Shown one piece after another: positions 1-47,283 of a DNA stretch of 47,283 nucleotides. The stretch comes from Syntrophomonas sp. (GTDB lineage Bacteria; Bacillota; Syntrophomonadia; Syntrophomonadales; Syntrophomonadaceae). A program made the translations under genes and the position numbers. Within the stretch, counting starts at the first letter, position 1, and the number at the start of each line of letters is the position of its first letter. The stretch is taken from the NCBI GenBank assembly GCA_016841875.1, contig JAENYG010000025.1:1-47283 (forward strand). Direction: 5' to 3'. The notes beneath the pieces were generated by a model. It worked only from the letters and a program-made list of their open reading frames with translations, had not been told where the DNA came from and did no database searches.

Positions 1-119
1 TTATCAGATCCTGTGCGCTTTGGATTCCCGCCGCGCAAGAGTTATCTTATCATCCCTAAGGATAATTGTCAACAGATAATTTAATACTTCTTTTATATTC
101 TCTTAATATAAAATTAATC

Positions 120-147
120 TTGACAAAGATAGAACATCATATATGGT
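120..147 (+). promoter_or_regulatory. Candidate sigma-A promoter
   Basis: A perfect -35 hexamer TTGACA (120-125) is followed after 16 bases by TATGGT (142-147, four of six matches to TATAAT). No plus-strand gene follows within the next kilobase, so if active it would make a non-coding RNA ending at the hairpin near 400, or an antisense to the end of the pilus operon. Confidence 0.35.
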
Positions 148-385
148 AGAAATTCAATCTAACCCAGACCAGAAACCTCAAAAGAAGCTTTAATTTGATC
201 CTTAACTCTCACATCTGGGTCTCGGTCAGAATGTAAACAATAGAGCACCGTGTGCTTCGGAGGGGTATACCCTAATTGCCTCAAATAGTAGAGTTTCATT
301 TATATTTATGTTTGCCATTTTTAATATTTATGATTCGACCAATATTTTACCTAACTGCTAGTTTTATTTGCTGAGAAAAATTTGT

Positions 386-405
386 CGGCCCCCTGGGCCG
401 TTTTT
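386..405 (+). terminator. Intrinsic terminator (possibly bidirectional)
   Basis: A GC-only stem, CGGCCC (386-391) and GGGCCG (395-400), with a 3-base loop is followed immediately by TTTTT on the plus strand. On the minus strand the same stem is followed, five bases later, by a T-run. It lies just downstream of the last gene of the minus-strand pilus operon, so it could end that operon as well as a plus-strand transcript. Confidence 0.65.
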
Positions 406-416
406 GAAGTTTATAT

Positions 417-779
417 TTATTTATCAGCTGGTATGGTTTTCAGGTAGTGTCCAATTTTTAGTCCGCTTCGTTGTACCTGCCCGGGAGGCAATTCAAGTAC
501 TGAACAAGATTTTTTTATTACCGGGCTGACCTTTCCAGGTTTCATCTCTTCTATTATATGTAACACCTGATAGTCATACGAGAGGAATACTACATCTATG
601 ATCATTTTCATTCCTAGAGTATGGACCGAGGAGCAGGGTTTGATCAGCAGTCCTTCCCCTTCTGACATCTCCTTTTTACCCAGTAATCCCTTGAACCGGG
701 TGAAAAAACTGTCCGCCAAATAACACCGGCTGGCTACTTGTTCTCCATTATCTAAATTTATGATTTCTAACTCCTGCAC
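417..779 (-). CDS. DUF192 family protein
   Basis: A 120-residue protein of the DUF192/COG1430 family. It shows the family signature: an F-x-x-R-x-x-GLLG segment near residues 26-34, then GEGLLIKPCSSVHTLGM near 41-57 and IDVVFL near 61-66, and a late LELPPG turn. Family members are small beta-rich proteins, often exported or next to secretion and pilus genes; the biochemical role is unknown. The start is GTG at 779, seven bases after a GGAGG ribosome site. It follows tadC by about 130 bases on the same strand and is probably the last gene of the pilus operon, before the hairpin at 386-405. No clear signal peptide is seen, so this version is probably cytoplasmic. The family call is firm; the role in piliation is a guess from position. 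Confidence 0.85.
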   Translation of the reverse strand: MQELEIINLDNGEQVASRCYLADSFFTRFKGLLGKKEMSEGEGLLIKPCSSVHTLGMKMIIDVVFLSYDYQVLHIIEEMKPGKVSPVIKKSCSVLELPPGQVQRSGLKIGHYLKTIPADK

Positions 780-907
780 CTCTGTTCCTCCATTTAAATA
801 AAAATCCGGAGAGAACCATCGTCTCGCTCCCGGAAACCACGAACTTAATTGTTCCCTGAATTATTGACCTGAAAAAAGATGACAATCCGGAACCGCCCCC
901 GGTGTCA

Positions 908-1795
908 TCAAAGGGTTTCCATAATTTTTATAAAGGCGGGTCCAAGCAGAATAATAAAAATGACCGGAAAGATGAAAATCACCAGCGGTATAAGCATCTT
1001 AATTGGAGCTTTCATTGCTTTTTCTTCTGCCTGCATGCGGCGGTTTTCCCGGGCCTGCTGGGACTGTACCTGCAGCACATTGGCTATACTTATCCCTAAC
1101 AGTTCAGCTTGTATGATAGCGCTGGCAAAAATAGTCACCTCGTTAATATTTAAACGTTCTGCCATATCCCTTAAAGCTTCCCGCCGCGGTTTACCAATAC
1201 TCATTTCTTTAATGGCTTTGCTGAATTCTTGGCTTAATGCTCCCGGAGTTTTTTCCGATACTTTCTGCAGAGCAGCATCAAAACCTAATCCAGCTTGAAC
1301 ACTTATTGATAATAAATCCAAGAAATTGGGCAACTGCTTGAGAATCTCGTCTTCTCGGCGATTCACTGATGCTCTAAGCCATAAATCAGGCAGCAGTAAT
1401 CCGGCTCCAGCAAATAGCAGAAGATACAAAATGTTTTTAGTAAATATACCTATTATTATACTTATCGTTATAATAATATATTTTATTACTACATAACTAT
1501 CCCCATTTAACCCATAAGGATTACCCGCAGTACGCAACCTTACATCATAGTCTAACTTTTCATTTTGGGGGATAAATTTTTTAAATGCATTTGCAATGGT
1601 GCTTATAGAGCGATTTATCACTCGGGTCTTAAAACTCAATTGCAGTTCGGGAGGCAGATAGGCCTTTTCCTCTTTAACAGTATAAGTCTTCAGTCTCTCC
1701 TGAATTATTATCTGATCCCGATTTCGATTATAAATATATCCCAAGATGAATGAACTCACTGCTATGGCTATAAGGCTTATCATTACTGTTTCCAT
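908..1795 (-). CDS. tadC: Tad pilus inner-membrane platform protein TadC
   Basis: A 295-residue type II secretion F-domain protein (T2SSF). It has an N-terminal membrane segment, a basic cytoplasmic stretch, a transmembrane pair around residues 105-145, the conserved cytoplasmic helical domain (LPNFLDLLSISVQAGLGFD, then GALSQEF and a GKPRREALRDMAERLN segment) and a final hydrophobic helix. With TadB it forms the inner-membrane platform on which the ATPase drives pilin assembly. The start ATG follows GAGGAGG. It lies 26 bases after tadB in the same operon. TadB and TadC are sisters; the position after tadB and the LDLLSISVQAGLGFD motif point to TadC. Confidence 0.9.
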   Translation of the reverse strand: METVMISLIAIAVSSFILGYIYNRNRDQIIIQERLKTYTVKEEKAYLPPELQLSFKTRVINRSISTIANAFKKFIPQNEKLDYDVRLRTAGNPYGLNGDSYVVIKYIIITISIIIGIFTKNILYLLLFAGAGLLLPDLWLRASVNRREDEILKQLPNFLDLLSISVQAGLGFDAALQKVSEKTPGALSQEFSKAIKEMSIGKPRREALRDMAERLNINEVTIFASAIIQAELLGISIANVLQVQSQQARENRRMQAEEKAMKAPIKMLIPLVIFIFPVIFIILLGPAFIKIMETL

Positions 1796-1821
1796 AGGCT
1801 CCTCCTCGCAATAGACCTTGT

Positions 1822-2778
1822 TTAAAACTCAATATTTACAATCCGGCTGATAATATATGCGCCCATTATTTCCATGATTAATGCACTGCCCAGCATTACC
1901 CAACCCCGGCTGTCTTGAAAGAGGAAATAGACTTGCTCTGGATTAAGTACCAGCATAGCTGCCAGCAGTACTACGGGCAGCAAACCAACAACCATACCTG
2001 ACATCTTACCCTGGGCAGTTAAAACTTTTACCTGTTTTTTTATCCGGGTGCGATCCCGCATAGTATCACCTATGTTATCCATAATTGTTGCCAGATTCCC
2101 TCCTACCTGCCGTTGAATGATAATGCCGCTAATAACCAGATTCATTTCTCCGCTTTTTACCCTTTCCCCCAAATTCAACAGAGCCTCTTCCTGATTAAAT
2201 CCCAAGTTCATTTCCCTCAGGCACCAGGCAAATTCGGAAGTAATAGGCTCCGCCATTTCTTTAACCACCGTCTCCATAGCCTGCTGAAAACCGAAACCAG
2301 CCCGCAGGGCATTGGCCATAATTACCAGCGCATCGGCCAGCTGCATTTCAAATGCCTGCAAGCGCTTATCTTTTTTAATATTGATATATATCATAGGAAT
2401 AATGGAAGCCAAAATGAAAAATATAACTGCCAGCCAGAAGTTGCCACTGACAGCAAATACTATTATCGGCAATAAAATTATAGCTGCCAGGCTGATAGTG
2501 ATATATTCTTCACCTTTGAAGGGTATGCCGGCACTGACCAAACGGCTCTGCAGGCGGGCAGTAAAAGATCGGGCAGCAAAGAGAGAAGATGCTTTCTTCA
2601 TCATAGAGCTCAAAGTCGTCCGCACCGTAACCTTGTCATGAATACGATCCTGCTCAGTCTGACCTATCACGTTTCTAAGCCGCTCTTTGTATACATCCCG
2701 GGTGGAAAATGTCTTTATAATTCCATTGATCGCAAAGACTACTACCAGCAGAATAAACCCGGATATTATCAGCTGCAT
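1822..2778 (-). CDS. tadB: Tad pilus inner-membrane platform protein TadB
   Basis: A 318-residue T2SSF-domain membrane protein. There is one N-terminal hydrophobic helix (residues 3-22), a transmembrane pair near 93-132, the helical F domain with DALVIMANALRAGFGFQQAME, a conserved QRQVGGNLATIMDNI segment, and C-terminal membrane helices. It is the partner of TadC in the assembly platform for Flp pili. The start ATG has AGGAGG eight bases upstream. The gene sits directly after the ATPase gene, in the standard order cpaF-tadB-tadC. The QVGGNL signature is typical of TadB rather than TadC. Nothing looks damaged. Confidence 0.92.
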   Translation of the reverse strand: MQLIISGFILLVVVFAINGIIKTFSTRDVYKERLRNVIGQTEQDRIHDKVTVRTTLSSMMKKASSLFAARSFTARLQSRLVSAGIPFKGEEYITISLAAIILLPIIVFAVSGNFWLAVIFFILASIIPMIYINIKKDKRLQAFEMQLADALVIMANALRAGFGFQQAMETVVKEMAEPITSEFAWCLREMNLGFNQEEALLNLGERVKSGEMNLVISGIIIQRQVGGNLATIMDNIGDTMRDRTRIKKQVKVLTAQGKMSGMVVGLLPVVLLAAMLVLNPEQVYFLFQDSRGWVMLGSALIMEIMGAYIISRIVNIEF

Positions 2779-2812
2779 TTATAAACCTCCTAATTATGTA
2801 TGTATATAATAT

Positions 2813-4135
2813 TTATGCAAAAAATTCATCTGGAATTATTATTCCTGCAGTTTTCAACTTATCGAGACATTTAGGTTTAATACCAGTAGCACGGTGCCTT
2901 CCCTGAACCCTGCCGCGTTCATCAACACCGGTCTGGTCAAATATAAATATGTCCTGCAAGGTAATTACCTCACCTTCCATACCAACCACTTCAGTAATAT
3001 GAGTTATTTTCCTGGTACCATCAGACATGCGGCTTTGATGCACTATGAGATCAATAGCCGAAGCTATCTGCTCCCTAATGGCTTTCATAGGCATTTCCAT
3101 ACCAGCCATTAAAACCATAGTCTCCAGCCGAGACAAAGCATCACGCGGGGAATTAGCATGGGCGGTAGAAAGTGAACCGTCATGCCCGGTATTCATAGCC
3201 TGCAACATATCCAAGGCTTCCCCACCCCGGACTTCTCCAACTACAATTCGGTCAGGACGCATACGCAGTGAGTTGCGCACCAGATCGCGGATAGCAATTT
3301 CCCCTTTGCCATCTATATTGGCTGGTCGGGTTTCCAGGGTAACTACATGATCCTGATGCAGTACTAACTCAGCCGAATCTTCTATAGTTATTATCCTCTC
3401 ATCATGGGGGATAAACCCAGAAATTATATTTAAGGTACTGGTCTTCCCAGCTCCGGTACCACCAGATACTATTATCGACATACGTCCCTTTACACAAGCC
3501 TCCAAATATTTAGCCATATGAGAAGTCATTGTATTATTTCTAATCATATCGGCTGTTTTCAAAAGGTTCTTGGAGAATTTACGAATGGTCAATATACAGC
3601 CGTTCAACGCCAGAGGAGGTATTATAGCATTAACACGTGACCCATCGGGCAACCGTGCATCCACCATGGGCATACTTTCATCAAGACGCCTTCCCAATGG
3701 GGATATTATCCTTTCAATTATAGTATGCAGATGCAAATCATCGCGAAATACCACATTAACCCTTTCAATCTTACCCCTTCGCTCTATATATACCTGTTTG
3801 GGGCCATTAACCATGACTTCAGATATAGTCTCATCTCTGAGCAGTGGACTCAAAGGCCCGAACTCCATGACTTCATCTGTAACCTGCTGCACAATCAGCT
3901 CTCTTTCGCTGCGGGGCAGGTGATCATAATCTTTTTCAATAATAGCATCACTAATGTTCTTTATCTTGGTCTCATTATCTTCCCGGCGCTGGTTGATAAG
4001 TGAATCCTGGCCTAATTCTCTAATAATTTCCCGGTGTATCTGATAAACCAAATCAAGATAGCGGGAAGAGGCCTGGTCTTTCTGGCCATTGGTATTTATT
4101 ACTTGATCGGTTTGCAATCTGCTTAAAAGCGACAT
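2813..4135 (-). CDS. cpaF: Tad pilus assembly ATPase CpaF/TadA
   Basis: A 440-residue secretion ATPase of the CpaF/TadA class (type II/IV secretion ATPase superfamily). The N-terminal part (about 1-110) is a helical domain. The ATPase core shows Walker A SGGTGAGKTS, an acidic EDSAEL Asp box, the PDRIVVGEVRGGEALDMLQA Walker B region and a TGHDGSLSTAHANSP His box. It powers extension (and in some species retraction) of Flp pili at the cytoplasmic face of the platform. The start is ATG at 4135 behind a GGTGGG site. It sits between cpaE and tadB with short gaps. All catalytic motifs are present, so it should be active. Length fits the family. Confidence 0.96.
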   Translation of the reverse strand: MSLLSRLQTDQVINTNGQKDQASSRYLDLVYQIHREIIRELGQDSLINQRREDNETKIKNISDAIIEKDYDHLPRSERELIVQQVTDEVMEFGPLSPLLRDETISEVMVNGPKQVYIERRGKIERVNVVFRDDLHLHTIIERIISPLGRRLDESMPMVDARLPDGSRVNAIIPPLALNGCILTIRKFSKNLLKTADMIRNNTMTSHMAKYLEACVKGRMSIIVSGGTGAGKTSTLNIISGFIPHDERIITIEDSAELVLHQDHVVTLETRPANIDGKGEIAIRDLVRNSLRMRPDRIVVGEVRGGEALDMLQAMNTGHDGSLSTAHANSPRDALSRLETMVLMAGMEMPMKAIREQIASAIDLIVHQSRMSDGTRKITHITEVVGMEGEVITLQDIFIFDQTGVDERGRVQGRHRATGIKPKCLDKLKTAGIIIPDEFFA

Positions 4136-4158
4136 TCAGCCATCCCACCTAAATTACA

Positions 4159-5346
4159 TTATTTTTCTTTCTCAATCATTTCAAATAAATCTATTAGACT
4201 TCTCGATATGGGAGCCTTGGGACTCATATTAAGAAAAGGTGTTCCCCGGTTAACTGAAGAAACAGTTATTTTAAAATCACTTGGAATAGAAGCAGTTATT
4301 TTCATTCCTAATACCTGTTCTACATCCTGCGGTTCCAGACCTACTGAAAGTGAGGATGAACGATTTAGTATCAATTTAGTACGAGGCAGCATCTTAAGGG
4401 ATTCAAGTATATCAATACCTTTTTTAATATTTTTTATAGTTGGAATATCCAGTGATATTAAAAGCAGTACTACATCTGACATTTCCAGGGCAGTAAGGGT
4501 AGTATCATCCAGAAATGTAGGTGTATCTACAATAGTATAGCTGTACATCTGCCTGCAGATTTTGAGTACAGTTTCCACCCCAAAGGAAGTAACCAGTTCT
4601 CCCAGTTCAGGTTTATGAGGGGCTGATAGAATCTTGGCCCCGCTGCGTTCATAAAAATACTCATCTACCAGGTCAGCGGTGAGCTCCCCTGATTCCTGCA
4701 TAAGTTCGGCAATGGTTTTTCTGGGATTAATATTCATCATTAGACTTATGTCTCCAAACTGCAAATCCAGATCAACCAAGGCTACATCATTAGGGTGCTT
4801 TAAGGCTGCTGCCACCGCTAGATTGCTGGCAATGATGCTCTTACCAATACCGCCTTTGTTACCAAATACCGTAACAATCTTGGATGTTTGTAAAACCATA
4901 TCCTGTTTGGAGACATGGACAACCTCTGGCCGAGAATCATTTTTATTATCGCTTTTGCTATCTGCTTTTTTACGATAATCCTGGGTAATCTGCTTAACCC
5001 GATTGATTACTTCATTTATTATCAATGGTCTTATAAATATTTCCTTGACCCCGGCCTGCATAGCCCTTTTTAGCAGGTTAAGATCTTCATAGTCAGAAAC
5101 CAGAATAACCTGAGTCATAGGATGATGCATATGTATGTAACTAGCCAGCCCCAAACTGTCCTGTTCCGAAATACTGACATCAATAATTAACACTTCCGGT
5201 TTAGCCTGTGCTACCATCTCCAGGACTTCACCGCCCTGGCTTACTTCGGCGATTACATCTATATCAGTATCTCCTTCTAATATTTTCAGTAGATACTCCC
5301 TATTCTCTTGATTGGAATCAGCCAGCAGCACTCGAATTGTTTTCAT
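4159..5346 (-). CDS. cpaE: Pilus localisation ATPase CpaE/TadZ
   Basis: A 395-residue two-domain protein. The N-terminal 120 residues form a response-regulator receiver fold: an acidic pair near the start (ADSN), a likely acceptor Asp in LIIDVS, and an Arg where the invariant Lys normally lies (FIRP instead of FxKP). The C-terminal part is a MinD/ParA-like P-loop ATPase with deviant Walker A KGGIGKS, then DLDLQFGD and a VDTPTF segment. TadZ/CpaE proteins position the Tad machine in the cell. I choose ATG at 5346 because a GAGGTGAG site precedes it; an in-frame GTG lies three codons upstream. It lies between cpaB and cpaF in the operon. The altered receiver Lys suggests that phosphorylation may not control it in the classical way. 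Confidence 0.92.
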   Translation of the reverse strand: MKTIRVLLADSNQENREYLLKILEGDTDIDVIAEVSQGGEVLEMVAQAKPEVLIIDVSISEQDSLGLASYIHMHHPMTQVILVSDYEDLNLLKRAMQAGVKEIFIRPLIINEVINRVKQITQDYRKKADSKSDNKNDSRPEVVHVSKQDMVLQTSKIVTVFGNKGGIGKSIIASNLAVAAALKHPNDVALVDLDLQFGDISLMMNINPRKTIAELMQESGELTADLVDEYFYERSGAKILSAPHKPELGELVTSFGVETVLKICRQMYSYTIVDTPTFLDDTTLTALEMSDVVLLLISLDIPTIKNIKKGIDILESLKMLPRTKLILNRSSSLSVGLEPQDVEQVLGMKITASIPSDFKITVSSVNRGTPFLNMSPKAPISRSLIDLFEMIEKEK

Positions 5347-5392
5347 ATCCCTCACCTCTTAACTTTCATACTCTTACAAAATTCATTCTGCT

Positions 5393-6097
5393 TTATTGAA
5401 GAAAATTATTCAGCTTAAATGGAGCTAAATTAAATTTAGAATCATCAACCGGTGATCTCAAGAGCAGCCTTATATTCCCGCGTTCGTTCCCCATCACCAA
5501 AGACTGAGCCTGCTCAGGTGTTACGGCCAGAGTGAGTGTTTTTACTTCGCTTGATTCTTTGGAACTCTTGGTGCCTACCGCTAATACTTCCAGATCCTGC
5601 AGGATAAGTATGGTGTTAGCTGGATCAGCATCTGAACCTGTACTTTCAATATCAATAGTTAGCATAACATCCACATGGTCACCAGTCTGTATATTAAATG
5701 CTACTGCACTCACTTCATTAACTGGTATAGATACTGCACGTTTGTTCAATGGTATTCCATAAGCCAGCCGGCCGATTTTATCTTTTTCTCCTACCAATTT
5801 TTCTTTTAATACTTCTTCTCCAGCAGCTATATCACTGCTAACTATTTTTCCCACTGCTTCTGATACATCCCTTACTCCATTAGGATGAACATACCTGGCA
5901 GGTACCTCCTCGGTCATTAGTTGGTCGGATTTAATAATTTCATCCTTATGTATCGGCTGAGCAGCTCGAACCACAGTAACCAGATCATCCGGTCGATATT
6001 TTTCCTCTACCTGTCCCAGATAAACATAAAATAATCCTGCTGCAAAGAGTCCACATATTATTGAAATAAACCAGTATTTTTTACTTCCTTTTAGCAC
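5393..6097 (-). CDS. cpaB: Flp pilus assembly protein CpaB/RcpC
   Basis: A 234-residue protein with an N-terminal membrane anchor (about residues 8-28) and a SAF/antifreeze-like domain: VVRAAQPIHKDEIIKSDQL near 42-60, then the RcpC-type segment with GKRAVSIPVNEVSAV-like sequence and GDHVDVMLTI near 135-150. CpaB proteins are extracytoplasmic pilus assembly factors; in Gram-negatives they work with the CpaC secretin. No secretin gene is seen here, as expected for a monoderm. The start is GTG at 6097 with AAGGGAG eight bases upstream. It lies between the TadG-like genes and cpaE. Length is within the family range. Confidence 0.9.
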   Translation of the reverse strand: MLKGSKKYWFISIICGLFAAGLFYVYLGQVEEKYRPDDLVTVVRAAQPIHKDEIIKSDQLMTEEVPARYVHPNGVRDVSEAVGKIVSSDIAAGEEVLKEKLVGEKDKIGRLAYGIPLNKRAVSIPVNEVSAVAFNIQTGDHVDVMLTIDIESTGSDADPANTILILQDLEVLAVGTKSSKESSEVKTLTLAVTPEQAQSLVMGNERGNIRLLLRSPVDDSKFNLAPFKLNNFLQ

Positions 6098-6127
6098 CCT
6101 CCCGGCTCCCTTCCCTTAATAATATAC

Positions 6128-7102
6128 TTATTCACAAAGCTCTACCGCATAAACGCCATAATCCGGAGCATTATCATCAATATATCCATTTGGAGCGATA
6201 ATTGGCTGAAGATAAGTACCCCGTATCGCCTGCTGTTTATCCTCTTCGGTTCGTTCTTCTAACAATACAGCAGCAAAACCAGTTATCGTATATTCTTGAT
6301 TAGCTCCATGTCCTTCATCATCAACACCTACCGGAACAAAAACAACCCTGGGACATCCCAGATCATAACTATCCGCACTGCATTCAGGGTCATGAGTACA
6401 CCCTAATAATCTATAATCAATTGCATCCCGGCAATCTTTTGCGTTCTTGTTCCCAGGTACTACGTTTAACGTTTGTCCAATGTATACTGGATTTTGGCAT
6501 CCATACATGATTCCTGGAGCAATGTCCCACTTGATTTGCTGTCCGTCTATATTTACGTAACCAAACCATCCGTTGTCTCCATCGCCGCCACCTTCTTTTA
6601 TTATTAAACTAGGATTAGTTTCTTCTTCAAAATTAGGTAATTCAGATTGTCTAATGCCAATAGGTATTACTCCATTACCATTGGTAAACCCCCCTACCGG
6701 GCCAACCCGGGCTTTAGCATGGGCTTTCACATCACCCGTGTTTATTCCCAGGACAGGTGCAAAAACCATACCCATATCTGTATCTACATCTCCACTTAGG
6801 GAGATTGCTTCGCCCTCATCGTTATATCCTAGAGTAAACGTAACCTCTGCTAAATCAAAGCCGTTCATCTGAGCATAGTTTTGAGCTACAGCCAGGGCTG
6901 AGCTTGGATCATCCGGAAGCTCACGAATTCCAGCCATTACTGCTGCATCTATTGCATTAGAAGCTTTTGCCCGCTCTGAGTAAAGCAATCCTACATCGAC
7001 TACCATTGCCGCAGCACCCATAATAACTACCAGTCCTAGAGCTACCAGAACCATAACTGCAGCAGACTCATCAGCAAACATTCTTTTCAGCTTTTTAAGC
7101 AA
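6128..7102 (-). CDS. TadG-like pilus assembly protein, copy 2
   Basis: A 324-residue protein of the TadE/TadG-like class (N-terminal PF13400-type region). An N-terminal charged stretch precedes a single hydrophobic helix (about 14-38), then a conserved ASNAIDAAVMAGIRELPDD segment typical of Flp-type minor pilins, and a long extracellular part with several cysteines. It is a tandem paralogue of the gene just upstream: the first 130 residues align closely and both end in a VYAxELCE tail. The start is TTG at 7102 behind a run of G residues (GGGGGG). Such proteins are thought to be minor pilins or anchors processed or inserted by the Tad machine. Cysteine clusters suggest disulfides outside the cell. 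Confidence 0.85.
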   Translation of the reverse strand: MLKKLKRMFADESAAVMVLVALGLVVIMGAAAMVVDVGLLYSERAKASNAIDAAVMAGIRELPDDPSSALAVAQNYAQMNGFDLAEVTFTLGYNDEGEAISLSGDVDTDMGMVFAPVLGINTGDVKAHAKARVGPVGGFTNGNGVIPIGIRQSELPNFEEETNPSLIIKEGGGDGDNGWFGYVNIDGQQIKWDIAPGIMYGCQNPVYIGQTLNVVPGNKNAKDCRDAIDYRLLGCTHDPECSADSYDLGCPRVVFVPVGVDDEGHGANQEYTITGFAAVLLEERTEEDKQQAIRGTYLQPIIAPNGYIDDNAPDYGVYAVELCE

Positions 7103-7130
7103 TACTTGCCCCCCTCTAATAAATCCTTAT

Positions 7131-8120
7131 TTATTCGCACAGTTCCGCAGCATATACTGTAGATTCAGTTATAGTGCCACTATCGTCAATCTCACCTGCT
7201 ACTACTTCAATCTCTTCTAAAAAATATCCCATTATACAATCGACTCCTGTCATCGGATCTTCCTGTTTCCACAGGAAAATCGTAGCAAAGCCTGTTACGG
7301 TAAATAGCTTGGTATCAGCGCTAATGGTACCTAGAGGAACTACTACTAAGCGGGGGCAATCATCATAATGTACTTCCCAAGTACATTCGGGAACATGACC
7401 ATATACATCTGTACATCTATCTATTCGTGCCTCAAGACTATTTTCTGCCTGTTGTTCTACAACACCCGTTTTAACGTCCAGTACCTGCCCTTCATATATA
7501 TCGCCATCGTAGCCCCATTCGATATTATCCCAAAGATCCTGGTTCAGATTGACTGGAAATGAAGTGGGAGGAAGAGCTAAATACCCATTCCAACCTGTAT
7601 CACCATCACCAGCACCTTCCCTTAGTATAATCTCGGTACCCTTTGCATAAAGGTCTTCGGTTAATCCAAACGGTACAATACCAACTCCCTCACCACCACT
7701 AACACTGGCGGCAGGACCTACTCTGGCTTTGGCATGAGCTTTGACATCACCGGTATTTATTCCTAAAACGCGGGCAAATAACATATTCATATCTGTGTCT
7801 ACATCTCCGGTGATAGAGATTGCTTGCCCCTCGTCATTGTATCCTATCGTAAAGGTAACCTCGGATGGATCAACCCCGTTTGCCTGGGCATAGGTTTGGG
7901 CTAATGACAGGGCTGTGGTTGGATCATCCGGAAGTTCTCGCACCCCGGCCATAACCGCAGCATCGACTGCATTGGAGGCCTTCATTCTAGCTGAATAAAG
8001 CATCCCAGCATCTATTACCAAGGCTGCGCAACCCATAATAACTACCAGCCCCAGAGTTACCAGAACAGTAGCTATACCCGAATCATCAAAAATAAAATTG
8101 TTAATTTTTTTAGGTAACAT
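7131..8120 (-). CDS. TadG-like pilus assembly protein, copy 1
   Basis: A 329-residue TadG-like protein with a hydrophobic N-terminal helix (about 14-37), the MKASNAVDAAVMAGVRELP motif and an extracellular C-terminal part with paired cysteines and an AELCE end. It is a tandem duplicate of the next gene in the operon. I place the start at ATG 8120, where AGGGG precedes it and the N-terminus (MLPKK) matches that of its paralogue (MLKKL); a longer reading from 8156 would overlap tadE by 11 bases and lacks a good ribosome site. The extracellular halves of the two copies have diverged much more than the anchors, so they may have different partners or binding roles. Confidence 0.85.
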   Translation of the reverse strand: MLPKKINNFIFDDSGIATVLVTLGLVVIMGCAALVIDAGMLYSARMKASNAVDAAVMAGVRELPDDPTTALSLAQTYAQANGVDPSEVTFTIGYNDEGQAISITGDVDTDMNMLFARVLGINTGDVKAHAKARVGPAASVSGGEGVGIVPFGLTEDLYAKGTEIILREGAGDGDTGWNGYLALPPTSFPVNLNQDLWDNIEWGYDGDIYEGQVLDVKTGVVEQQAENSLEARIDRCTDVYGHVPECTWEVHYDDCPRLVVVPLGTISADTKLFTVTGFATIFLWKQEDPMTGVDCIMGYFLEEIEVVAGEIDDSGTITESTVYAAELCE

Positions 8121-8145
8121 ACAAATACCCCTATCCTTACGGACT

Positions 8146-8559
8146 TCAGTTAACATTCTCTATTCTCATCACATACTCTGCCGACATGTCTATTGGGTTT
8201 GAAACGATACTGCTTACGATTGGAGTTATTATGGTCTCCTGATAATCTATCCTTACCGTCAGCGGATCACCAACCGAACGATTTGCATAAACATCAGGAG
8301 TAATGGTAATATTACCGTCTACAATAGCAAGAAATGAATCATTGCCTTCTATGTGATCCATAATCTCCCGGTTGGTTTGCCCAACTACTCCCGCCCGAAC
8401 TCCTTCCCGGGCCAAGTCATGCATAATCATATAGGCTCCCAGTATTCTTCCAAACTCAATAATGCTAAATAAAATCAATAAAAGCACAGGAAGAAGAATA
8501 GCCATCTCCACCATGCTCTGAGCTTTCTTAGATTTAAACATTTTTCTAATTATCTTCAT
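8146..8559 (-). CDS. tadE: TadE-like pseudopilin
   Basis: A 137-residue TadE family protein. A short basic N-terminus leads to KKAQSMVEMAILLPVLLLIL, the typical TadE motif with the conserved Glu (position +5 after the cleavage-like site) and a single membrane helix, then FGRILGAYMIMHDLAREGVRAGVVG. TadE is a minor pseudopilin processed by the prepilin peptidase in Tad systems. Its ATG lies three bases after the tadV stop codon and uses GGTGG inside the end of tadV as ribosome site, so the two genes are translationally coupled. Length and layout are standard. Confidence 0.92.
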   Translation of the reverse strand: MKIIRKMFKSKKAQSMVEMAILLPVLLLILFSIIEFGRILGAYMIMHDLAREGVRAGVVGQTNREIMDHIEGNDSFLAIVDGNITITPDVYANRSVGDPLTVRIDYQETIITPIVSSIVSNPIDMSAEYVMRIENVN

Positions 8560-8562
8560 AAT

Positions 8563-9090
8563 TTACCACCATGTTACCAAATAGGCACTTACTGCCCCCA
8601 GGGCTATAGCTAGCGCATAAGGAAAATATATTCCGGAATTGCTTTTTTCAATACTTTCCTTCAGCTTAATAGTTTTAACAAATGATAAAAAAACTCCCAC
8701 TAACAATTGATGGATGGTTTTCAGGAGTTTGCCTCTTAATAAGAGCAACCCTACAGCAATAAGCCCTCCCCAGAGTGCCATATACACAAAAGTATGAAAA
8801 GCAAATAGATAGCCTTTAAAAACTCCAACTACCCCCAGCAGTTTAACATCCCCAGCACCCATGCCGCCCATGGCAAAAGGTATAAAGAGAAAAGCTAATC
8901 CGGCAGCAAAGCCTTTAAGGGAAAACACTAATCCCTCCAGGCCTCCGGTATATAGATTCCATCCTAATCCAAAAATCAAACCGCTTAATATAAGGTAATT
9001 GGGAATACGCTGTTCTCGCTGGTCATAGACTACAGCAATCAGCAGAATCAATCCCAATATCACATCACTGAGGACCAATTCGATATTCAT
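8563..9090 (-). CDS. tadV: Prepilin peptidase TadV/CpaA (A24 family)
   Basis: A 175-residue polytopic membrane peptidase with about five or six hydrophobic segments. It has both catalytic aspartates of the A24 aspartic peptidases: one in VYDQREQRIPN (near residue 23) and one in GMGAGDVKLLG (near residue 80, the GxGD motif). It lacks the N-terminal methylase domain of PilD, as is usual for TadV/CpaA. It cleaves Flp prepilins and TadE-type pseudopilins after the Gly in the GQGMAEY-type site. It lies between flp and tadE; the gap to flp holds a strong hairpin (9128-9157). Confidence 0.93.
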   Translation of the reverse strand: MNIELVLSDVILGLILLIAVVYDQREQRIPNYLILSGLIFGLGWNLYTGGLEGLVFSLKGFAAGLAFLFIPFAMGGMGAGDVKLLGVVGVFKGYLFAFHTFVYMALWGGLIAVGLLLLRGKLLKTIHQLLVGVFLSFVKTIKLKESIEKSNSGIYFPYALAIALGAVSAYLVTWW

Positions 9091-9127
9091 AATGTTCTGG
9101 TCCCCCTCTTAATAATCAAAGAATTCA

Positions 9128-9157
9128 GTTATGCCCTGCACAGCTGCAGGGCATAAC
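9128..9157. promoter_or_regulatory. Hairpin between flp and tadV
   Basis: A perfect 13-bp inverted repeat (GTTATGCCCTGCA at 9128-9140 and its complement at 9145-9157) with a 4-base loop. It lies 26 bases after the flp stop codon. No T-run follows on either strand, so it is not a standard terminator. In pilin operons such hairpins often protect the pilin mRNA end or allow partial read-through, giving much more pilin than peptidase; here that is inference. Confidence 0.7.
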
Positions 9158-9182
9158 ATCAAAATTAGTATGTAAGCGTATA

Positions 9183-9350
9183 TTAACCGCCAAGATTTGT
9201 ACCTACCTCATTTACTTTGTTCCCTATTGCTCCACCTAATAATGTGAAACCAGCTATACATGCTATAGCTATAAATACCAGTATCAGTGCATATTCTGCC
9301 ATGCCCTGACCTTTTTCTTCGCTTACTAATCTTGTGAAAGTTTTTAACAT
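9183..9350 (-). CDS. flp: Flp-type major pilin
   Basis: A 55-residue Flp pilin. The N-terminal basic leader with EEKGQG is followed by MAEYALILVFIAIA, the classic Flp motif: cleavage after the Gly, then a hydrophobic helix with the conserved Glu-Tyr pair. The tail is short and polar and ends LGG. It has a very strong ribosome site (AGGAGGTG) and is the first gene of the minus-strand pilus operon, as expected for the major subunit. The processed pilin would be about 40 residues. The upstream region (9351-9784) must hold the operon promoter, but no convincing -35/-10 pair stands out. Confidence 0.93.
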   Translation of the reverse strand: MLKTFTRLVSEEKGQGMAEYALILVFIAIACIAGFTLLGGAIGNKVNEVGTNLGG

Positions 9351-9784
9351 CCTCTTCACCTCCTAAATTAATTAAATTCTGAATACTTCTATGGTAGCCT
9401 CATTTTTCCATGCCTTCAAGGTAGTTTTTTTAAAAGAATTTAAGACATTTGGTCATCACCCAAAAGGATTATACGGTATTAAATCCGGTAAATTATATCA
9501 TTCTATTGTATCTATTGTTACATCAGCAAAAAATGAGACTAATAGACGTATTTACATTATTATATAAAACAATTTATTATTAAATAGGACTTTAGTATTC
9601 TTTTCGCACTATATGTCAAGCTTTCCATGTTGGGAAATTATGTCCAAAAGTACTATTAATTATAGTATATTACATATTATCGTATTTTCCAGAATAAAGT
9701 TTAACTGCTTTATGTTAAAATACATTGAAGTTACTGCAATTGTTTACCATGGTTTATAACTACATTAAATTAAAGGAGTCGGTC
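9351..9784. other. AT-rich divergent intergenic region between flp and the lipoprotein gene
   Basis: This 434-base stretch separates the minus-strand pilus operon from the plus-strand lipoprotein gene. It contains no plausible gene. It is AT-rich and must carry promoters for both directions, but I find no pair of hexamers good enough to name. No known riboswitch motif (including c-di-GMP types) was recognised on either strand. Confidence 0.5.
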
Positions 9785-11056
9785 ATGATGAAAAACTCAT
9801 ACATAAAATATGTTTTTCTCTCCTTATTTGTCATTTTTCTATTTCTTTCTTCGGGCTGTTGAAAATCATCTCAACCTCAGGATGAGGTTATCAACGGTTA
9901 TTCACTTGCATTTGCAGAACTGGAAAGTGAGCATATGAGCCGTATTTCAATTAATTACAGCACCGAATCTGCCTATTTAGCAAACAAAGCTTTTGATATA
10001 GGCATATATGACAGCGGTTCATTGCTGGGAAAGACTACTTTAGGCAATGGGGATAATTTTCAAAAAGAATTAGAACCCGGGAAATATCAGATAAAGGTGA
10101 TAGACCCAGGCGATTATACCTTTGTCTATCTACCCGGAGAAGAAATCGAACTGCAGGATGGTATAGGAAAGATATATGCTATGGTAGAAAACTCCAAGAA
10201 CAGCACTGCTTCATCCGAACCGGTGAACTGGGAGCTTTATTATACTAAAAGCGGAAGTCCGGCGGGCGAAGAGCCAATAACCAGTGGCACCATCCCCTCT
10301 CTTAATCCGGGAGAATTATATACTATTGGATATAATCTGGAAGATTATGAGTTCAGTGACGCCGGCAACTATATGTTTAGACTTCTCAATCCAGGCAGTG
10401 ATGGCAGCAAGAGCGAGTGCTGGAGCGGCGCCATATACTGCTGTGGTCCGATCACAACTACTGAGGCAGCAATAAGCCTGGTCCCTAACCCCGGCAAATT
10501 AGTAATCAGCTGCAGAACTACCGGCGATGCCCCCTCAGGAGCATGGTATGAATTTATTGTAAATGATACCCAAAATGACCATAAAGAGGTTAGTAGAAAC
10601 AGCTTAAAAGCTGGTAGCAGCTATTCGGTACAACTTCCTCCCGGATCATATCAGGTAATTGAAAGTAAAACTAATGGCGCAGTTTCTTACAGTAAGTCTA
10701 TTAACGGAAATATAGCGCTGGGTTCAGGTCAAACGGTTTATCTTACGCTTACTAATCGTTTTCCGATAACCAAAGGCGCTCTCACCATAAGCGTATCTAC
10801 CGAAGGTAATGCCCCGGCAGATAGTACATACGGATTTACTATTAAAGGTCCGGAAGGTACTCTTACCAGGACTATTAAAGCAGGACAGACTGTATCAGTG
10901 GATTTAACCCCGGGAGCTTATGAAGTAACAGAAAGTAATACTGGTGGAGCAGCACAGGTTAGAAAATCTCCTGAAGGTAGTATTACCATCAAATCCGGCC
11001 AGACAAGCAATTTGAAAATAACCAACATCTACCCCAGCGAAAGCGAAGTTCAATAA
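9785..11056 (+). CDS. Surface lipoprotein with in-frame TGA after the lipobox (selenoprotein or nonsense allele)
   Basis: The frame opens at ATG 9785 behind AAAGGAG with a classic lipoprotein signal: a Lys-containing start, a hydrophobic core and LSSGC as lipobox (Cys is codon 25). Codon 26 is TGA (9860-9862); the same frame then runs open for 397 codons to 11056. The remainder holds beta-rich repeats: an N-terminal domain (about 45-135), then two related modules ending in ITNxxP-like strands (about 230-330 and 330-420), each with GxYxVxES, resembling prealbumin/SpaA-like folds. If TGA is a stop, only a 25-residue lipopeptide is made, plus perhaps an internal start at 9935 with a weak ribosome site. 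A perfect hairpin (9873-9889) just after the TGA fits bacterial SECIS spacing. The frame shows no other decay. A single TGG-to-TGA change or a sequence error are alternatives. Confidence 0.7.
9873..9889 (+). promoter_or_regulatory. SECIS-like hairpin downstream of TGA
   Basis: AACCTCA (9873-9879) pairs perfectly with TGAGGTT (9883-9889) around a GGA loop. The loop begins 17 bases after the TGA at 9860-9862 and starts with G. Known bacterial SECIS elements sit directly downstream of the UGA with a G at the start of a small apical loop, so geometry agrees. Chance is not excluded. Confidence 0.35.
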
Positions 11057-11112
11057 AGAAATAAAGCGAATATATTTTCTTTTCTGGAGGGAGAATTAAT
11101 TCTTCCTTCAGA

Positions 11113-11184
11113 AAACATGATGACAGTTATCCTGTTTCAAAAAAGATAAACCTAAAGAAAAACAGAATAACTGTCATCATGTTT
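11113..11184. terminator. Long inverted repeat between convergent genes
   Basis: Two 25-base arms (11113-11137 and 11160-11184) are complementary with one mismatch, around a 22-base A-rich loop. The repeat lies between the plus-strand lipoprotein gene and the minus-strand pilin gene that converge here, so it probably acts as a bidirectional terminator. The arm sequence is unlike the GGGACA repeat family elsewhere in the window. Confidence 0.55.
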
Positions 11185-11207
11185 CTTTGTCTCGTTCCCC
11201 CTTGAAC

Positions 11208-11366
11208 TCATATCTGATTGCCGATATCATTTACTTTTGCAGATAAGGCAGTACCCATCATCATATAACCAAACATGGCCGCCATTGCAATGAATAATAA
11301 AATCATAGTATATTCAGCCATACCCTGACCATTTTCATCTTTAGTTAACCTGATCAACACATCCAT
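11208..11366 (-). CDS. Flp-like pilin 2
   Basis: A 52-residue Flp/Fap pilin-like protein. A basic start with KDENGQG leads into MAEYTMILLFIAMAAMFGY, keeping the cleavage Gly and the Glu-Tyr pair, followed by an unusually methionine-rich helix and a short polar tail (AKVNDIGNQI). It resembles the main Flp pilin at 9183-9350 in its tail (KVN-[DE]-[IV]-G). The start ATG at 11366 has GGGAGGT seven bases upstream. It lies about 135 bases downstream of a third Flp-like gene on the same strand. It may be an alternative or minor pilin processed by TadV. Confidence 0.88.
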   Translation of the reverse strand: MDVLIRLTKDENGQGMAEYTMILLFIAMAAMFGYMMMGTALSAKVNDIGNQI

Positions 11367-11502
11367 CCAATGTACCTCCCTTATTCTAATTCGCTATTCA
11401 TGCTTATAACTACATTGTTAAGCTATTTTACCTGAATATAATACTTCTGGCAATTACACACCCCGATATTTTGCCCGGGGTGCGTAATTCGAGTATTAAT
11501 AA

Positions 11503-11664
11503 TTATTTCAATGATTGTGCAGCCAGATTTATATCGGCTGCAATAGCTTCGCTCAAATTTAAAAATATGGTCATGGTTGCCAGGCTGACTACCGTTACTA
11601 ATAGTGCATATTCAGCTGTAGCCTGCCCATCTTCCTCCTTGATCAACCTTATAATAGTATTCAT
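11503..11664 (-). CDS. Flp-like pilin 3
   Basis: A 53-residue pilin-like protein with KEEDGQ then ATAEYALLVTVVSLATMTIF. The Glu-Tyr pair and hydrophobic helix are kept, but the cleavage-site residue is Q-A rather than the usual G-M, so it belongs to the more divergent Flp-like class. The start at ATG 11664 is chosen for the GGGAGGG site just upstream; the frame could extend 20 codons further but lacks a ribosome site there. The gene lies 66 bases after the 264-residue gene on the same strand and may share a transcript with it. It could be a minor pilin. Confidence 0.85.
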   Translation of the reverse strand: MNTIIRLIKEEDGQATAEYALLVTVVSLATMTIFLNLSEAIAADINLAAQSLK

Positions 11665-11730
11665 ACTATCCCTCCCGTTGTGTTCTCTATACCTCCTCAA
11701 TAAAGTTAGCAACACTAAATCCACACTGGC

Positions 11731-12525
11731 TTAAGCCAATACTGCTTCCACCCTTTCAGCAGCATTTACGGCGTCCTCACGTGCAGAGAAATCTATCGAA
11801 ATTTCATCGCCCTGGTTTGCATTTCCTACTCCACTATTATCAACAGCCATCTCTGCTTCCACCCCGCTGTCGGGAACAATGTCGGCCTCTGCCAGCACCT
11901 CATCCACTGGCGCTACAGATGCATCCTCATCCAAAATATTGAAGCTTTCCGTGGTTCTCGCCAGGAGCAGCTGTATAATTTCTGAGTATCTGGAAAAATG
12001 CTTTATGGCAGTAGTTTTTTCAAAAACGTAATCGAATTTGCTCTGAATGTCGCTGCTCACTGTGGAAATACTCTCATCTTCCACTTCTGCCCCTTCCACA
12101 GCAGAAGCTGCTATCGCCCAGGTTTTGATATCTCCATTAGCCAAGAATACCAGCCCGCTGCGCTCGATTTGATCCCCTTCCTGACCAATTTCAGCGCACT
12201 GATCCAGGTAGCCCTGAATCGCGGTCTGCAGTTCTTCCAGTTTGGCCGGGTCTTTCATGGCTTTTGCTGCAATGTTAGGTGCTATAGTAACGTTACATTC
12301 CTCATCGCAACCGGCAGCATGCCTTCCTATAGCCGTTTTGTTACCGGGTACATTAGCCACGGTTATGTTGATTGATTCTCCCAGCGCCTCGGACAGTTGA
12401 GTGCTTAATTCTTTGAATTTTGGAGCTTTAGCTTCCGTATTAGGGTTGCGTATATTGCATGGTTTCTGTTGTATATTTTTCCCAGCATGGCTTAAGTCGA
12501 CCTGGCCCAGATTACCAACGCCCAT
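11731..12525 (-). CDS. Hypothetical protein, DUF6033-like
   Basis: A 264-residue protein with no signal peptide or membrane segment. Around residues 60-125 it has VTIAPNIAAKAMKDPAKLEEL and GYLDQC-type sequence, then ERSGLVFLANGDIKTWAIA. This resembles a clostridial family (DUF6033-like) of unknown function; the match is from memory and uncertain. The last 70 residues are very acidic and low in complexity. The start ATG 12525 has AAAGGAGGT upstream. An in-frame extension to 12654 would run through a palindromic repeat (12552-12636) and is not credible. The gene precedes two Flp-like pilin genes on the same strand, so it may be a pilus-linked factor. Confidence 0.7.
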   Translation of the reverse strand: MGVGNLGQVDLSHAGKNIQQKPCNIRNPNTEAKAPKFKELSTQLSEALGESINITVANVPGNKTAIGRHAAGCDEECNVTIAPNIAAKAMKDPAKLEELQTAIQGYLDQCAEIGQEGDQIERSGLVFLANGDIKTWAIAASAVEGAEVEDESISTVSSDIQSKFDYVFEKTTAIKHFSRYSEIIQLLLARTTESFNILDEDASVAPVDEVLAEADIVPDSGVEAEMAVDNSGVGNANQGDEISIDFSAREDAVNAAERVEAVLA

Positions 12526-12551
12526 TTCATACCTCCTTTCTTTTTTGCTAA

Positions 12552-12636
12552 GAGGAAACAAAGGGACGGTTCTCCTGTTTCCCAACTGATAAAGTAACAA
12601 TAATGAAGAAACAGAGAACCGTCCCCTGGTTTCCTC
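12552..12636. repeat. GGGACGGTTCT-type long palindrome, copy A
   Basis: Arms at about 12552-12580 and 12608-12636 are complementary over about 28 bases with one mismatch and one indel, both holding GGGACGGTTCT or its complement. The loop is about 27 bases. It lies directly upstream of the ribosome site of the 264-residue gene. The same core recurs at 45794-45871 and at 47222. Confidence 0.8.
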
Positions 12637-12798
12637 ATATCCCCTTGTTCTCACGGGGTGCTTTCTTGTTTAACAGGAATTGTAAGGCAATAACTTCGCA
12701 ATGTCCTAATTATTATAATTATCCTTATAAATTATCGAGATTTATGGGTATTTCCCTTAATAAAAAATGAATGATTCATTATTTACCATGCAAGGAAT

Positions 12799-12894
12799 GG
12801 GGACTCACATACCTGGAGTTCCTGATTGCTCCCTTGTATAGAGGAATGTCCCTGCTAAGGTCAGGAGACACACCAGCTTCGCAGGAATGTCACC
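12799..12894. repeat. Degenerate GGGACA-type palindromic repeats
   Basis: Two degenerate units. The first starts GGGGACTCACATACC (12799) and closes with GAGGAATGTCCC. The second starts GGAGACACACC (12864) and closes GCAGGAATGTCACC (12894), with a mismatch in the outer stem. CTAAGGTCAG precedes the second unit, as in the copy at 14837. Confidence 0.65.
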
Positions 12895-13079
12895 ATTATA
12901 TATCCTTTGACCACGATTATACCCCTAACCTTTAGCATGAATTTTATAGTACTTTAGCACAATTATAGGCCTTAAGTATTTTTTTGTATATATATTTATG
13001 ATAATATGTGACCACTTAATGGACAAGTCGGCCTTCGAATGATGGCAGGCAGTGTGGCGTCGGTCTCGGATTAAGGAAA

Positions 13080-13231
13080 GGGGACACACCCAGTTTGGGA
13101 GCACTGAGTTCTCTGGGGCAACCGTCGGAGATGGTAGGAAGTACACTGGGAATCTCGCGCTAAGGAACAGGGACACACCTTCCTTGAAGTTCCATGTTTG
13201 AAGGAATGTCCCCAAGTATAGGAATGTCCCC
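13080..13231. repeat. Nested GGGACA-type palindromic repeats
   Basis: An inner unit at 13170-13212 has stem GGGACA/TGTCCC, a CA/AA internal loop and inner stem CCTTC/GAAGG. An outer half-unit GGGGACACACC at 13080 can pair with a second GGAATGTCCCC ending at 13231, so one palindrome is nested in another. AAGGAANNGGGACACACC is shared with other copies. Confidence 0.8.
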
Positions 13232-13253
13232 ATGGTAAAGGAGATGGTTAATT

Positions 13254-14330
13254 ATGAGGAATATGCGGGGTGCGATTAGGAAGTTTTGTCTTGATGAGAG
13301 TGGAGCGGTCATGGTACTAGTAGCTCTGGGCATGGTGGTCTTAATTGGCATGGTAGGTCTGGTAATAGACAGCGGGCGGGTATACCTGGAACAGCAAAAA
13401 GTACAAAATGCCCTGGATGCAGCTGCTCTGGCCGGGGCTCAGGAACTACCTGATACCAATGCGGCCACCCTGACAGCCCTGGATTATGCTTCTTTGAACG
13501 GCTTGAATCCCGATGATGTGGTTATCTCATTCCCTACCAGCAGTCTGATGACAGTGGAGTATACAGAGGATGTGGATATGTATTTCCTGCCGGTGCTCAA
13601 CATCAATCAAAAATCGGTTAATGCTATTGCAGGAGCGGCCCAGGATTATTCTCCGGCCTGGGGAGCTTATACCCTCTTTTCCGGCAGCAGTACAACGCGC
13701 CTGCAAATCAATGGCAATACCTATTATATAGATGGCTCTTCCCATACTAATGATGACTTTAAAGCCAATGGCAGCAGCATAACTCTTACCGGCATTTGTG
13801 ATGCAGTGGGCAGCATCAGCGTGAATGGAAGCAGTATGAATATTCCTCATCGTCAAGCCTACTCCAGTTATATTGAACTGCCTGACTACTCCGAGCAGAT
13901 TCAGCAGCAGGCTGAAACGGCAGGTAATGTATTCCATACCGATGTTCATTACAATGGTAATAACGTGAATGTAGAAGACCCAATTTATGTGGAAGGGGAG
14001 GTACATTTGAATGGCAATGATATAAGTGGGTGTGGTGCCATTCTGGCCGAGGAAAACATCCATATTAATGGCAATATGATAAATAACAGCAGCAGCGATG
14101 CCATCTGCTTATATTCTCAGGGGGATATACATGTAAATGGAAACGATATAGAAATTCATGGTATTTTATATGCACCAAATGGTGAAATACAACTTAATGG
14201 CAATAATATTTGTATCACAGGCAAGGTAATTGCCAACACCATTTCTATAGCCGGCAACACCATTACCATAAGCGATGATGATACAGCCCTTGAGACCCTG
14301 CCTTCATCTGGCTGCAGACTAGTAATTTAG
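13254..14330 (+). CDS. TadG-like anchor with NGN-repeat beta-helix domain
   Basis: A 358-residue protein. The first 115 residues match the TadG-like proteins of this locus: DESGAVMVLVALGMVVLIG helix, then KVQNALDAAALAGAQELPDTN and a YxEDVDMYFLPVLNIN segment. The remainder carries at least seven short NGN or NGS motifs, each followed by alternating hydrophobic residues (INGNTYYI, VHLNGNDI, IHINGNMI, IHVNGNDIEI, IQLNGNNICI), spaced roughly 20-25 residues apart near the end. This is typical of a right-handed beta-helix or bactofilin-like stack (DUF7305-like). Start ATG 13254 has AAAGGAGA. It probably sits on the cell surface, held by the N-terminal helix, as a pilus-linked adhesin or tip component. 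It converges with a small minus-strand gene, overlapping its stop by four bases. Confidence 0.82.
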   Translation: MRNMRGAIRKFCLDESGAVMVLVALGMVVLIGMVGLVIDSGRVYLEQQKVQNALDAAALAGAQELPDTNAATLTALDYASLNGLNPDDVVISFPTSSLMTVEYTEDVDMYFLPVLNINQKSVNAIAGAAQDYSPAWGAYTLFSGSSTTRLQINGNTYYIDGSSHTNDDFKANGSSITLTGICDAVGSISVNGSSMNIPHRQAYSSYIELPDYSEQIQQQAETAGNVFHTDVHYNGNNVNVEDPIYVEGEVHLNGNDISGCGAILAEENIHINGNMINNSSSDAICLYSQGDIHVNGNDIEIHGILYAPNGEIQLNGNNICITGKVIANTISIAGNTITISDDDTALETLPSSGCRLVI

Positions 14331-14551
14331 AGTTCGCTCAATAGGCGCCGTTCTTTTGCTTCCAGTTCTCTAAGACGTATATAGATTTTATCTAAAAGAG
14401 CTTTCTGTTGATCAATAAAGCACTCTTCTACATCAGCATTTTCATATTGTTCAATTGTCTTAAGAATGACCGGAATGTTAAATTCTTTTAAGTCTCTTAT
14501 TTTCTTACGGGTATCCTGCAATGCTGCTGCTCTAAAATTTTCACTATCCAT
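14327..14551 (-). CDS. Small helical hypothetical protein
   Basis: A 74-residue, highly charged protein predicted to be all helix, with a likely coiled-coil second half (LLDKIYIRLRELEAKERR). No family recognised. ATG at 14551 has AGGTGAT at good spacing. It converges with and overlaps the beta-helix gene by four bases. The charged, heptad-like sequence and ribosome site support a real gene, but there is no functional clue. Confidence 0.55.
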   Translation of the reverse strand: MDSENFRAAALQDTRKKIRDLKEFNIPVILKTIEQYENADVEECFIDQQKALLDKIYIRLRELEAKERRLLSEL

Positions 14552-14666
14552 ATCATATCACCTGCAATATTTATACTTTCCTGCCGTACCTGTATAATTA
14601 GCTAGTGGAAGAAAAAAATACGTATATATTGTATCATGTAATAAGTCGCTAAGGAAAAGGAAACAA

Positions 14667-14891
14667 GGGGACACACTAGGCTGAGAAGTATAAGAAAGCT
14701 AAGTGCTGCCATGGGTTGCTGGTGCTAAAATGAAGTTCTCTGGCTAAGGAACGGGGACACACCTGCCCTTGGAGAACTTGATGGCAGGAATGTCCCCATG
14801 CCATGGAATGTCCCCATTGCAGCAGGAATGTCCCGGCTAAGGTCAGGGGACACACCTATCTTGGGGCTCCCGTATTTATAGGAATGTCCCC
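14667..14891. repeat. Cluster of nested GGGACA-type palindromes
   Basis: Two complete units are visible: 14753-14797 (stem GGGGACA/TGTCCCC, inner stem CCTGCC/GGCAGG) and 14846-14891 (same outer stem, inner stem CCTAT/ATAGG). An extra left half lies at 14667 and extra right halves at 14809-14815 and 14829-14834, so palindromes appear nested or partly duplicated. The cluster fills the space up to 20 bases before the rlmL-like start codon. Confidence 0.85.
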
Positions 14892-14910
14892 ATTATGTAA
14901 GGAGTTTTGT

Positions 14911-16071
14911 ATGAGAAAAGTAGAATTGATAGCTACCTCGGCTTTTGGGCTGGAGGCGATTGTAGCCCATGAATTAAGACAGCTGGGATATGAAGAACTG
15001 AAGGTGGAAAATGGTAAGGTAACCTTTAAGGCTGACATTTCCGCCATCACCCGCTGCAATCTATGGCTGCGTACAGCAGACAGACTATTATTAAAAATCG
15101 GAGAGTTTGAAACCAAATCCTTTAACGATCTATTTGAAAAGACAAAAGCCCTCCCGTGGAATGATTGGATCCCAGGGGATGCTCAATTCCCGGTGGAGGG
15201 AAAATCCATAAAATCGCAGCTATTTAGCGTTCCAGACTGTCAGGGCATCGTAAAAAAAGCCATCGTGGAAAAAATGAAAGAAAAACATAAAGTCAATTGG
15301 TTCAAGGAAACCGGGCCCCGCTATCGGGTGGAGGTTGCCCTGCTCTCAGATATAGCTACTCTGACTATTGATACCAGCGGGGCTGGTCTGCATAAACGAG
15401 GATACCGCAAGATGTCAGGAGAGGCTCCTCTTAAAGAGACTCTGGCGGCTGCTTTAATAAGCATCAGCAGGTGGAAGCCGGACCGGGCACTGATTGACCC
15501 GTTTTGCGGCACCGGCACTATACCTATTGAAGCTGCATTAATTGGGCGCAATATTGCACCCGGTCTTAATAGAGACTTTGTATCAGAAACCTGGCCGCAG
15601 ATTCCCAGGCATATATGGAAGAGGTACCGGGATGAGGCCCAGGACTTGATTCTGCATGATCAACCTCTGGGCATCAGGGGTATCGATATAGATGCTGCTG
15701 CGGTGAAGCTGGCCAATTATCATGCGAAAGAGGCGGGACTAACCAATGTCATCTCTTTTCAACAGGGAGATGCCCGGGATTTAAATTCCCGCTATAAGTA
15801 TGGCTACCTGATTGCCAATCCACCCTATGGGGAACGCCTGTTAGAAAAGGAACCAGCAGAAAACCTTTACCGGGAGATGACAGAAGTTTTTCGAAGGTTA
15901 GATACCTGGTCATTTTATATTTTGACTTCCCACCCGGCCCTGGAGAGATTAATCAACCGAAAAAGCAGTAAACGCCGCAAAGTATATAATGGCCGGATAC
16001 AGTGCACCTATTACCAGTTTTTCGGTCCCCGCCCTGATAATCTGCAGGGTCCCTTTTCCCGCTCGGAATGA
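14911..16071 (+). CDS. rlmL: rRNA guanine-N2 methyltransferase, YpsC/RlmL family
   Basis: A 386-residue class I SAM-dependent RNA methyltransferase. It has an N-terminal ferredoxin-like and THUMP region (about 1-160) and a Rossmann methyltransferase domain with DPFCGTGTIPIEAAL as the SAM-binding motif (about residue 195) and ANPPYGERL as the catalytic NPPY motif (about 305). It matches the stand-alone YpsC/RlmL-N type that methylates 23S rRNA (m2G2445 in E. coli). The start ATG 14911 follows GGAG and gives the normal MRKVELIAT start; the frame also runs upstream through the palindromic repeats to 14803, which is spurious. Likely monocistronic. Confidence 0.92.
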   Translation: MRKVELIATSAFGLEAIVAHELRQLGYEELKVENGKVTFKADISAITRCNLWLRTADRLLLKIGEFETKSFNDLFEKTKALPWNDWIPGDAQFPVEGKSIKSQLFSVPDCQGIVKKAIVEKMKEKHKVNWFKETGPRYRVEVALLSDIATLTIDTSGAGLHKRGYRKMSGEAPLKETLAAALISISRWKPDRALIDPFCGTGTIPIEAALIGRNIAPGLNRDFVSETWPQIPRHIWKRYRDEAQDLILHDQPLGIRGIDIDAAAVKLANYHAKEAGLTNVISFQQGDARDLNSRYKYGYLIANPPYGERLLEKEPAENLYREMTEVFRRLDTWSFYILTSHPALERLINRKSSKRRKVYNGRIQCTYYQFFGPRPDNLQGPFSRSE

Positions 16072-16240
16072 CCCAAACAAAGAATACCTTATATAATTCA
16101 TTCCTTGGTCTCTTGAACTATAAAATATATACCTTGAAGCAATAATCAAAATCCAAGCAGTTTTATCCGTGCTGATGACCGGATAAATCATCACCAGCAA
16201 CCGCTTCCTCGAAAATTACAGCCATTAGGGACTCAATGCC

Positions 16241-16274
16241 AGCCGGGAGACATAATATGTCTTCCGGCTTTTTT
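16241..16274 (+). terminator. Intrinsic terminator, copy 1
   Basis: AGCCGGGAGACA (16241-16252) pairs with TGTCTTCCGGCT (16258-16269), one G-T wobble, 5-base loop, followed by TTTTTT. Nearly the same hairpin, with a perfect 10-bp stem, is at 26302-26333. Confidence 0.85.
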
Positions 16275-16386
16275 ATTGATGACACTTTAAAGTAATGTTT
16301 GATAAGATTATTAGTGTTCATAACATATGAAGCTGCTCAATATGCAATTAAGCATCGGCAAGCATTTTTTCGATATTAAAAAGAGG
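16241..16386 (+). repeat. Leader direct repeat, copy 1
   Basis: Aligns along its length with 26300-26432: the terminator, then TTTTTTATT-[GA]-ATGACACT, GATA-x-x-ATTATTA, CTCAATAT-x-CAATTAA and CGATATTAAA. Both copies end shortly before a gene for a GT-C membrane protein, so the part after the terminator probably includes the promoter and leader of that gene. Confidence 0.75.
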
Positions 16387-16392
16387 TAAAAA

Positions 16393-18207
16393 GTGGGAAG
16401 GTTGGGGAGAATGAGAAACGATAAACGGAGCACTACTACTCCATTCATTATCATGGCGATAATTTTTTTTATTATCCTTCATCTCTGCTTCTATTATTTC
16501 AAATTAAATACTTCTCTTAATGGCTCAGAATTGATTGATACCGATACTTATATGCGCCTGGTAAGGGTAGAGCAGCTGGCTGAAACTGGAGATTGGTATG
16601 ACTCTACCATACACCGAAACAACTACCCCTATGGCGATACCTTACACTGGACCCGACCACTTGATGTACTGCTCATAGCCGGGGCTGCACCATTGATACC
16701 CTGGTTAGGAGTTAAAAAGGCTCTCCTGGAATTTGGAATTGTTTTTAGCCCGCTGATAGGGATATTATCGATACTTGCCCTTGTTTGGGCCACAAAACCC
16801 ATAATAAGGACAAATGCACAGCCTCTTCTTTTAATAATCTTTATAGGTCAGCCTTTGCTCTTTCAAATTTTTATGTTTGGACGTCCAGATCATCATAGCC
16901 TTCTGGTTCTTTTATTTATACTTTTAATAGGCTCTATCACCCACATGCTTACTAATGTAAAATCGCAAAGATATGGTATCCTGGCCGGGCTCTTGGCTGC
17001 TATATCTACCTGGATAAGTGTGGAAGCAATTTTTCCGGTAATAATTGTGTATGCCGTCCTGGTAATTCTCTGGATAATATACAAAGACCGTTACTTGTAT
17101 ATGTTAAAATATTTCAGCCTATCCCTGCTTTTCTTTACCAGCTTATCCCTATTGGTGGAACGTCCCTTATCGGATTTTTTTTCCGCAGTTGAGTATGATA
17201 AAATATCCATTGTTTATATTTTCGTTTATCTGTTAGCAGCACTGTATTCTATATGTCTATCCAGGATAGAATCCCAAAATTGGGTAAAAAGGTCAGCATG
17301 GGCAGCAATGTTAACCATACCAGCATCTGCTGCCATATGGCTGGTATTTCCTTTATTTTTCCACGGACCCATGGCGGAAATAAATCCAGCTATTGTACCG
17401 ATATGGTTGAGCAAAGTATCTGAAGTGCAGCCTCTACTTAAATCAGGCTATTATTTTATTATTTCTTTTTTAGGCCCAGCAGGGTTAGCATTATTTTATT
17501 TGATTCATCTTCTTAAAACTAAAGAAAAATTCAATATTGAAATACTTTTGTTTTTTATCACCGCTTTTATTATATTTACTGCCTTAACTTATTACCAGGT
17601 GCGTATGGCTTACTGCGGTCTGGTTATTATTGCAATGATATCGGCTTTGATGCTGGACGATATTATAAGATGGTTATCTAGTTTCCCCCATCGCTTGATT
17701 CCGCTGCTTCGATCAGCGATGATTTTCCTCTTTATTCTTGGTTTCCCGGCTGCAGGAATAGCAGCAGATATAATATATGGAGAACAATCTAATTATAAGA
17801 ATCCAGACCTTCCGTCTCTATGTCAATTTCTAAACGAATACCAGGATGAATGTCCAGTTACTAATACAGTTCTAGCCAATTTACATTATGGGCCACAGAT
17901 TCTATACCGAACCAATTTTAATATAATATCTGCACCGTATCACCGTAATGATAGTGGTATATTATTTACCTATGAAGTAATGACATCTGATGATATGGAA
18001 AAGGTTAAAGAAATGCTAAATCAAAGGCATATCGATCTAGTAGTAATAGCTCCTGATTCAAACGAAAAGGCGATTTACGATATAAAGGACAATCCCGCAG
18101 CCTTTTATGAAAGGATGAAAAACAATGACATTCCCGACTGGGGTACACAATTAACGCTCCCTCAGGATTTACAGGAATCATTTATAATATACAGAATTAA
18201 TTCTTAA
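16393..18207 (+). CDS. GT-C membrane glycosyltransferase, STT3-like
   Basis: A 604-residue protein with about 11-13 transmembrane helices. After the first helix it has IDTDTYMRL, an acidic DxD-type loop as in GT-C enzymes, then PYGDTLHWTRPLD. A GRPDHHSL motif near residue 165 corresponds to the DHH motif of STT3 oligosaccharyltransferases, and a late HYGPQILYRT...APYHRN segment occupies the place of the WWDYG region, though the Trp pair is missing. It is probably a lipid-sugar-dependent glycosyltransferase acting outside the membrane, perhaps on surface proteins or glycans. GTG at 16393 has AGAGGT five bases away; ATG at 16411 is a possible alternative. Exact substrate unknown. Confidence 0.75.
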   Translation: MGRLGRMRNDKRSTTTPFIIMAIIFFIILHLCFYYFKLNTSLNGSELIDTDTYMRLVRVEQLAETGDWYDSTIHRNNYPYGDTLHWTRPLDVLLIAGAAPLIPWLGVKKALLEFGIVFSPLIGILSILALVWATKPIIRTNAQPLLLIIFIGQPLLFQIFMFGRPDHHSLLVLLFILLIGSITHMLTNVKSQRYGILAGLLAAISTWISVEAIFPVIIVYAVLVILWIIYKDRYLYMLKYFSLSLLFFTSLSLLVERPLSDFFSAVEYDKISIVYIFVYLLAALYSICLSRIESQNWVKRSAWAAMLTIPASAAIWLVFPLFFHGPMAEINPAIVPIWLSKVSEVQPLLKSGYYFIISFLGPAGLALFYLIHLLKTKEKFNIEILLFFITAFIIFTALTYYQVRMAYCGLVIIAMISALMLDDIIRWLSSFPHRLIPLLRSAMIFLFILGFPAAGIAADIIYGEQSNYKNPDLPSLCQFLNEYQDECPVTNTVLANLHYGPQILYRTNFNIISAPYHRNDSGILFTYEVMTSDDMEKVKEMLNQRHIDLVVIAPDSNEKAIYDIKDNPAAFYERMKNNDIPDWGTQLTLPQDLQESFIIYRINS

Positions 18208-18267
18208 TAAATAAAAAGTCTGCACAGCAAAACTTTAGGCAAAATATTTATTCATTTATAAATTTAA

Positions 18268-19674
18268 TTATTTAATTTCCTCATGGTATTCTTCTTCAGT
18301 ATTTACCTCCCAGAGGTCATAATTACTGCCCTGTATATTCTTTGCAGCCAGGAGACCAGTCAGGATGGAATGGTCCATATTGTTATAACGGTGCAGGCCA
18401 TTTCTGCCTATGGTTTGACAGTTTTCCAGACTATTGATAAAATCGATGACTACAGGCATGGATTTTTTATAGTCATCATCATAGACCGGATAAGCTTTCG
18501 GTACTCTTATAACAAAACCCCACTTTACCCAATCCCTTTCTATAAGACCTATATGGCAGATTTCATCTACTGCCAGCTTAATCAAGTCCTCATCTTTTGA
18601 CGACCATAGCTTATCCCCCTCATTACAGAAATACTCCAATCCCAGAGAACTGCAGCCTTCTTCAGGTACCATAGAGGGGCTCCACTGCTTAAAATTCTGT
18701 ACCCGTCCCAGATTTACTTCGGGTGAATGTATGTAAATCCAGTTATCAGGAAAGAGAAAATCAGAATTCAAGGCCAGATTTACAGAAAGAAAATCTCGGT
18801 ATTTCAGAAGACTACTTGCTTTAAGCACCTCCAGCTCCGGTGCCGGGTTCAATATGTGAATCAAATCCCGTAAAGCCAGGCTGGAAATAACATGATCAGC
18901 CTCTATTTCACTCTTAACGCCGCTATGATTCAAAATACTGACCGAGCAGATTCTGTTCCCCTTCCTTTCTGTACCGGTCACTTTTGTATTGGTCCAAACC
19001 TGTCCACCTGATTTCTCAATTGCATCGGCTACAGCTTCATACATCTGCCCCGGTCCCAACCGGGGATAGTTGAACTCTTCGATCAGGGTTTTGATTTGAT
19101 TTTCCCGGAACTGTTTTAATAAAGCATTTACTACCGCTGATACCAGTGATAAACCTTTAATCCTCTGTGCGGCCCACTCGGCTTTCAGCTCAGTACAGGG
19201 CATACCCCATACCTTTTCAGTATAAGATTTAAAAAAGTGTTCATATAGACGCCGACCAAAACGGTTGCTTACCCAATCTTCGAAACTCTCCTCCGGTTTA
19301 ACCGGATTCACTTTAACCTTCAAATAGCTGGCCAGTATTAAAAATGCTTCATATAGACCCAGACCTGCCAGAGCATTAAAGGGTTTAATCGGGTAATCAA
19401 AAAATTTATTGCGATAATATATTCGGGAAAGCCGAGGACGCAGCAGGAATTCTTCCTTCAAGACCTCATTCCAGAGTTCTTCTACTTCTTCGATTTTGGT
19501 GAAAAATCGATGGCCTCCCAGGTCAAAGCGGTAACCTTTCTCTTCTACAGTTTTGCTTATCCCCCCGACCTGCGCTTCCTTCTCAATAAGGATAACTTCA
19601 TATCCCTCTTTAGCCAGGGCGTATCCAGCAGATAAGCCGGCTGGACCAGCACCAAGTATGATTACTTTCTGCAT
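18268..19674 (-). CDS. FAD-dependent amine oxidase/UDP-galactopyranose mutase-like protein
   Basis: A 468-residue flavoprotein. The N-terminus is a dinucleotide-binding fold, ILGAGPAGLSAGYAL, with IEKEAQVGGISKT and a FDLGGHRFF segment as in the protoporphyrinogen oxidase/UDP-galactopyranose mutase superfamily. Members like this are common in polysaccharide clusters and often called NAD(P)/FAD-dependent oxidoreductase; the substrate is not established. The ATG at 19674 has GAGGTAG upstream. It is followed upstream on the same strand by gtrA and galE, so it is likely the last gene of a galE-gtrA-oxidoreductase operon. With galE nearby, a UDP-galactose or galactofuranose role is conceivable but not shown. 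Confidence 0.8.
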   Translation of the reverse strand: MQKVIILGAGPAGLSAGYALAKEGYEVILIEKEAQVGGISKTVEEKGYRFDLGGHRFFTKIEEVEELWNEVLKEEFLLRPRLSRIYYRNKFFDYPIKPFNALAGLGLYEAFLILASYLKVKVNPVKPEESFEDWVSNRFGRRLYEHFFKSYTEKVWGMPCTELKAEWAAQRIKGLSLVSAVVNALLKQFRENQIKTLIEEFNYPRLGPGQMYEAVADAIEKSGGQVWTNTKVTGTERKGNRICSVSILNHSGVKSEIEADHVISSLALRDLIHILNPAPELEVLKASSLLKYRDFLSVNLALNSDFLFPDNWIYIHSPEVNLGRVQNFKQWSPSMVPEEGCSSLGLEYFCNEGDKLWSSKDEDLIKLAVDEICHIGLIERDWVKWGFVIRVPKAYPVYDDDYKKSMPVVIDFINSLENCQTIGRNGLHRYNNMDHSILTGLLAAKNIQGSNYDLWEVNTEEEYHEEIK

Positions 19675-19704
19675 AATAATAGCTCTACCTCATTTCAAAT
19701 AGCA

Positions 19705-20139
19705 TCAATGTTCAAACAAGCTCCGACGGGCAAAAAAGTGGAAAAAGAATACGACTGCTACTGATACAGCTTTCGCAATTAGATACCACAGGTTAAGCAG
19801 TACCAGAACATAAATTATTAAATCGTTCAAACCCAACCCTACTACTCCAATGAGTGAGTACAATAAAAACTCTTTGCCAGGCTGCAGCTTACTCTGTTTG
19901 AAAACGAAGATTTTACCGAGTATGTAATTGACTGTAAGACCACAGCAAAAAGAAATAGTGGCAGCATAAAGGTAGAATACCTGTAGGTATTCTACCAGTA
20001 CATATAAAAGTCCCACATCAACCACCAGGGCAAAAAAACTGACCATACCATATTTGCATATGTCCCTGAACAGGAGTATATACTTTTGTGGCAGGTAAGT
20101 CAGGTTTTCAACTATGTTATCAAATTCATTTCGATTCAT
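19705..20139 (-). CDS. GtrA family flippase-like membrane protein
   Basis: A 144-residue protein with four transmembrane helices filling most of its length: FFALVVDVGLLYVLVEYL, then FCCGLTVNYILGKIFVF, a third near 85-105 and a fourth with AVVFFFHFFARR at the end. This is the GtrA layout, whose members are linked to transbilayer movement of lipid-linked sugars such as undecaprenyl-phosphate-glucose. ATG at 20139 follows TGGAGAA. It lies 30 bases upstream of the flavoprotein gene and about 80 bases after galE, in the same direction. Confidence 0.88.
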   Translation of the reverse strand: MNRNEFDNIVENLTYLPQKYILLFRDICKYGMVSFFALVVDVGLLYVLVEYLQVFYLYAATISFCCGLTVNYILGKIFVFKQSKLQPGKEFLLYSLIGVVGLGLNDLIIYVLVLLNLWYLIAKAVSVAVVFFFHFFARRSLFEH

Positions 20140-20218
20140 TGCAATAATTCTCCAGCATATAATTAATAGATTATACTTTTTCCAATAACTTAATTATCGA
20201 TTACTCTATTTGCATCCT

Positions 20219-21211
20219 TTAAAGTTGCTTATTAAATCCATTGGGGTTTAAGCGGTGCCACTCCCAGGCACTTGCTGCTATACTTTCCAGATCTGGGTAC
20301 TGCGGTACCCAACCCAGCTCAGACTTTATTTTTTCGGCACTGGCTACAAGAACAGGAGGATCCCCAAACCTTCTCGGCGATATGCCGGCAGCAATCTTCT
20401 GCCCGGTTACAGCTTCGCATACCCGAACTACTTCCCGCACCGAAAATCCCTGTCCATTACCCAGATTATAAACCCCACCTGCTTCACCGGCAGATAGTGC
20501 TTCCAGTCCAAGAACATGAGCACGGCTCAAATCCGCAACATGTATATAGTCCCTTATACAAGTACCATCTGGTGTCGGATAATCATTTCCAAATATCTGC
20601 AGCTCCTGCCGCTGTCCTAAAATCGTCTGAAGAATAATAGGGATCAAGTGAGTTTCCGGATTATGATCCTCTCCTATCCCATAACCGGGAGCAGCTCCTG
20701 CCGCATTAAAATAACGCAGGGCCATCCACCGTAAGCCGTATATCTTCTCATACCAGTGCATCATTTCTTCAAACATGATCTTGGTGGATCCATAAACATT
20801 CACTGGATTAAGTGGATGGGATTCTTTTATAGGCATATTATCCGGACTGCCGTAAACTGCAGCCGATGAAGAAAAAACCAGGATTTTCACCCCTGTTTTT
20901 ACCAGAGTATCTAAAAACAATGCACCTTTACCGACATTATTGTTGAAGAATATTCCAGGGTCCTGCATAGACAATCCTACTGTGCTATCTGCTGCCAGAT
21001 GCACAGCTGCCTCAATTCTATGTTCTGAGATAAGCCTGCTCAACAGTTCGTTATCGGCTATATCTCCTGGGAAAAAAGGTGCGGTTGCTACAGCTTCCCG
21101 GTGTCCGGTCTGAAGGTTGTCCAGCACATACACATCATGCCCGGCCTGCTGCAGTTCAAGCACCACATGACTGCCTATATAACCTGCTCCACCGACTACT
21201 AATACTTTCAT
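20219..21211 (-). CDS. galE: UDP-glucose 4-epimerase
   Basis: A 330-residue short-chain dehydrogenase/reductase with the NAD-binding GGAGYIGSH at the N-terminus, FSSSAAVYG, the catalytic YGSTK (Tyr and Lys about residues 149 and 153), RYFNAAGAAP and a CIRDYIHVADL segment, all typical of GalE. It interconverts UDP-glucose and UDP-galactose in the cytoplasm and supplies UDP-galactose for surface glycans. It is the first gene of the minus-strand trio galE-gtrA-flavoprotein. Divergent from manC over a 280-base AT-rich promoter region. Length is normal. Confidence 0.95.
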   Translation of the reverse strand: MKVLVVGGAGYIGSHVVLELQQAGHDVYVLDNLQTGHREAVATAPFFPGDIADNELLSRLISEHRIEAAVHLAADSTVGLSMQDPGIFFNNNVGKGALFLDTLVKTGVKILVFSSSAAVYGSPDNMPIKESHPLNPVNVYGSTKIMFEEMMHWYEKIYGLRWMALRYFNAAGAAPGYGIGEDHNPETHLIPIILQTILGQRQELQIFGNDYPTPDGTCIRDYIHVADLSRAHVLGLEALSAGEAGGVYNLGNGQGFSVREVVRVCEAVTGQKIAAGISPRRFGDPPVLVASAEKIKSELGWVPQYPDLESIAASAWEWHRLNPNGFNKQL

Positions 21212-21490
21212 CTATGCGTTTCATCCTTTTAACGTAATTTCATTAAGTATCATAATATACCAATTATATCTTAAATCTATATTTATTCTACCAATCATTA
21301 ATTAATCTGTGTATCCTGGTTCGCTATTCTGACCTTTGTTAAATATCATCTCTCTGCTTCAACTTATAGAATTTTTATTAATTAGCCATAATAAATAAAG
21401 TGAAGCCTAATTTAAGTGGAGAAATTTTAGCCTGGCATAAGCAGTGCGGCTTTAATCATATACTTAAAGATATATATAACGGAGGTAAAT

Positions 21491-22537
21491 ATGATTGCAG
21501 TAATTTTGGCGGGGGGCAAGGGGCTAAGATTATGGCCGGAAAGCCGGCAGCAGCGCCCCAAACAGCTCTGCAAATTTGTAAACAACAGATCCATGCTGGA
21601 CAATACTATTGATCGTCTGGCAGCTTCTGGAGCCAGAAAAATAATTATCATTACCAGCGATGACCTCCTGCCCGGTATAGAGCAGGTAATAGAAGACCGT
21701 CCGGATGCCTATTTAATTGAAGTCCTGACAGAGCCAGAAGGGAAAAATACGGCCCCGGCAGTAGGTTTAGTACTGGCCCGTCAGCAGCTGGAAGATCCAG
21801 ACGAAATCCTGGGGTTCTTCCCAGCCGATCATCATATAAGCGATTCTCAGGCCTTTTCAGAAAGTATGCGCCGGGCCATTTTGGCCGCCCAGCAGGGACA
21901 CATTGCTACCATTGGTATAGCCCCTGATCGTCCTGAAACCGGGTACGGGTATATTGAGAAAACCAAATGGGAGATCGGCGAAATCGGGGACGTATTCCAG
22001 GTAAACTCCTTTCGCGAGAAGCCTGATCTGTCAACTGCCCAAACCTACCTATCATCCGGTGAATATGTATGGAATGCCGGTATTTATGTGGGTTCAACGG
22101 GGGTACTCACCCAGGAGTTCAAAACTCATCTGCCCGAAATATATGAAAAAATAAGCGGTGGTTATGATGCCTACCTCTCATCTTATGCTGATCTGCCTTC
22201 CATCAGCCTGGATTATGGAATCGCGGAAAAATCAAATCGGATGGCGGTAGTTCCAGCTGATTTTGGCTGGTGTGACCTGGGCAGCTGGAATGCCCTGGCA
22301 GATATTCATGACCAGGACGAGATGAGCAATGTGTGTACAGGCTCTGATATCGTAATTTTGGACAGCCACAACTGTGTAGTTAAACAAACCGGTAAAACAA
22401 TAGTGCTTTATGGGGTACAGGATACCCTGGTAGTTGAGACTGACGATATTATTCTGATATCCAACCGCAACCGTTCCCAGGATATCAGAAAGATAACTGA
22501 AATATTGAAGGAAAAACAGCGCTTGGATCTGCTTTGA
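21491..22537 (+). CDS. manC: Mannose-1-phosphate guanylyltransferase
   Basis: A 348-residue nucleotidyltransferase. The N-terminal signature ILAGGKGLRLWPESRQQRPK is the GGxGxRLxPxS...PKQ motif; FPADHHI (about 115) and WNAGIYV (about 198) are typical of GDP-mannose pyrophosphorylases. It makes GDP-mannose from mannose-1-phosphate and GTP. It lacks the C-terminal phosphomannose isomerase domain found in bifunctional versions. ATG follows GGAGGT. It starts a likely plus-strand operon manC-manB-GT4-alpha/alpha protein. Confidence 0.94.
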   Translation: MIAVILAGGKGLRLWPESRQQRPKQLCKFVNNRSMLDNTIDRLAASGARKIIIITSDDLLPGIEQVIEDRPDAYLIEVLTEPEGKNTAPAVGLVLARQQLEDPDEILGFFPADHHISDSQAFSESMRRAILAAQQGHIATIGIAPDRPETGYGYIEKTKWEIGEIGDVFQVNSFREKPDLSTAQTYLSSGEYVWNAGIYVGSTGVLTQEFKTHLPEIYEKISGGYDAYLSSYADLPSISLDYGIAEKSNRMAVVPADFGWCDLGSWNALADIHDQDEMSNVCTGSDIVILDSHNCVVKQTGKTIVLYGVQDTLVVETDDIILISNRNRSQDIRKITEILKEKQRLDLL

Positions 22538-22640
22538 TAAAGCAGAGAGCAGATTATTTAGGATTGTTCCTATGCATAAAATTTGGATATCTTAAATACA
22601 CTTATCTATGTGCATAATTTGGCTTGAGGAGGAGATATTT

Positions 22641-24017
22641 ATTAAGCATATATTTCGCCAGTACGATATCCGGGGCATTGTAGAGGAAGAATTAAGCCAG
22701 GAACTTATGGGCGATATCGCCCGGGCCTTTGCCGCTATGGCGGGCAGACAAGATCAGCAGACCATTCTGGTAGGACGGGATAATAGGATTTCATCTCCTC
22801 TAATGAGAGATATGGTAGTCGAAGCACTGCTGGATTCAGGATGCAGTGTGATGGATCTGGGTGTGGTAGTAACTCCTATGTTCTACTATGCGGCTCGGCA
22901 CCTTAATATTCCAGCCGGTATTATGATAACCGCCAGCCATAATCCCGGAGAATATAACGGATGCAAACTACTCCTGGGTGACTCTACTATTTATGGGGAG
23001 CAGATTCAGGAAATCTATGAGATGGTAAAAAAGCAGGATTTTATCAGCGGCCCGCGCGGAGTCATATATGACTATGATATCAGCTTAGAATATACGGAAA
23101 TGATAAAAGGCAAAATAACTATGGGAGCTAATGTTCCCAGAATAGTTGTGGACTGCGGCAATGGAACCGCTTCTCTTTTTGCCCCCCAGGTCTTTAGAAG
23201 CCTGGGGTGTGAAGTATTTGAATTGTACTGCGATTCTGATCCTACTTTTCCCCATCATCATCCAGACCCGGTAAATCCGGAAAACATGGTTGATTTAATA
23301 ACTGAAGTAAAGCGTACCAAATCAGCGATAGGTATTGGAATTGACGGAGATGGCGATCGGTTGGGAGTGGTGGACGCTCAGGGCAATCTGATCTGGGGGG
23401 ATATGTTGATGATCCTCTTCTGGCGGGATATTATGACTCGGCATCCCGGTACCCAGTGTATAGTAGAAGTAAAATGCTCCCAAAGTCTTATCGATGAAAT
23501 CGAAAAACTGGGAGGAGAACCTATTATCTACAAAACCGGCCATTCTCTAATTAAAGCTAAAATGAAGGAAATAGGAGCTGTTTTCACCGGGGAGATGTCC
23601 GGTCATATGTTTTTTGCCGATGAGTATTATGGTTTCGATGATGCCCTCTATGCCGGGGCCCGGCTTTTATCTTTGTTATCCATGAGCCAGCAGACGATTG
23701 GCGAAATGCTGGCTGATATCAACAAGTATTACGCCACTCCTGAAATACGCCTTCCCAGCACTGACCAGAAAAAATTTAACGTAGTCGATAAAGTTCTGCA
23801 GCATTTCCAGAATAAATATCAGATTATAGATGTTGATGGAGCTCGCATAGTATTTCCTGATGGATGGGCTCTGGTTCGTGCCTCCAATACCGGTCCGGAA
23901 TTGATCGTGCGCTGCGAGGGTAATACTCCAGAGGCGCTGGAGAAAATAAAAGATGAATTGTTTGCCTTTTTACAAATAGCAGGAGTTGAATCAGATGTGT
24001 CAGCCCATGCGATATGA
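22641..24017 (+). CDS. manB: Phosphomannomutase/phosphoglucomutase (probable ATT start)
   Basis: A 458-residue alpha-D-phosphohexomutase. It begins with the family N-terminus KHIFRQYDIRGIV, then the active-site serine loop TASHNPGEYNG (about 100), the metal-binding DGDGDRLG (about 235), GEMSGHMFF (about 330) and the phosphate loop RASNTGPEL (about 420). It converts mannose-6-phosphate to mannose-1-phosphate for manC. The start is unusual: AGGAGG lies eight bases before ATT at 22641, and the family N-terminus begins there. An in-frame ATG exists 11 codons upstream (22608), but it lacks a ribosome site and the AGGAGG would then be inside the gene. I favour the rare ATT start. Confidence 0.88.
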   Translation: MKHIFRQYDIRGIVEEELSQELMGDIARAFAAMAGRQDQQTILVGRDNRISSPLMRDMVVEALLDSGCSVMDLGVVVTPMFYYAARHLNIPAGIMITASHNPGEYNGCKLLLGDSTIYGEQIQEIYEMVKKQDFISGPRGVIYDYDISLEYTEMIKGKITMGANVPRIVVDCGNGTASLFAPQVFRSLGCEVFELYCDSDPTFPHHHPDPVNPENMVDLITEVKRTKSAIGIGIDGDGDRLGVVDAQGNLIWGDMLMILFWRDIMTRHPGTQCIVEVKCSQSLIDEIEKLGGEPIIYKTGHSLIKAKMKEIGAVFTGEMSGHMFFADEYYGFDDALYAGARLLSLLSMSQQTIGEMLADINKYYATPEIRLPSTDQKKFNVVDKVLQHFQNKYQIIDVDGARIVFPDGWALVRASNTGPELIVRCEGNTPEALEKIKDELFAFLQIAGVESDVSAHAI

Positions 24018-24096
24018 TCCCTGGAGTATAAAGGCAGATCAGATGTGGAAGAATTTCTTTTATTAGTCTATAAACCTTTGATGAAGGAGTGAAATA

Positions 24097-25290
24097 ATGG
24101 CTGTACTCAATCTGGGAACATATCCTCCCAAACAGTGCGGCATCGCTACATTTTCTATGGATTTACGAAACAGCTTAATGATCCATGGAAATGATGTTAA
24201 AGTAATGGCCGTATCTGAAGAAAAGAATAAATATGATTATCCCCAGGAAGTAATATTTGAAATAGATCAGCAGCATCGGCCTGATTATATTAAGGCAGCT
24301 GCTTTTATCAACTCAACTCCAGATATTGATTTGGTGATCATCCAGCATGAATATGGTATTTTTGGTGGGGTAGACGGAGAATATATTATGGATCTGGTCG
24401 GCTTATTGCTCAAGCCCTATGTACTGATTACCCACACCGTACTGCCCGGTCCGACTAAAAATTGTAAAAATATTCTCAATTATCTGGCCGGCAGAGCAGC
24501 GGCCATTGTCTCTATGACAAAAAGTTCACTTAATCTGATGTCAGATCTCTATGAAGCGCCATCGGAGTTGATTTATCTAATTGCCCATGGAGTACCGGAA
24601 TTTAAAGCCCAGGAATCCGTAGTTTTAAAGGACAAATATGGTCTGCAAGGGCGGGAGATCATAAGCACTTTTGGACTTATTGGACCTGGTAAGGGCCTGG
24701 AGTTGGGCATTGAGGCTGTAGCCAGCCTCACCAGGAAATACCCGGAGATCCTGTATATGATCCTTGGACGAACCCATCCAATGCTGGTAGAATATGAAGG
24801 AGAGAAGTATCGCCACATGCTGGAAAATATGGTAACCAAACTTGGTATCGAAGATAATGTTACCTTTGTAAACAAATATCTCAGCAATGAAGAATTAGGG
24901 GAATACTTGTATATGACCGATATCTATCTGAGCCCATACCCTAATAAAGACCAGGCGGTAAGCGGAACCATGGCCTTTGCATTAGGATGCGGCCGGGCTA
25001 TAGTATCTACTCCATACTCATATGCGGTAGAAACTCTGGCCGAAGGCAGAGGACTGATTGCCAGAGAGGCTGATCCCATCATATTGGCCGAGCTGATAGA
25101 AAAGATTTTACAGAACCCGGCACTGAAGCTGGATCTGCAGAGCAGGGCCTGGAATCTAGGAAAAAACTGGACCTGGCCCAGTGTGGGTGGGCAGTATACA
25201 GATATGTTTAAATCGATGCTGGAAACTGATACCGAATTATTATGGGAGGACAAAAGCTTAACTTATGCTAACTTACAAACATTTTCTTAA
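24097..25290 (+). CDS. Glycosyltransferase family 4
   Basis: A 397-residue GT-B glycosyltransferase. The N-terminal LGTYPPKQCGIATFSMDLRNSL is a known GT4 start, followed by an acceptor domain with QHEYGIFGG. The C-terminal domain has STFGLIGPGKGLELGIEAV and a donor-site EX7E-like stretch around SGTMAFALGCGRAIVSTPYS and AVETL. With manC and manB just upstream it probably uses GDP-mannose, but the sequence cannot prove the donor. Cytoplasmic, no membrane segment. Start ATG follows AAGGAGTG. Its last 26 bases overlap the next gene. Confidence 0.88.
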   Translation: MAVLNLGTYPPKQCGIATFSMDLRNSLMIHGNDVKVMAVSEEKNKYDYPQEVIFEIDQQHRPDYIKAAAFINSTPDIDLVIIQHEYGIFGGVDGEYIMDLVGLLLKPYVLITHTVLPGPTKNCKNILNYLAGRAAAIVSMTKSSLNLMSDLYEAPSELIYLIAHGVPEFKAQESVVLKDKYGLQGREIISTFGLIGPGKGLELGIEAVASLTRKYPEILYMILGRTHPMLVEYEGEKYRHMLENMVTKLGIEDNVTFVNKYLSNEELGEYLYMTDIYLSPYPNKDQAVSGTMAFALGCGRAIVSTPYSYAVETLAEGRGLIAREADPIILAELIEKILQNPALKLDLQSRAWNLGKNWTWPSVGGQYTDMFKSMLETDTELLWEDKSLTYANLQTFS

Positions 25291-26272
25291 CCTGACCGAT
25301 GAAACTGGCATCTTGCAGTTTTCGCGACTGCATCGACCTGATCCCAACAGCGGTCATACCCTGGACGATAATGCCCGAGCATTAATGCTGGCTATTTCCA
25401 TGGAGGATGGGCACGATTTGGCCATGAAGTACGTTTCGTTTATGGATAGCTGTCAGCAGGAAGACGGCAGTTGGTCTAATTGGCTGTTAAAAGGCCGCTA
25501 CACCTCATTGATCAATTCGGAAGACTCTATCGGCCGGGCCCTTCTGGCCTGCAGTCTGGGCTCTATGTGTAAATGGGAAGACATAAGTGTCCGGTGCCAG
25601 AGAATATTTCAAAGAAATCTGCCTCAGGTAATTAATTTCAGCTCCCCCCGGGCTATTGCGTACACGCTCATCGCACTGGTCAAAGGAGAAGCCATAAAAA
25701 AAGTTCACACTATGAATACTATGGCCGATTATTTGTTGAACTTATATCAAAGCAAGAAATCTGCAGACTGGTACTGGTTTGAAGATTATATGACTTACTG
25801 CAACGGGGTACTCCCCCAGGCCATGATCTCAGTATATGAAATAAACGGAGATAAACGCTTTCTTAAGGCAGGTCTGGAGACTTTAAATTTTCTCAATGAT
25901 ATCCTGTTTCGGGATGGTTTTTTAAATATCGTCGGTAATCAGGGCTGGTACCAGAAAGGAAAAACAATACCACTATTTGATCAGCAGCCGGTAGATGCGG
26001 CATCCATTGCATTTGCCTGTCACGAGGCCTATACTATCACGGCTAAATCCGAATATCTGGATATGGCCCAAAAAGCTCATGCCTGGTATTTCGGAGCTAA
26101 TATCAATCAGCTTTCTTTATACGACCAAGAAAGCGGCGGCTGTTATGATGCCCTTACCGAAAAAGGGGTAAACCTGAACCAGGGAGCAGAAGCAGTCCTT
26201 TCCCTGCTGATGACTGAGCATCTCATGAGTTCTTGTGCCTCCTCAGAAATTGCGGGCAGTAAGAGTTCTTGA
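25265..26272 (+). CDS. Alpha/alpha-barrel protein linked to GT4
   Basis: A 335-residue soluble protein, mostly helical, with repeated pairs such as GHTLDDNARALMLAIS, SEDSIGRALLACSLG, SPRAIAYTLIAL and QPVDAASIAFACHEAY. This pattern is typical of (alpha/alpha)6 toroids, found in many glycosidases and lyases. Proteins like this occur next to, or fused to, mannose-related GT4 enzymes in other bacteria (from memory). The start ATG 25265 lies within the end of the GT4 gene (26-base overlap), so the two are translationally coupled and may form one complex. GGGAGG sits about 15 bases upstream, rather far. Function unknown; a glycosidase or glycan-handling role is plausible. Confidence 0.75.
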   Translation: MLTYKHFLNLTDETGILQFSRLHRPDPNSGHTLDDNARALMLAISMEDGHDLAMKYVSFMDSCQQEDGSWSNWLLKGRYTSLINSEDSIGRALLACSLGSMCKWEDISVRCQRIFQRNLPQVINFSSPRAIAYTLIALVKGEAIKKVHTMNTMADYLLNLYQSKKSADWYWFEDYMTYCNGVLPQAMISVYEINGDKRFLKAGLETLNFLNDILFRDGFLNIVGNQGWYQKGKTIPLFDQQPVDAASIAFACHEAYTITAKSEYLDMAQKAHAWYFGANINQLSLYDQESGGCYDALTEKGVNLNQGAEAVLSLLMTEHLMSSCASSEIAGSKSS

Positions 26273-26299
26273 TTGTCATGTAAAACAAAAAATACCAAT

Positions 26300-26432
26300 T
26301 GCCGGAAGACATAAGCTGTCTTCCGGTTTTTTTATTAATGACACTAAGAAGTCATTTTTGATAGTATTATTAATGGAATGTTCATTACACTCTCAATATA
26401 CAATTAAATATCCATAGGCATTTAAACGATAT
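26300..26432 (+). repeat. Leader direct repeat, copy 2
   Basis: Aligns with 16241-16386 over the terminator and the following about 100 bases, with a few small gaps. It lies before the second GT-C gene. Together the two copies flank a 10-kb block in the same orientation. Confidence 0.75.
26302..26333 (+). terminator. Intrinsic terminator, copy 2
   Basis: Perfect 10-bp stem CCGGAAGACA/TGTCTTCCGG with loop TAAGC and a run of seven T. It lies 29 bases after the alpha/alpha-barrel gene and should end the manC operon. Confidence 0.9.
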
Positions 26433-26557
26433 TAAATTAGAGGCTATAGGCAGGTATGGTTTAAAAGGATAGGTAAACAATGTTAAAGTTATCCCTAAGA
26501 TAAGATTTAAAACTCTAACCGAACATACTTTTCGCAATAAGAAATAAGAGGATATTT

Positions 26558-28759
26558 ATGGATAAAGAGTACTCAATGACCAAAAATATAACCTTAAAAA
26601 AAGAAAATATTATAATATTATGCCTCACGATATTGGTATTTTTAATAAGTATTAGACATTTGGGATCGATAGGTATATTTACTGTTTTGGATGATGAATT
26701 TGGATACTGGGGTAATGCAGCATACCTGGCGGGGCTGGATTGGTCTGATGCAGTATCACAAATCCCCTATTATTCTTATGGTTATTCTCTGTTGTTAGTT
26801 CCCTTGTTTTGGATATTTGATAATTCAATTCTCATGTATAAAGCAGCAATAATCTTAAATGGAATCATGTTAAGCGCCAGTTTTTTGCTGTGTTATGATA
26901 TTGCAAGAAAACTGATGAGCGATGTTGATAAATATATATTGATTGCTATCTCTTTTTTTATTTCTATGTACCCGGCATATATTGCATATTCCAGTATAGC
27001 CTGGTGTGAATGCTTACTAATATTTGCCTGCTGGATGTTAACCTGGTGTTTTGCAGGTTTAAATGAAAAGTCAAGTAATTATAAATTTATTTTAATTGGT
27101 TTCCTTAGCATTTATGCTTATATCATTCATCAACGTGCTCTGGGGATATTGATAGCCAGTATTTCTGTAATTCTATTGATGAAAATATTTAATAAAATTA
27201 ATTGGAAACAGTTTTTATATGTATTTCTACCATTTTTTTTATTAATGATTATACATTTTTATCTTAAAAACGATATTCAAAGCCATCTCTGGTTAAATAA
27301 TAGCGGTAATTTAACTAATGACTATTCAGCACAGGCCAGCAAATTTACTCAACTATTTTCCATCTATGGATTAGGCAAGGCATTTAAAATTTTTCTTGGT
27401 CAATTTTTCTATTTAGGTACTGCGAGTTATTTACTATGTTATTTGGGTATATATGAGCTAATACAGAAGATAGGAAGAACTATAACAGCTTATATAAAGA
27501 AGAAAGACTCTAACCTATTAAATAGTGACTACTATTTTTACTTATATGTTTTTTTATTAATTGCTTTATTTTTTTCAATAGTCATTAGTGTAATTTCCAA
27601 GATAAATCCAACTAGAATTGACCATATTGTTTATGGTAGATATACAGAAATGATTTTGGGACCCATAATATTACTAGGGTTCATAAAATTCAGGGAAACA
27701 ATTACTGCTAAAGTTCTATTGGTTATGTTAATCAGTTTTAGTTTTATCACGGTAGCAGTTAATTTCATTCTTCAAGAATTTAATTTAAGTTTCTATAATC
27801 CTCTACATGCTGTTGGTTTATTACTTATGAACACACCATTAAATGTCTATCTTTCAGCTCTTATTGCTATTCTTCTTTTTAGATTGATTTTTATTTCATT
27901 TACAAAAAATAATGGAATAATAATAACGACCATAATTTTTATTACTGGTCTTTTCTTTTTTACGGGAGAAATCGTGACAAGATCTATAGTAGATATAAAT
28001 CAAGAAAGAATGGAAATAACAAAAGTTGTTGACTCAATATACACTTCAGAAGATAAATTACCAATATATTTTTTGTGGAATGATCAGAATGATCCTGTTT
28101 ACGATGAATGGGATAACCGGAATGTTCTAGATAGATTAATGGCAGATTGTTATCAATTTTTGTTAAAAGAGAACAAGATTAAATTGGTTAATAATAAACA
28201 ATTAAAGATAACCGAAGAAGATAAATTTATTTTGTCAGGAGAAATCTATAATTTATTTGATTTAATGCACGATTATAAATTCTGTTTAAGTGCTGCCGAT
28301 AGCTATCTATTAGTATCAAAAACAAATGACTTTGCTAATAATATTTTTGATGATCACCCCATAAATTATAATGCGATTAATATCCCACTGGGAATATTTA
28401 ATGTGACAAATGCTATCGCTACTGAAAATTATGTACAGGGCGATGGTACTCAGGGAATTTTCATGCAGGGTCCATATAAGAAACTTAAGCAAGGAGAGTA
28501 TATATTTATATTAGATATGGAATTAATTGATTACAAATATAAAGAATTAGGATATGTTGATGTGTATTCTTCAATGGATGAAAAGGTATTAAGTCAAGAA
28601 CAAATAAATATCAATAATTTTGATGAAGACACTAAATTGTTATTAGAGGTACCATTTGAATTGGAAAGAGATACCGATTATATTGGATTACGTATATATG
28701 CAAATGAGGATACACAATTAAAAATAAACAGTGTGTATATAAAAAGAGAGCAGGGATAA
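26558..28759 (+). CDS. GT-C membrane glycosyltransferase, ArnT/PMT-like
   Basis: A 733-residue protein with about 12 hydrophobic helices over the first 480 residues and an extracytoplasmic C-terminal part. After helix 1 comes FTVLDDEFGYWGNAAYLAG, the acidic DDE loop found in PMT/ArnT-type GT-C enzymes that use lipid-phosphate sugars, then YGYSLLLVP. The last 130 residues look like a beta-sandwich (YIFILDMELID, LRIYANEDT). It likely transfers a sugar outside the membrane to a lipid, polymer or protein. ATG follows AGAGGAT. Base composition is clearly AT-richer than the manC block, suggesting recent acquisition. A GT2 gene follows 13 bases downstream and could supply the lipid-linked sugar. Confidence 0.75.
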   Translation: MDKEYSMTKNITLKKENIIILCLTILVFLISIRHLGSIGIFTVLDDEFGYWGNAAYLAGLDWSDAVSQIPYYSYGYSLLLVPLFWIFDNSILMYKAAIILNGIMLSASFLLCYDIARKLMSDVDKYILIAISFFISMYPAYIAYSSIAWCECLLIFACWMLTWCFAGLNEKSSNYKFILIGFLSIYAYIIHQRALGILIASISVILLMKIFNKINWKQFLYVFLPFFLLMIIHFYLKNDIQSHLWLNNSGNLTNDYSAQASKFTQLFSIYGLGKAFKIFLGQFFYLGTASYLLCYLGIYELIQKIGRTITAYIKKKDSNLLNSDYYFYLYVFLLIALFFSIVISVISKINPTRIDHIVYGRYTEMILGPIILLGFIKFRETITAKVLLVMLISFSFITVAVNFILQEFNLSFYNPLHAVGLLLMNTPLNVYLSALIAILLFRLIFISFTKNNGIIITTIIFITGLFFFTGEIVTRSIVDINQERMEITKVVDSIYTSEDKLPIYFLWNDQNDPVYDEWDNRNVLDRLMADCYQFLLKENKIKLVNNKQLKITEEDKFILSGEIYNLFDLMHDYKFCLSAADSYLLVSKTNDFANNIFDDHPINYNAINIPLGIFNVTNAIATENYVQGDGTQGIFMQGPYKKLKQGEYIFILDMELIDYKYKELGYVDVYSSMDEKVLSQEQININNFDEDTKLLLEVPFELERDTDYIGLRIYANEDTQLKINSVYIKREQG

Positions 28760-28772
28760 GGGGTGCTGGGAG

Positions 28773-29723
28773 ATGAAACTAATAATTCAAATGCCTTGTT
28801 ATAACGAGGAGCAAACTTTGCCTCAAACTTTTGCAGATTTACCCAGGCAAATAGATGGAATTGATACTATTGAATATTTAATAATCAATGATGGCAGTAC
28901 TGATAGAACAGTTGAAGTCGCTCGCGAATTAGGTGTACATCATATAGTTTCATTCAAACAGAATAAAGGTTTAGCTCAGGGTTTTATGGCAGGTATTGAT
29001 GCTTGCTTACATCTTGGAGCTGATATTATTGTTAATACAGATGCTGATAATCAATATTATGGGGAAGACATTATTAAGCTAATACAGCCAATCATAGATA
29101 ATAAAGCTGATATTGCAATAGGAGAACGTCCTATCGACCAAACAGCACATTTTTCTTGGATGAAAAAAAAATGCCAGCATCTAGGCAGTATGGTAGTACG
29201 TATAGCATCCAAGACAGATATACCGGATGCTCCCAGCGGTTTCCGTGCTTATTCAAGGGAAGCAGCACTTCATCTGAATGTTATTAACGAATATACTTAT
29301 ACACTTGAAACCATTATTCAGGCCGGCCGAAACAAAACTGCAATAACATCGGTTCCTATACGGACAAATCCTGAAATGAGAAAATCCCGCTTGTTCTCAA
29401 GTATGTGGGCATATATAAAGAGATCATCTATGGTTATTATCCGTACTTTTATGATGTACAAGCCATTGAAGTTTTTTTGCGTTATAGGTTCTATTATTTT
29501 CCTTTTAGGTGTTTTACTGGGTATTAGATATCTGATATTCATCTTCCAAGGAACTGGTGGAGGACATATACAATCATTGATATTAGCAGCTATTCTGCTA
29601 ATGATCGGATTTCAGACAGTTATTGTTGGATTACAGGCAGATATAATTGCAGCGAACAGAAAACTCTTAGAAGATATTCAATATAGAATTCGTAAGATGG
29701 AATATAAACAGGAAAAACGATAA
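28773..29723 (+). CDS. Glycosyltransferase family 2, DPM1-like with membrane anchor
   Basis: A 316-residue GT2 enzyme. The GT-A domain begins MPCYNEEQTLPQTF and has LIINDGSTDRT, NKGLAQGFMAG and the metal-binding NTDADNQY (DxD-type, about residue 88). PDAPSGFRAYSREA is the acceptor-side motif common in polyprenyl-phosphate glycosyltransferases. Two C-terminal membrane helices (about 228-250 and 262-285) anchor it. Such enzymes load a sugar onto undecaprenyl phosphate at the cytoplasmic face, for a GT-C partner outside; the GT-C gene immediately upstream is the natural partner. The ATG has AAGGGGT about eight bases upstream. AT-rich like its neighbours. Confidence 0.88.
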   Translation: MKLIIQMPCYNEEQTLPQTFADLPRQIDGIDTIEYLIINDGSTDRTVEVARELGVHHIVSFKQNKGLAQGFMAGIDACLHLGADIIVNTDADNQYYGEDIIKLIQPIIDNKADIAIGERPIDQTAHFSWMKKKCQHLGSMVVRIASKTDIPDAPSGFRAYSREAALHLNVINEYTYTLETIIQAGRNKTAITSVPIRTNPEMRKSRLFSSMWAYIKRSSMVIIRTFMMYKPLKFFCVIGSIIFLLGVLLGIRYLIFIFQGTGGGHIQSLILAAILLMIGFQTVIVGLQADIIAANRKLLEDIQYRIRKMEYKQEKR

Positions 29724-29852
29724 ATAATAAGTAATTGTAAATATTAGTGTATATAGCATTTATAGTTGTGTTCTGTAGATTATTGTAATTAATGTGTGCT
29801 GATATAGATGATAACCTAACGAAGTCGGAGAAGCGCCGGAGGATGTGATGCT

Positions 29853-32186
29853 ATGAGAGATATAGTTATCGCTATAACTGCAGCCAGCTATAGTGGGAAT
29901 AAAGGGGCAACTGCAATGCTGCAAAGCTCTATAAAACAACTATATGACATATATGGTCATAGACTGAACATTAATTTAATGTCTACATATCCAATGGAAG
30001 ATAAAAAACAGGTTCCACATGACTTTGTTAAAGTTATATCGTGTAAGCCTGAAGCACTTGTTTTTATTGCTTTTCCATTATCGATACTTTATATAATGTT
30101 GAAGTGGATTCGTCCTGTTGGTTATCTTATAGAGAAAAATGAAATTATTAAAGCTTTTAAAAACTCGGATTTAGTTATAGATGAAGCTGGTGTTTCATTT
30201 GTAGATAATCGAGGATTAATAATGAACATCTATGCTTTCATCTGTGCAGCAGTACCGATGTTGGTCGGTACTCCAGTGGTGAAATATTCGCAGGCACTTG
30301 GAACATTTAATTCAATTATTAATAGAACCCTTGCTAAAATAATACTTCCAAAATGTAAGTTGATTTGCGCAAGAGGACAAATAACTCTTGCTAATCTAAA
30401 AGAAATAGGAATTGAGAAAAACGTTATATTATGTGCTGACGGAGCTTTTACTATGGAGGATAGTATTTATTGGAATCAGAAAATATCAAAAATCACTGAG
30501 GAAGATGAATTTTATAAAAATAATGTTGTGGGCTTATCGATCAGTTCAGTGGTTGAAAAGAAATGTATTAAGCTAAATATTGATTATAAGAAAGTTATGA
30601 TAGAATTTATAAATTATTTAAATAAAGAAGATTACCATGTCTTATTAATTGCCAATGCTGCCAGGATGAACAGTAATAAAACAAGAAATAATGATTTAAT
30701 AGTATGTGACTCAGTATATGAAGGTATAACAAACCAAGATATGGTTCGGTGGTATCATAAAGAAATGGATGCGGAAGAGATTCGTGCTTATATTGGTAAA
30801 TGCCGGGTTTTAGTTGCATCACGCTTTCATGCAATGATTGGTGGCTTAGAACAAAAGGTTCCTGTATTATTGATTGGTTGGAGTCACAAATACCAGGAAG
30901 TTTTAGATATGTTCCATCTAGGACGATTTACTATTGATTTTTCTGAATTACAGTTTGATACATTAAAAAAAGAATTTGAAAATTTCATGGAGCATGAGAA
31001 TGAAATAAAACAGAAGATTTTAGATAATTTGGAGACAGTTCAAACTAGCTCTAGATTAAATATTGAATATGTTAATAAAATTTTAAATGATATTGAAATA
31101 AATTCTAAGAAAAAGGCGGGATTGCTTAATATAAATAATCCCGATATTTATCTGGGTGAACATATAGCATGCAGGATGGGTTATTCTTCTGATGAGGTAA
31201 TCCGCAGAAATGCAGCTTCGGGAGGAATGGTTACTGCATTGCTATGCCATTTATTGGAAACAAATCAAATTGATGGAGCTTGGGTTACAAAAAGCGTAAT
31301 CGAGAATGGCAAACTTAATTATAGTACTTACATAGCAACCACAACAGATGGAATAAAGGATTGTTCCTCCAGTATTTACATGGATATGCCTTTATTAAAA
31401 CATATAAATCTTGTTAAAGAGTTTCAAGGAAAAGTAGCTGTAGTTTTGACTCCATGTTTGATGAGAGCTCTTACTATCATAATGGAAGAAGACATAGCTT
31501 TAAAAGATAAAATCGTATTAAAATTATCACTTTATTGTAGTGGAAATCATTTGCAGAGAGCAACATTATTACCTTTAGAAAAATTGGGTATATCGCTTCA
31601 AAATGCTAACAGAATATATTATAGAAGAGGCCATTGGAGAGGTATGTCTACAGTGGTGTATCAAGATGGGACTGAAAAATCTTTGTCATATACGAAAACA
31701 ATTTGTGCATATAAGAATGCATATTTTTTTGCAAAAAATCCTTGCATGACATGTCAGGATCATTTTGGTAAAACATCAGATATTAGTTTTGGTGATATTT
31801 GGCTGAAAGAAATGAAAAATAACCCAATAAAACATACTAGTTGTATTATTAGAAAGAAACGAGCACTTGTTATGTATCAATCTGCTGTTAAAGCTGGAAC
31901 TATTATTGATAAACATATTAGCAATGCGGAAATTGTGCACAGCCAAAAACGTGCTTTAGTCTTCAAGTATAATTGTGCAAAGGCTAAAGTTGCTTATTAT
32001 AACAAGCAAGGCAAGAGTATTCCTATAGATATAAGTGCAAAATGCAAGTGGAATCATAAATTAGCATACTATTTGGCAAATAAAAATAATGAATATTCCA
32101 AAAATTATTATGATAGATTGAAAAAGATTCCTATGCCCTTAATATATTATTATATGTGTTTTATTAGAGTTTTACTTAGTTTCTAG
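29853..32186 (+). CDS. Fusion of polysaccharide pyruvyl transferase and F420-hydrogenase beta-like domain
   Basis: A 777-residue two-part protein. Residues about 1-410 match the polysaccharide pyruvyl transferase (CsaB/WcaK) fold: AASYSGNKGATAMLQSS at the start, DEAGVSF near 110, and SRFHAMIGGLEQKVPVLLIGW near 325. Residues about 425-735 match the F420 hydrogenase/dehydrogenase beta-subunit family: RRNAASGGMVTALLCHLL, a TPCLMRAL motif, LYCSGNH and CMTCQDHFGKTSDISFGDIW, keeping several cysteines that could bind an FeS cluster. In glycan clusters these two domains occur as neighbouring genes; here they are one chain. It would add pyruvate to a glycan, with an unknown redox role for the second half. 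ATG 29853 has GGAGG ten bases upstream. AT-rich. Confidence 0.85.
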   Translation: MRDIVIAITAASYSGNKGATAMLQSSIKQLYDIYGHRLNINLMSTYPMEDKKQVPHDFVKVISCKPEALVFIAFPLSILYIMLKWIRPVGYLIEKNEIIKAFKNSDLVIDEAGVSFVDNRGLIMNIYAFICAAVPMLVGTPVVKYSQALGTFNSIINRTLAKIILPKCKLICARGQITLANLKEIGIEKNVILCADGAFTMEDSIYWNQKISKITEEDEFYKNNVVGLSISSVVEKKCIKLNIDYKKVMIEFINYLNKEDYHVLLIANAARMNSNKTRNNDLIVCDSVYEGITNQDMVRWYHKEMDAEEIRAYIGKCRVLVASRFHAMIGGLEQKVPVLLIGWSHKYQEVLDMFHLGRFTIDFSELQFDTLKKEFENFMEHENEIKQKILDNLETVQTSSRLNIEYVNKILNDIEINSKKKAGLLNINNPDIYLGEHIACRMGYSSDEVIRRNAASGGMVTALLCHLLETNQIDGAWVTKSVIENGKLNYSTYIATTTDGIKDCSSSIYMDMPLLKHINLVKEFQGKVAVVLTPCLMRALTIIMEEDIALKDKIVLKLSLYCSGNHLQRATLLPLEKLGISLQNANRIYYRRGHWRGMSTVVYQDGTEKSLSYTKTICAYKNAYFFAKNPCMTCQDHFGKTSDISFGDIWLKEMKNNPIKHTSCIIRKKRALVMYQSAVKAGTIIDKHISNAEIVHSQKRALVFKYNCAKAKVAYYNKQGKSIPIDISAKCKWNHKLAYYLANKNNEYSKNYYDRLKKIPMPLIYYYMCFIRVLLSF

Positions 32187-32464
32187 GGAAAGATTATTAA
32201 ATGAGGTCTATCAATAATTTTGTGCTTTCGGATACCTTGCGGGAAACGGGTCTTGACCGCTTTGTCAAAGACCATTAATTATTCCGCAGCGCTGGTACGG
32301 GAATTAATCTCATTTGTGGCGGATTACCAATAATTGTATCTAAGTCTTGGAAAAGAAAGTATTAATAGCCTTAGCCTTCGAAAGTCAGTCTTTATAGCAG
32401 AATACTCTATTCCGAACCTCTGTCTTTAACTCACCATTATTCCCAATAACCATTGGATACTCAA
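32187..32464. other. Convergent intergenic region, possible gene remnant
   Basis: This gap separates the convergent pyruvyl transferase fusion and the GH130 fusion gene. At 32201-32278 a 25-codon frame reads MRSINNFVLSDTLRETGLDR and ends VKDH; it has no good ribosome site and could be the debris of a larger gene such as a transposase, though I cannot name it. ATTAATT at 32274 and AATTAAT at 32302 form a weak hairpin. It also marks the right edge of the AT-rich island. Confidence 0.35.
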
Positions 32465-35400
32465 TCAATTAACCCGAAACTCCTCCGGTATCAACTCTCC
32501 CACGGTGGCGGTGGCGACTCCGATGCTGGTGTCAGCGGCACCGTAGTACACCAGGACTTCATCGTTATCACCCAGGACTTCTTTGTCTTCAGCTCCTACT
32601 GCCCCGCAGGTAAAGACTACATTGGGAACCCAGGCCCCGCTCAGACCTACTTCATAGTCCTCCTCAGGTTCTAATATCGGGTTAGGCGATCGGTATATGA
32701 TCTTCTGCGGGTTTTGCAGGTCTACCAGCAGTACTCCCAGGCTGTAAACATAATTATAATCCACACCGTGGTATATCAAGAGCCAGCCGTGCTTGGTTTT
32801 GATGGGCTGTGCACCGGCTCCTATTTTAAGTGAATCCCACATACGGCCCGGCCGGGGCCCTACGATAATGGCATGTTTTTCCTTTATAGGGAACTTGATT
32901 TCATTCATATAGGTGACCCAGATACTCGGTTCGATCCGGTGGTAGATTACATATTTACCGTTGATCTTTTCCGGAAAAAGAATAGCATCTTTATCCCAGA
33001 TATTTTTGAAGGCCAGACCGTCTCGCCTCCAGGACCAGTATCTTTCACAAACCAGATCATCTACTAAAATCGAGGCAGCAGCTATCTGGGCGATGTTGCC
33101 ATCATAGGCTGTATACAGCATGAATATCCTGTCCCCTACCTGTATCAAGCGAGGGTCTTCACAGCCCATTTTTTCTTCGGGAATTGCCGGTGAAAATATA
33201 GGTTCGGGCAGCCTTTTTAGAACTTTGTATCCATCGGTTACGGCCAGGCCTATATGGGAAACGTCGTCATCACCTACCGCACGGTAGAATAAATAGACTT
33301 TGTCCCCTATCCTCAGGGAACCAGGATTTAATACATATTGGGATTCCCAGTAATGTTCTTTGATGGGTTCCAGGATGGGATTGCGTTCATATCTAACCAG
33401 ATGTTTACTGGGTTTATCGGTAGGCTCCTGAACAACTACCGTAACATCTTTAGGTCGGGCCGGGAGTAAGGTATCCAGCAGATTCTGACTGCTTTCCCCG
33501 GACTGAACCAGGCGGTATATGATCTGCATGATATTATCTACATCATAGCCGAGCTGCTGATATAATATTTCCAGGAAATCATGATTGAACCATCTGTTTT
33601 CTACTGAGGTGGTCCAGGGACCGGGATTAGTTTTACCGCCCTTAAAACTGAAACTAGCCCAGCTCCAGGCGGAGCAGGTTAGAAAGCTGTTGTCTTCCAT
33701 TACCTGGGCCAGACTGTAGCTATCAGCAGCTAAACGGAGCAGCCGGACCCTATTATCCTGTCCGTCTCCAGCCAGTTTATCTGCCAGGTAGCGTATTTTT
33801 TCTACCAGACCCCGGTGATGATAATTTTCAAAAATATTGTGGGCCGAAAAATCGTCCCCTTTGGTCAGCCCCATAACTGAATTATACAGTCGGCTGCCAA
33901 TATTTTTTCGTTCTGATACAATGCGGCGAAACAGCTGGGAATAGTGCTCAGCTATTACCATACGCCGCACAACACTCGTGAAATACCTTATTCTGGGGTA
34001 TTTACCGCCACTGTCATATTCCAGCGGTTTGATAGGTATCCGGGCGGTAATATGATTAGAATAGGATATTTTCCCTCTGGATAATATCCCCATATGCAGA
34101 TCTTCGTTCAATATAATAGGTTTGATATCTACCCATTCAAAGCTTTCTGGTTTGAGGGTGTTAGCCAACCATTCCAGATCTCGGTCGCTGTAAGCCCGGG
34201 TTTCGATAAGATTAGAGAAGGTCACGGCATCCCGGGTGCCCATTTCATCGATAAGATCAGCTGGTTTGTAATACCCCAGGGGTATCATCAGGTTTACCGG
34301 CGGGAACCTTACCAGCATTTCCCTCAGGATGTCCGAATGGACTGTGAACATTTTATGCTTGGGCAGGAGATTAAACAAGGTTTCAACGAACTGCTGCATA
34401 CCTTCCCGTTTATGCAGATCCCCTGGCAGCAGCGCACCCAGCATCTCCTCCAGGTTTTCCATGAATTGTTCAACCGCTGCCGTCATCTCCTGGTTCGAAG
34501 CATCGGAAGCCAGCCCCAGGCCTTCAGTCATAAAAATATTAAAAGAATCCTGGTACTGCTTACGCAGGGCCTTAAAGATGTGATCGGTCTCTACCAGGCG
34601 CTTATCTTTACCCATGATTTTCTTGGGGATGACAATCGGCTTGCCCGGAACGTATTCCATATAGCCCAGCGGTACCAGCGGTGGTTTGCACTGTTCTGTC
34701 CTGCTAATCCATTCTTTTATAAAATCGCTTTTCATGCTCCATACCACAGTTATAAGTCGCCGGCGAACGGCATCCATTTTGCGAGCCAGGAATTCTTCTT
34801 TTTCTTCGAAACCGGACTCATTTAATTTATCCTTGAATTGCTGTATCTCTACCGCATAGCTAGCCACCCGGCCATTGTATAATGAGGTCATGGCAGAACA
34901 TAGATTCATCTGCTCTTCTTCCGCTTCGAAGGTATAGGCGACCATAAAGTCAAACAATATAGTAACCCACAGCTGATCATCAAAATTAAACCTGTGTTCA
35001 GGTAGGTTGGCTAGATGCTGAAGCTTTTTTCCCTCATCATATTTATCAAAAAGCGGTTTATAGGCCTGGTACCCAGCAGTGAAATTACTAATTAGAAGCG
35101 GCAGAGGATGAGTAATGACATCGGATTGTTTCCGAGTGCTGCGGGCCAACCTATCAGCTACCTTCAAAACCAATTTATCCTGCATCCAGATGGCACTGTC
35201 CCGCTTGATGGCTTCAAATACCGTTAAAACAGTATCGCAGAACACCTGATTCCTTTTTTCCAAGCTGTGGGGAACCTGTTCACTGCCGATGTTTATTTCA
35301 CAGATACATTTGTTCCAGCACAAGGCCCGGGTAAGTATCCAAAAATCAATGCCATGACCCTGTATCCGGTTTCCCCAGAAGATTGCCTCATGAGCCATTT

Positions 35401-35992
35401 CCTCCACCAGTTCATGGGAGATAGCATATATTCCCCCCATGGGTTCGGTCATGCGAAAGCCATAGAAAGCCTCCAGTATGGGCGCTCCCAGCATATGCGC
35501 TACACTGTCTATACCCAGATAGCGGCTCAGACTGCCCAGAACCATATCATAATTACCTTGAATAGGAGTGATCAGGCTTTCCAGCCAGGTACTGTCGATA
35601 CCGGGGCCCTCTGGGGTAGCCATTTTGGCGCTGAATATCAAGAGATCTGCTTCCAGCCGTTTGCTGATTTCCAGCAAGGCCCGGATACTTGAACCGCGCC
35701 CGCTTATCTCAGCCGGCATGACAAACTCCAGATGCGGATGTTTTAAATGCAGCCCTTGTATCAGGTCTAATGTTTCTCTACCGGAATAATCCCCTGCACA
35801 TACAATCAACTGCCTTCTGCCAATCCAGGAGTCCAGAACCTCGTCGATAGATTCGAGCACTTCCAGTAGTTTGTGACTTTCTTTATTGAAAGGTATTCCT
35901 ATTATCAGGTCATAGCTGGCCAGTTGTTTAAGCCGGGGATAGATTTCTTCCATAGTTTGATCAAATATTTCTTCAGTATTTAAATGGGTCAA
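32465..35992 (-). CDS. Glycosyltransferase-GH130 phosphorylase fusion
   Basis: A 1175-residue protein. The first 300 residues look like a GT-A glycosyltransferase related to the mannosyl-3-phosphoglycerate/glucosylglycerate synthase group (IIGIPFNKES, ISGRGSSIRALLEIS, PMGGIYAIS, HGIDFWILTRAL). A long helical middle part (about 300-850) has no family I know. The last 300 residues are a five-bladed propeller of GH130: NPGSLRIGDKVYLFYRAVG, GCEDPRLIQVGDRIFMLYTAYDG, IYHRIEPS, GAGAQPIKTKHGWLLIYHG and LVYYGAADTSIGVATA. GH130 enzymes mostly phosphorolyse or hydrolyse beta-mannosides. I choose TTG 35992 for the GGGGG site eight bases upstream; another TTG lies at 36019. It probably makes and recycles a mannan-like polymer with the manC-manB-GT4 products; this is inference. 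Confidence 0.82.
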   Translation of the reverse strand: MTHLNTEEIFDQTMEEIYPRLKQLASYDLIIGIPFNKESHKLLEVLESIDEVLDSWIGRRQLIVCAGDYSGRETLDLIQGLHLKHPHLEFVMPAEISGRGSSIRALLEISKRLEADLLIFSAKMATPEGPGIDSTWLESLITPIQGNYDMVLGSLSRYLGIDSVAHMLGAPILEAFYGFRMTEPMGGIYAISHELVEEMAHEAIFWGNRIQGHGIDFWILTRALCWNKCICEINIGSEQVPHSLEKRNQVFCDTVLTVFEAIKRDSAIWMQDKLVLKVADRLARSTRKQSDVITHPLPLLISNFTAGYQAYKPLFDKYDEGKKLQHLANLPEHRFNFDDQLWVTILFDFMVAYTFEAEEEQMNLCSAMTSLYNGRVASYAVEIQQFKDKLNESGFEEKEEFLARKMDAVRRRLITVVWSMKSDFIKEWISRTEQCKPPLVPLGYMEYVPGKPIVIPKKIMGKDKRLVETDHIFKALRKQYQDSFNIFMTEGLGLASDASNQEMTAAVEQFMENLEEMLGALLPGDLHKREGMQQFVETLFNLLPKHKMFTVHSDILREMLVRFPPVNLMIPLGYYKPADLIDEMGTRDAVTFSNLIETRAYSDRDLEWLANTLKPESFEWVDIKPIILNEDLHMGILSRGKISYSNHITARIPIKPLEYDSGGKYPRIRYFTSVVRRMVIAEHYSQLFRRIVSERKNIGSRLYNSVMGLTKGDDFSAHNIFENYHHRGLVEKIRYLADKLAGDGQDNRVRLLRLAADSYSLAQVMEDNSFLTCSAWSWASFSFKGGKTNPGPWTTSVENRWFNHDFLEILYQQLGYDVDNIMQIIYRLVQSGESSQNLLDTLLPARPKDVTVVVQEPTDKPSKHLVRYERNPILEPIKEHYWESQYVLNPGSLRIGDKVYLFYRAVGDDDVSHIGLAVTDGYKVLKRLPEPIFSPAIPEEKMGCEDPRLIQVGDRIFMLYTAYDGNIAQIAAASILVDDLVCERYWSWRRDGLAFKNIWDKDAILFPEKINGKYVIYHRIEPSIWVTYMNEIKFPIKEKHAIIVGPRPGRMWDSLKIGAGAQPIKTKHGWLLIYHGVDYNYVYSLGVLLVDLQNPQKIIYRSPNPILEPEEDYEVGLSGAWVPNVVFTCGAVGAEDKEVLGDNDEVLVYYGAADTSIGVATATVGELIPEEFRVN

Positions 35993-36285
35993 TTTAATTT
36001 CCCCCTTGTTGCACTTCAATAATCTTTAAATAATATGCGCATTTTCAGGTTTTAATATTTAAGCAAACTCAATATTTAATATAAGATATGCCATGGGCTC
36101 AGTTATTTTGATTCACCAAAAATACAAGGGGGACAATTCTTCTGGCGCACCCAAATATTCTTGGTGGGTCACAAGAACCATCCCCATTGGTACTGTGGAT
36201 TGTTGTTGATTGATTTAAGCGAAACGCAGACTTTTGTTTAACACGATTTGCTATGCCCTCCATTACATACTTGCATAGATCATTT

Positions 36286-38082
36286 CTAAATCATTTCTTC
36301 CAGCTCTGTTACCAGCCGGCCAAAATACTGCAGGGCTTTGTCAACTGGCTCTGGAGTAGTTAGATCTACCCCGGCTTTCTGCAGCAGGTTAACCGGATAA
36401 TCATAAGAACCTGAGCTCAGGAACTCCAGATAACGATCCACTGCCGGTTGGCCTTCTTCCATTATCATTTCCTTAATGGCGGTGGCGGCCGAAAACCCGG
36501 TAGCATATTTATATACATAAAAAGCTGAATAGAAATGGGGTATCCTGGCCCATTCCATATCGATCTCCTTATCCAGGACTACCTCCGGTCCGTAATAGAG
36601 AGTGTTGAGATCTCGGTAAATACGGCACAGAGCGTCCGGAGTCAAAGCCTGGCCTGCTTCTACCTGCTCATGCACAATTTTTTCAAATTCTGCAAACATA
36701 GTCTGCCGGTACACGGTGCCCCGGAACTGCTCTAGATAATGATTTATCAAAAACATTTTTTCCCTGGGATCGGAGCTTTTTTTAAGCAGGTAGTCTATGA
36801 GCAGGGATTCATTTACCGTTGAGGCAACTTCTGCTACGAATATTGAATACTGGCTGTAAATATAGGGCTGAGCCTGATTAGAATAATAGGTATGCATGGA
36901 GTGACCCATTTCATGGGCCAGGGTAAAAACATCATCCAGTTTATTATCATAATTTAGGAGCACATAAGGGTGGCTGTCATACGAACCCCAGGAATATGCT
37001 CCGCTGGTTTTTCCTTCGTTTTCATAGACATCGATCCATCCAGATTCAAGTCCTTCTTTCAGTGCGGATAGGTATTTACTGCCCAGGGGAGAAAGGCCTT
37101 GGAGCACATTATTCTTGGCTTCTTCATAATCTACTTCCAACTTAAATTCTTTGACCAGCGGGGTATAGATATCATACATGTGAAGTTCATCCAGTCCCAG
37201 CATTTTTTTACGCAGTTTCATGTACCGGTACATGTGATCCATATTATTATGTACCGATTTTATCAAGTTATCATATACTTCCGGGAAAATGTTATCCTGA
37301 TCCAGGGAAGCCTGCAGGGCGGAATTATATTTTCTAGCCCGGGCATAAAAAATATCTGTTTTCACACTCGAACTCAGGGTACTGGCCAGAGTGTTGCGCA
37401 TTTTGGTATAAGAATCATAAAGGCCTGCAAAGGCTTCCTTCCTTACCTTACGGTCGCTGCTTTCCATCAATCTTCCATAACGGCCCTTGGTCAGTTCAAT
37501 ATCTTCACCCTTCTCATCTTTTATTACCGGGAACTTAATATCAGCATTATTGAACATGGTAAAGATGTTTTTAGGAGCGATTGAAAGGTCTGCCGACATA
37601 GCCAGTATCTTTTCTTCCGCTGAGGATAATATGTGTTCTTTCTGCCGCAGCAGTTCATCAAAAAATTTACGGTACAGCTCCAGATCACGGTTCTGGGCTG
37701 CAAAATCCTGGAGTTTTTCCTCAGGAATAGCAATAATTTCAGGAACTACATAAGATGTAGCACTCCCTACCTGCACCATAATTCCCTGAGCCCGGTCAAA
37801 GAGGGTCTGATAATGGGTATTGGTATTGTCTTCATCTTTGCGCATTTTGGCATATACAAACAAAGCCTCAATCCTACGGTTAACCTGTTCCAATAACCCG
37901 AGGACCGCAAGCAGTTTTTCCGCTGATTCTCCCAGGGTACCCATGTGCTTTTCAATTTCCTGTACCTGTTCTTTGAGCTCGCTAAAGTCCTTCTCCCAAT
38001 CCTCTTCATTGCTGTATATGTCTTCCAGCTTCCACTTGTGTCTGGCGTCAATTTCTTCTCTTTTTTTTGCTTTACCGCTCAC
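36286..38082 (-). CDS. pepF: Oligoendopeptidase F
   Basis: A 598-residue M3B zinc peptidase. The N-terminus KWKLEDIYSNEEDWEKDF is the standard PepF start, and the catalytic HEMGHSMHTYY (HExxH, about residue 380) and the downstream FVAEVASTVNESLL with the third zinc ligand are intact. It cleaves peptides of about 7-17 residues in the cytoplasm. I set the start at GTG 38082, five bases after GAGGAGGT; a longer reading to 38121 has no ribosome site. Single gene, with free space on both sides. Confidence 0.95.
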   Translation of the reverse strand: MSGKAKKREEIDARHKWKLEDIYSNEEDWEKDFSELKEQVQEIEKHMGTLGESAEKLLAVLGLLEQVNRRIEALFVYAKMRKDEDNTNTHYQTLFDRAQGIMVQVGSATSYVVPEIIAIPEEKLQDFAAQNRDLELYRKFFDELLRQKEHILSSAEEKILAMSADLSIAPKNIFTMFNNADIKFPVIKDEKGEDIELTKGRYGRLMESSDRKVRKEAFAGLYDSYTKMRNTLASTLSSSVKTDIFYARARKYNSALQASLDQDNIFPEVYDNLIKSVHNNMDHMYRYMKLRKKMLGLDELHMYDIYTPLVKEFKLEVDYEEAKNNVLQGLSPLGSKYLSALKEGLESGWIDVYENEGKTSGAYSWGSYDSHPYVLLNYDNKLDDVFTLAHEMGHSMHTYYSNQAQPYIYSQYSIFVAEVASTVNESLLIDYLLKKSSDPREKMFLINHYLEQFRGTVYRQTMFAEFEKIVHEQVEAGQALTPDALCRIYRDLNTLYYGPEVVLDKEIDMEWARIPHFYSAFYVYKYATGFSAATAIKEMIMEEGQPAVDRYLEFLSSGSYDYPVNLLQKAGVDLTTPEPVDKALQYFGRLVTELEEMI

Positions 38083-38207
38083 GATATACCTCCTCAAATA
38101 TATAAATATTAGGGTTAACACTTTATTTTTTTCCGGGAATTAAACTATTATACCCTTTTTGATATGAAAGATGAGAAAGGAATTTGCCTACTTAATACTG
38201 ACGATTG

Positions 38208-38240
38208 AAATAAGTTCGGTACCAGGTACCGAACTTATTT
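38208..38240 (-). terminator. Palindromic terminator after TRAP operon
   Basis: A perfect 16-bp inverted repeat (AAATAAGTTCGGTACC at 38208-38223 and its complement at 38225-38240) separated by one base. It starts four bases after the stop codon of the TRAP permease gene. On the minus strand the right arm ends in TTATTT, so it should work as an intrinsic terminator. Confidence 0.7.
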
Positions 38241-38244
38241 AGGC

Positions 38245-40215
38245 TTATCTTCTTAGTTTGTATATTTGCATGAGAAAGGCTGTTCCCAGCAGAATCAGAC
38301 CTATTAAGTCAGTCCTGATATTAGGATCTATCATGAGCAGCCCACCGGCAAAGAACATAATCCTTTCTAACCAGCCAGCCCGGGTAATAAAATAGGCTGA
38401 TACGGATGCAGCAACACCCAGCATGCCGATAATGGAAGTTGTTATTATTAACATAACTGCAGGCAGGGTGGTATTTACCATTAATAAAGCCGGAGATAGC
38501 ACAAATATATAGGGTATCAGAAAAGCAGCGATGGCCAGCTTGGAGGCATTTAAGCCTGTTTTCATCGGATTACTCCGAGCTATACCAGAAGCAGCAAAGG
38601 CTGCTAGTGCAACCGGTGGAGTAACATCTGCAATTATCCCAAAATAAAAAGTGAACATGTGGGCGGCAATGACTGGTACACCCATTTGTATAATAGTTGG
38701 GGCAGCAATGGTAGACGTAATAACATAATTAGCTGTGGTAGGCACACCCATACCCAGTACTATAGATGTGATCATGGTAAAGAATAGGGTCGGCAGCAAT
38801 TGGCCCTGAGCCATATCAATTAATACTGATCCCAGTTTAAGTCCCAGTCCGGTTTTGGTAACCACACCTATTATTATACCTGCTGTAGCACAGGCAATAA
38901 TAACACCCAAAGCTGCTCTGGCTCCGTCTTCCAAACCTTGAACAATATCCCGCCAGGATATTCTGGTCGATGAACGCAGCATGGAGGCGGCAATAGTTAG
39001 CCCTATGGCCCATAATGCTGCACGCATGGGAGTCTTACCGCTTACCAGCATCCAGATGATAGCCATAAGGGGTATGGCCAGGTGTCCTTTTTCTCTGAGC
39101 ACCTTACTGATTCGAGGAAGTTGATTCCTTGGTATCCCTCTTAATCCTTCTTTCCTGGCTTCAAAATGAACACAGAGCATAACCCCGGTAAAGTAAAGGA
39201 GCGCTGGGATAATTGCTGCTTTTACCACTTGAACATAAGGAATCCCAACAAATTCAGCCATTAAAAAGGCCGCCGCTCCCATTATGGGAGGCATAAGCTG
39301 GCCTCCGGTTGATGCCGCTGCTTCAACGGCACCTGCAAATTCCGGTTTGTAACCAAGTTTTTTCATCATCGGTATAGTCAAGCTTCCAGTGCCAGCTACA
39401 TTGGCAACTGAACTGCCGGAGATGGTTCCCATCAATCCACTGGATATAACCGCCACTTTCGCCGGTCCCCCTCTGGCCCATCCAGCAATGCTGTTGGCCA
39501 GATCAATAAAAAACTTGCCTAATCCAGTTTTCTCGAGATAGGCCCCAAAAAGAATAAATAGAAATATGAACGTCGCTGAGACTCCCAGGGGTATACCGAA
39601 TACCCCTTCTGTAGTGAAATAAAGATGCCCGGCCAGACTGGATAGACTAACTCCTCGGTGGGCAAAGGCCCCCGGTATGCTGGGCCCGGCGAAAGCATAA
39701 GCCAGGAATACACTGGCTACAATTACAATAGGCCACCCTACTACCCGCCTGGCAGCTTCCAGTACCAGAAGAACTCCCAGAATACCTATGACCATATCCA
39801 GGTTGGTGGGAAGTCCAGAGCGGTAGACGAGCTGCTGATAGAAAAAAACCACATAAAGAGGTATTGCTGCAGCAATAACAGCCAGCACAGCATCTACAGG
39901 ATGCATGCTATCCCGGGACCAGGATTTGCGGCTGGGATATAATATAAAAACTAGAGCCATGGCAAATGACAGGTGTATGGCTCTTTGAATATGAGCATCA
40001 AATACCCCAAACATACCGGTATACACTTGAAATAAGGAAAAACTTATCGCTATTATCGATACTATCCATTTCCAAAGTCCTTCATAACGCCGATAGTTAG
40101 ACTCCATGTCATATTGGGCCATAAACTTATCCAAATCAACCGACTCTTCACCGGCTAAAATATTTTCCTGGGCAAGTATTTCATCCTGTGCTGCGATGTT
40201 TTCTTGGTCAGTCAC
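38245..40215 (-). CDS. TRAP transporter fused permease (TAXI type)
   Basis: A 656-residue membrane protein with about 16-18 helices, fusing the small (DctQ, 4TM-like) and large (DctM, 12TM) TRAP subunits. The large-subunit part has GSSVANVAGTGSLTIPMMKKLGYKPEFAGAVEAAASTGGQLMPPIMGAAAFLMAE-like sequence (in pieces: SGSSVANVAGTG, AASTGGQLMPPIMG) and LGMGVPTTANYVI, typical of 4TM/12TM fusions. It imports organic acids or similar solutes with a sodium or proton gradient, working with the binding protein at 40748. It overlaps the DUF1850 gene by eight bases. Substrate unknown; TAXI systems are often linked to glutamate, 2-oxoglutarate or other dicarboxylates. Confidence 0.95.
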   Translation of the reverse strand: MTDQENIAAQDEILAQENILAGEESVDLDKFMAQYDMESNYRRYEGLWKWIVSIIAISFSLFQVYTGMFGVFDAHIQRAIHLSFAMALVFILYPSRKSWSRDSMHPVDAVLAVIAAAIPLYVVFFYQQLVYRSGLPTNLDMVIGILGVLLVLEAARRVVGWPIVIVASVFLAYAFAGPSIPGAFAHRGVSLSSLAGHLYFTTEGVFGIPLGVSATFIFLFILFGAYLEKTGLGKFFIDLANSIAGWARGGPAKVAVISSGLMGTISGSSVANVAGTGSLTIPMMKKLGYKPEFAGAVEAAASTGGQLMPPIMGAAAFLMAEFVGIPYVQVVKAAIIPALLYFTGVMLCVHFEARKEGLRGIPRNQLPRISKVLREKGHLAIPLMAIIWMLVSGKTPMRAALWAIGLTIAASMLRSSTRISWRDIVQGLEDGARAALGVIIACATAGIIIGVVTKTGLGLKLGSVLIDMAQGQLLPTLFFTMITSIVLGMGVPTTANYVITSTIAAPTIIQMGVPVIAAHMFTFYFGIIADVTPPVALAAFAASGIARSNPMKTGLNASKLAIAAFLIPYIFVLSPALLMVNTTLPAVMLIITTSIIGMLGVAASVSAYFITRAGWLERIMFFAGGLLMIDPNIRTDLIGLILLGTAFLMQIYKLRR

Positions 40216-40729
40216 TGTAAGTCCTCCTGATAAATTCCCCTATAATTTCCCGGGCAGAATAATGCTTTACTTCCACTACCAGTAAAGCTCCAGATTCAAA
40301 ATAATCCTGGAAACTATAACACTTTCCATCATAGGACAACTCTTGATGGGCAAGAGTTATAAACCCAATGTTAATCCGATCAAATCTGCGGTTTATCCCA
40401 GTAAGTACGTACTTACCATCTATGTGTTTCAGGTCTCCCTCTCCCGGTAAAAAAGGCAGACCTACACCGAAAGATTGATATGTAGTAGAAGTCAGGAGTA
40501 ATTGATTGTCCGGTGCAACAGCAAAATGCTCCTGCACCGGGGTTTTTTGCACTGAGTGAATATATTTATAATCAAATTCTTGCTCATCGAGCATAGGTAT
40601 AATCAATACTTCGTCTCCCTGCTGCTCGCTTATAACCAGTACTGGTATCTGAAGTATCGAAGCAGTTAGATATATAAGTAAGATTATTCCTGTGGCCGAA
40701 ATTACCAGCCACCTTCGATTTAGAGTCAT
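40208..40729 (-). CDS. DUF1850 protein of TRAP operon
   Basis: A 173-residue protein with an N-terminal membrane helix (about 8-28) and a DUF1850 domain: FDYKYIHSVQKTPVQEHF is its hallmark, then TTYQSFGVGLPF and INIGFITLAHQEL. DUF1850 genes are nearly always between a TAXI binding protein and a fused TRAP permease, as here, and are probably an accessory part of the transporter on the outer face of the membrane. It lies 18 bases after the binding protein gene and overlaps the permease start by eight bases, so the three are coupled. Confidence 0.9.
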   Translation of the reverse strand: MTLNRRWLVISATGIILLIYLTASILQIPVLVISEQQGDEVLIIPMLDEQEFDYKYIHSVQKTPVQEHFAVAPDNQLLLTSTTYQSFGVGLPFLPGEGDLKHIDGKYVLTGINRRFDRINIGFITLAHQELSYDGKCYSFQDYFESGALLVVEVKHYSAREIIGEFIRRTYSD

Positions 40730-40747
40730 TTATATCATCTGATTCCT

Positions 40748-41740
40748 TTATGATTTTTCGTTAAAGTATTTTTCTGCACCTGGATGAAGCGGTATTGAAA
40801 TACCTTCCTGAGCAGTCTCCAGAGTTATCTGTTTGCCTGCCGCATGAGCTGCTCCCAGCTTATCCAGATTTTCATATATAGCCTTGGTGATATTATAAGC
40901 CATTTCCTCGCTCATTTTATCAGTAGCAACCAGCATAGCTTTTACAGCCAGAGTATCTACATCAGCTGCCGTACCATATACATCAGCAGGTATAGTAACC
41001 TTGGTATAAAAAGGATAATCAGCAACCAGCTGGTCAGCTACTTCTGCATCGATTGAAAGGAGAACTACTTCGTTCTGGGCAGAAAGATCAAGAACTGCGG
41101 ATGTCGGAGTTCCAGCAGTAATGAAAGCAGCATCGATATTACCATCCTTTAACCCAGCTGCAGCCTCAGCAAAAGATAAATACTGGGGATCAATATCTTC
41201 ATAGGAAAAGCCATAGCCTGCGAGAATCTGGCGAGCATTTGCTTCAACTCCGCTGCCAGCAGCACCTACAGCAATTTTCTTGCCAGCAAAGTCGGCAACA
41301 CTGGTTATGCCGGTATTTTGTGTAGTTATGATCTGGCATACCTCAGGATAAAGCGTTGCCAGAGCTTTTAATCCTTCGATCTTACCCTGCTCCTGGAAAA
41401 GTTCTATTCCCAGATCAGCGTAATAGGAAACATCGTTCTGAACAAAAGCCAAATCAAGCTCACCCTGGTTCAGCATATTGATGTTAGCAGCCGATGCTCC
41501 GGTAGATTCCGCGGTAGCATTAACTCCAGGAATATTAGCCTTAAGAATCTCGGCTATAGCTCCTCCCAGCGGATAATACGTCCCAGCAGTTCCACCCGTA
41601 CCTATATTGATAAATACGGTTTCCGCTTTTTCGTCTGTTGCTTCGGGTTCGGTCGTTTGTTTTTCACAACCAATAATCAAGGTTGCCATCAAGGACAACA
41701 CCAGCACAAGTACCAGACCTCGTTTAGCAAATCTGTACAT
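40748..41740 (-). CDS. TAXI family TRAP solute-binding lipoprotein
   Basis: A 330-residue binding protein with a lipoprotein signal (basic start, hydrophobic core, lipobox LIIGC at about residues 21-25). The mature part begins with an acidic linker and then INIGTGGTAGTYYPLGGAIAEIL, the TAXI family signature, followed by STGASAANINMLNQGELDLAFVQNDV and GKKIAVGAAGSGVEANARQIL. It is tethered to the outer face of the membrane and delivers solute to the fused permease. It is the first gene of a three-gene minus-strand operon; a promoter candidate and palindromic operator lie upstream. Confidence 0.95.
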   Translation of the reverse strand: MYRFAKRGLVLVLVLSLMATLIIGCEKQTTEPEATDEKAETVFINIGTGGTAGTYYPLGGAIAEILKANIPGVNATAESTGASAANINMLNQGELDLAFVQNDVSYYADLGIELFQEQGKIEGLKALATLYPEVCQIITTQNTGITSVADFAGKKIAVGAAGSGVEANARQILAGYGFSYEDIDPQYLSFAEAAAGLKDGNIDAAFITAGTPTSAVLDLSAQNEVVLLSIDAEVADQLVADYPFYTKVTIPADVYGTAADVDTLAVKAMLVATDKMSEEMAYNITKAIYENLDKLGAAHAAGKQITLETAQEGISIPLHPGAEKYFNEKS

Positions 41741-41804
41741 ACCATAACCTCCCTTTTAATCCATACGTCTCAGCAATCAATTACTCCTTTTCTCTACTCA
41801 CCGT

Positions 41805-41824
41805 TTGTATAAGCATGTATACAA
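41805..41824. promoter_or_regulatory. Palindromic operator candidate for TRAP operon
   Basis: TTGTATA (41805-41811) and TATACAA (41818-41824) form a perfect inverted repeat with a six-base spacer. The site lies between the -10 candidate (41836-41841) and the binding protein start, where a repressor would block transcription. The TTGTATAC half-site resembles operators of GntR-type regulators, often linked to TRAP genes. No regulator gene is in the window. Confidence 0.45.
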
Positions 41825-41835
41825 CATTAATAATA

Positions 41836-41864
41836 ATTATACTTGATTTCTGGCTTCCAATAAA
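41836..41864 (-). promoter_or_regulatory. Candidate promoter of TRAP operon
   Basis: On the minus strand TATAAT (41836-41841) is preceded after 17 bases by TTTATT (41859-41864, a weak -35). The perfect -10 about 95 bases before the binding-protein start and the palindrome just downstream support it. Confidence 0.45.
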
Positions 41865-41938
41865 ATGTAATGCTACTAATTATTTTATAGATTTTTTATT
41901 ACCAGTCCAATTCTTCATACCGAAATGGAACAGGCCTG

Positions 41939-41965
41939 TTGAAAAATGGTGAGAAGCAATATAAT
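41939..41965 (+). promoter_or_regulatory. Candidate promoter of ABC operon
   Basis: TTGAAA (41939-41944) followed after 15 bases by a perfect TATAAT (41960-41965), about 60 bases before the start of the ABC ATPase gene. The spacing is short but the -10 is ideal. Confidence 0.5.
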
Positions 41966-42023
41966 GGTGGTATGAGTTTTACAGCTGGTCTCAAGTATAT
42001 ACTTTGGGGGAGGCTTTGGTGGA

Positions 42024-42692
42024 ATGCCTGATTTGTTTAGCTTCGAGAATCTCTACCATGCTTTAGATAATGAACGTATTATAAGGGAATCTGCTGCTGT
42101 AATGGCCGGCCAAATACTAGCCATTCAGGGTCCATCCGGATCAGGCAAATCTACCCTGCTTAAGATGCTGGCCAGACTGCTGCCTTCCGAGAGCGGCAAG
42201 GTATTCTTAACCGGTCATATCTGGACAGAATATACGCCCCAGGAGTGGAGGGTGAAAATCCATTATTACCCACAATACCCGGTCTTGTTTGCTGGAAGTG
42301 TCTTGGGAAATCTTCAAATGCCCTTTACTCTTAGACAGGTACAGTCGACTGCTTTCAATCTGGAGGATGCCTTCACCTTGCTGGATGAGCTTGGCCTCCC
42401 CAGAAGTATAATGGATCAGGAAGCCCGTACTCTGTCAGGGGGGGAAGCGGCACGCTTAGCTTTAATAAGATCATTACTGATTCAACCCACTATCCTGTTG
42501 CTGGATGAACCTACTGCGCATCTGGATAAGGATAGTGCCGGGTGGGTATTGAAGTTGTTAAACAAATGGATTAAGTCTGAGCCAGAAAGAGCAGTAATAA
42601 TAGTAACTCATAATGCTGAAGACTTAAATGAATTTAATGATATAACCGTGCTGCATTTAGGCAGTAGGATCGAGGAGAATAAACATGAGTAA
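42024..42692 (+). CDS. fetA: ABC transporter ATP-binding protein, FetA/YbbL-like
   Basis: A 222-residue ABC ATPase. Walker A QGPSGSGKSTLLKML (about 33-47), a Q-loop YYPQYPVLF, signature LSGGEAARLAL and Walker B TILLLDEPTAHLD are intact, as is the H-loop VTHNAEDL. Paired with the UPF0014 permease downstream (eight-base overlap), it matches the FetAB/YbbLM system, described in E. coli as an iron exporter that helps with oxidative stress. The start ATG 42024 has GGGGGAGG ten bases upstream and a TATAAT promoter before that. Confidence 0.88.
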   Translation: MPDLFSFENLYHALDNERIIRESAAVMAGQILAIQGPSGSGKSTLLKMLARLLPSESGKVFLTGHIWTEYTPQEWRVKIHYYPQYPVLFAGSVLGNLQMPFTLRQVQSTAFNLEDAFTLLDELGLPRSIMDQEARTLSGGEAARLALIRSLLIQPTILLLDEPTAHLDKDSAGWVLKLLNKWIKSEPERAVIIVTHNAEDLNEFNDITVLHLGSRIEENKHE

Positions 42693-43485
42693 TGAATATA
42701 TTCAGATTTCTAATCTTCAGCTGGCTCTAAGTGTTTCCCTGGTATTAATCACCGGCTTGATCTCGGCTTTCCTAAAGCTGGGCCTGTTTAAGTCCCTGGC
42801 CTGGGCCACCGTACGGGCCTTCGTGCAGCTGACCCTGATTGGGTACATTCTGACTTATATTTTTGCACTTAATAACCTGCTGGTTATCATAGGGATACTA
42901 TTGATTATGTGTTTCATAGCCAGCCGGGAAGCCAGTCGGCGTATCAAAGGAACGCCCTTCAATGCTCAGTTGGAAACTTTCCTTTCTCTTACCGCCAGCA
43001 GTTTCATAGTCGGAGTCATTGTGGTAGCCTTGATAATCTCCCCTGAACCCTGGTATTCAGCTCAGGTAATGATACCGATATTCGGTATGTTGATCGGCAA
43101 TTCTATGAACGCCATAGCTTTGTCGCTGGAAAGAGTATACAGTGAAATTCATTCTAATATTGCTCAAGTGGAACAGCTGTTGGCTTTTGGCGCCACTCCC
43201 TGGGAAGCGGTGCGCGATTATGCACGGAAGGCAATTACGGCAGGTATGATGCCAACCATCAATTCCCTCTCGGTAGTGGGTCTGGTCAGTCTCCCGGGCA
43301 TGATGACCGGACAGATCCTGGCCGGAATGAACCCGGTTTCAGCAGTACGGTACCAGTTCGTAGTAATGGTTATGATCGCAGCTGCAGTAGCCATCGGATG
43401 TCTGGCCATAATCGGTCTGGCTTATAAGAAAATGTTCAACCAGGACCAGGCTTTAGTCCATTCCATGTACCACAGCCACTCATAA
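42685..43485 (+). CDS. fetB: ABC transporter permease, FetB/YbbM-like (UPF0014)
   Basis: A 266-residue membrane protein of the UPF0014 family with about seven helices. It shows the hallmark ASREASRRIKGTPF near 95, MIPIFGMLIGNSMNAIALSLER and the cytoplasmic coupling segment LLAFGATPWEAVRDYARKAI, followed by LPGMMTGQILAGMNP. It forms the membrane part of the FetAB/YbbLM exporter with the preceding ATPase. The two genes overlap by eight bases and are one operon. Family firm; substrate (iron) inferred from E. coli. Confidence 0.9.
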   Translation: MSNEYIQISNLQLALSVSLVLITGLISAFLKLGLFKSLAWATVRAFVQLTLIGYILTYIFALNNLLVIIGILLIMCFIASREASRRIKGTPFNAQLETFLSLTASSFIVGVIVVALIISPEPWYSAQVMIPIFGMLIGNSMNAIALSLERVYSEIHSNIAQVEQLLAFGATPWEAVRDYARKAITAGMMPTINSLSVVGLVSLPGMMTGQILAGMNPVSAVRYQFVVMVMIAAAVAIGCLAIIGLAYKKMFNQDQALVHSMYHSHS

Positions 43486-43493
43486 TATACCCA

Positions 43494-43720
43494 GGGACAT
43501 TCCTACAAACAAGGTACTCAAAGAAGGTGTGTCCCCTGACCTTAGCCCGAGACTCTCATCCTCCTTCCCGCCATTCGTTATATCTCCTAAAGAACTCCGT
43601 GCTCTTAACCAGGTGTGTCCCTGTTCCTTGACCCGAGAATTCCATATTCACTTCCCACCATCCACGAAATCCACTTTGATAACTCCGTGGTACTTCACCT
43701 GGTGTGTCCCCTGACCTTGA
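43494..43720. repeat. GGGACA-type repeats, inverted orientation
   Basis: One full unit at 43494-43535 (GGGACATTCCTAC...GGTGTGTCCC; read on the minus strand it is the usual GGGACACACC...GGAATGTCCC). Two further half-units GGTGTGTCCC lie near 43613 and 43701, each followed by the complement of the AAGG leader seen in other copies. Three copies of AACTCCGTG-like sequence precede some halves. Confidence 0.75.
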
Positions 43721-43740
43721 CTACACCAAGACCTGGTGTG

Positions 43741-43781
43741 AATGGGACGCGGGGACAGGTTCCTTGTCCCCGCGTCCCATT
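43741..43781. repeat. GC-rich perfect hairpin
   Basis: AATGGGACGCGGGGACA (43741-43757) and its exact complement (43765-43781) with a 7-base loop: a 17-bp perfect stem. TTTG follows, so it may also act as terminator for the ABC operon. The GGGGACAGGTTCC portion recalls the GGGGACGGTTCT core of the larger palindromes. Confidence 0.75.
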
Positions 43782-43840
43782 TGTTCCGTGAAACTAGTAA
43801 CCTTTCTATTATATTCTCATAGGATAACAGAGGAAACACA

Positions 43841-43864
43841 ATGCAAAGGTGGCAGCTGCTTTGA
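43841..43864 (+). CDS. Possible 7-codon leader peptide
   Basis: ATG 43841 has the best ribosome site here (GAGGAAA seven bases upstream) but reads only MQRWQLL before TGA at 43862-43864. That TGA overlaps a TTG (43861) in the frame of the large wall-binding protein. It could be a coupling leader for that gene, or a sign that a base is missing and the true start is this ATG. Confidence 0.3.
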   Translation: MQRWQLL

Positions 43865-45777
43865 CAGTCGTTGTTGACCCCGGTCAATATTTTTCCAGCC
43901 GCATTCTTCGCCTGCAGGCTCCCTACCAGGAGGGAAGAGACATAAGAATATTGCAGTCTCTTTTGAATCTGCTGCCTGATAATATCATCCGTAACCGGCC
44001 TAAGACTGACGGCATCTTTGGAGTTGATACCCGGATTGCGGTCAGAGAATTTCAAAAGTATTTTAATCTCGTCTCCAACGGTATAGTTACTGATGAGACT
44101 TTTTATTATCTAGGACACAATAACAATAAATATTCTAGAAAAGAACCCGTTTTCTCCTCCAGAATTATTTGCAGCCACAGCCGGGGTGGGGATGTTCAGA
44201 TTCTGCAAAACCGTCTGGCTGCTTATAAAAAAACTTTTCTAAATCGGCCGGGCAGCGGGAAATATGATCTTTATACCGCCCAGGCGGTGACCCGTATGCA
44301 GGATGATTTCTCTATCCCGGGAGAAGAGGGGGTGGTAGGTCCACAGACTTATGATGTTATCCTGCTGCAAGCTCCACTGGGAGGAAGAGTATTAAAGAAG
44401 GGCCGACATGGCCTGGACACCTATTTCTTACAACTATATCTCCATCAACTGGGACATTATAATCTGAACCCCGATGGTTTTTTCACAACCGCAACCCTTA
44501 AGGCTGTAAAAAATTTTCAAAGCGCTGCTGATATCAGAGTTGATGGTATCGCAGGTCCGCAGACCTTTTTAGCTCTGGGAAATTCACTCTCTTTTCCCCA
44601 AAACAAATTTTACTATCGCAGCGATGCAGGCGATTCAATAACCAGCATAGCAAGTTTATTTGGTCAAGCCGAGGATAAATTACTCAAGCTTAATGGTTTA
44701 AAATATGCAAATAAGAAGATAAAACCAGGGCAGCTCTTAAAGATACCGGGTCCACTTGCATTCCACCTGTTGAAAAAGGATGATAATATAGATGCGGTTG
44801 CTGATAAATACGGAATTAATCTGAAAAATCTTATTAAAGCTAACCGCCTTCAGATCAGCCAGGGTCTTCTCCCAGGCGAAACCCTGGTGCTGCCTGGTTA
44901 CCAGGTAAACTTAACCGGCTGTATCATCTATTTAAATCGCCGAGAACGCCTAAATGAACTTAAATCTCTTAACCTGAAAGATATGAGCAGCAGAATTCTG
45001 CACGTGTTCCATGATCGTGATATGAACCAGATAAATATATCCCCTTCAAGAAAAAACGTTAACCTATCATCGGTTGATGGCTGGCATGGTGCCTACGATC
45101 TCGATGGGGATAAATTAGAGGCCCTGCCACCATCCAGCAGTCCTAAAAAAGGGGATTGCTTTATCAAAACCAAAAAAGCTTATAATGAATCAAACTCCAA
45201 TGAATTGCCGGCAAAATTACTGGCAGCAGCCAGCAATTCCCTCTGCTTTGATAGCTGCAGCTTAACCAGTATCACTAACAGAGAAGACATAATGCGGAAT
45301 CTAAGCAATGAACACCTACCCCGCCATAAAATAAGCCCAGATGGCGTATTTATGCTTATCTTCACCGCTATCCCCCCGGACCGTGAAAACGCGGCTTATC
45401 TCTTTAACCGTATGACCAGGCAGCTGCTTAAGATTGGTGAAAACGATATCGATGGGGTATTCAGTACGGACAGTCAGCAGTTTCTGCTGAATTCACGGGA
45501 GTGTTTCGGGGCCTATTATCCTTGGTTTTATGGAAAGATCCAGCTTTTTTCATCTCGGGGTTATCGTTTGAGTGAAGAAATACTCACTCGCTCGGCAGAA
45601 ATAAATGAAGATTGCTTCAACCGCAATAATACCGCTTATGTCTTTGTGATGCATGATCCAGATGCATTCTATCCCCTGCCAGGCTCTGATAGAAATCTCT
45701 ATATAAAAAAACTGAACTCGTCTTTTCTGCTGCAGCTTACTTCAGATGAAAAGCCTTTTTCCCCAGTTTGGATATAG
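43849..45777 (+). CDS. Peptidoglycan-binding, LysM and TolB-like repeat protein
   Basis: A protein of up to 642 residues. Three PG_binding_1 domains come first (about 15-88, 100-170, 182-248; each ends in a G-x-x-G-x-x-T-x-x-x-L motif such as VDGIAGPQTFLALG), then two LysM domains (about 258-303 and 306-352, each ending KIPG or VLPG). The rest looks like a degenerate TolB/WD40-like propeller, with RQLLKIGENDIDGVFSTDSQQF and a final LLQLTSDEKPFSPVW. It likely binds the cell wall, although no signal peptide is evident. Start is uncertain: GTG 43849, or TTG 43861 behind AAAGGTGG. The last blade stops at SPVWI, and a palindromic repeat begins right after the stop, so the C-terminus may be shortened. 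Confidence 0.75.
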   Translation: MAAALTVVVDPGQYFSSRILRLQAPYQEGRDIRILQSLLNLLPDNIIRNRPKTDGIFGVDTRIAVREFQKYFNLVSNGIVTDETFYYLGHNNNKYSRKEPVFSSRIICSHSRGGDVQILQNRLAAYKKTFLNRPGSGKYDLYTAQAVTRMQDDFSIPGEEGVVGPQTYDVILLQAPLGGRVLKKGRHGLDTYFLQLYLHQLGHYNLNPDGFFTTATLKAVKNFQSAADIRVDGIAGPQTFLALGNSLSFPQNKFYYRSDAGDSITSIASLFGQAEDKLLKLNGLKYANKKIKPGQLLKIPGPLAFHLLKKDDNIDAVADKYGINLKNLIKANRLQISQGLLPGETLVLPGYQVNLTGCIIYLNRRERLNELKSLNLKDMSSRILHVFHDRDMNQINISPSRKNVNLSSVDGWHGAYDLDGDKLEALPPSSSPKKGDCFIKTKKAYNESNSNELPAKLLAAASNSLCFDSCSLTSITNREDIMRNLSNEHLPRHKISPDGVFMLIFTAIPPDRENAAYLFNRMTRQLLKIGENDIDGVFSTDSQQFLLNSRECFGAYYPWFYGKIQLFSSRGYRLSEEILTRSAEINEDCFNRNNTAYVFVMHDPDAFYPLPGSDRNLYIKKLNSSFLLQLTSDEKPFSPVWI

Positions 45778-45793
45778 ACACCAGGGGACACTG

Positions 45794-45871
45794 GATGCAA
45801 GTGGGGACGGTTCTTGCCTTGCATGTGAAAAGCACCTAAGATGCAAGGCAAGAACCGTCCCCACTTGCATC
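45794..45871. repeat. GGGGACGGTTCT-type long palindrome, copy B
   Basis: Arms of 31 bases at 45794-45824 and 45841-45871 are perfectly complementary around a 16-base loop, with GGGGACGGTTCTTGCC in the left arm. A weaker outer repeat (GACACCAGGGGAC near 45778, GTCCCCTTGTGTC near 45889) brackets it, so one palindrome encloses another. It begins directly after the stop of the wall-binding protein gene. Confidence 0.9.
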
Positions 45872-46037
45872 AATGACACAACGAAAACGTCCCCTTGTGT
45901 CCTGGCATAAATATCTTTTATTAACTTAATCACGATTTCTTAGAATGTTTTGGATAAAAGCTATAGATATTAGTATATAATCTCTATATGTAGAGTTGCA
46001 CTAGCTGAAAAATCCCTTATGGCGGAGGTAATAATTG

Positions 46038-46643
46038 ATGAGACGCATACTTTCTATGTTCTTGGCTGGACTGGCCACTCTTTTACCGATATACATCTCA
46101 ATTTGGTTAATAATCTGGTTGTTCAATATGGTAGATAATATTTTGAAACCACTATTAGCACCCATTTTCGGATTTGCAGTACCTGGACTGGGATTCATAA
46201 TCATTATTTCTTTCATCATTCTGCTGGGTTTCATTTCCACCAACATCCTGGGTAATAAAATGCTGGGCTGGTGGGAAAATGTTATGCATAAAATTCCCCT
46301 GCTGGGTAAGGTATACGGTGCGGTAAAGAGAATTACCGATTCTATTTTTTCTTCCAATAAGGGCGCTTTCAAACAGGTGGCCTTGATAGAATTTCCCCGC
46401 CCCGGCATTTATTCACTGGGTTTTGTCACCAATGAAGAATTCCCATATGTTAAAAGGGATACTTACTCTATATTTATTCCGACAACTCCTAATCCTACTT
46501 CGGGTTGGTTTGTCGTGCTGCCCCGGGAAGACGTTACCATTCTGGACATCAACGTGGATCAGGGTATGGAAATAATCATCTCTGCCGGTATGGTAGCTTC
46601 CGAAAATGGTAAGAACGGCAACTCTTACACTTATAATAAATGA
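46038..46643 (+). CDS. DUF502 membrane protein
   Basis: A 201-residue DUF502 family protein. Two membrane helices lie at about 5-30 (LAGLATLLPIYISIWLIIWL) and 53-75 (GLGFIIIISFIILLGF), followed by a cytoplasmic or exposed domain with the family motifs IPLLGKVYGAVKRITDSIF, VALIEFPRPGIYSLGFVT and IFIPTTPNPTSGWFVVLPREDV. Function unknown; widespread in bacteria. ATG at 46038 is eight bases after GGAGGT; a TTG one codon earlier is also possible. TATAAT at 45976-45981 may be the -10 of its promoter. Confidence 0.9.
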   Translation: MRRILSMFLAGLATLLPIYISIWLIIWLFNMVDNILKPLLAPIFGFAVPGLGFIIIISFIILLGFISTNILGNKMLGWWENVMHKIPLLGKVYGAVKRITDSIFSSNKGAFKQVALIEFPRPGIYSLGFVTNEEFPYVKRDTYSIFIPTTPNPTSGWFVVLPREDVTILDINVDQGMEIIISAGMVASENGKNGNSYTYNK

Positions 46644-46714
46644 GTTTTATGTATAAGTACATTCCATCTAAAGTACAATAGTAACATAATAAATAATGGA
46701 AGGAGAACCAGTAC

Positions 46715-47221
46715 ATGTCTGAAGAGTTAATATACAGCACTATGGCCCGGGAAATGCTGGAACAGTTGCCCCGCGGTGCTTTTCTTGCGGTCAGGGCTGA
46801 TGATAGGATCAATACCATGACCATCGGTTGGGGAGCAATAGGTTATTTTTGGAACAAACCAGTCATCATCGTAGGAGTAAGGTATTCCCGTTATACCTAT
46901 AATCTCATTGAAGAAGCCCGCGATTTTTCGGTAACTATACCATTAAGCTCCGATTTTAAAAAGTCACTGGCAGGAACCGGCAGTAAATCAGGCCGGGATA
47001 TTGATAAATTCCAGGTATTCAGCCTTAAAGCAGAAACCGGGAAAGAGATCGAAAGCCCGGTAATAGGTAACTGCGGTCTGGTTTATGAATGTAAACTGAT
47101 CTTTAAACAGGCCATGGAACCCGACCTATTGGACGAGGAACTGAGGCAAAAATTCTATGCCCAGGAAGATTATCATATGATTTACTATGGTGAAATAGTA
47201 TCTACTTACCTCAACAATTAA
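46715..47221 (+). CDS. Flavin reductase family protein (flavoredoxin-like)
   Basis: A 168-residue FMN-binding split-barrel protein. It has LPRGAFLAVRADDRINTMTIGWGAIGYFWNKPVIIVGVRYSRYTYNLI, in pieces the flavin-binding core of flavoredoxins (TIGWG...W-x-x-P), then FSVTIP and GTGSKSGRDIDKF as in the flavin reductase domain. It probably binds FMN and serves in electron transfer in the cytoplasm of an anaerobe. ATG follows GGAAGGAG. It lies about 70 bases after the DUF502 gene; co-transcription is possible. The gene is complete, ending just before another GGGGACGGTTC repeat. Confidence 0.88.
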   Translation: MSEELIYSTMAREMLEQLPRGAFLAVRADDRINTMTIGWGAIGYFWNKPVIIVGVRYSRYTYNLIEEARDFSVTIPLSSDFKKSLAGTGSKSGRDIDKFQVFSLKAETGKEIESPVIGNCGLVYECKLIFKQAMEPDLLDEELRQKFYAQEDYHMIYYGEIVSTYLNN

Positions 47222-47250
47222 TGGACACGGGGACGGTTCGAGACCACTGA
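47222..47250. repeat. Partial GGGGACGGTTC repeat at window end
   Basis: GGACACGGGGACGGTTCGAGACC begins right after the flavoredoxin stop. This matches the left arm core of the long palindromes at 12552 and 45794; the matching right arm is not visible before the window ends, so it is either a lone arm or cut by the window. Confidence 0.6.
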
Positions 47251-47283
47251 AAAACACCTTATAAAAAATGACAATAATACAAA

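Follow-up and report, generated by a model that had tools for sequence, protein, structure and literature searches.

In nearly all known selenoproteins, selenocysteine (Sec) takes the place of cysteine and serves as a redox residue. Syntrophomonas wolfei harbors ten selenoproteins, every one of which belongs to a known redox family (PMC1794560). In the vicinal Cys-Sec selenoproteins, SaoB, SaoC, SaoL, KCU-star and MbdU, a cysteine and a Sec are adjacent in the chain (PMC13188914). The 2026 inventory of the prokaryotic selenoproteome comprises 119 families, none of which is described as carrying Sec at the +2 position of a lipobox, as residing in a Tad locus or as pilin-like (PMC13188914). Likewise, no report of a Sec-containing lipoprotein or of Sec in a Tad pilus was found in the open-access literature. 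Stop codons in pilus loci are represented by the CS3 pili, the production of which relies on bypass of an amber codon according to the account of Jalajakumari et al. (1989) cited in PMC1914089.

The gene described here lies in a Tad/Flp pilus locus of Syntrophomonas sp. and encodes a putative lipoprotein whose reading frame is interrupted by a TGA directly after the lipobox cysteine. The window is the entire stretch of DNA that was analyzed, 47,283 nucleotides of contig C24 (JAENYG010000025.1) in a 3.97 Mb draft assembly of 90 contigs (GCA_016841875.1, hereafter G000). Comparison of sequences argues that the TGA is likely a Sec codon at which SelB and a hairpin direct insertion, and that the full-length lipoprotein would consequently be selenium-dependent. 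Like the fdhA and selD genes of G000, the gene combines an in-frame TGA with a small hairpin that has GG at the start of the loop and lies 16–20 nt downstream. In contrast with those genes, the proposed Sec lies outside a redox domain, has no Cys homologue and sits beside the lipobox of a surface protein. The absence of a Cys-bearing homologue at the site also distinguishes the lipoprotein from almost all known selenoproteins.

The adjacent Cys and Sec are shared with the vicinal Cys-Sec selenoproteins; the Cys of the lipoprotein, however, is expected to be lipidated and hence to offer no free thiol. SaoB (NF040727) was considered as a precedent for Sec at lipobox +2 and rejected, as its Sec is internal, within the mature protein (FQDC-TGA-SN) and not at a lipobox. 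No match to NF040727 was found anywhere in G000 or in the genomes of two further species of the genus, G003 and G004. As in CS3, the stop codon lies within a gene of a pilus locus and would have to be bypassed for the full-length product to be made, whereas the CS3 stop, as the cited account presents it, is an amber codon and not UGA, involves no Sec and belongs to a different pilus. The lists of similar folds and a TapA profile liken the protein body to TapA and to Gram-positive pilins and adhesins with SpaA/Cna-B-like immunoglobulin domains, from which the lipoprotein differs in having a lipobox instead of a sortase motif and in its location in a Tad/Flp pilus locus. Set apart from the inventory families by their descriptions, the gene probably belongs to a previously undescribed selenoprotein family in which the Sec site is unusual.

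The gene and its in-frame TGA

The coordinates of the gene, the elements within it and its neighbors are collected in Table 1. The start of the G004 orthologue, like that of the G000 gene, is preceded by a G-rich site. From the ATG, the residues before the TGA are MMKNSYIKYVFLSLFVIFLFLSSGC. The first-pass annotation, made from the window alone, had described a lipobox ending LSSGC, then TGA, then 397 open codons; this description holds, with KSS directly after the TGA and the open codons spanning 9863–11053.

Table 1. Features of the lipoprotein gene and its surroundings, in window coordinates.
Feature	Position	Strand	Basis or remarks
Tad/Flp pilus assembly genes: two T2SSF, CpaF-type ATPase, CpaE-type, CpaB/RcpC, TadE/G-like proteins, prepilin peptidase	908..9090	-	
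Flp pilin gene KGQGMAEYALILV, on the 9183 side of the lipoprotein gene (upstream)	9183..9350	-	
Ribosome-binding site AGGAGT, inside AAAGGAGTCGG, before ATG 9785	9774..9779	+	Sequence
Lipoprotein gene with in-frame TGA	9785..11056	+	423 residues including the proposed Sec26, then stop TAA; homologues in G003, G004, G011, G012
Signal peptide and lipobox FLFLSSGC	9785..9859	+	PROSITE-type pattern PS51257; AlphaFold helix 5-22
In-frame TGA, proposed Sec26 (+2), adjoining lipobox Cys25	9860..9862	+	TGA kept in G004
Codons 27-50, from the TGA to the first in-frame ATG downstream (M51)	9863..9934	+	Protein-like evolution; few synonymous changes between TGA carriers
SECIS-like hairpin AACCTCA-GGA-TGAGGTT	9873..9889	+	7 Watson-Crick bp, 10 nt after the TGA, loop 17 nt downstream
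Beta-rich surface domains: TapA-like stretch (residues 129-217, sub-cut-off), then SpaA/prealbumin-like repeats	9935..11053	+	Profiles, AlphaFold, fold comparison
Second Flp-type pilin gene NGQGMAEYTMILLF, downstream of the lipoprotein gene	11208..11366	-	

A scan of G000 and G004 for a hydrophobic residue, Gly or Ala, Cys and then TGA returned 32 sites. Among the 30 sites that were read, more than 58 open codons follow the TGA in two orthologues only (397 and 396 codons); the other matches are short frames or gene overlaps, and the scan found no second lipobox-TGA gene in either genome. A narrower scan of G000, G003 and G004, in which Lys was required after the TGA, yielded no further case. 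In the scanned genomes, the lipobox-TGA arrangement is one gene and not a class.

Homologues were sought at the level of the order and of the class, both searches covering the same 63 genomes. The orthologue in G004, another species of the genus, is 63% identical and has TGA at the same codon (LSSGC-TGA-KSSEP). A third species, G003, encodes Leu at this position (LVGGC-CTA-KSS), and two members of another genus encode Ala (G011) and, ahead of a run of N, Ser (G012); neither Cys nor Trp occurs in any of these three homologues, the ones readable there. The homologues in G001 and G013 are cut at contig edges before codon 26 and are uninformative on the TGA codon, none was found in G002, and viral contigs contained no further homologue. 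The G001 homologue is seemingly cut at residue ∼152, with the same coding stretch at two contig ends (C14, L013; C152, L016), one of which continues into unrelated DNA, a pattern resembling that left by a mobile-element insertion.

The simpler reading offered at first pass was a TGG-to-TGA mutation, a phase-variation-like off switch or a sequence error, all of which are disfavored since the diverged species G004 shares the TGA and no homologue has Trp. Ser in homologues had also been taken as a sign against Sec. One homologue from the other genus (G012) does have Ser, which weakens the claim of a chemical role for Sec and leaves the claim of decoding unaffected, because the position is freely variable.

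The known TGA carriers are two, G000 and G004, both of one genus. The synonymous p-distance between them is 0.80, near saturation; the shared TGA has therefore been maintained by selection or else arose on two occasions. The two genes have the stretch TGTTGAAAATCATC in identical form, which favors common descent of the TGA. Markers conflict on the species tree of G000, G003 and G004, such that loss in G003 is indistinguishable from gain on a G000 and G004 branch; whichever topology holds for the three, the TGA need have been gained only once.

Between G000 and G004, the non-synonymous and synonymous distances are 0.25 and 0.64 in the signal peptide, 0.22 and 0.36 in codons 27–50 (6 synonymous changes in 16.7 sites, which are small counts) and 0.23 and 0.80 in the remainder of the gene. 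A weaker synonymous drop in codons 27–50 is also seen against G003. Judged by these distances, the sequence on either side of the TGA is evolving as protein, and the fewer synonymous changes after the TGA form the pattern that an embedded RNA element would cause.

Selenocysteine machinery and the hairpin

The presence of selA, selB, selC and selD had been named at first pass as a check on Sec decoding, and all four are found in G000. The selA, selB (TIGR00475, 371 bits) and tRNA-Sec (anticodon UCA) genes lie in a row on contig C41. The selD gene is itself interrupted by a TGA (RAAG-TGA-AAK), as are two full-length fdhA genes (ARL-TGA-HS and ART-TGA-HA). From this set of genes, it follows that G000 very probably decodes UGA as Sec. 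An FdhA homologue devoid of an in-frame TGA (C46:18570-20585, L077) occurs beside the TGA-bearing ones, and this genome may encode formate dehydrogenases both with and without Sec.

The perfect 7-bp hairpin with a GGA loop that the first-pass annotation had noted 10 bases past the TGA was recovered at that place. The published bacterial SECIS model specifies a loop of 3–9 nt, a stem of 4–16 bp, a G in loop positions 1–2, a spacing of 16–37 nt and a folding energy of −7.5 kcal/mol or lower (PMC13188914). In loop, stem, G and spacing, both carriers agree with the model: G000 has 3 nt, 7 bp, G1 and 17 nt, and G004 has, in the same place, 5 nt (UGGAC), 6 bp, G2 and 16 nt. The folding energy straddles the limit of the model and varies with the stretch folded, at −7.4 kcal/mol in G000 and −6.5 kcal/mol in G004 over 33 nt and at −7.5 and −8.6 kcal/mol, respectively, over 45 nt. 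The hairpin of selD in G000 (TCCAGG-GGC-CCTGGA, 6 bp, spacing 20) also lies near the limit, at −7.3 kcal/mol. One fdhA pair of G000 has the hairpin GTGGCC-GGTCT-GGCCAC (loop GGUCU, spacing 18), and the hairpins for the other pair are weak (−2.4). The SECIS-like place and loop type claimed for the element are thus matched both by the published model and by the selD and fdhA elements of the same genome.

The frequency of such hairpins depends on the rules applied to the 1629 TGA triplets in the window. A Watson-Crick stem of at least 7 bp with GG or GU near the loop start and SECIS spacing follows 0.3% of them, and 0.7% when the stem is lowered to at least 6 bp; under loose rules, with G-U pairs allowed and any G in loop positions 1–2, 6% reach 7 bp. 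Random synonymous codings of the genes have a stem at least as long in 1.4% of cases for G000, 4.5% for G004 and 41% for G003. In G003, which has Leu at the site, the outer pairs are broken and an inner 4-bp remnant with the loop GGU is left. The sixth pair is C-G in G000 and G-C in G004, a compensatory change that came about via two residue changes, Q to V and E to Q. Covariation amounts to one pair in three sequences and is no better than shuffles, 160 out of 500 of which reach it. An Rfam search of the window gave no match above threshold. Taken alone, the hairpin is modest evidence and could be due to chance; the conserved TGA is strong evidence.

Lipobox, protein body and pilus locus

The lipobox cysteine of lipoproteins carries lipid on its sulfur. 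In a regular-expression test, the lipobox after the signal peptide matches the PROSITE PS51257-type pattern. The stricter G+LPP pattern, which takes Leu, Val, Ile, Ala or Met at −3, is passed by three Sec-less homologues and failed by both TGA carriers, which have Ser at −3. This departure leaves room for a free Cys-Sec pair, which may be carried on an uncleaved anchor. AlphaFold (mean pLDDT 72, five sequences) models the signal helix at residues 5–22, low confidence from 23 to 51 and then beta domains to the end, with residue 26 predicted to sit in a disordered tether. No Cys of the protein emerges as a conserved partner of Sec, the only other conserved cysteines being C212 and C219, which occur with or without Sec.

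A new type of selenolipoprotein with a Cys-Sec pair had been envisaged at first pass. Sec decoding of the codon that follows the lipobox Cys is the part retained; a functional redox pair is disfavored, as the site is elsewhere Leu, Ala or Ser and never Cys, lipid is expected on the lipobox Cys and no Cys tracks Sec. With the predicted tether and the absence of a partner Cys added to the residues of the homologues and the expected lipidation, a catalytic Cys-Sec pair is a weak proposal. The homologues suggest that Sec26 is not a classical active site.

The top folds in the Foldseek and VIA-align lists are chains of Gram-positive pilins and adhesins, with whole-chain TM-scores of about 0.2; given scores this low, the modeled likeness would be one of domain type only. 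Pfam gave sub-threshold matches to SpaA and DUF5979, and the match to TapA (TIGR04087) at residues 129–217 has an E-value of 4.7e-6 and 26.3 bits, below the cut-off of 80. A sequence search for solved structures found none. Distant relatives in G006 (L071) and G060 (L070) have the middle domain in common, are devoid of a lipobox and lie near a sortase-like gene, and the C-terminus of L071 is an LPRTGG-type wall anchor. From these sequences, the same middle domain seems to be combined with two different types of surface anchor.

The neighbors of the lipoprotein gene are the same in G003, G004 and G011, which gives it a conserved place in the Tad locus. Between the gene and the minus-strand pilin gene downstream, window positions 11113–11184 contain a 25-nt inverted repeat (96% complementary, 22-nt spacer), the sole such pair in the window and probably a two-way terminator. 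Farther downstream, 13254–14330 encodes another TadG-like protein (PF13400 and DUF7305), which is conserved in G004 (82%) and has only a 32-residue match in the stretch of G003 searched. In the polysaccharide cluster of the window, a single open reading frame (29853–32186) joins a polysaccharide pyruvyl transferase to FrhB/FdhB-like domains, an unusual-looking fusion.

Alternative readings of the TGA

The conserved TGA, the conserved hairpin, the Sec machinery and the coding evolution on both sides make it very probable that ribosomes read through the TGA, with Sec the most likely residue to be inserted. Points that count against Sec decoding are the lack of a Cys homologue, the restriction to two carriers in one genus, the weak covariation and the borderline hairpin energy. 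Regulated readthrough with an ordinary amino acid is the main rival, owing to the precedent of stop-codon bypass in CS3 pili. An ordinary tRNA, for example a near-cognate Trp-tRNA, would then read the codon leakily as the hairpin slows termination, and full-length protein, free of selenium, would be made in a small amount. Such a mechanism would suit a site that tolerates Leu, Ala and Ser and is predicted to fall within a disordered tether, in which an ordinary residue would do no harm, and a bypassed amber codon is on record as governing pilus production in CS3. It would, however, leave aside a whole Sec system in the genome and a hairpin whose loop type and spacing are like those of the selD and fdhA elements, and readthrough with canonical residues is quite rare in prokaryotes (PMC1914089). 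We consider leaky readthrough unlikely, albeit deserving of more weight than the readings that follow.

A decaying gene, in which the TGA arose as a genuine nonsense mutation and the downstream frame has stayed open only through the recency of the loss or the use of M51 as a new start, is distinctly improbable. The gene does appear dispensable, having not been found in G002 and being seemingly truncated in G001, and M51 is conserved. Decay is nevertheless hard to reconcile with the same TGA in two diverged species and no other lesion across 396–397 codons, with a strong ribosome-binding site and signal peptide retained before the TGA and with codons 27–50 that evolve as protein, and a start at M51 would yield a cytosolic copy of a surface protein. 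It is very improbable that the 25-codon upstream frame is a product in its own right, a signal-peptide-derived peptide ending at a true stop, with the downstream frame translated separately. A ribosome-binding site of its own and a complete signal peptide speak for that frame, yet the signal peptide and the body form one open frame in G003 and G011, and in G012 as far as it is readable, and no obvious ribosome-binding site precedes M51 in G004. A sequence or assembly error at 9862 might be suspected in a draft of many contigs; G004 (JAENZE01), a different species with an assembly of its own, has the same TGA, and two identical errors are so unlikely that this reading is scarcely credible.

A proposed selenium-dependent display of a surface protein

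With the TGA taken as a Sec codon, SelB carrying Sec-tRNA(UCA) would bind the hairpin, and Sec would be inserted at residue 26, beside lipobox Cys25. The product would be exported, probably anchored by lipid, and would act at the cell surface as a pilin- or adhesin-like protein encoded in the Tad/Flp pilus locus. When selenium is lacking, ribosomes would stop after 25 residues and the surface protein would not be made, and the codon would thus at least gate the gene on selenium. We suggest tentatively, as a possible but doubtful extension, that Sec serves mainly as a translational gate and not in catalysis, such that display of the surface protein depends on selenium through a codon at the beginning of the mature lipoprotein, a site that would accept nearly any residue.

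If the Sec codon is indeed mainly a gate, the lipoprotein would be, to our knowledge, the first selenoprotein with a Sec site free of redox constraint, as well as the first to carry Sec at lipobox +2. If Sec is inserted, the gene raises the question of whether cells can keep a Sec codon for control rather than for chemistry. A standard open reading frame call begins the gene at M51 and drops the signal peptide, by which such genes escape annotation, and searches that rely on Cys homologues are unable to find them. Formate dehydrogenases of syntrophic bacteria are selenium-dependent, and Sec decoding in this lipoprotein would likewise tie the supply of selenium to a pilus locus in these organisms.
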